From assembly GCA_012838755.1 (NCBI GenBank), contig DUOQ01000162.1:1-33780 (forward strand): 33,780 nt of DNA, given 5' to 3'. Made by a program: the position numbers and the translations under genes. Below are positions 1 to 33,780 of this stretch, piece after piece. Under the pieces are notes generated by a model that saw only the letters and a list, made by a program, of their open reading frames with translations, had not been told where the DNA came from and ran no database searches. Positions within the stretch are counted from its first letter, which is position 1, and every line of letters begins with the position of its first letter. This stretch comes from Propionibacterium sp. GTDB taxonomy: Bacteria > Actinomycetota > Actinomycetes > Propionibacteriales > Propionibacteriaceae.

Positions 1-594
1 AGCACGAGCGCGGACGCCCCGGGCCCCGGCCGCCCCGTGGACACCTCCGGCTTCCGGACCGCCGCGATGTGGATCGGCGTGCTGGTCGCCGCGTTCCTGG
101 TCTTCATGGTGTCGTGGGCGGTCGGGTCGACGATCTTCCGGGGGACGCCGGCGGTCTCGGCCGCCCCCAGCAGCGCGCCCGCCGCCGAGACCCAGCCCGC
201 CGAGACCCAGCCCGCCGAGCCCGACCCCGCTCCGGAACCGGCGCCGACGTCGGAGCCCGCGACCCGCCCCGCGCCATCGCTGCCCTCGATCACGCTGCCC
301 ACCATCCCGTCGGCCGGGGACGCCGCGTTGCGAGCCGGGATCGCCGGGGTCGATGCCGCCCTGAACGCCCTGCCCACCGAAACCAAGGACGCCGCACGCA
401 CGTCGGCGGCCCTCCAGCAGGCTTGGGCGAGGGCCAAGGAGGACCTCCTGGCCAACAAGAGGCCCAACCAGGCGTTGGACAAGTTCCGCGACGAGATCGA
501 CAAGCAGCGCGACAAGGGGACGCTCAACCTCCTCGAGGCCGAGGGCATCAAGCTGGCCCTGCGGGCGGTCCAGGCCACCCTGCCGCGTGAGTGA
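1..594 (+). CDS. Partial (5' truncated) membrane-anchored protein with Pro/Glu-rich linker, unknown function
   Basis: Frame open from base 1; one hydrophobic segment (MWIGVLVAAFLVFMVSWAVGSTIF) then AETQPAETQPAEPDPAPEPAP linker and soluble C-terminal domain; stop at 594. Confidence 0.7.
   Translation, partial: STSADAPGPGRPVDTSGFRTAAMWIGVLVAAFLVFMVSWAVGSTIFRGTPAVSAAPSSAPAAETQPAETQPAEPDPAPEPAPTSEPATRPAPSLPSITLPTIPSAGDAALRAGIAGVDAALNALPTETKDAARTSAALQQAWARAKEDLLANKRPNQALDKFRDEIDKQRDKGTLNLLEAEGIKLALRAVQATLPRE
184..213 (+). repeat. 15-bp tandem repeat (gccgagacccagccc x2) encoding AETQP
   Basis: Direct reading of sequence, in frame within first CDS. Confidence 0.85.
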
Positions 595-627
595 CGACAC
601 CGTGGGGTGGCCGTTAGGTTGGGGGCC

Positions 628-2613
628 ATGACCACCAACCCGTTGCTCGAACGCTCGCACCTTCCCTACCAGCTGCCCGACTTCGCGGCGCTGACGCCGG
701 AGCACTTCCGTGAGGCCTACGAGGCCGGTGCCGCCCAGCAACTCGAGGCGCTCGACACCCTGGCCACCACCACCGATCCCGCCACCGTCGAGAACGTCCT
801 CCACGTGTGGGACACCTCCGGTGACCTCCTCTCCCGCACGGCCATGGTGTTCGGCTCGGTGAAGGCGGCCGACACCACGCCCGAGCTCGACGACCTCCTC
901 GAGGAGGTCGCGCCGAAACTCGCCCAGCACAACGACGCCATCTGGCTCGACCGGCGCCTGTTCGACCGCTTCACCGAGCTCGCCACCCGCGCTCAGGCCG
1001 GCGAGGTCGTCCTCGACGCCGAGGACGCCTGGCTGCTCGAGGACACGATCCGTCGCTTCACCCGCGCCGGCGTCGCCCTCGACGAGGAGGGGCAGACGCG
1101 GCTGCGGGAGCTGAACACCCGCCTGGCCGAGCTGCAGGCCGCCTTCTCCCGGGTGAACCGCGAGGCCCGCGTCGCGGGCAAGGTGGTCGTCACCGACCGT
1201 GCCGAGCTCGACGGGCTGACCGACGAGGAGGTCGACGCGCTGGCCACCGGCGACGGTGAATGGACGATCGAATTGGTCAACACCACCCAGCAGCCGATCA
1301 TGACCCGGCTGCACGACCGCGGGCTGCGCCGCCGGGTGTACGAGGCGTCCATCGCGCGCGGCCTGGGCGGCGAGCACGACACCCGCCAGATGGTCGTCGA
1401 CACCGCGCGCGCCCGCGCCGAGCGGGCGTCCCTGCTCGGGTACGAGCACCACGCCGCCCTGTCCGCCGAGTCGGGGTGCGCCAAGAGCACGGACGCCGTG
1501 GACGCCCTGATGGGGCCGCTCGGCCGGGCGTCCCTCAAGCAGGCGGAGGCGGACGCCGTCACCTTCGCCGAGCGGTTCGCGCAGCTCGGCCAGGGCGACG
1601 ACTTCGCCGCCTGGGACTGGGCCTACGTCGCCGAGATCGTCCGGGGGGAGACGTTCGCGTTCTCCGACGCCGACGTCGAGCCGCACCTGGACGTCGCGAA
1701 GGTGCTCGAGGCGACCTACGCGGCCGCCCACGACCTGTACGGCATCACGTTCACCGAGCGTCCCGACCTCGTCGGGCACACGTCCGAGGCGGACGTCTAC
1801 GAGCTGCACAACGCCGACGGTTCGCCGCTCGGGCTGTTCCTGATGGACTTCTGGGCCCGCCCCACCAAGGACGGCGGCGCCTGGATGACCTCGATCGTCC
1901 GGCAGAACCACCTCACCAGGCAGCTCCCGGTCGTCACGAACAACTGCAACTACACCAAGGGCAGCTCGGCGATCAGCTGGGACGGCGTCATCACGATGTT
2001 CCACGAGTTCGGGCACGCACTCCACGCGCTGTTCGCCGACTCGAAGTACCCCTCGAAGTCGGGCACGGCCACGCCACGTGACTTCGTCGAGTTCCCCAGT
2101 CAGGTCAACGAGCACTGGGCCTGGCAGCCCGACCGCGTGCTGCCCGCCGACCTGCTCGACAAGCTGCAGGCCGCGCGCTCCTTCAACCAAGGCTTCGAGA
2201 CGCTCGAGGTCATGGCGGCGACGCTGCTCGACCAGGCGTGGCACCAGACCCCGCTGGACGCCCTGCCCCGGTCGGCCGACGAGGTGGAGGACTTCGAGCG
2301 GCGTGCGTTGGAGTTCTGGGGGGTCGCCTCCGACCTCGTGCCGCCGCGGTACCGCTCCACATACTTCAGCCACATCTGGGGCGGCGGCTACGCGGCCGGC
2401 TACTACGGCTACACCTGGGCCCAGGTGATGGACGCCGACGCCGTGGCCTGGTTCGACGAGAACGGCGGCGGGACGCGCGAGAACGGCGACCACTTCCGTC
2501 GCACGCTGCTCGCCCCCGGCGGCTCGCTGGACGCCATGGAGACCTACCGCACCTTCCGCGGTCGCGACCCGCACGTCGAGCCGCTCTTGGAGCGGCTGGG
2601 CCTGGAGCTCTGA
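628..2613 (+). CDS. M3 family metallopeptidase (oligopeptidase / peptidyl-dipeptidase Dcp-like)
   Basis: HEFGHALH zinc motif in MFHEFGHALHALFADSKYPS; typical ~660 aa M3 architecture; ATG at 628 preferred over upstream GTG at 607. Confidence 0.93.
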   Translation: MTTNPLLERSHLPYQLPDFAALTPEHFREAYEAGAAQQLEALDTLATTTDPATVENVLHVWDTSGDLLSRTAMVFGSVKAADTTPELDDLLEEVAPKLAQHNDAIWLDRRLFDRFTELATRAQAGEVVLDAEDAWLLEDTIRRFTRAGVALDEEGQTRLRELNTRLAELQAAFSRVNREARVAGKVVVTDRAELDGLTDEEVDALATGDGEWTIELVNTTQQPIMTRLHDRGLRRRVYEASIARGLGGEHDTRQMVVDTARARAERASLLGYEHHAALSAESGCAKSTDAVDALMGPLGRASLKQAEADAVTFAERFAQLGQGDDFAAWDWAYVAEIVRGETFAFSDADVEPHLDVAKVLEATYAAAHDLYGITFTERPDLVGHTSEADVYELHNADGSPLGLFLMDFWARPTKDGGAWMTSIVRQNHLTRQLPVVTNNCNYTKGSSAISWDGVITMFHEFGHALHALFADSKYPSKSGTATPRDFVEFPSQVNEHWAWQPDRVLPADLLDKLQAARSFNQGFETLEVMAATLLDQAWHQTPLDALPRSADEVEDFERRALEFWGVASDLVPPRYRSTYFSHIWGGGYAAGYYGYTWAQVMDADAVAWFDENGGGTRENGDHFRRTLLAPGGSLDAMETYRTFRGRDPHVEPLLERLGLEL

Positions 2614-2626
2614 TCACCGCCCCCCA

Positions 2627-2682
2627 ACATTTCCGGGTGGCAGAACCCCAAGGATCCTTGGGGTTCTGCCACCCGGAAATGT
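2627..2682. repeat. Perfect 56-bp palindrome between convergent genes (possible bidirectional terminator or palindromic element)
   Basis: acatttccgggtggcagaaccccaagga/tccttggggttctgccacccggaaatgt; 28-bp arms, no loop, no mismatch, centre GGATCC. Confidence 0.9.
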
Positions 2683-2713
2683 GTTCAGGTCAGCGGAAAT
2701 GTCTTCAGGTCAG
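2674..2713. repeat. 20-bp tandem duplication (cggaaatgt[g/c]ttcaggtcag x2) starting inside the palindrome arm
   Basis: Two adjacent 20-mers with one mismatch; second copy includes the stop codon of the minus-strand gene. Confidence 0.9.
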
Positions 2714-3651
2714 CCGAGGCCGGTCTCCATCGTCGCCGGGAAGGGACGGACGGGCATGCGCTCGCTGAGCTCCAAGGGGGTCAGCGTGTTGCCGTCCTCG
2801 TCGGTCGTGGCACCGGCGACGAGCACCAGGATCGTCCACGCGGTGAGCGACCACTCGGTGCCGTCGTCGGTGGTGTGCGTCGTGTTCTGGCCGGCCAGGT
2901 GCTCCATGGCCTCACGGGCGTGGAGGGCGTTGAAGGCCCAGCTCAGCGCGTTGAGGTCCATGCCCGGCCGGGGGACCAGCGCGTAGGCGTGCATCGCGCC
3001 CTGATACAGCGGCACATAGCGCTCCATCACGTGGGTGCGGTACTGGCCCATCGCGTTGCGCACCGGCGGGTAGTCGGGCCACAGGGCCTGCAACGCCTCG
3101 GCCACCCGGACGACCTTGCGGCTGTCGGCGTAGGTGTATGCCTCGTACGCGAACGCGCGGATGAACTCGCCGAGCGTGCCGTGCGACCGCGCTGCGACCG
3201 TGCGGGTGACCGCGACGAACTTCGGGTCGAAGCGGGCGGGACGCATCACGTAGTTGATGACGTCGTTGTACCAGTCGGTCGCCAGCGGCCAGCGGCGCAG
3301 CATCTGGTGCTGGCTCATCTCGAGCACCGACTCGACGAACGGCTGGTGGCCCAGCGAGCTCGACAGGATGCGCGGCACCGAGTCGCGACCCTCGCGGGTC
3401 GGCGGTGCGTCGTCGATGAGGCGGTCGGCCAAGTGGTTGGCCGCACGCGCAAGCATGTACTGGGTCACCGGGTTGAGCGGGCCGTTGGCGCCGTTCCTGG
3501 ACGAGATCGACGTGAGCACACCACCGAGGTCCTCGATCGTGATGTGCCCGCGCAGGCGCAGGGGACCACCACCACGGTCCTGGACCCAGACAGCGGCCTC
3601 CTCGCCGGGGGTTCCCTCGATCAGCCGTTCCACAGGGCCATCGTGCCGCAT
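2710..3651 (-). CDS. Conserved hypothetical protein
   Basis: Long ORF; start MRHDGPVERL with gaggg 5 nt upstream; alternative start at 3681; no recognised domain. Confidence 0.7.
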   Translation of the reverse strand: MRHDGPVERLIEGTPGEEAAVWVQDRGGGPLRLRGHITIEDLGGVLTSISSRNGANGPLNPVTQYMLARAANHLADRLIDDAPPTREGRDSVPRILSSSLGHQPFVESVLEMSQHQMLRRWPLATDWYNDVINYVMRPARFDPKFVAVTRTVAARSHGTLGEFIRAFAYEAYTYADSRKVVRVAEALQALWPDYPPVRNAMGQYRTHVMERYVPLYQGAMHAYALVPRPGMDLNALSWAFNALHAREAMEHLAGQNTTHTTDDGTEWSLTAWTILVLVAGATTDEDGNTLTPLELSERMPVRPFPATMETGLG

Positions 3652-3850
3652 TTTCGCCCTCGGTGTGCGGTCCTGTCCCATGATGAAGGTCGCGGGACCC
3701 CCCTTTCCCCACGGCGCGACGGCAGGCAAGTCCCTCCTGGGGGGACGTGCCCGGAGGCTCCCGGCGCCCCACTCTGGAGGGTGGGCGAGGCCCGCTGGAC
3801 CCCCGGGGGATGGACACTGGGCCTCCCCCTGTGTCCGCCCCTGCCTCGAC

Positions 3851-5224
3851 TCAGCACTCGATGACGTTGACGGCCAGGCCGCCCAACGCCGTCTCCTTGT
3901 ACTTCGACTTCATGTCGGCGCCCGTCTCGCGCATCGTCTTGATGACGCTGTCGAGGCTGACGACGTGCGAACCATCGCCCCGCATCGCCGTGCGGGCGGC
4001 GGCGACCGCCTTGACCGACGCGATGGCATTGCGCTCGATGCACGGCACCTGGACGAGGCCCCCGACCGGGTCGCAGGTGAGGCCCAGGTTGTGCTCCATG
4101 CCGATCTCGGCGGCGTTCTCGACCTGCTCCGGCGTCCCGCCCAGCACCGCGGCCAGACCGGCGGCCGCCATCGAGCAGGCCGACCCGACCTCGCCCTGGC
4201 AGCCCACCTCGGCCCCCGAGATGGACGCGGTGTTCTTGAAGATCATCCCGATCGCCCCGGCGGTCAGCAGGAACCGGACCACCCCGGCGTCGTTCGCGCC
4301 CGGGATGAAGCTCCAGTAATAGTGCAGCACCGCCGGGATGATGCCGGCCGCCCCGTTCGTCGGCGCCGTCACCACGCGCCCACCGGCGGCGTTCTCCTCG
4401 TTCACGGCCAGTGCGTAGAAGGTGATCCAGTCCATGCCGCGCAGCGGGTCGTCGGACGCCCCCTCCGACACGAGCTTCGTGTGCAGGGCGGGCGCCCGGC
4501 GCAGGACGCGCAGGCCGCCGGGGAGGCGTCCCTCGGTCTCGGAGCCGTTGGCGATGCACACCTGCATCACCGACCAGATCGTCAGCAGCCCCTCTGCGAC
4601 CTCGTCCTTCGTGCGGCCCAGTGCGAGTTCGTTCTCCAGCGCCACGCTCGCGATCGAGAGCCCGGTGTGCTCGCAGATCTCCATGAGGTCCTCGGCGGTG
4701 TGGAACGGGTACGGCACCTCCGTTCCGTCCTCGGGCACCACGGGGTCGGACGCGTCGGCGTCCCCACGCACGACGAACCCGCCGCCCACCGAGTAGTAGG
4801 TGGCCTCGTGGACGACCTCGCCCGCCTCGTCCCAGGCGGTGAGCGTCATGCCGTTGGGGTGGACCGGGAGTTCGACCGACCCGTCGAGGACCAGGTCGGC
4901 GGCGGGGTCGAACTCGATCTCGCGGCGTCCGGCCAGGGGCAGGCGGTGGGAGTCCCACACGACCTTGACCGTGGCGGCGACGGCGCGCGGGTCCACGTTC
5001 TCGGGGCGTTCGCCGAGCAGCCCGAGGACGATCGCGTTGTCGGTGCCGTGTCCCCGCCCGGTCGCGCCCAGCGACCCGTAGAGGTCGCACTTCACCCGGG
5101 CGACGTCGTTCAGCCGGTCGCCCAGCTCGTCGAGGAACATCGCCGTCGCGCGCATCGGACCCACCGTGTGGGACGACGAGGGCCCGATACCGATGGAGAA
5201 CAGGTCGAAGACACTCAGTGCCAT
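3851..5224 (-). CDS. sdaA: L-serine ammonia-lyase (L-serine dehydratase), iron-sulfur single-chain type
   Basis: N-terminal [42 protein letters not shown] and [17 protein letters not shown] motifs. Confidence 0.95.
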
Positions 5225-5355
5225 GCACGGACCCTACTCGGCGGTCTCCTCCAGCGGCAGCCCCCCGGGGGGGAAACCCCCTAGTCCGCCGGGGGGAGGA
5301 CGAACCGGTCGACGAGCCGATGTGGAATGTCGGTGCCCCCGGGCAGGCTGGAGCC

Positions 5356-5442
5356 ATGATCTTCCTCGCACACACCGCAGTCCTGATCGTCGCCCTCGTC
5401 TTCATCGCCATGACGTTGGCCCCGCTGGTCGCCGACGCCTGA
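5356..5442 (+). CDS. Candidate 28-aa single-pass membrane microprotein
   Basis: MIFLAHTAVLIVALVFIAMTLAPLVADA; almost entirely one hydrophobic helix; divergent from sdaA; CAGGCT 6 nt before ATG. Confidence 0.4.
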   Translation: MIFLAHTAVLIVALVFIAMTLAPLVADA

Positions 5443-5543
5443 CCGGCCGTGCTCCGTGGGGGTCGCGGGAGGGCGTCCGGCTGGATAGCGTGGGTGGGCC
5501 GGCCGCAAGGCGGCGGCCGGGCCACGAGACCACGAGGTGCTTC

Positions 5544-6866
5544 ATGAGCGATGTGCGCAGGACCGTGATCCTGGGCGCGGCGGGCCGCGACTTCCACAAC
5601 TTCAACGTCCTCTACCGCGAGGACGACACACGGGAGGTGGTCGCGTTCACCGCCACCCAGATCCCCGACATCGCCGGACGTCGCTACCCGGCCGAGCTGG
5701 CCGGCTCGCGGTACCCCGACGGCATCCCGATCGTGGACGAGGCCGAGCTGGAGGACCTGATCGCGCGCGAGCGCATCGACGAGTGCGTGTTCTCCTACTC
5801 CGACCTGGCGCACGCCGACGTCATGCACCTGGCGTCCCGGTGCATCGCCGCCGGCGCGGACTTCGTGCTGCCCGGCGGGGCGCCGAGCATGATCCGCTCG
5901 ACCAAGCCCGTGATCAGCGTGTGCGCGGTGCGCACCGGCGTCGGCAAGTCGCAGACCTCGCGGTACCTGGTGAAGATCCTCAAGGAGCTCGGCAAGAAGG
6001 TCGTCTCGGTGCGTCACCCGATGCCGTACGGCGACCTCGCCAAGCAGGCCGTGCAGCGGTTCGCGTCCTACGCCGACCTCGACGAGCACGCGTGCACGAT
6101 CGAGGAGCGCGAGGAGTACGAGCCCCACATCGACGCCGGCTTCGTCATTTACGCGGGCGTCGACTACGAGGCGATCCTGCGCCGGGCCGAGGAGGAGGCC
6201 GACGTGATCATGTGGGACGGCGGCAACAACGACCTGCCGTTCTACGCCCCCGACCTGCACATCGTGCTGGCCGACCCGTTGCGCCCCGGCGACGAGGCCG
6301 GCTACCACCCGGGCGAGGCGAACGTCCGGATGGCCGACCTGGTCATCCTCAACAAGTGCGACGTGGCCGAGGAGGAGGCGATCGTCCGGGTCGAGGAGTC
6401 CGTGCGTGGATTGAACCCGGCCGCGACCGTGATCCGTTGTGACTCGCCGGTGACGGTCGAGGACCCCGACCTGGTGCGCGGCAAGCGCGTCGTCGTGATC
6501 GAGGACGGCCCCACCCTCACCCACGGCTCGATGTCGTTCGGCGCCGGCGTGGTCGGCGCGAAGGCGGCCGGCGTCGCCGAGATCGTCGACCCGGCACCGT
6601 CCGCCGTGGCCTCGCTGGCCGCGACCTACGAGAAGTACCCCAACGCGCGCGGCATCCTGCCGGCGATGGGGTACGGGGAGGCGCAGATCCGTGACCTCGA
6701 GGCCACGATCGACGCCGTCGACGCGGACGCCGTGGTCTCGGGCACCCCGATCGACCTCACCCGCGTGCTCGAGGTGAACAAGCCGATGACCCGCGCACGG
6801 TACGAGCTGCGCGAGCAGGTGCCCGGGGTGCTGGCCGAGGCGGTACGCAACGCGTTGGGTGGATGA
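5544..6866 (+). CDS. Cyclic 2,3-diphosphoglycerate synthase-like P-loop NTPase
   Basis: GAAGRDFHNFNV N-terminus, VRTGVGKSQTSR P-loop region, VRHPMPYGDLAKQAVQRFA, WDGGNNDLPFY, LNKCD; resembles proteins annotated as cyclic 2,3-diphosphoglycerate synthase. Confidence 0.82.
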   Translation: MSDVRRTVILGAAGRDFHNFNVLYREDDTREVVAFTATQIPDIAGRRYPAELAGSRYPDGIPIVDEAELEDLIARERIDECVFSYSDLAHADVMHLASRCIAAGADFVLPGGAPSMIRSTKPVISVCAVRTGVGKSQTSRYLVKILKELGKKVVSVRHPMPYGDLAKQAVQRFASYADLDEHACTIEEREEYEPHIDAGFVIYAGVDYEAILRRAEEEADVIMWDGGNNDLPFYAPDLHIVLADPLRPGDEAGYHPGEANVRMADLVILNKCDVAEEEAIVRVEESVRGLNPAATVIRCDSPVTVEDPDLVRGKRVVVIEDGPTLTHGSMSFGAGVVGAKAAGVAEIVDPAPSAVASLAATYEKYPNARGILPAMGYGEAQIRDLEATIDAVDADAVVSGTPIDLTRVLEVNKPMTRARYELREQVPGVLAEAVRNALGG

Positions 6867-6870
6867 CCGT

Positions 6871-11457
<4,587 letters not shown>

Positions 11458-11488
11458 GGTGCGACCACTGTGCCACGGGGGACTGACG

Positions 11489-11568
11489 CTTTCCCGACCT
11501 TCGTGGGCTGTTCAACCTCAACTGAGGGCAGTCGGACTGGTTTTGCCACGCAACGAGGGTCGGGAAAG
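11489..11568. repeat. 16-bp inverted repeat (1 mismatch) enclosing a nested hairpin, between aldo/keto reductase gene and lhr
   Basis: ctttcccgaccttcgt (11489-11504) / acgagggtcgggaaag (11553-11568); nested CCTCaactGAGG at 11516-11527. Confidence 0.75.
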
Positions 11569-11570
11569 GC

Positions 11571-12395
11571 TCAGAAGGGTGCGGTGTCGGGGTCGCTGCC
11601 GACGCGGTTGCCGGCGTCCAGGCCGTCGATGCGGGCCATGGTGTCGGCGTCCAGCTCGAAGTCGAACACCTCGAAGTTCTCCTCGATGCGCGACGGGGTG
11701 ACCGACTTCGGCAGCACGATCAGGCCGTGCTGCAGGTGCCAGCGGATGATGACCTGTGCCACCGACTTCCCGTAGGACGCCGCGATGTCAGCAAGCTCGC
11801 CGTTGCCGAGGTCGGCGCCCGACCCGAGCGGCGACCAGGACTCCACCGTGATCCCACGCGACGCGCACTCGGCCCGCAGCGGGACCTGCGCGAACGTCGG
11901 GTGGACCTCCACCTGGTTGATGACCGGCACCTCGCCGGAGATCGCGTCGAGGTGGTGGGCGTGGAAGTTGCTCACGCCGATGCTGGTGGTCAGGCCCTCG
12001 GCCTTGAACTCCTGCATCGCGTCCCAGGCCTCGATGTAGGCGTCACCGTGCTTGACCGTCGACGGCCAGTGGATCAGGTACAGGTCGAGACGGTCGAGGC
12101 CGAGCTTCTCGAGGCTGGTCTCGATGGCGCGGCGCGCCTGGGCCTTGCGGTGGACGTTGTTCCACAGCTTGGTCGTGACGTACAGCTCCTCGCGCGGGAC
12201 GCCGCCCTGGGCGATCGCGCGGCCCACGCCGGCCTCGTTGCCGTAGATGGCGGCGGTGTCGATGTGGCGGTAGCCCGTCTCGAGCGCGTGCAGCACTGCG
12301 GGGGTGACATCGGCGTCGGGAACCTGCCAGGTGCCAAAGGCCAACTGCGGGATCGCCGTGCCGTCAGCCAGCGTGATCGCCGGGACCTGCGTCAT
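11571..12395 (-). CDS. Aldo/keto reductase (2,5-diketo-D-gluconate reductase-like)
   Basis: TAAIYGNEAGVGRAI, LDLYLIHWPS, SIGVSNFHAHHL, VEVHPTF motifs. Confidence 0.93.
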   Translation of the reverse strand: MTQVPAITLADGTAIPQLAFGTWQVPDADVTPAVLHALETGYRHIDTAAIYGNEAGVGRAIAQGGVPREELYVTTKLWNNVHRKAQARRAIETSLEKLGLDRLDLYLIHWPSTVKHGDAYIEAWDAMQEFKAEGLTTSIGVSNFHAHHLDAISGEVPVINQVEVHPTFAQVPLRAECASRGITVESWSPLGSGADLGNGELADIAASYGKSVAQVIIRWHLQHGLIVLPKSVTPSRIEENFEVFDFELDADTMARIDGLDAGNRVGSDPDTAPF

Positions 12396-12679
12396 GTCTG
12401 TCCTTCCTCTCGTGTGGTGAACGAACCCATCATGCCGCGCAGCAGGCCGCCCCCATCGGCGTCCGACGCCGTGGGCCCGGCCATCCAGCCGGGGGCGAAC
12501 AGGGGACGGGAGCGGCCCGCGGTGTGGCCGGAGTCCTGTTGGGGATGGTGTTCGGCATACCCCGGCTCGCGCGGCGGGAGAGGAGGGGGCTCGGGCGGAG
12601 GCGTCCACCCGGGCAGCGGGTGCTGGCAGTGGGGACAGTGCGGCGCGGCGTTGTCAGCCGGGCGGGCGGGATCCGTCAC
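12392..12679 (-). CDS. Small proline-rich protein with CPHC motif near its N-terminus
   Basis: GTG start overlaps upstream stop (GTGA), stop overlaps downstream start (ATGA); translation MTDPARPADNAAPHCPHCQHPLPGWTPPPEPPPLPP... Confidence 0.65.
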   Translation of the reverse strand: MTDPARPADNAAPHCPHCQHPLPGWTPPPEPPPLPPREPGYAEHHPQQDSGHTAGRSRPLFAPGWMAGPTASDADGGGLLRGMMGSFTTREEGQT

Positions 12680-13467
12680 CAGCGGCGTCCGTTCGCCTTC
12701 ACGCACGCGGCCAGCAGGGCCCCGGCCGTCGGGGTGAGCTCGGGCTTCTCGGGGTAGGCGGGACAGCGCCGGAGCTCGGCAACCGTCGCCATGAGCAGGG
12801 CGCACCGGGCGGGGTGGTCGAGGCCGGGCCATTCCTGGCCCTCGCCCGGGGTTCGCCCTCCGGCGGCCCGGTAGCCGCTGACGAAGGCGAACCAGCTGGC
12901 CCCGTCGAGCAGGCCGGCGCCGAACAGGGCGGCGGGGCCGGCGAGGTCCCAGGCGGCGTCGCCGACGCCGAGGGTGTGGGGGCCGGTGAGGAGCCAGGCC
13001 TCGGTGCCGGCGAGCCGTCCGAGGCGTCCGAGGTCGAAGGTCCCGTGGACGACGCTGGGTCGCACGGGCGACGGCCACGACTGGAGCAGGTGGAGCCCCA
13101 ACTCGCGCAGGATGTCGGTGGAACCGCCCGGGTGCAGCGCGTCCGCCTCCGCGACCGCGGCGGTGAACTGGGCGCGCCCGCCGTGCTCGGGCAGGTCGTC
13201 GGTGACCGGGCACGCGTGCAGCCGGGCCAGCAGCGCACCGACCTCGCGCCAGGGCGGGGGCTCGTCGTCGGCCAGGGGCTCGGCGGCCGGGGCGAGGGTG
13301 ACCAGACGGCCGTCGGGGGCGGCGATCGGGGTGGAGCTCAGGGGTGGGACGTACGTGCGGCGGATCGGGTCGGTGGACGCCGCGGCCAGTCGCGCGGCGA
13401 GCTCGGTTTCGATCGTCCCAGCCGGGTGCTTGCTGACCAGGACGTCGTCGACCACCCGCTGGAGCAT
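12676..13467 (-). CDS. Aminoglycoside-phosphotransferase-fold-like protein, catalytic motifs apparently degenerate
   Basis: ALLARLHACP, VVHGTFDLGRL in place of HGD..N loop, GDAAWDLAGPA; weak similarity only. Confidence 0.6.
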   Translation of the reverse strand: MLQRVVDDVLVSKHPAGTIETELAARLAAASTDPIRRTYVPPLSSTPIAAPDGRLVTLAPAAEPLADDEPPPWREVGALLARLHACPVTDDLPEHGGRAQFTAAVAEADALHPGGSTDILRELGLHLLQSWPSPVRPSVVHGTFDLGRLGRLAGTEAWLLTGPHTLGVGDAAWDLAGPAALFGAGLLDGASWFAFVSGYRAAGGRTPGEGQEWPGLDHPARCALLMATVAELRRCPAYPEKPELTPTAGALLAACVKANGRRW

Positions 13468-13518
13468 GCACCCACCCTACGGCGTCCCGCCCTGCTGCGG
13501 GCGGGTGCAGGGCCCGGG

Positions 13519-13539
13519 CTGTCCACAGGTTTGTGCACA
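13519..13539 (+). promoter_or_regulatory. Two DnaA-box-like 9-mers (CTGTCCACA, TTGTGCACA)
   Basis: Each 8/9 match to the actinobacterial DnaA box TTGTCCACA, same orientation. Confidence 0.35.
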
Positions 13540-13735
13540 GCTGGGGAAAACTACACGGGTGTAACTCACGGGGTGGTGTGGCGGAAGCCTGCCGACGCCT
13601 TGGTGCTCGAGACACCTGCGGGCAGGGATGCGACGAGGAAGCGGCTCTCTCGCTCGACCACCGCGACGTGAGGGCCACAGACACAGAGGGAGGCTAGGAC
13701 GAACGCCCAGGAGGCTGGCCCGAACGCCCGTCCGG

Positions 13736-13801
13736 GAGAAGTAGCCACTCGACGCGTCCTTGTTCTCTGGACGCCAAGACCCCGGCGAGTGGTCACTTCT
13801 C
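13736..13801. repeat. Nested inverted repeat / hairpin element
   Basis: gagaagtagccactcg (13736-13751) / cgagtggtcacttctc (13786-13801), 2 mismatches; inner stem gcgtcc (13754-13759) / ggacgc (13769-13774). Confidence 0.65.
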
Positions 13802-14246
13802 CAGGAGTCCTGCACGCGGATGAGCAAGGAACCGTTGGTGCCGACAGCACCAAGCCTTGGAGCTACCACCGGTGAACGGCTCGCTTGCCAGTTGCGGTGA
13901 GCAGCGCGTAGACCAAGTCCCACCCGGAGAGGGTCGGACTCGATCTCTTCGTGGGTCCGGAACCGGAGTCGCTGGTCTCCGGGGATGATGTCGCCCCTGT
14001 CGGGGAACTCGTCGTGGCGGTGCATGACAGCCACCCCGTCCTCATCGGGCGGATCGGTGGTGAGGCTCTCACGGAGAGTGCCCACCGCGCCCGCACCGTC
14101 GCCCGCGAGGTGGTGGTGTTCCTGCACCGTCCGGGCGGGCAGGCCCAGTTCTCACCCTGGCACGCGTCGACGGGCATCGACCACCCGGTGCTGGGGCCCG
14201 TCATGGTGTCCGCCTGCCGCCACCTCCTCAGGGGCCGGTCGATCAC

Positions 14247-14367
14247 GCGTAGCGCCATCTGGACCACATCTGGCGCACAGTCGGGAACCGTCGCCGGGTG
14301 GTTGACCTTGTCACAACGATTCCGTAGGTTCGCGTGCCACGGTGATGTGGTCCAGATGGTGCTACGC
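14247..14367. repeat. 24-bp inverted repeat pair (1 mismatch) flanking a promoter-like sequence
   Basis: gcgtagcgccatctggaccacatc (14247-14270) / gatgtggtccagatggtgctacgc (14344-14367). Confidence 0.8.
14302..14330 (+). promoter_or_regulatory. Sigma70-like promoter
   Basis: TTGACC (14302-14307), 17-nt spacer, TAGGTT (14325-14330). Confidence 0.5.
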
Positions 14368-14400
14368 CCAGACCGGTGGTCGTTCCGGCAGGATGGTGTC

Positions 14401-14660
14401 ATGACCGGCCCGCATGGCAGGCCCGCAGAGCACCTGCCCGCCGGCGTCATCATCCGGGAAGCCTCGGGTGCGGACGCTGAAGCGATGCACGAGGTCGCCA
14501 CCCAATTCTGGCTCGACACGTATCCCAACGCTGAACCGGGCATCGACGAGGGCACCCTGCTGGCGATGCCCAACGACCCCCGAGAGGCTCGAGCGCTGCC
14601 GGGCAGCGCTGGAGCGCGGCGACCCTGCCGAGCGCGCCGTCTGGGTGGCCGTCGCCGACG
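14401..14660 (+). pseudogene. GNAT-like acetyltransferase 5' remnant
   Basis: VIIREASGADAEAMHEVATQFWLDTYPNAEPGIDEGTLLAMPND, then +1 shift at CCCCC (14577-14581) continuing PERLERCRAALERGDPAERAVWVAVADG. Confidence 0.6.
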
Positions 14661-14663
14661 GCC

Positions 14664-14910
14664 GCACTGGACGCCGCCCTGATGGGCTGCTCCCTGGTGA
14701 TCGTCGAGGACGCAGACACCGCCCTGCGCGAGGCCGGCGACGTGCTGCTGGCCGTCGAGGAGGGTGAGCTCACGGCGTCCGACCTGCGCACGCTGCGACA
14801 GGTTGTCCTGGAAGAGGTGGGACGCGTCACCGACCGGGCCCACGATGGTCAAGACCGTCGGCATGTCCTGGCAGGACCTCGTCGTGGCGGCGGGGGCCGC
14901 CCGCGCCTGA
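14664..14910 (+). pseudogene. Ornithine cyclodeaminase / mu-crystallin family C-terminal remnant
   Basis: LDAALMGCSLVIVEDADTALREAGDVLLAVEEGELTASDLRTLRQVV, then other frame TMVKTVGMSWQDLVVAAGAARA-stop, matching the conserved OCD C-terminal (KSvGmawqDl). Confidence 0.72.
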
Positions 14911-14959
14911 GCGCCTGGGACGCACCCCTGACGAGGCAGCAATTCCCCAGCACTACCCC

Positions 14960-14989
14960 TTGTAGTGCATGTACCCCGGGGGGTATCAT
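14960..14989 (+). promoter_or_regulatory. Promoter of sulfur operon with CsoR/CstR-like operator inside
   Basis: TTGTAG (14960-14965), 18-nt spacer, TATCAT (14984-14989); palindrome TACCC-CGGG-GGGTA at 14972-14985. Confidence 0.6.
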
Positions 14990-15025
14990 TTTCCTACCCG
15001 AAGAACTCGCGCCCGAGGAGCCTCG

Positions 15026-16312
15026 ATGAGGAGAATCGTCATCCTGGGTGGCGGCACGGCGGGAACGATGGTCGCGAACAAGTTGCGCGCCACCGAGCCG
15101 GCCTCCGCCCTGCAGATCACCGTCGTCGACCGCGACGACGAACACCACTACCAGCCCGGCTACCTGTTCATGCCGTTCGGCACCTACACGCGCAAGCACA
15201 TCGTGCAGCCGCGCCGTAAGTACCTGCGCCCGGGCATCAACCTCGTCCTGGCCGAGATCGAACGCGTGGACGCCGACGCCAAGGTCGTCCACCTCGCCGG
15301 CGACCGCACGCTGGAGTACGACACGCTGATCGTCGCCACCGGCGTCCAGCCCCGCCCCGACCAGACCCCGGGGGCCGAGGGGGAGGGCGTCCACCACTTC
15401 TACGACCTCGAGGCCGCCGAGCGGCTGACCGAGGGCCTGCGGATGTTCCCCGGCGGGCGCCTGGTCGTCCACATCACCGAGATGCCGATCAAGTGCCCGG
15501 TCGCGCCGCTGGAGTTCACGTTCCTGGCCGACGCGTGGTTCCGCGAGCGCGGCACCCGGCACAAGGTCGAGATCGTCTACGTCACGCCCCTCGACGGCGC
15601 TTTCACCAAGCCAGTCGCCTCGCGCGAGCTCGGTGACATGTTCGACAAGCGCGACATCAAGATGGAGACCGACTTCGCCGTCGAGAGCGTCGACACCGAG
15701 AACCAGGAGCTCGTCTCCTACGACGACCGGCGCATCCCCTATGACCTCCTGGTGTCGATCCCGCTCAACATGGGCCCCGACTACATCGCGCGCTCGGGCC
15801 TGGGTGACGAGATGAACCTCGTCCCGTGCGACCAGGGCACCATGCAGAGCCTCGCGCACCCCGACATCTTCGTCCTGGGTGACGGTGGCACGCTGCAGAC
15901 CTCCAAGGCGGGGTCGGTGGCGCACTTCGCCGTCGACATCTTCATGGAGAACTGGCCGCACTACCTCGCGGGCGAGCCGCTCACCCACCAGTTCGACGGG
16001 CACGCGAACTGCTTCATCGAGACCGGGCACGGCAAGGGCATGCTGCTCGACTTCAACTACAAGACCCAGCCGTACACGGGGTCGTTCCCGTTGCCGGGCG
16101 TCGGCCCGATGGCCCTGCTGAAGGAGAACAAGGCCAACCACCTGGCCAAGCTCGCCTTCCGCGGCGTCTACTGGGAGTTCCTCCTCAAGGGACGCCCCCT
16201 GCCGTTCACCGCCGACATGTACCTGATGGGCAAGAACATCGAGGACGAGGCGTCCGGCACGTCGACCCCCAACCTCCTCAAGGGCCTGGTCGGCCTGCGA
16301 CCCTCACACTGA
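15026..16312 (+). CDS. Sulfide:quinone oxidoreductase-like FAD-dependent oxidoreductase
   Basis: MRRIVILGGGTAGTMVANKL dinucleotide fold, PIKCPVAPLEF and NCFIE cysteines, HPDIFVLGDGG; gaggag RBS. Confidence 0.88.
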   Translation: MRRIVILGGGTAGTMVANKLRATEPASALQITVVDRDDEHHYQPGYLFMPFGTYTRKHIVQPRRKYLRPGINLVLAEIERVDADAKVVHLAGDRTLEYDTLIVATGVQPRPDQTPGAEGEGVHHFYDLEAAERLTEGLRMFPGGRLVVHITEMPIKCPVAPLEFTFLADAWFRERGTRHKVEIVYVTPLDGAFTKPVASRELGDMFDKRDIKMETDFAVESVDTENQELVSYDDRRIPYDLLVSIPLNMGPDYIARSGLGDEMNLVPCDQGTMQSLAHPDIFVLGDGGTLQTSKAGSVAHFAVDIFMENWPHYLAGEPLTHQFDGHANCFIETGHGKGMLLDFNYKTQPYTGSFPLPGVGPMALLKENKANHLAKLAFRGVYWEFLLKGRPLPFTADMYLMGKNIEDEASGTSTPNLLKGLVGLRPSH

Positions 16313-16326
16313 CAAGGAGAGACACC

Positions 16327-16644
16327 ATGCCCACCTGCCGCATCGACGGGCGTCCGATCGACGTCAACGACGAGGGCTTCCTGACGGTCTACGACCAGTG
16401 GGACGACAGCCTCGCGACGGTCCTGGCCGGGTATGCCGGCATCGAGGAGTTGACGGACGAGCACTGGAAGGTGCTCCGGTTCCTCCGGGACGACTACCCG
16501 GCCCGCAAGGAGACCGCCACCCTGCGCCGCGTCACCGCGGTCGGCGGCTTCGACATGAAGGAGCTGTTCCGGCTGTTCCCCGGGAAGCCCGCCAAGAAGA
16601 TGAGCTACATCGCCGGGCTGCCCAAGCCCAAGGGCTGCGTCTAG
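16327..16644 (+). CDS. TusE/DsrC/DsvC family sulfur relay protein
   Basis: DDEGFL-like N-terminus, WKVLRFLRDDY, C-terminal YIAGLPKPKGCV with penultimate Cys. Confidence 0.9.
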   Translation: MPTCRIDGRPIDVNDEGFLTVYDQWDDSLATVLAGYAGIEELTDEHWKVLRFLRDDYPARKETATLRRVTAVGGFDMKELFRLFPGKPAKKMSYIAGLPKPKGCV

Positions 16645-16653
16645 GAGACTGAC

Positions 16654-17295
16654 ATGACCGAGATCCTCGAAACCCCGATCATCCCCGACTTCGGCGACAC
16701 CAAGAAGCCGGACGCCGCGGGCGCGGCCCCGTCGCGCCCGGTGAGGAGCAAGTTCCAGGGCGGTGGCGAGCCGCAGCCCGCCGGCGACCAGGCCGGTGCG
16801 CCCGCCTACAGCGGGCCGCGAAAGATGGTGTTCATCGCGTCCAAGGGCAACCTGGACATGGCCTACCCGGCGCTCATCATGGCCAACGCCGCCCTCGGCG
16901 AGGGCATCGAGACCCACATCTTCTTCACCTTCTGGGGCTTCGACCTGGTCACCGAGCGGTACATGGACGACCTGAAGTTCACGATGGCCGGCAACACCGC
17001 CATGCACATGCCCCAGGCGCCGACCATGCCCCTGCCGCAGATCATGGGCGTGGTGCCGGGCATGACGAAGTTCGCCACGAACATGATGAAGAAGCAGCTC
17101 GACGACCTCGAGATCCCGTCGGTGCGGGAGATGCTCGACATCATCGTCGCGTCGGGCGGCCACCTGTGGGGCTGCAAGCTCAGCTTCGACATGAACGGGC
17201 TGGCCCGCACCGACCTCTACGACGGGGTCGAGGACGTCATCAGCGCCACCGACTTCATCGAGCTGAGCGAGGGCGCGCAGGTCATCTTCGTGTGA
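16654..17295 (+). CDS. DsrE/DsrF-like (DsrE2-type) sulfur relay protein with N-terminal low-complexity extension
   Basis: KMVFIASKGNLDMAYPALIMANAALGEGIETHIFFTFWGFDLV; GGHLWGCKLSFDM conserved Cys. Confidence 0.85.
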   Translation: MTEILETPIIPDFGDTKKPDAAGAAPSRPVRSKFQGGGEPQPAGDQAGAPAYSGPRKMVFIASKGNLDMAYPALIMANAALGEGIETHIFFTFWGFDLVTERYMDDLKFTMAGNTAMHMPQAPTMPLPQIMGVVPGMTKFATNMMKKQLDDLEIPSVREMLDIIVASGGHLWGCKLSFDMNGLARTDLYDGVEDVISATDFIELSEGAQVIFV

Positions 17296-17316
17296 CCGGT
17301 TCGCGCCGGCCGACGG

Positions 17317-18042
17317 TCAGGCGCTGTTCCCGTTCATCGCGGGGACGGACGGCTCGAGGTCGGTCGGAGCGACGGGCCGCGCCAATCCGTTGGCGTGCGC
17401 CCAACGGACCGCCTGGCTGCGGCGTTCGACCTCCATCTTGCGGTAGGCCGACCGGATGTGGGACTTCACCGAGTTGATGCTGAGGAACAGGCGGTCCGCG
17501 ATCTCGGCGTTCGTGAGGGCGTCGCTGACCAGCGCGACCACCTCGGCCTCGCGGTAGGTGAGCCCGAACGCGCGGCCGGGCCAGTCACCAGGACGCGGCT
17601 CGTCGGCCGACACCTCGTCGGTGACCTCGCCCGGCGAGGCCGCCGTGCGGGGCTGGCCGCCGCTGCCGACCTCGACCACGCGCTCGCCGGCGTGGGCACG
17701 CAGGAGGGCGTCGAGCAGTTCCTCGGCGCCCAGCGTCTTGGAGACGAACCCGTCCGCTCCGGCGTCCAGGACGCGGTTCACGTGGTTGGGGTCGGCGTCC
17801 CACGAGTAGGCCACGACCCGGCCCACGTGGGGCAGTTCGCTCAGTTGCGTGAGCCGCTCGTGGTGGGGGGAGGTGCCGAACGTGTCGTACAGCGCGACGT
17901 GGACCGGGGCCTCGGGGAGGCCGCCGGCCTCGAGCTCGATCACCCTGAAGCGGTCATCGCCGCTGAACATCTGCGCCAACCCGCGCACGACGACCTCGTA
18001 GTCGTTGACCAGCGCCACGGTGACAGAACTCACTTCCTCCAT
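17317..18042 (-). CDS. LuxR/NarL-type response regulator
   Basis: Receiver-like N-terminus (VALVNDYEVVVRGLAQM, GADGFVSKTLGAEELLDAL); C-terminal HTH LTYREAEVVALVSDALTNAEIADRLFLSINSVKSHIRSAYRKM. Confidence 0.9.
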   Translation of the reverse strand: MEEVSSVTVALVNDYEVVVRGLAQMFSGDDRFRVIELEAGGLPEAPVHVALYDTFGTSPHHERLTQLSELPHVGRVVAYSWDADPNHVNRVLDAGADGFVSKTLGAEELLDALLRAHAGERVVEVGSGGQPRTAASPGEVTDEVSADEPRPGDWPGRAFGLTYREAEVVALVSDALTNAEIADRLFLSINSVKSHIRSAYRKMEVERRSQAVRWAHANGLARPVAPTDLEPSVPAMNGNSA

Positions 18043-18162
18043 GCAAACATCCTAGTCGGTGTGGGGTTCGGCGACCAGATCCCGCCGTTTCACTTCATGG
18101 CCCCGGGATGGTCCACCCACGGGGGCAGGACACGCCGGGGAGCGGCCGTGTGTACTGGTGGC

Positions 18163-19140
18163 ATGTCGTTCACGTTGCTCCCGTTGGTGATCGGCGGCCT
18201 GGTCCTGGGCGGGGCGCTCGCCGGGGTGCTCGCCCTCTCCCTGTCGCGTGGTGCGGCCGCTCCGCACCCCGGGGTGGGGGCGGCCCAGCTCGACCACCTG
18301 GGGCCGTGGCCGGCCCAGGAGCGCACCCGGCTGCTGGCGGCGGCCCTGCTCGGCGCGATCGGTGCCGCAGCCGCCATCGTCACGGCCGTCCGGTTCGCGT
18401 GGTGGCCCGGCCTCTTCCTCGCCGGCGGCATCGGGGCCCTGGCCACCCTGCTCGCCGCGCTGCTCCTGCGGGTGCCCGAGCCCCCTTCGGCCCCGGCGCA
18501 CCCATCCTCTCCCGGGGGCCGGCCCGCCGACCCGCGCCAGGTCGTGAAGGTCGCGGTCGTCGGTGCCGTCGCGGTCGCCATCGCCGGGGCGGCAGCCTGG
18601 TTCGCCGAGCCGCGCCCCGAGGGTGGGTGGGGGCTGCCCCACGAACAGGTGGTCTCGATCACGCACGAGGTCGGCTCGCCGCCGGTCATCACCCACCAGC
18701 CGGGTTTCGTGTCGCCCTGGCTCGGCTGGCCGGACGCCCTGCTCGCCCTCCTGCTCGCCGTGGCGGTCGCGCTGCTGCTCGGGATCGCCCTGCGCCGGCT
18801 GGCGTCGGGCAGCCTGACCGACGACGAGGCAACGGACCGCCACCTCCGCACCCAGCGGACCCAGGCGCTGGCGGGCGTCGTCACCGGGGGCATGCTCGCG
18901 CAGGTCGGCATGCTGGCGTTCGGGCTCGGCGTGCAGTTGGCCTTCCTCACCGACGTTGCCCCGGTCCCCACGGAGAACGGGTGGTTCCCGGCGGTCGCCG
19001 TCCAGCCGCACGCCACCATCGGTGCCGTCGCTGCCGTGTTCGGGGTCGTCGTGCTCGTCCTGGCCGTGGTGCAGTTGGTCCTGGCCGGCCTTGCCCTGAC
19101 GCGGCTGGACGCCCCAGTTGACGTCGGCATGAAGGACTGA
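18163..19140 (+). CDS. Multi-pass membrane protein, unknown function
   Basis: Several hydrophobic segments; TGTACT 6 nt before ATG. Confidence 0.75.
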   Translation: MSFTLLPLVIGGLVLGGALAGVLALSLSRGAAAPHPGVGAAQLDHLGPWPAQERTRLLAAALLGAIGAAAAIVTAVRFAWWPGLFLAGGIGALATLLAALLLRVPEPPSAPAHPSSPGGRPADPRQVVKVAVVGAVAVAIAGAAAWFAEPRPEGGWGLPHEQVVSITHEVGSPPVITHQPGFVSPWLGWPDALLALLLAVAVALLLGIALRRLASGSLTDDEATDRHLRTQRTQALAGVVTGGMLAQVGMLAFGLGVQLAFLTDVAPVPTENGWFPAVAVQPHATIGAVAAVFGVVVLVLAVVQLVLAGLALTRLDAPVDVGMKD

Positions 19141-19247
19141 ACAGTTGAGGGAGAAGGTCGGGGGATGCCTTCCCGACTCAGCCGCCCAGTCGCTACGGTG
19201 CCACCAGGCGCCGCCAGCCCCGGCGGCCGACACAGGAGGCTGCACCG

Positions 19248-21680
19248 ATGCGTCCACCCACGAAACTCCGCGGCAGAGCGCTCGCCATCCTGACGGCGAC
19301 CACCTGCGCTGTCGCCGGACTGACCGCTGTTGCGCCCCAGGCCAACGCCGCCGCGAACCACCTCATCATCAACGAGGTCTACGGGGGTGGGGGCAACTCC
19401 GGCGCCACCTACACCCACGACTTCGTGGAGCTCCACAACCCCACGGACACCGCGATCGACCTCACCGGGTGGACCGTGGAGTACTACTCCAAGGCGGGCA
19501 ACCTGGGCAAAACCTGCACCCTGTCGGGCAGCGTCGCTGCCGGTTCGTCCTACCTTGTCCAGCAGGCCCCGGGCAACGGCGGCACCAAGGCCCTGCCGGC
19601 CCCGGACGCCACCTGCACGGCCGCCATGTCCGGCACGGACGGCAGCGTTGACCTCACCACCGCCGACGGAACCGTCGTCGACCGGGTCGGCTACGGCTCG
19701 GCCGGCCGCTTCGAGGGCACAGCCGCCGCGCCGACGCTGTCGAACACCACCTCGGTCAGCCGGACGAACTTCGTCGACACCGACGACAACCGCGCCGACT
19801 TCACCACCGGCGCCCCCTCGCCGACCAACTCGGGCTCGGCGACCGACCCCGAGCCGGAGCCCGAACCCGAGCCGACACTCACGCCGATCGCCGCGATCCA
19901 GGGCACCGGCGCCACCACGCCGCTGATGGGCCAGAAGGTGATCACCCAGGGTGTCGTCACCGCGGCCTACCCGACGGGCGGCTTCAACGGCATCTACATC
20001 CAGACCCCCGGCACCGGCGGCACAGCGAAGTCGATGGGTGACGCATCCGATGGCATCTTCGTGTACTCGTCCTGGGCGGCGCGCAACGTCGAGATCGGCC
20101 AGTGCGTCCGCGTCGAGGGCACCGCTGGTGAGTACAACGGGCTCACCCAGCTGACCGGCAACCCCTACGTGACCGAGCTGGTCGACACCGAGTGCGAGCC
20201 CGTCGAGGCGACCCCCCTGACCACGCTGCCGGCGACCGACGCCGAGAAGGAGGTGTACGAGGGCATGCTGGTGCAGCCCGAGGGCACCTACACGATCACG
20301 AACAACTACGCGCTCAACCAGTACGGCCAGGTCGGCCTCACCCCGGGCGACCAGCCCCTCTACCAGGCGACCGACGTCGTGGCCCCCGGCCCCGAGGCGC
20401 TCGCCCACGAGGCGGCCAACCAGGCCCGCCTGATCACGCTCGACGACGGGTCGTCGTGGGACTTCATGAGGAACGACACCGCCAAGAAGAGCGAGCTGCC
20501 CTACCTCTCCCACGAGGAGCCGATGCGCACGGCGTCCCAAGTGACGTTTGACCAGCCCGTGATCCTCGACTACCGGTTCCAGTGGAACTACCAGCCCACC
20601 GGTCAGGTCGTCGGGTCCACGAGGGAGTTCGACCCGCTCGTCACCGAGAACGACCGGGAGTACCAGGTGCCCGAGGTGGGCGGAAACCTCCAGATCGCCG
20701 CGTTCAACGTGCTGAACTACTTCACCGATCTCGGCATGGACGAGGAGGGCTGCCGCTACTACGCCGACATGTACGACGACCCGGTCGCGACCGACTACTG
20801 CGAGGTGCGCGGCGCCTGGAGCCAAGAGGCCTTCGCGGACCAGAAGGCCAAGATCATCGCGGCGCTGACGGGCATGGACGCCGAGGTCGTGGCGCTCATG
20901 GAGATCGAGAACTCCGCGGGCATCAGCTACATCGACCACCACCGCGACTACACGCTGGCCCAGCTGGTCGCCGACCTCAACGAGGAGGCCGGGTACACCC
21001 GCTGGGCGTACGCCGAGTCGCCGGTGGTCACGCCCACCAACGAGGACGTCATCCGGACCGCGTTCATCTACGACCCCAACGTCGTGCAGGCCCTCGGCGC
21101 GTCGATCATCCAGCTCGATGACGCCTTCGCCAACGCCCGCTACCCGCTGGCGCAGAAGTTCAAGGCGAAGAAGACCGGCAAGCCGTTCACCACCATCGCC
21201 AACCACTTCAAGTCCAAGGGCTCGGGTGAGGACGACGGCACCGGCCAGGGTCTGTCGAACCCCAGCCGCGAGGCGCAGGCCCGCGCGCTGACGATGTGGG
21301 CGTCGGAGATGTTCGGCGACGAGGCCACCTTCCTCATGGGTGACTTCAACGCCTACAGCAAGGAGACCCCGGTCCAGATCATCGAGGCGGCCGGTTACAC
21401 CAACACCGCCAAGATGTACGAGCCCACCTCGGCGACCTACCAGTTCTCGGGTCGCCTGGGTTCCCTCGACCACGTCTTCGCCAACGCCGCGGCCATGCGC
21501 CTGGTGACCGGCGCGGCCGTGTGGGACATCAACGGTGACGAGTCGATCGCCTTCCAGTACAGCCGACGGAACTACAACATCGTCGACTTCCACCGCGACG
21601 ACCAGTTCGCCAGCTCCGACCACGACCCGGTGGTCGTCGGCCTCGACACCGGCAACCGCGGGAAGGGCAAGAAGAAGTAG
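19248..21680 (+). CDS. ExeM/NucH family extracellular endonuclease with lamin-tail domain
   Basis: Signal peptide; LIINEVYGGGGNSGATYTHDFVELHNPTDTAIDLTGWTVEYYS lamin-tail domain; IAAFNVLNYFTD, ALMEIEN, MGDFNAY, SLDHVFAN, SSDHDPVV endonuclease motifs. Confidence 0.92.
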   Translation: MRPPTKLRGRALAILTATTCAVAGLTAVAPQANAAANHLIINEVYGGGGNSGATYTHDFVELHNPTDTAIDLTGWTVEYYSKAGNLGKTCTLSGSVAAGSSYLVQQAPGNGGTKALPAPDATCTAAMSGTDGSVDLTTADGTVVDRVGYGSAGRFEGTAAAPTLSNTTSVSRTNFVDTDDNRADFTTGAPSPTNSGSATDPEPEPEPEPTLTPIAAIQGTGATTPLMGQKVITQGVVTAAYPTGGFNGIYIQTPGTGGTAKSMGDASDGIFVYSSWAARNVEIGQCVRVEGTAGEYNGLTQLTGNPYVTELVDTECEPVEATPLTTLPATDAEKEVYEGMLVQPEGTYTITNNYALNQYGQVGLTPGDQPLYQATDVVAPGPEALAHEAANQARLITLDDGSSWDFMRNDTAKKSELPYLSHEEPMRTASQVTFDQPVILDYRFQWNYQPTGQVVGSTREFDPLVTENDREYQVPEVGGNLQIAAFNVLNYFTDLGMDEEGCRYYADMYDDPVATDYCEVRGAWSQEAFADQKAKIIAALTGMDAEVVALMEIENSAGISYIDHHRDYTLAQLVADLNEEAGYTRWAYAESPVVTPTNEDVIRTAFIYDPNVVQALGASIIQLDDAFANARYPLAQKFKAKKTGKPFTTIANHFKSKGSGEDDGTGQGLSNPSREAQARALTMWASEMFGDEATFLMGDFNAYSKETPVQIIEAAGYTNTAKMYEPTSATYQFSGRLGSLDHVFANAAAMRLVTGAAVWDINGDESIAFQYSRRNYNIVDFHRDDQFASSDHDPVVVGLDTGNRGKGKKK

Positions 21681-21699
21681 CAGTTGCTCCAGCGGCAGT

Positions 21700-21727
21700 C
21701 TCCGCATACCCTCGGGGGTATGCGGAG
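21700..21727. promoter_or_regulatory. CsoR/RicR-like palindromic operator overlapping start codon
   Basis: ctccgcataccc-tcgg-gggtatgcggag, 12-bp perfect arms; core TACCC-N4-GGGTA identical in geometry to 14972-14985. Confidence 0.6.
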
Positions 21728-22193
21728 CCTGTCGTTGTTGCGTACCTGGCCGGCGCGCCGGTGGTGGATCGCCGTCGGCGTCGCGGTCGCCTATGTCCTC
21801 ATCGTCGGCATCTCGACCGCGATGATCGAGACCCCCGTGTTCGGCCGGGACGTCCCCACCACGTGGTGGGCTTGGCCCGCGCTCATCATCGCGGCGGCCC
21901 TCTCGGGCCTGTTGACCGCCACCTACGTGCGCGTGCCGGGAGGGACGTCCGACGCCCAGGGCGAGACCGGGACGCGCCGCGGCATGGTCGGCGCCCTGCT
22001 CACCTGGTTCGCCGTGGGCTGCCCCGTCTGCAACAAGATCGCCCTGCTCGTGCTGGGCTACGCCGGCGCGATGACGTGGTTCGCGCCCCTCCAGCCGTTC
22101 CTGTGGATGGCCGCCATCGTCGCCCTCGTCTGGGCGCTGGCCGTCCGGCTGCGCGGTGAGGTCTCCTGCGCCCTCCCCGTGGCCGCTCGCTAG
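21720..22193 (+). CDS. Small membrane protein with CPVCNK motif
   Basis: MRSLSLLRTW start; about 4 hydrophobic segments; TWFAVGCPVCNKIALLVLGYAGAMTWFAPLQPFLW. Confidence 0.8.
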   Translation: MRSLSLLRTWPARRWWIAVGVAVAYVLIVGISTAMIETPVFGRDVPTTWWAWPALIIAAALSGLLTATYVRVPGGTSDAQGETGTRRGMVGALLTWFAVGCPVCNKIALLVLGYAGAMTWFAPLQPFLWMAAIVALVWALAVRLRGEVSCALPVAAR

Positions 22194-22221
22194 GCTGGCG
22201 GGCAACCCCGGAAGGAGTGTC

Positions 22222-22557
22222 ATGGACCAAGCCCCCATCGACCCGATGTTCCTGTTGGGCGCCGTCCTCGTCATCGCCTTCCTGGCGCTGGTCGTGATGG
22301 TCGCGGTGTCCACGCGGAGCAACACCCGCCTGCACCCCAGCGAGCCCATCGCGGCGCCCGAGCCCGAGCGTGACGTGTGGGAGGAGCAACTCCTCGCCAA
22401 CACCCCGGACGCCCCGACCCCGCGCCCGGCACCCGAGGTGCTCGACCGTGGCGCGCTGGACCGGCGCCACGGCGACTTCGACCCCTCCGGCTGGGACGAC
22501 CGCCCCGACGGCTACGAGGGCACCGACTTCGGGATGGTCGGCGACTCCGACCGCTGA
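22222..22557 (+). CDS. Small membrane-anchored hypothetical protein
   Basis: gaagga RBS before ATG; N-terminal TM helix, charged C-terminus. Confidence 0.75.
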   Translation: MDQAPIDPMFLLGAVLVIAFLALVVMVAVSTRSNTRLHPSEPIAAPEPERDVWEEQLLANTPDAPTPRPAPEVLDRGALDRRHGDFDPSGWDDRPDGYEGTDFGMVGDSDR

Positions 22558-22604
22558 GCGGGCGCCCGCTTTGCCCGACCCCACCCACAGGGGAAGATGG
22601 GCGC

Positions 22605-23945
22605 GTGACCCCTCCCGCACCGACCGTCGACCGACGCCCCCGCTGGGGGTCGGACGCCTCGGCCGCGGCGACCCTGGTGCTCACCCTCGCCGTCGTCTGG
22701 GGGGTCGCCAAGCTGCTGGCGGTCTGGGGCTGGGTGGTGGCACCCAGCGAGTACGGGGACACCTACTACTACTTCCTCACCGCCGAGGAACTGGCCAGGG
22801 CCGGCGGCGGCATCGACGACGCCCTGCGCGAGTACCCGACGCCCGCGGGGCTGCTGCTCCTCCTGCCGTGGGAACTCGGCGCCACCGACCACGAGAAGTA
22901 CCGGGCCGCGGTCATCGGCCTGACCACGGCCGCAGACGCCCTGTTCACCCTGCTGCTGGGCCGCCGGCTGGGGCCCGTCGGGGTGCTGGCCTGGGTCGCC
23001 CTCACGGCGGCGCTGGGCCCGCTCGTGCTGCTGCGCTTCGACCTCCTCCCGGCGGTCGTCGCCGGGGCCGCGGTGCTCCTGGCCATGGAGGGCCGGCGCG
23101 TGGCGGCGTCCGTGCTGGTCGGCCTGGGCACCGGCCTGAAGGTCTGGCCGATCGTGCTGTTCCCGCTCACGCTGCGGCGCCGACAGAACCTCGCCCCCAC
23201 CCTCGCCCTGGCCGTCACGGGCGTCGCCCTGGTCGCGGCCAGCCTGCTCGCCGGCGGCTGGGACCGCCTCCTCAGCCCCCTGTCCTACCAGCGCGACCGC
23301 GGCCTGCAGATCGAGGCGGTGCCGGCCACGATCCCGATGCGGGAGTGGGCGGGTGACCCCGACTTCCGGGTGTGGTTCTCGACGTTCCACGCCTTCGAGG
23401 TCACCGGTCCCTCGGTGGGCCCGTGGCTCACGTTCGCCCAGGTGGCATCGATCGTCGGCGCGGTGCTGTGCCTCGCGCTGCTGGCCTGGTGGTTCCACCA
23501 CGGGGCCGACCCGCAGGCCATCGCCTGGCTGGCCCTGGTGCTGGTCGGCACGTTCGTCGTCACGTCCCGCGCGCTCAGCCCCCAGTACCTCCTGTGGCTC
23601 GCCGCCCCCGCCGCCGTGCTCGTCGGCCTCGCGCTGCGCGACGGCCCGGACGCCCCACCCGCCGCGCCGGCCCTGTTCACGTTCGCACTGGTGCTGTCCC
23701 TGTGCGGGCTGACGACCGGGGTCTACCCCGTCTACTACGACGCGCTCTTGGTCCGCGGGCGCCTGACCGACCGGGCGCTGTTCCTGCTCACCCTGCGCAA
23801 CGTCGGCCTGCTCGTCCTCGTGGCCTGGGCGGCCGCCTGCGCCCTGGTCACCAGCCGGGGGACGCCGGCCCGCGGCCCGCGGCGTCCGGGATGGGGGTCA
23901 CTGACGGCAACCCCACCCGGGCGGGGTGGGACGTCGTTAGAGTGA
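22605..23945 (+). CDS. GT87/DUF2029-like polytopic membrane glycosyltransferase
   Basis: Polytopic; YYYFLTAEELARAGGGIDDALREYP, GLGTGLKVWPIVLFPL, LSPQYLLWL patterns typical of this family. Confidence 0.75.
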   Translation: MTPPAPTVDRRPRWGSDASAAATLVLTLAVVWGVAKLLAVWGWVVAPSEYGDTYYYFLTAEELARAGGGIDDALREYPTPAGLLLLLPWELGATDHEKYRAAVIGLTTAADALFTLLLGRRLGPVGVLAWVALTAALGPLVLLRFDLLPAVVAGAAVLLAMEGRRVAASVLVGLGTGLKVWPIVLFPLTLRRRQNLAPTLALAVTGVALVAASLLAGGWDRLLSPLSYQRDRGLQIEAVPATIPMREWAGDPDFRVWFSTFHAFEVTGPSVGPWLTFAQVASIVGAVLCLALLAWWFHHGADPQAIAWLALVLVGTFVVTSRALSPQYLLWLAAPAAVLVGLALRDGPDAPPAAPALFTFALVLSLCGLTTGVYPVYYDALLVRGRLTDRALFLLTLRNVGLLVLVAWAAACALVTSRGTPARGPRRPGWGSLTATPPGRGGTSLE

Positions 23946-23986
23946 GGCGCACGAGCGTCGCGACCGACCAGGAGGAGCCAGACCCC

Positions 23987-24832
23987 ATGTGGACGTTGAC
24001 CGGATTCGCCGACGAGGTCTCCCGCGACCTCGACGAGCAGATCGCCCTGCTGGACGAGCTGCGCATCAGGCACGTCGAGTTCCGCAGCGCGTGGGGCACC
24101 AAGGTGCTCGACCTCAGCGCCGAGCAGCTCGAGGAGGCGAAGGCGAAGCTGGACGCCGCGGGCATCCGCCTCAGTTCGGTCGGGTCCGACATCGGCAAGA
24201 TCCTCATCACCGACCCGTTCGAGGAGCACCTCAAGCGGGCGGCCCGCGCGGTCGAGGTGGCGCGCTTCTTCGGCACGCCCCACATCCGCATGTTCAGCTT
24301 CTTCATGCCCGAGGGCGAGGACCCGATGCAGTACCGCGAGGAGGTCATGGACCGCACCCGCGCGTTCGTGCGCCTCGCCGAGGCCGGCGGCGTCACGATG
24401 CTGCACGAGAACGAGAAGGACATCTACGGTGACACCCCCGAGCGGGTCGCCGACCTCGTCACCACCATGGGCTCGCCCGCCTACCGCGCGATCTTCGACC
24501 CGGCCAACTACGTGCAGTGCGGCGTGAAGCCCGTCGACGAGGCCTACCCGGTCGTGCGCCCGTTCACCGACTACATCCACGTCAAGGACGCCTCGGCCAC
24601 GGACGTGGACGCGGGCGGCCTCAACAAGGTGCTCCCGGCCGGCGAGGGCGACGGCCAGCTCCGCGAGCTCGTGGCCGCGCTCAAGGCCGACGGGTACGAC
24701 GGCTTCTTCTCCCTGGAACCCCACCTGGGCGACTTCGACGCATTCGGGGGCCTGTGCGGCCCCGACCTGTGGACCTCGGCGCACAAGGCGCTGACCGACA
24801 TCTTCACCGAACAGGGGATCTCATGGCAGTGA
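23987..24832 (+). CDS. Sugar phosphate isomerase/epimerase family (TIM barrel)
   Basis: LTGFADEVSRDLDEQIALLDELRIRHVEFRSAWGTKVLDL, HENEKDIYGDTPERVADL, IHVKDA. Confidence 0.9.
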   Translation: MWTLTGFADEVSRDLDEQIALLDELRIRHVEFRSAWGTKVLDLSAEQLEEAKAKLDAAGIRLSSVGSDIGKILITDPFEEHLKRAARAVEVARFFGTPHIRMFSFFMPEGEDPMQYREEVMDRTRAFVRLAEAGGVTMLHENEKDIYGDTPERVADLVTTMGSPAYRAIFDPANYVQCGVKPVDEAYPVVRPFTDYIHVKDASATDVDAGGLNKVLPAGEGDGQLRELVAALKADGYDGFFSLEPHLGDFDAFGGLCGPDLWTSAHKALTDIFTEQGISWQ

Positions 24833-25818
24833 CGCGGGCAGCGATCGTCGGCTGGGGCGACGTCGCGATCATCCACCACGAAGCCATCCAAGCCATCGAC
24901 GGGGTCGAGTTCGTGGGGGTCGTCGACACCGACGCGGGGCGGCGCGAGTTCGCCGCCGAGGCGCTCGGCGTGCCCGTCTTCGCCACCGTCGGTGAGCTCG
25001 TGGACGCCGTGGCCCCCGACGTCGTGCACGTCACCACGCCGCACCACCAGCACATCAACCCGACGCTGGAGGCCATGGCCCGGGGAGTCCACGTGATCCA
25101 GGAGAAGCCGCTGGCGGCGTCCGTCGAGGAGGGGCAGCGCCTGGTCGACGCCATGGCCGACGCCACGGCGAAGGTGGGCATCTGCTTCCAGAACCGGTAC
25201 AACGTCTCGAGCCAGGAGCTGCGGCGCCTGCTCGACTCGGGCGAGCTCGGCGAGGTGCACGGGGCGTACGCCTCGGTCGTCTGGACGCGTACCGCCGACT
25301 ACTATCAGGCCAAACCGTGGCGGGGGTCGCGCGAGGAGTCCGGTGGCGGGCTGCTGATCAACCAGGCGATCCACACCCTCGACCTGGTGCAGTGGTTCAT
25401 GGGCGACGTGACCGATATCGCGGGCCACGTGGCGACCCACAAGTTCGGCGACGTCATCGAGGTCGAGGACACCGCCGAGATGCTGCTCACCCACGAGTCG
25501 GGGGTGAAGACGTCGTTCTACGCGACGCTGACCGCCCCCCAGCACCGCCCGGTCGAGGTCGAACTCGACTGCGACAACGCCTACGTCTCCTTGCGCAACG
25601 GGCTGACGGTCACCTGGAAGGACGGCCGGGGCGTCGACGTGTACGAGGAGCGCAAGGCGCCCTCCGGCGGCCGCTCGTACTGGGGGGTCTCGCACGAGCT
25701 GCTCATCCGGGACTTCTACGACAAGGTCGACGACCCCGAGCCGTTCTGGATCAGCCCGGCCGAGGCGATGAAGACGCTGAGGATCCTGAAGAAGACCTAC
25801 CAGGTCTCGGGCTTCTGA
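24823..25818 (+). CDS. Gfo/Idh/MocA family oxidoreductase
   Basis: AAIVGWGDVAIIHHEAI nucleotide fold; VIQEKPLA (EKP motif); GGGLLINQAIHTLDLVQW. Confidence 0.93.
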   Translation: MAVTRAAIVGWGDVAIIHHEAIQAIDGVEFVGVVDTDAGRREFAAEALGVPVFATVGELVDAVAPDVVHVTTPHHQHINPTLEAMARGVHVIQEKPLAASVEEGQRLVDAMADATAKVGICFQNRYNVSSQELRRLLDSGELGEVHGAYASVVWTRTADYYQAKPWRGSREESGGGLLINQAIHTLDLVQWFMGDVTDIAGHVATHKFGDVIEVEDTAEMLLTHESGVKTSFYATLTAPQHRPVEVELDCDNAYVSLRNGLTVTWKDGRGVDVYEERKAPSGGRSYWGVSHELLIRDFYDKVDDPEPFWISPAEAMKTLRILKKTYQVSGF

Positions 25819-25923
25819 CGCCGAGCCGGCGCAACGGCCGGCAACTTCACCGGTCCTGCCACGGGGCGGGAGCAACGCACCTAGGCTGAAGTCACAACTG
25901 ACGTGAAGACGAAGGAGCGTTCC

Positions 25924-27087
25924 ATGACGGAGAAGATCCGGCTCGGCATCATCGGCCTGGGGGCTGAGGGCGGCATGTACGCCAAGTTCCTCGACGGCGA
26001 GATGGTGCCCAACATGCGCATCGGCGCGATCTGCGACATCCTGCCCGAGAAGAAGGAGCAGGCCGACGAGTACGGCGTCCCGTTCTACGCCGACTACAAG
26101 CAGATGATCGACTCCGGTGACGTCGACGCCGTGGTCACCACCGTCCCGCACTACCTGCACCCCGAGATGGGCATCTACGCGCTGCAGCAGGGCATTCACG
26201 CGCTGGTCGAGAAGCCGGTCGGCGTCTACACCAAGCAGGCCAACGAACTGATCGAGTACGCCGCGTCCAAGCCCGAGCTGAAGTTCGGCGTGTTCTTCAA
26301 CCAGCGCACCAACCCGCTCTACAAGGACCTCAAGGCGCTCATGGAGTCCGGCGAGCTGGGCAACCTGCGCCACACCTCGTGGATCATCACCACCTGGTGG
26401 CGCCCGCAGCCGTACTACGCCCAGTCCGAGTGGCGCGCCACGTGGGGCGGCGAGGGCGGCGGCGTCCTGGTCAACCAGGCCCCCCACCAGCTCGACCTGT
26501 GGCAGTGGATCTGCGGCGTGCCGAAGAACGTGTTCGCCAAGGTCGCCTACGGCTTCAAGCGCGACATCGCGGTGGAGGACGAGGTCAACGCGCTGGTCGA
26601 CTTCGGCAACGGGGCGACCGGCACGTTCATCACCTGCGTGCACGACATCGACGGCACCGACCGCCTCGAGATCCTGTGCGACAAGGGCAAGATCGTCGTC
26701 GACAACTCCAACACGGTGAAGATCACCCGCCTCAAGGACGACGAGGAGGCCATGAGCCAGAACATGGGCATGGACGCCGTGGCCAAGCTCTTCACCGGCC
26801 AGCTCGACCGTTCCGAGCTGATGAGCGAGGAGACCAAGGAGTACGGCAACGTCTGGGGCGCCCAGCACTGCGAGGTGATGCGCAACTTCGCCGCCGCGAT
26901 CAACGGCGAGGAGGAGCTGCTGGCCCCGGGTGCCGACGGTATCCACGGCGTCCGTCTCGCCAACGCCATCCACCTGTCGAGCTGGACCGGTCAGGAGGTC
27001 TCGATCGAGGACTTCGACGAGGAGACCTACCTGTCAGAGCTCAACAAGCGGATCACCGACGAGGGCAAGTTCGAGACGAGGAGCTGA
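25924..27087 (+). CDS. Gfo/Idh/MocA family oxidoreductase
   Basis: LGIIGLGAEGGMYAK, VEKPVGVY, GGGVLVNQAPHQLDLWQW. Confidence 0.94.
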   Translation: MTEKIRLGIIGLGAEGGMYAKFLDGEMVPNMRIGAICDILPEKKEQADEYGVPFYADYKQMIDSGDVDAVVTTVPHYLHPEMGIYALQQGIHALVEKPVGVYTKQANELIEYAASKPELKFGVFFNQRTNPLYKDLKALMESGELGNLRHTSWIITTWWRPQPYYAQSEWRATWGGEGGGVLVNQAPHQLDLWQWICGVPKNVFAKVAYGFKRDIAVEDEVNALVDFGNGATGTFITCVHDIDGTDRLEILCDKGKIVVDNSNTVKITRLKDDEEAMSQNMGMDAVAKLFTGQLDRSELMSEETKEYGNVWGAQHCEVMRNFAAAINGEEELLAPGADGIHGVRLANAIHLSSWTGQEVSIEDFDEETYLSELNKRITDEGKFETRS

Positions 27088-27090
27088 ACC

Positions 27091-27939
27091 ATGGCCGTTC
27101 TGGGCGTTCAGATGATGATGCTGAAGAACCAGGTCGCCGAGGACGGCATGTACGCCGTGCTCGAGCGCCTGGCCGCGATGGACCTCCACGCCGTCGAGGT
27201 GTCGCAGATCCCGATGGACGAGACCAACACGGCCGCGCTGGAGCGTGGCGTGAAGGAGCTCGGCATCGAGGTCGGCGCGCTCTCGGTGGCGCTGAAGGCC
27301 GGCCCGACCGCGACCGGGGACAACCTCGAGGAGCACTACGACAAGGTCGTGGCCGACTGCCGTCGCCTCGGGACGCGGTTCGTGCGCATCGGGATGATGC
27401 CGTTCACCGCCATGGTGTCCAAGGAGGCCTGCGAGGCGTGGGCCGCCGAGGTCGAGCCCGCGGCGTCCCGGCTGGCCGCCGACGGGATCACGCTGTGTTA
27501 CCACAACCACCACGTGGACCTCGCGCAGTTCGACGGTGAGCGGATGTTCGACATCGTGCGCCGGGTGGCCCCGAGCGTGAAGTTCGAGGTTGACCTCCAC
27601 TGGGTGCAGCGCGGCGGCATGGCCCCGCTCGACATGCTCAAGGAGTACTCGGGCGTGTGCAAGCTGATCCACGTGAAGGACTTCCGCGTGGTCCCGGTGC
27701 CGCAGGAGGCCGTCGACAAGATGATGTCGGGCGACGTCGCGGGGGGCTTCCAGGGCTTCCTGAACATCGCGCAGTTCGCCGAGGTGGGTCAAGGCAACAT
27801 GAACTGGCCCGAGCTGCTGCCCGCCGCGATCGACGCCGGTGCGGAGTTCTTCTTCATCGAGCAGGACGACACCTACGGGCGCGACCCCCTCGACTGCATC
27901 GCGGACTCCCGCGCCTACCTGGCGTCGATCGGCTACTGA
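27091..27939 (+). CDS. Sugar phosphate isomerase/epimerase family (TIM barrel)
   Basis: LCYHNHHVDLAQFDG, VKFEVDLHWVQRGG, CKLIHVKDFR, FFIEQDDT. Confidence 0.92.
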   Translation: MAVLGVQMMMLKNQVAEDGMYAVLERLAAMDLHAVEVSQIPMDETNTAALERGVKELGIEVGALSVALKAGPTATGDNLEEHYDKVVADCRRLGTRFVRIGMMPFTAMVSKEACEAWAAEVEPAASRLAADGITLCYHNHHVDLAQFDGERMFDIVRRVAPSVKFEVDLHWVQRGGMAPLDMLKEYSGVCKLIHVKDFRVVPVPQEAVDKMMSGDVAGGFQGFLNIAQFAEVGQGNMNWPELLPAAIDAGAEFFFIEQDDTYGRDPLDCIADSRAYLASIGY

Positions 27940-27956
27940 CCCCGACGGGCGGCGGC

Positions 27957-28775
27957 TCAGAGCTGGTCGAGCATCACGGCCAGGCGGGCCTCGGAGTCGG
28001 TGACCAGGTCGGGCAGGTTCGCGGGGTCGCCCTGGAACTCGCCACCCTCGTAGGTCAGCACGACGCGCTGGCCGTCACGCGCGAGGTAGGTGAGGCCGGA
28101 TCCCGGCGCTTCGACCCACGTCCCCTCGGCGTCCCACTCCGACCACTGGCGCACCTGCACGCCCGCGTCGCCGAAGCCGTCGAGCTCCCCGGAGGCCTGG
28201 CGGGTCCGCCACCCCTCCTCGTTCGGGCCCTCCTCGGCGCACCCGGCCAACTGGGTGCCCAGCTCGTCCAGGAAGGCGATCGCCGCCGCCTCGTCGGCGA
28301 ACACGAGCAGGCCGTTGCCGACCACGTGCTCCGGCCCCACCGACTCCTTGATCCGGGTCGCCGTGATCCCGGACGCCGACGCGAGGGTCAGCACCCGGTC
28401 GGGGCAGGACGCCCGCCAGACCGTCGTGGTGAACGCGGTGGTCTCGTCGTCACCGGGACGGTCCTCCTCGGGGAGGAGGAAGCCGGCGGGCACCTCGCCC
28501 TTGTCGCCGGGGATCTCCTCCTCGCTCTGGGGCGTGGCCTGCGGGGTGCGTGGGGCGGCCGTGCGCTTGGGCGCCTGTGGTGCCTTGGGCGTCGTGGTCG
28601 GGCCGGTGCTCACGGGCGTGGGGGCGATGCTGGGCGTGACGGTCGACGTGGGCAGCGCCGTCGGGGAAGCCGCGGTGCTGGGGCCGGGGCTCGCCATGGC
28701 CGAGCCGCCGTCGCCACCGCATGCGGTGAGGGTCAGGACGGCCACGGCGGCCGCCGCCAGGGCGCTGCGCTTCAT
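27957..28775 (-). CDS. Putative lipoprotein, unknown function
   Basis: MKRSALAAAAVAVLTLTACGG lipobox; Pro/Thr-rich linker; gaaagg RBS. Confidence 0.8.
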   Translation of the reverse strand: MKRSALAAAAVAVLTLTACGGDGGSAMASPGPSTAASPTALPTSTVTPSIAPTPVSTGPTTTPKAPQAPKRTAAPRTPQATPQSEEEIPGDKGEVPAGFLLPEEDRPGDDETTAFTTTVWRASCPDRVLTLASASGITATRIKESVGPEHVVGNGLLVFADEAAAIAFLDELGTQLAGCAEEGPNEEGWRTRQASGELDGFGDAGVQVRQWSEWDAEGTWVEAPGSGLTYLARDGQRVVLTYEGGEFQGDPANLPDLVTDSEARLAVMLDQL

Positions 28776-28973
28776 CGGATGCCTTTCGTCGCGAGTCGCC
28801 CCAGTCTCCCACCGGACGCCCCCCAGCGTGGGAGGCCGCCCGGCCTGCGGGCCGTCCATCAACCCGAGTCCTGCAGGAGTCGGCCGCCGACTGCGGGCTG
28901 CCCCGAGCTGGTGCGCCGCGTGGTGCAACGACCCGGCGTGGGCCTGCACGAACGCGGTGAACGCTGCATCCCG

Positions 28974-29984
28974 TCAGGCGGGGCGGGACGCCGGGGCGTT
29001 CTTCGCCGTCAGGGCCGGGTCGCGCTGCACAACCTCGCCGAGGGCCTCGTCGATGGCCGCCAGGACGTCGGAGCCGAGGTTGACCCCGCTCGCGCCGACG
29101 TTCTCCGCGACCTGCTCGGGACGGGACGCCCCGATGATCGCGCCGGCCACGTTGCTGTTGTGCAGCACCCACGCGACGGCGAGCTGGGCCATCGTGAGCC
29201 CCAGGTCGTCGGCGATGGGCCGGAGCTGCTGGACGCGGCCGAGGACGTCGTCGTTCATGAAGCGGGCGATCATGTTGGCCCCGCCCTTGGCGTCGGTCGC
29301 CCGCGATCCCTCGGGCAGCGGCTGGCCGGGCACGTACTTGCCGGTCAGGACGCCCTGGGCGATCGGCGACCAGACGATCTGGCTGACGCCGAGCTCCTCG
29401 CAGGTCGGGACGACCTCGCCCTCGATGACGCGCCACAGCATCGAGTACTGCGGCTGGCTGCTGATGAGCTGGATGCCGAGGTCCTGGGCCAGGGCGTGCC
29501 CCGCCCGGATCTGGTCGGCGGTCCACTCGGACACCCCGATGTACAGCGCCTTGCCCTGCTGCACCACATCGGCGAAGGCCTGCATGGTCTCCTCGAGCGG
29601 GGTCTCGGTGTCGTACCGGTGCGCCTGGTAGAGGTCGACGTAGTCGGTGCCCAGGCGCTTCAGCGAGCCGTTGATCGACTCCATGATGTGCTTGCGCGAG
29701 AGGCCGACGTCGTTGGGCCCCTTCGGGCCGGTCGGCCAGTAGACCTTGGTGAAGATCTCGAGGCTCTCGCGGCGCTCGCCGGCCAGGGCCTCGCCCAGCA
29801 CGCTCTCGGCGACGGTGTTGGCGTACACGTCGGCCGTGTCGAAGCTGGTGATCCCGGCGTCCAGGGCGGCACGAACGCACGCCAGTGCGGCGTCGTTCTC
29901 GACCTGCGACCCGTGGGTCAGCCAGTTGCCGTAGATGATCTCGGAGATCTTCAGGCCGGAGCGGCCCAAGTGGCGGAACTTCAT
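28974..29984 (-). CDS. Aldo/keto reductase (Kv-beta/YghZ-like group)
   Basis: MKFRHLGRSGLKISEIIYGNWLTHG, FDTADVYANTVAESVLGEAL, DLYQAHRYD, YIGVSEWTADQI. Confidence 0.93.
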   Translation of the reverse strand: MKFRHLGRSGLKISEIIYGNWLTHGSQVENDAALACVRAALDAGITSFDTADVYANTVAESVLGEALAGERRESLEIFTKVYWPTGPKGPNDVGLSRKHIMESINGSLKRLGTDYVDLYQAHRYDTETPLEETMQAFADVVQQGKALYIGVSEWTADQIRAGHALAQDLGIQLISSQPQYSMLWRVIEGEVVPTCEELGVSQIVWSPIAQGVLTGKYVPGQPLPEGSRATDAKGGANMIARFMNDDVLGRVQQLRPIADDLGLTMAQLAVAWVLHNSNVAGAIIGASRPEQVAENVGASGVNLGSDVLAAIDEALGEVVQRDPALTAKNAPASRPA

Positions 29985-30132
29985 GGAGCACCTTTCGCTG
30001 TCGCTGGGTTTCCCATCCTGCCACCACCACGAACCGCGGACACGCCGGTCGGGAAGTCCATGGTGCGGGATGCGGCGGGGTTATGTGCGACTCGCGTGTT
30101 CCGTCTTCCCCTTCCCCGAAAGGACATGCCCC

Positions 30133-30672
30133 ATGAGGAAGCAGCTTGCCCTCGCGACCGCCACCGCCCTCGCCTCCACCGCCGCCCTGGTGGGCCTCGC
30201 CGTCGACGCCTCCGCGGCCGAGCACAAGGTCTGGGTCTGCAAGTACGTCGGCAAGCCGGGTGAGGACGAGGTCCTCAAGCCCGGCAAGAACCCGATCCAG
30301 GTGAGCTACAACGCCACCGATGCGGACGCCCCGCAGGTGGGGGCCTGGTTCAACGACGGCCAGGGTCGCTCCGTGGTCGTGGCGCTGGGCACCGACCCCG
30401 AGCCGGACGCCTCGGTCTGCACCACGCCCCCCGTCGTCGACGACGAGGACGAGGTGACGCCGGAGCCCACGCCGGAGCCCACGCCCACGGCCGACCCCTC
30501 GGTGACGCCTGAGCCCTCGGCGACCCCGACCCCGTCCGAGTCGCCGCGCGGCGTCCCGGCCGAGACCGGTGGCGAGTCCGACTACACCGGCCTCGCGGTG
30601 CTGGGTGGCCTCGGTGCCGCCGGCATCGTCGCCTCGGCCGGTGCCCTCGTCGCCTCGCGTCGTCGCCACTGA
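30133..30672 (+). CDS. Secreted cell-wall protein with VPAETG sorting signal, likely sortase substrate
   Basis: Signal peptide ending ASAAEH; KVWVCKYVGKPGEDEVLKPGKNPI domain; PT-rich stalk; C-terminal VPAETGGESDYTG + hydrophobic segment + SRRRH. Confidence 0.85.
   Translation: MRKQLALATATALASTAALVGLAVDASAAEHKVWVCKYVGKPGEDEVLKPGKNPIQVSYNATDADAPQVGAWFNDGQGRSVVVALGTDPEPDASVCTTPPVVDDEDEVTPEPTPEPTPTADPSVTPEPSATPTPSESPRGVPAETGGESDYTGLAVLGGLGAAGIVASAGALVASRRRH
30457..30480 (+). repeat. 12-bp tandem repeat (acgccggagccc x2) encoding TPEP in stalk
   Basis: Direct reading. Confidence 0.85.
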
Positions 30673-30675
30673 TCC

Positions 30676-31242
30676 GTGAGCGCCGCCGGCCGCACGTGGC
30701 CGGCGGCGTCCACCGGGTTGTTCCTGTCCGTCATCGTCGTCCTGGTGGCGGCGGGCGCCTGGTGGCCGTCCGCCGCGCCCGCATCCGCTGACGCCACCAC
30801 CGTGCAGCGTGTCGAACTGCCCTCGGCGGGCTACTCGTCCGAGGTCGGCACGATGACCGTGGCGGACGCCGGGACGATCGACCCGCCCGACTTCGTCCGC
30901 ACCTGGTGGATCGAGGACCGCGGGGCGGCCCCCAGCTCGCACGCCACGGACACGGCCTACCTGGCCTGCCACACCGACGCCCAGCGCCCCACGGCCGCGG
31001 TGCCGTGCAACGCCGTCGGCCCCGAGAACGTGCCGCTCGGGAGCAGTGTGCTCGTCACCACCGATGTCGAGGAGCTCCGCTACACCGTCGTGCAGGCGCG
31101 CAAGGTGGCGCGCGACGAGTTCGCACGCGACCCCGAGGTGTGGGACGTCAATCCCGGACGCCTGGTCTGGGTGAGCTGCTACCTCAGCGAGGGCCGGCGC
31201 ACCGGCTACAACTTCGTGGTCGTCGCCGAACTGGAGGACTGA
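30676..31242 (+). CDS. Divergent sortase (class E/F-like), GTG start
   Basis: N-terminal TM; TDTAYLACHT (catalytic His), GRLVWVSCYL (catalytic Cys), GRRTGYNFVVVAEL (Arg); 3 nt after the substrate gene. Confidence 0.8.
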   Translation: MSAAGRTWPAASTGLFLSVIVVLVAAGAWWPSAAPASADATTVQRVELPSAGYSSEVGTMTVADAGTIDPPDFVRTWWIEDRGAAPSSHATDTAYLACHTDAQRPTAAVPCNAVGPENVPLGSSVLVTTDVEELRYTVVQARKVARDEFARDPEVWDVNPGRLVWVSCYLSEGRRTGYNFVVVAELED

Positions 31243-31246
31243 CGCG

Positions 31247-31705
31247 TCAGGCGGGGTCGACCCGCGTGAAGCCGTGCTTCTCGTAGAACCGGATCGCCGG
31301 CTTGCGGTGCTCCTCCACGGACAGGCGGAGCTCGTCGAGGTCGGCCTCGCCGAAGATCGCCGCCACGGTGGCGGCCAGCAGGACGCGACCGTCGCCGACG
31401 CCGCGTGCGTCCGGGGCGACGGCCATGAAGTCGAGGTGCCCCCTGCCGTCCTCGGCCACGTGGCCCGAGGCGTACCCGATGGGGGCGCCGTCGCGCTCGA
31501 CCACGTAGGTGAACAGGCCGGGGTCGTGGATCAGGTGCTGCGCGGTGGCGTAGGTCGCGGCGAACTCGAGCGCGTGGAGGTCGGCGACGAAGTCCTGGTC
31601 GGCGGAGACGGCGCGCCGCGCGCGCGTGGTGTCGGTGCCTTCGAGCCGATCAACGGCGACGGTGCGGGTGAGCGAATAGGTCCGGGCACCCTGGGTGCTG
31701 GTCAC
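31247..31705 (-). CDS. GNAT family N-acetyltransferase
   Basis: LDFMAVAPDARGVGDGRVLLAATV and LRLSVEEHRKPAIRFYEKHGFTRV; aaggag RBS before GTG. Confidence 0.9.
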   Translation of the reverse strand: MTSTQGARTYSLTRTVAVDRLEGTDTTRARRAVSADQDFVADLHALEFAATYATAQHLIHDPGLFTYVVERDGAPIGYASGHVAEDGRGHLDFMAVAPDARGVGDGRVLLAATVAAIFGEADLDELRLSVEEHRKPAIRFYEKHGFTRVDPA

Positions 31706-31803
31706 GCAACTCCTTGAATCGATGAAGTGACGCTAGGGGTTCGCCGCCGCCGGGCGCAATAGGTTGCCCGGCGTTGCCGCTCGCGTCGAGCACAATGGGG
31801 TGC

Positions 31804-32739
31804 GTGAGCGATGACGACATGATCCACCCGGTCGACCTGGCGACCGCGCCCGCGCTGGTGCTGCGCGGGCAGCGCTTCGATGCGGGGCGCCCGGCCGTGA
31901 TGGCCATCGTCAACCGCACGCGCGACTCCTTCTTCGTCACCGCCGGTGCCGACGGGCTCGAGCCCGCGTTGGACGCCCTCGCGTCCGCCGTGGACGCCGG
32001 GGCCGACATCGTCGACGTGGGGGGCGTCCGGGCGGGCCAGCAGGGGGAGTGGGTCGACGTCCCGACCGAGGTGGCGCGGGTGCGCCCCTTCCTCGAGGCG
32101 GCCCGCGAGCGGTTCCCCGACCTCGTCCTGAGCCTGGACACCTGGCGTTCCGAGGTGCTCGACGCCTGCCGCGACGTGGGCATCGACCTGGTCAACGACA
32201 CGTGGGCCGGCGCCGACGCCGACCTCGTGGCCGGTGCGGCGGAGCTCGGCGCCGGGTACGTGGTCTCGCACACCGGGGGGTTGCCGCCGCGCACCGACCC
32301 GGTCGACGTGAGCTACGGGCCCGACCCCGACGACGTGGTGCGGTCGGTTCTGGCGGGGCTCCGGGACGGGGCCGCGCGCGCGGTGGCGGCCGGCATCCGG
32401 CCCGAGGCGGTGCTCATCGACCCGACCCTGGACTTCGGCAAGACCACCCGCCACTCGCTGCGCGTGCTGCGGGCCACGGCGTCCATCGCGTCGCTGGGGT
32501 ACCCCGTCCTGCAGGCGATCTCGCGCAAGGACTTCGTCGGCGAGACCCTCGACCTGCCCGCCCGGGAGCGGCTCGAGGGGTCGCTCGCCGCGACCGCCGT
32601 CGCGGCCTGGTTGGGGGCGACGGTGTTCCGGACCCACGACGTCGGCGCCACCCGCCGGGTGCTGGACATGGTGGCGTCCATCCGCGGGGACCGGCCGCCC
32701 ACGGTCGCGGTGCGGGGTGAGCCCGGGGGTGGCGCCTGA
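31804..32739 (+). CDS. folP2: Dihydropteroate synthase family protein, FolP2-like paralog
   Basis: VMAIVNRTRDSFF, ADIVDVGGVRAG, LSLDTWRSEV, LVNDTWAGADADL, SHTGGLPPRT, LIDPTLDFGKTT; resembles mycobacterial FolP2 more than FolP1. Confidence 0.85.
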   Translation: MSDDDMIHPVDLATAPALVLRGQRFDAGRPAVMAIVNRTRDSFFVTAGADGLEPALDALASAVDAGADIVDVGGVRAGQQGEWVDVPTEVARVRPFLEAARERFPDLVLSLDTWRSEVLDACRDVGIDLVNDTWAGADADLVAGAAELGAGYVVSHTGGLPPRTDPVDVSYGPDPDDVVRSVLAGLRDGAARAVAAGIRPEAVLIDPTLDFGKTTRHSLRVLRATASIASLGYPVLQAISRKDFVGETLDLPARERLEGSLAATAVAAWLGATVFRTHDVGATRRVLDMVASIRGDRPPTVAVRGEPGGGA

Positions 32740-33116
32740 TGCAGTTCGAGAGCTGGATCGACCGGCAGATCCGTGAGGCGATGGAGCGCGGCGAGTTCGA
32801 CAACCTGCCCGGCGCGGGTCGGCCCCTCGAGCTCGACACCTCCGAGGACTGGTGGATCAAGGCCAAGATCCGTCGTGAGAACCTCGACGCCGTGCTCCCC
32901 GGCCCGCTCGCCCTGCGGCGCGAGGTCGAGGGCATCACGGACGCCGTGGCCGACTGCCGCACCGAGGCCGAGGTCCGCGAGCGCTGCGAGGCCCTGAACG
33001 AGCGCATCCGCGACCACTACCTGCGCCCCGAGACCGGGCGCCGCATCATCGTGGGCAAGGTCGACGTGGACGCCGTGGTCGAGGGCTGGCGGGCCCGAGG
33101 GAATTCTGGTCGGTAG
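32739..33116 (+). CDS. DUF1992 (DnaJ-homologue C28-like) domain protein
   Basis: ESWIDRQIREAMERGEFDNLPGAGRPLEL signature; start overlaps folP2 stop (TGATG). Confidence 0.92.
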   Translation: MQFESWIDRQIREAMERGEFDNLPGAGRPLELDTSEDWWIKAKIRRENLDAVLPGPLALRREVEGITDAVADCRTEAEVRERCEALNERIRDHYLRPETGRRIIVGKVDVDAVVEGWRARGNSGR

Positions 33117-33210
33117 GACTACGGTCGTACCGGGGGCTCCCCGATCCAAGACCACGGTGCAAGGAAACGACGCGACAACCGCCGCGACCCCGATCTACCG
33201 TGGAAGGACC

Positions 33211-33780
33211 ATGAGCACGAGCACCCTTCCCCCGCGCACGGCGGCGGCCCCCCGTGAAGCCGAGACCGTCGTCGACCCCGTCGAACCGGACGCGGTCGAG
33301 AGTTCCAAGCCGGTCCTGACCCTGTCGGTGACCGCCCTGGCGGCCGGCGCCCTCGCCGCCGTGACCTCGGCCACCATCGGGTCCACCCTGGGCACGGCGG
33401 GCACCCTCACCGGTGCCGCGCTCGGATCGATCGTCGGCGCGCTCTCGACCGCCCTGTACACGTTCGGGCTGCAGCGCACGTGGCACGCGCTCGCGGCACT
33501 CAACCCGCGCCGCGCCCAGGTGGCCGCCGGGGTGCTCTTCACCGCGTTCCTGGCGTTCCTCGTGGCGCTGGGGGCCATCACCAGCCTCGAGAAGGCCACC
33601 GGGTCCTCGCTCGCGGGCGCCCCCGGAACGACCCTCCAGCAGGTCCGGGTGGTCACGGTCGAGCGTGCGGCCGCCGTCCCGGGGCCGGATCGTCAGGTGG
33701 CGGCGCCGGTGGGGGCGGCCCAACCCGCGGCGTCCGAGGCCCCGGTGGGCGCCGCCGAGCCGAGCGTCGCGCCGGTCGCG
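33211..33780 (+). CDS. Partial (3' truncated) membrane protein with Ala/Pro-rich C-terminus
   Basis: ATG with ggaagga RBS; no stop to window end; two hydrophobic segments (LSVTALAAGALAAVTSATIGSTLG; VAAGVLFTAFLAFLVALGAI). Confidence 0.75.
   Translation, partial: MSTSTLPPRTAAAPREAETVVDPVEPDAVESSKPVLTLSVTALAAGALAAVTSATIGSTLGTAGTLTGAALGSIVGALSTALYTFGLQRTWHALAALNPRRAQVAAGVLFTAFLAFLVALGAITSLEKATGSSLAGAPGTTLQQVRVVTVERAAAVPGPDRQVAAPVGAAQPAASEAPVGAAEPSVAPVA

Follow-up and report, generated by a model that had tools for sequence, protein, structure and literature searches.

A predicted CstR-type operator upstream of a sulfide:quinone oxidoreductase–TusE–DsrE2 operon in Propionibacterium sp. and the spacer length of actinobacterial CsoR-family sites

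Analysis of a 33,780-nucleotide stretch of Propionibacterium sp. DNA, the whole of which is referred to here as the window, suggests that a three-gene operon for a sulfide:quinone oxidoreductase (SQR), a TusE-like protein and a DsrE2-like protein is very probably controlled by the persulfide-sensing repressor CstR. Judged from the sequence and its relatives, the operon carries a real, conserved CstR-type promoter and is common in actinobacteria. A trans-acting persulfide repressor would thereby be assigned to a widespread, little-described actinobacterial sulfide operon. This kind of system is already known from S. coelicolor and S. aureus. Both the set of genes under this control and a one-base rule in the operator spacer look new, and no description of the SQR-TusE-DsrE2 set in a CstR regulon was found in the open-licence literature.

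The operon, the regulator in trans and the predicted regulon

The first gene of the operon (15026–16312, plus strand) encodes a protein of 428 amino acids, which scores 580.7 bits against the NCBIfam model of type III SQR (SQR_III, NF049943, cut-off 525). Its two redox cysteines, C157 and C329, match cysteine positions in the solved SQR 8dhk and are conserved throughout an alignment of 85 sequences: C329 is present in all 85 and C157 in 83, the other two having a gap there. Family score and cysteine pair together predict the function of a type III SQR. Among family models, that of the selenoprotein subtype of type III SQR fits this protein best, although its gene has no in-frame TGA. A selenoprotein was rejected because the frame in the window has no internal stop; stops in 80 relatives are confined to the region near the C-terminus of the alignment and are most likely natural ends.

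The second gene begins after a gap of 14 nt (16327–16644, plus strand) and encodes a TusE/DsrC-like sulfur carrier of 105 amino acids, with 102.5 bits to the DsrC family PF04358 and 73.7 bits to TIGR03342 (cut-off 53.5). The family score and a penultimate cysteine (C104, CysA) in a GLPKP-x-GCV tail place it in the TusE/DsrC superfamily. This cysteine is present in 85 of 85 sequences and the tail is nearly invariant. The position of CysB is occupied by Ser or Ala in all 85 and never by Cys, so the CysB-X10-CysA pair of DsrC proper is absent and that assignment was rejected. The third gene follows after 9 nt (16654–17295, plus strand) and encodes a sulfur carrier of 213 amino acids. It scores 104 bits against DrsE_2 (PF13686), well over the Pfam cut-off, and 107.6 bits against the curated model NF047629, under the cut-off of 210, and for this reason is called only DsrE2-like here. 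Its C174 is found in all 82 sequences having a residue at that position; a second cysteine, frequent in other sequences, is replaced by Ala in the Propioniciclava group and in a number of further ones. Solved structures similar to this protein are the DsrE-like 2qs7 and 3pnx. Pfam and NCBIfam bear out the three genes of the preliminary description. A LuxR/GerE-type response regulator, whose receiver-domain match is below the Pfam cut-off, is encoded convergently with the operon (window positions 17317–18042, minus strand).

A scan of named genomes with the TusE alignment gave at least 593 matches, and the best 80 of these, nearly all from Actinomycetota, were examined. SQR precedes TusE in 80 of these 80 loci and DsrE2 is also present in 78.

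A regulator acting in trans had been supposed, and a search for CsoR, CstR and RicR homologues had been proposed. Two CsoR-family genes are present in the source genome (332 contigs). One of them (contig C204) encodes a RicR/CsoR-like protein of the copper type, with 144.2 bits to the RicR model and Cys-His-Cys copper ligands; after this gene comes a CopZ-like reading frame (named from sequence). The other (contig C265) encodes a CstR-type paralogue with Cys-Ala-Cys at the three key positions, which is the CstR pattern of two cysteines without a His ligand. Where proteins of the CsoR class typically have Tyr and Glu, those of the CstR class mostly have Asp and Lys. Upstream of this cstR gene lies TACCCCGGGGGGTA, identical to the predicted CstR-type operator TACCC-N4-GGGTA at positions 14972–14985 of the window, so that the expected regulator has the same operator at its own promoter. 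In another genome (G008, 72% complete) the SQR site is present and a CstR-type gene was not found.

When TACCC-Nk-GGGTA was counted in the source genome, 14 sites had a spacer of four (N4), one had a spacer of five (N5) and none had N2, N3 or N6; the reversed-pattern control, with all five spacers pooled, gave 8 matches. The N4 sites lie upstream of the SQR operon, cstR, a rhodanese/persulfide dioxygenase (PDO) locus, a CoA-disulfide reductase (CoADR)-rhodanese fusion gene, a thioredoxin gene and a second SQR gene. The sequence is identical at cstR, the SQR operon, thioredoxin and CoADR, and variants occur at PDO/rhodanese and the second SQR. On contig C142 the site is located between divergent genes for a rhodanese and a PDO-rhodanese, with a TauE protein after the latter; the name persulfide dioxygenase is given from the metallo-hydrolase/rhodanese fusion and similarity, not from a curated cut-off. 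The second SQR-like enzyme (contig C257) is close to solved SQRs such as 3sx6.

Several side observations were made at these sites. The second SQR gene stands behind tandem operator-like sites (L019, C257, position 7089), one strict N4 and one degenerate, and is followed by a small ORF of 57–60 amino acids with no NCBIfam match. A DASS-family anion transporter (L013, C3, 7866–9281) directly follows the thioredoxin gene and is a candidate exporter or importer of oxidised sulfur. Some N4 sites precede genes without a clear sulfur role (alpha/beta hydrolase, ABC transporter). The alpha/beta hydrolase gene adjoins a ClpB-like gene and has tandem N4 sites upstream (L014, C78, 1113 and 1150), and it might be an unrecognised CstR target. 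A TusA gene elsewhere in the genome has no N4 site, and its neighbours are a YeeE/YedE-like reading frame and a cysteine-synthase-like gene (both named from sequence only).

Taken as a regulon, this set has its operator upstream of the regulator gene itself as well as of its targets; the targets comprise persulfide dioxygenase, rhodanese, a sulfite exporter and SQR, and the CsoR-family regulator on C265 has two reactive cysteines and no His ligand. The earlier reading that no regulator, dioxygenase, rhodanese or TusA lies in the window agrees with the sequence around the operon; all of these are elsewhere in the genome. What was concluded from it, a compact or unusual version, does not hold: PDO, rhodaneses, a TauE-type exporter, thioredoxin and cstR stand at other places in the genome behind this operator, and the SQR-TusE-DsrE2 arrangement is widespread in actinobacteria.

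It is conceivable, if unlikely, that CstR regulates the operon while TusE and DsrE2 serve biosynthesis (tRNA thiolation, cofactors) or sulfane-sulfur signalling and not a detoxification relay. The TusE-like protein has just the terminal cysteine of the DsrC pair, and dsrA has no match in the genome, on which ground a Dsr-type pathway was rejected; the oxidative role known for DsrC as acceptor from DsrEFH (PMC3397948) would thus be unavailable here. However, the presence of SQR in the operon at every one of the best 80 of at least 593 loci, together with a control shared with dioxygenase and rhodaneses, points to sulfide and persulfide handling.

Spacer length and the choice between copper and persulfide

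We classified 125 distinct CsoR-family genes, from 118 class-wide genomes and relatives, by three key residues and counted the pattern [AT]ACCC-Nk-GGGT[AT] (k = 2 to 8) up to 400 bp upstream. All 33 sites at the 51 CstR-type genes are N4, and 51 of the 52 sites at the 70 CsoR-type genes are N5, the remaining one being N4. The strict site is absent from 22 CstR-type and 26 CsoR-type genes. Association of spacer with gene type gives a Fisher P of 8e-23, for genes that are not fully independent, their genomes being related, and 0 of 20,000 permutations of the gene labels matched the observed agreement of 84/85. Target genes follow the same division, with 14 of 14 sites N5 and no N4 at copper-ATPase loci, and 23 N4 and one N5 at persulfide-dioxygenase loci, in a test which is only partly independent as some of these loci include the regulator gene. 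Three CsoR-family proteins (L180, L182 and L184) have Cys-His-His and not Cys-His-Cys; one has an N5 site, one an N4 site and one none.

Published operators fit this spacer code. ScCsoR of S. coelicolor, a sensor of sulfane sulfur (sensing cysteines Cys37 and Cys66), binds ATACC-N6-GGTAT, which equals N4 in our notation, and is released by polysulfide (PMC7533328). The copper CsoR of S. lividans binds ATATACCCCTNAGGGGTATAT, an N5 site (PMC3902906). It is likely, on these counts, that Actinomycetes insulate the copper and persulfide regulons of paralogous repressors by one base pair of spacer, and that the spacer alone predicts the inducer. No description of an N4/N5 rule was found in the open-licence literature, a search in which subscription papers on CstR may be missing. 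Such a rule would provide a simple sequence test separating persulfide from copper control for two paralogous repressors. With it, both regulons could be mapped in any actinobacterial genome in a form open to direct testing.

The site in the window is N4 and therefore argues for CstR control; the N5 spacing of copper CsoR/RicR regulons is not found there. The preliminary description had called the repressor persulfide- or copper-responsive. The persulfide half is retained, since N4 goes with CstR-type genes, and the copper half is dropped, since N5 goes with CsoR. Control of the operon by the copper repressor CsoR (C204), which would tie copper stress to sulfide removal, is highly improbable. 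The half-sites are the same and csoR in the source genome itself carries one N4 site, but copper CsoR genes across the class and copper-ATPase loci have N5 in the proportions given above, the sole N5 site of the source genome precedes its copper P-type ATPase gene, and every conserved SQR site except one is N4. Copper control was rejected on these spacer statistics. At the C204 csoR promoter the N4 site lies beside an N5-type site, which makes it the sole such copper csoR promoter, and some cross-talk between copper CsoR and CstR is possible.

Promoter, operator and their conservation

A putative promoter, TTGTAG-N18-TATCAT (14960–14989, plus strand), was read from the sequence in front of SQR. 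The earlier placing of its elements proved correct, with TTGTAG at 14960–14965, TATCAT at 14984–14989 and a spacer of 18, and so did that of the palindrome, TACCCCGGGGGGTA, overlapping the -10. In the closest relatives the -35 element and the TAT from the -10 recur at an unchanged distance from the operator.

In eight orthologous operons from a first set the operator is located 24–58 bp upstream of the SQR start, the half-sites being kept and the central four bases variable. Among the best 80 of at least 593 loci, 26 of the 78 readable promoters have an N4 site and one has N5, and of the 33 N4 sites counted across the whole 598 kb, 26 are at SQR promoters. Nearly all Propionibacteriaceae operons have the N4 site. 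The strict site is missing from most distant orthologous operons, including Streptomyces-like ones; those genomes that were checked do have CstR-type genes. Control may have changed in these distant operons, or the site may be degenerate there. The conservation of TACCC-N4-GGGTA expected upstream of orthologous operons is thus borne out in part, and does not extend to most of the distant ones.

Shuffles of the window give an expectation of 0 matches to TACCC-N4-GGGTA. One other match is present in the window, at 21707, inside a perfect 12-bp hairpin (21700–21728) just past the end (21680) of an ExeM/NucH-like nuclease ORF. We rejected this site as a second operator, as it belongs to a longer hairpin after the nuclease gene and resembles a terminator stem. 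The least credible reading of the operon's own palindrome makes it no more than an intrinsic terminator for the gene upstream, as a pattern scan flagging 14971–14986 as terminator-like and the similar 14-mer in the nuclease hairpin might suggest. This reading was rejected on conservation and position: SQR promoters of many genera keep the half-sites at exactly N4 spacing, in some loci as far as the SQR start codon, and cstR and other sulfur genes have the identical site upstream.

A second dyad, CACTAC-N5-GTAGTG (14951–14967), which includes the -35, had also been described. It is present in the sequence but lacks the conservation of an operator: of the orthologous promoters, only those of the two closest relatives (L039 and L207) have a related dyad, and there the TTGTAG part is what looks kept. 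By this comparison the second dyad is probably not an operator.

Proposed mechanism and comparison with known systems

In the mechanism that we propose, reduced CstR (C265) would bind TACCC-N4-GGGTA over the -10 and block RNA polymerase. On a buildup of persulfide or polysulfide the two CstR cysteines would react and the repressor would leave the DNA. We infer both the binding and the derepression by persulfide from knowledge of the family and from the experiments in S. coelicolor. Together with the operon, cstR, rhodanese/PDO-TauE, CoA-disulfide reductase-rhodanese, thioredoxin and the second SQR would be derepressed. SQR would convert sulfide to sulfane sulfur and pass the electrons to quinone, and C174 of the DsrE2-like protein and C104 of the TusE-like protein might accept and carry the sulfane sulfur as protein persulfides. 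The carried sulfur could then go to disposal by dioxygenase and rhodanese (with an exporter) or to biosynthesis. This relay step, with its order and destination, is the weakest part of the explanation, and we hold it to be about evenly poised between right and wrong.

Among known systems, the DsrEFH-DsrC relay of Allochromatium vinosum (PMC3397948) is similar in having a DsrE-type protein beside a DsrC/TusE-type acceptor; it differs from the present case, in which there is no dsrA match, a single DsrE2 in place of DsrEFH and a carrier without CysB. TTHA1953 of Thermus thermophilus is likewise a CsoR-family repressor of sulfur oxidation that acts in trans on distant genes, but it recognises TACNNTACNNNNGTANNGTA and controls Sox genes (PMC10318464). 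The copper CsoR of S. lividans shares half-sites and regulator family and differs in its N5 spacer, Cys-His-Cys copper ligands and copZA targets (PMC3902906). In S. aureus (CstR) and Bacillus licheniformis (YrkD), a CstR-like repressor controls SQR, PDO, rhodanese, DsrE-like and TusA carriers and TauE (PMC9918477). In Bacillus a single cluster holds these genes, with DsrE/TusA as carriers, whereas here the carriers are DsrE2 and TusE and the regulator is on another contig. The ScCsoR circuit of S. coelicolor (PMC7533328) likewise has a CstR-type CsoR paralogue, an operator equal to N4, control of PDO, rhodanese and TauE, and an operator at the regulator's own gene. The targets described there are PDO-tauE, rhodanese and the regulator, whereas the regulon predicted here is scattered and adds SQR-TusE-DsrE2, CoADR-rhodanese, thioredoxin and a second SQR.
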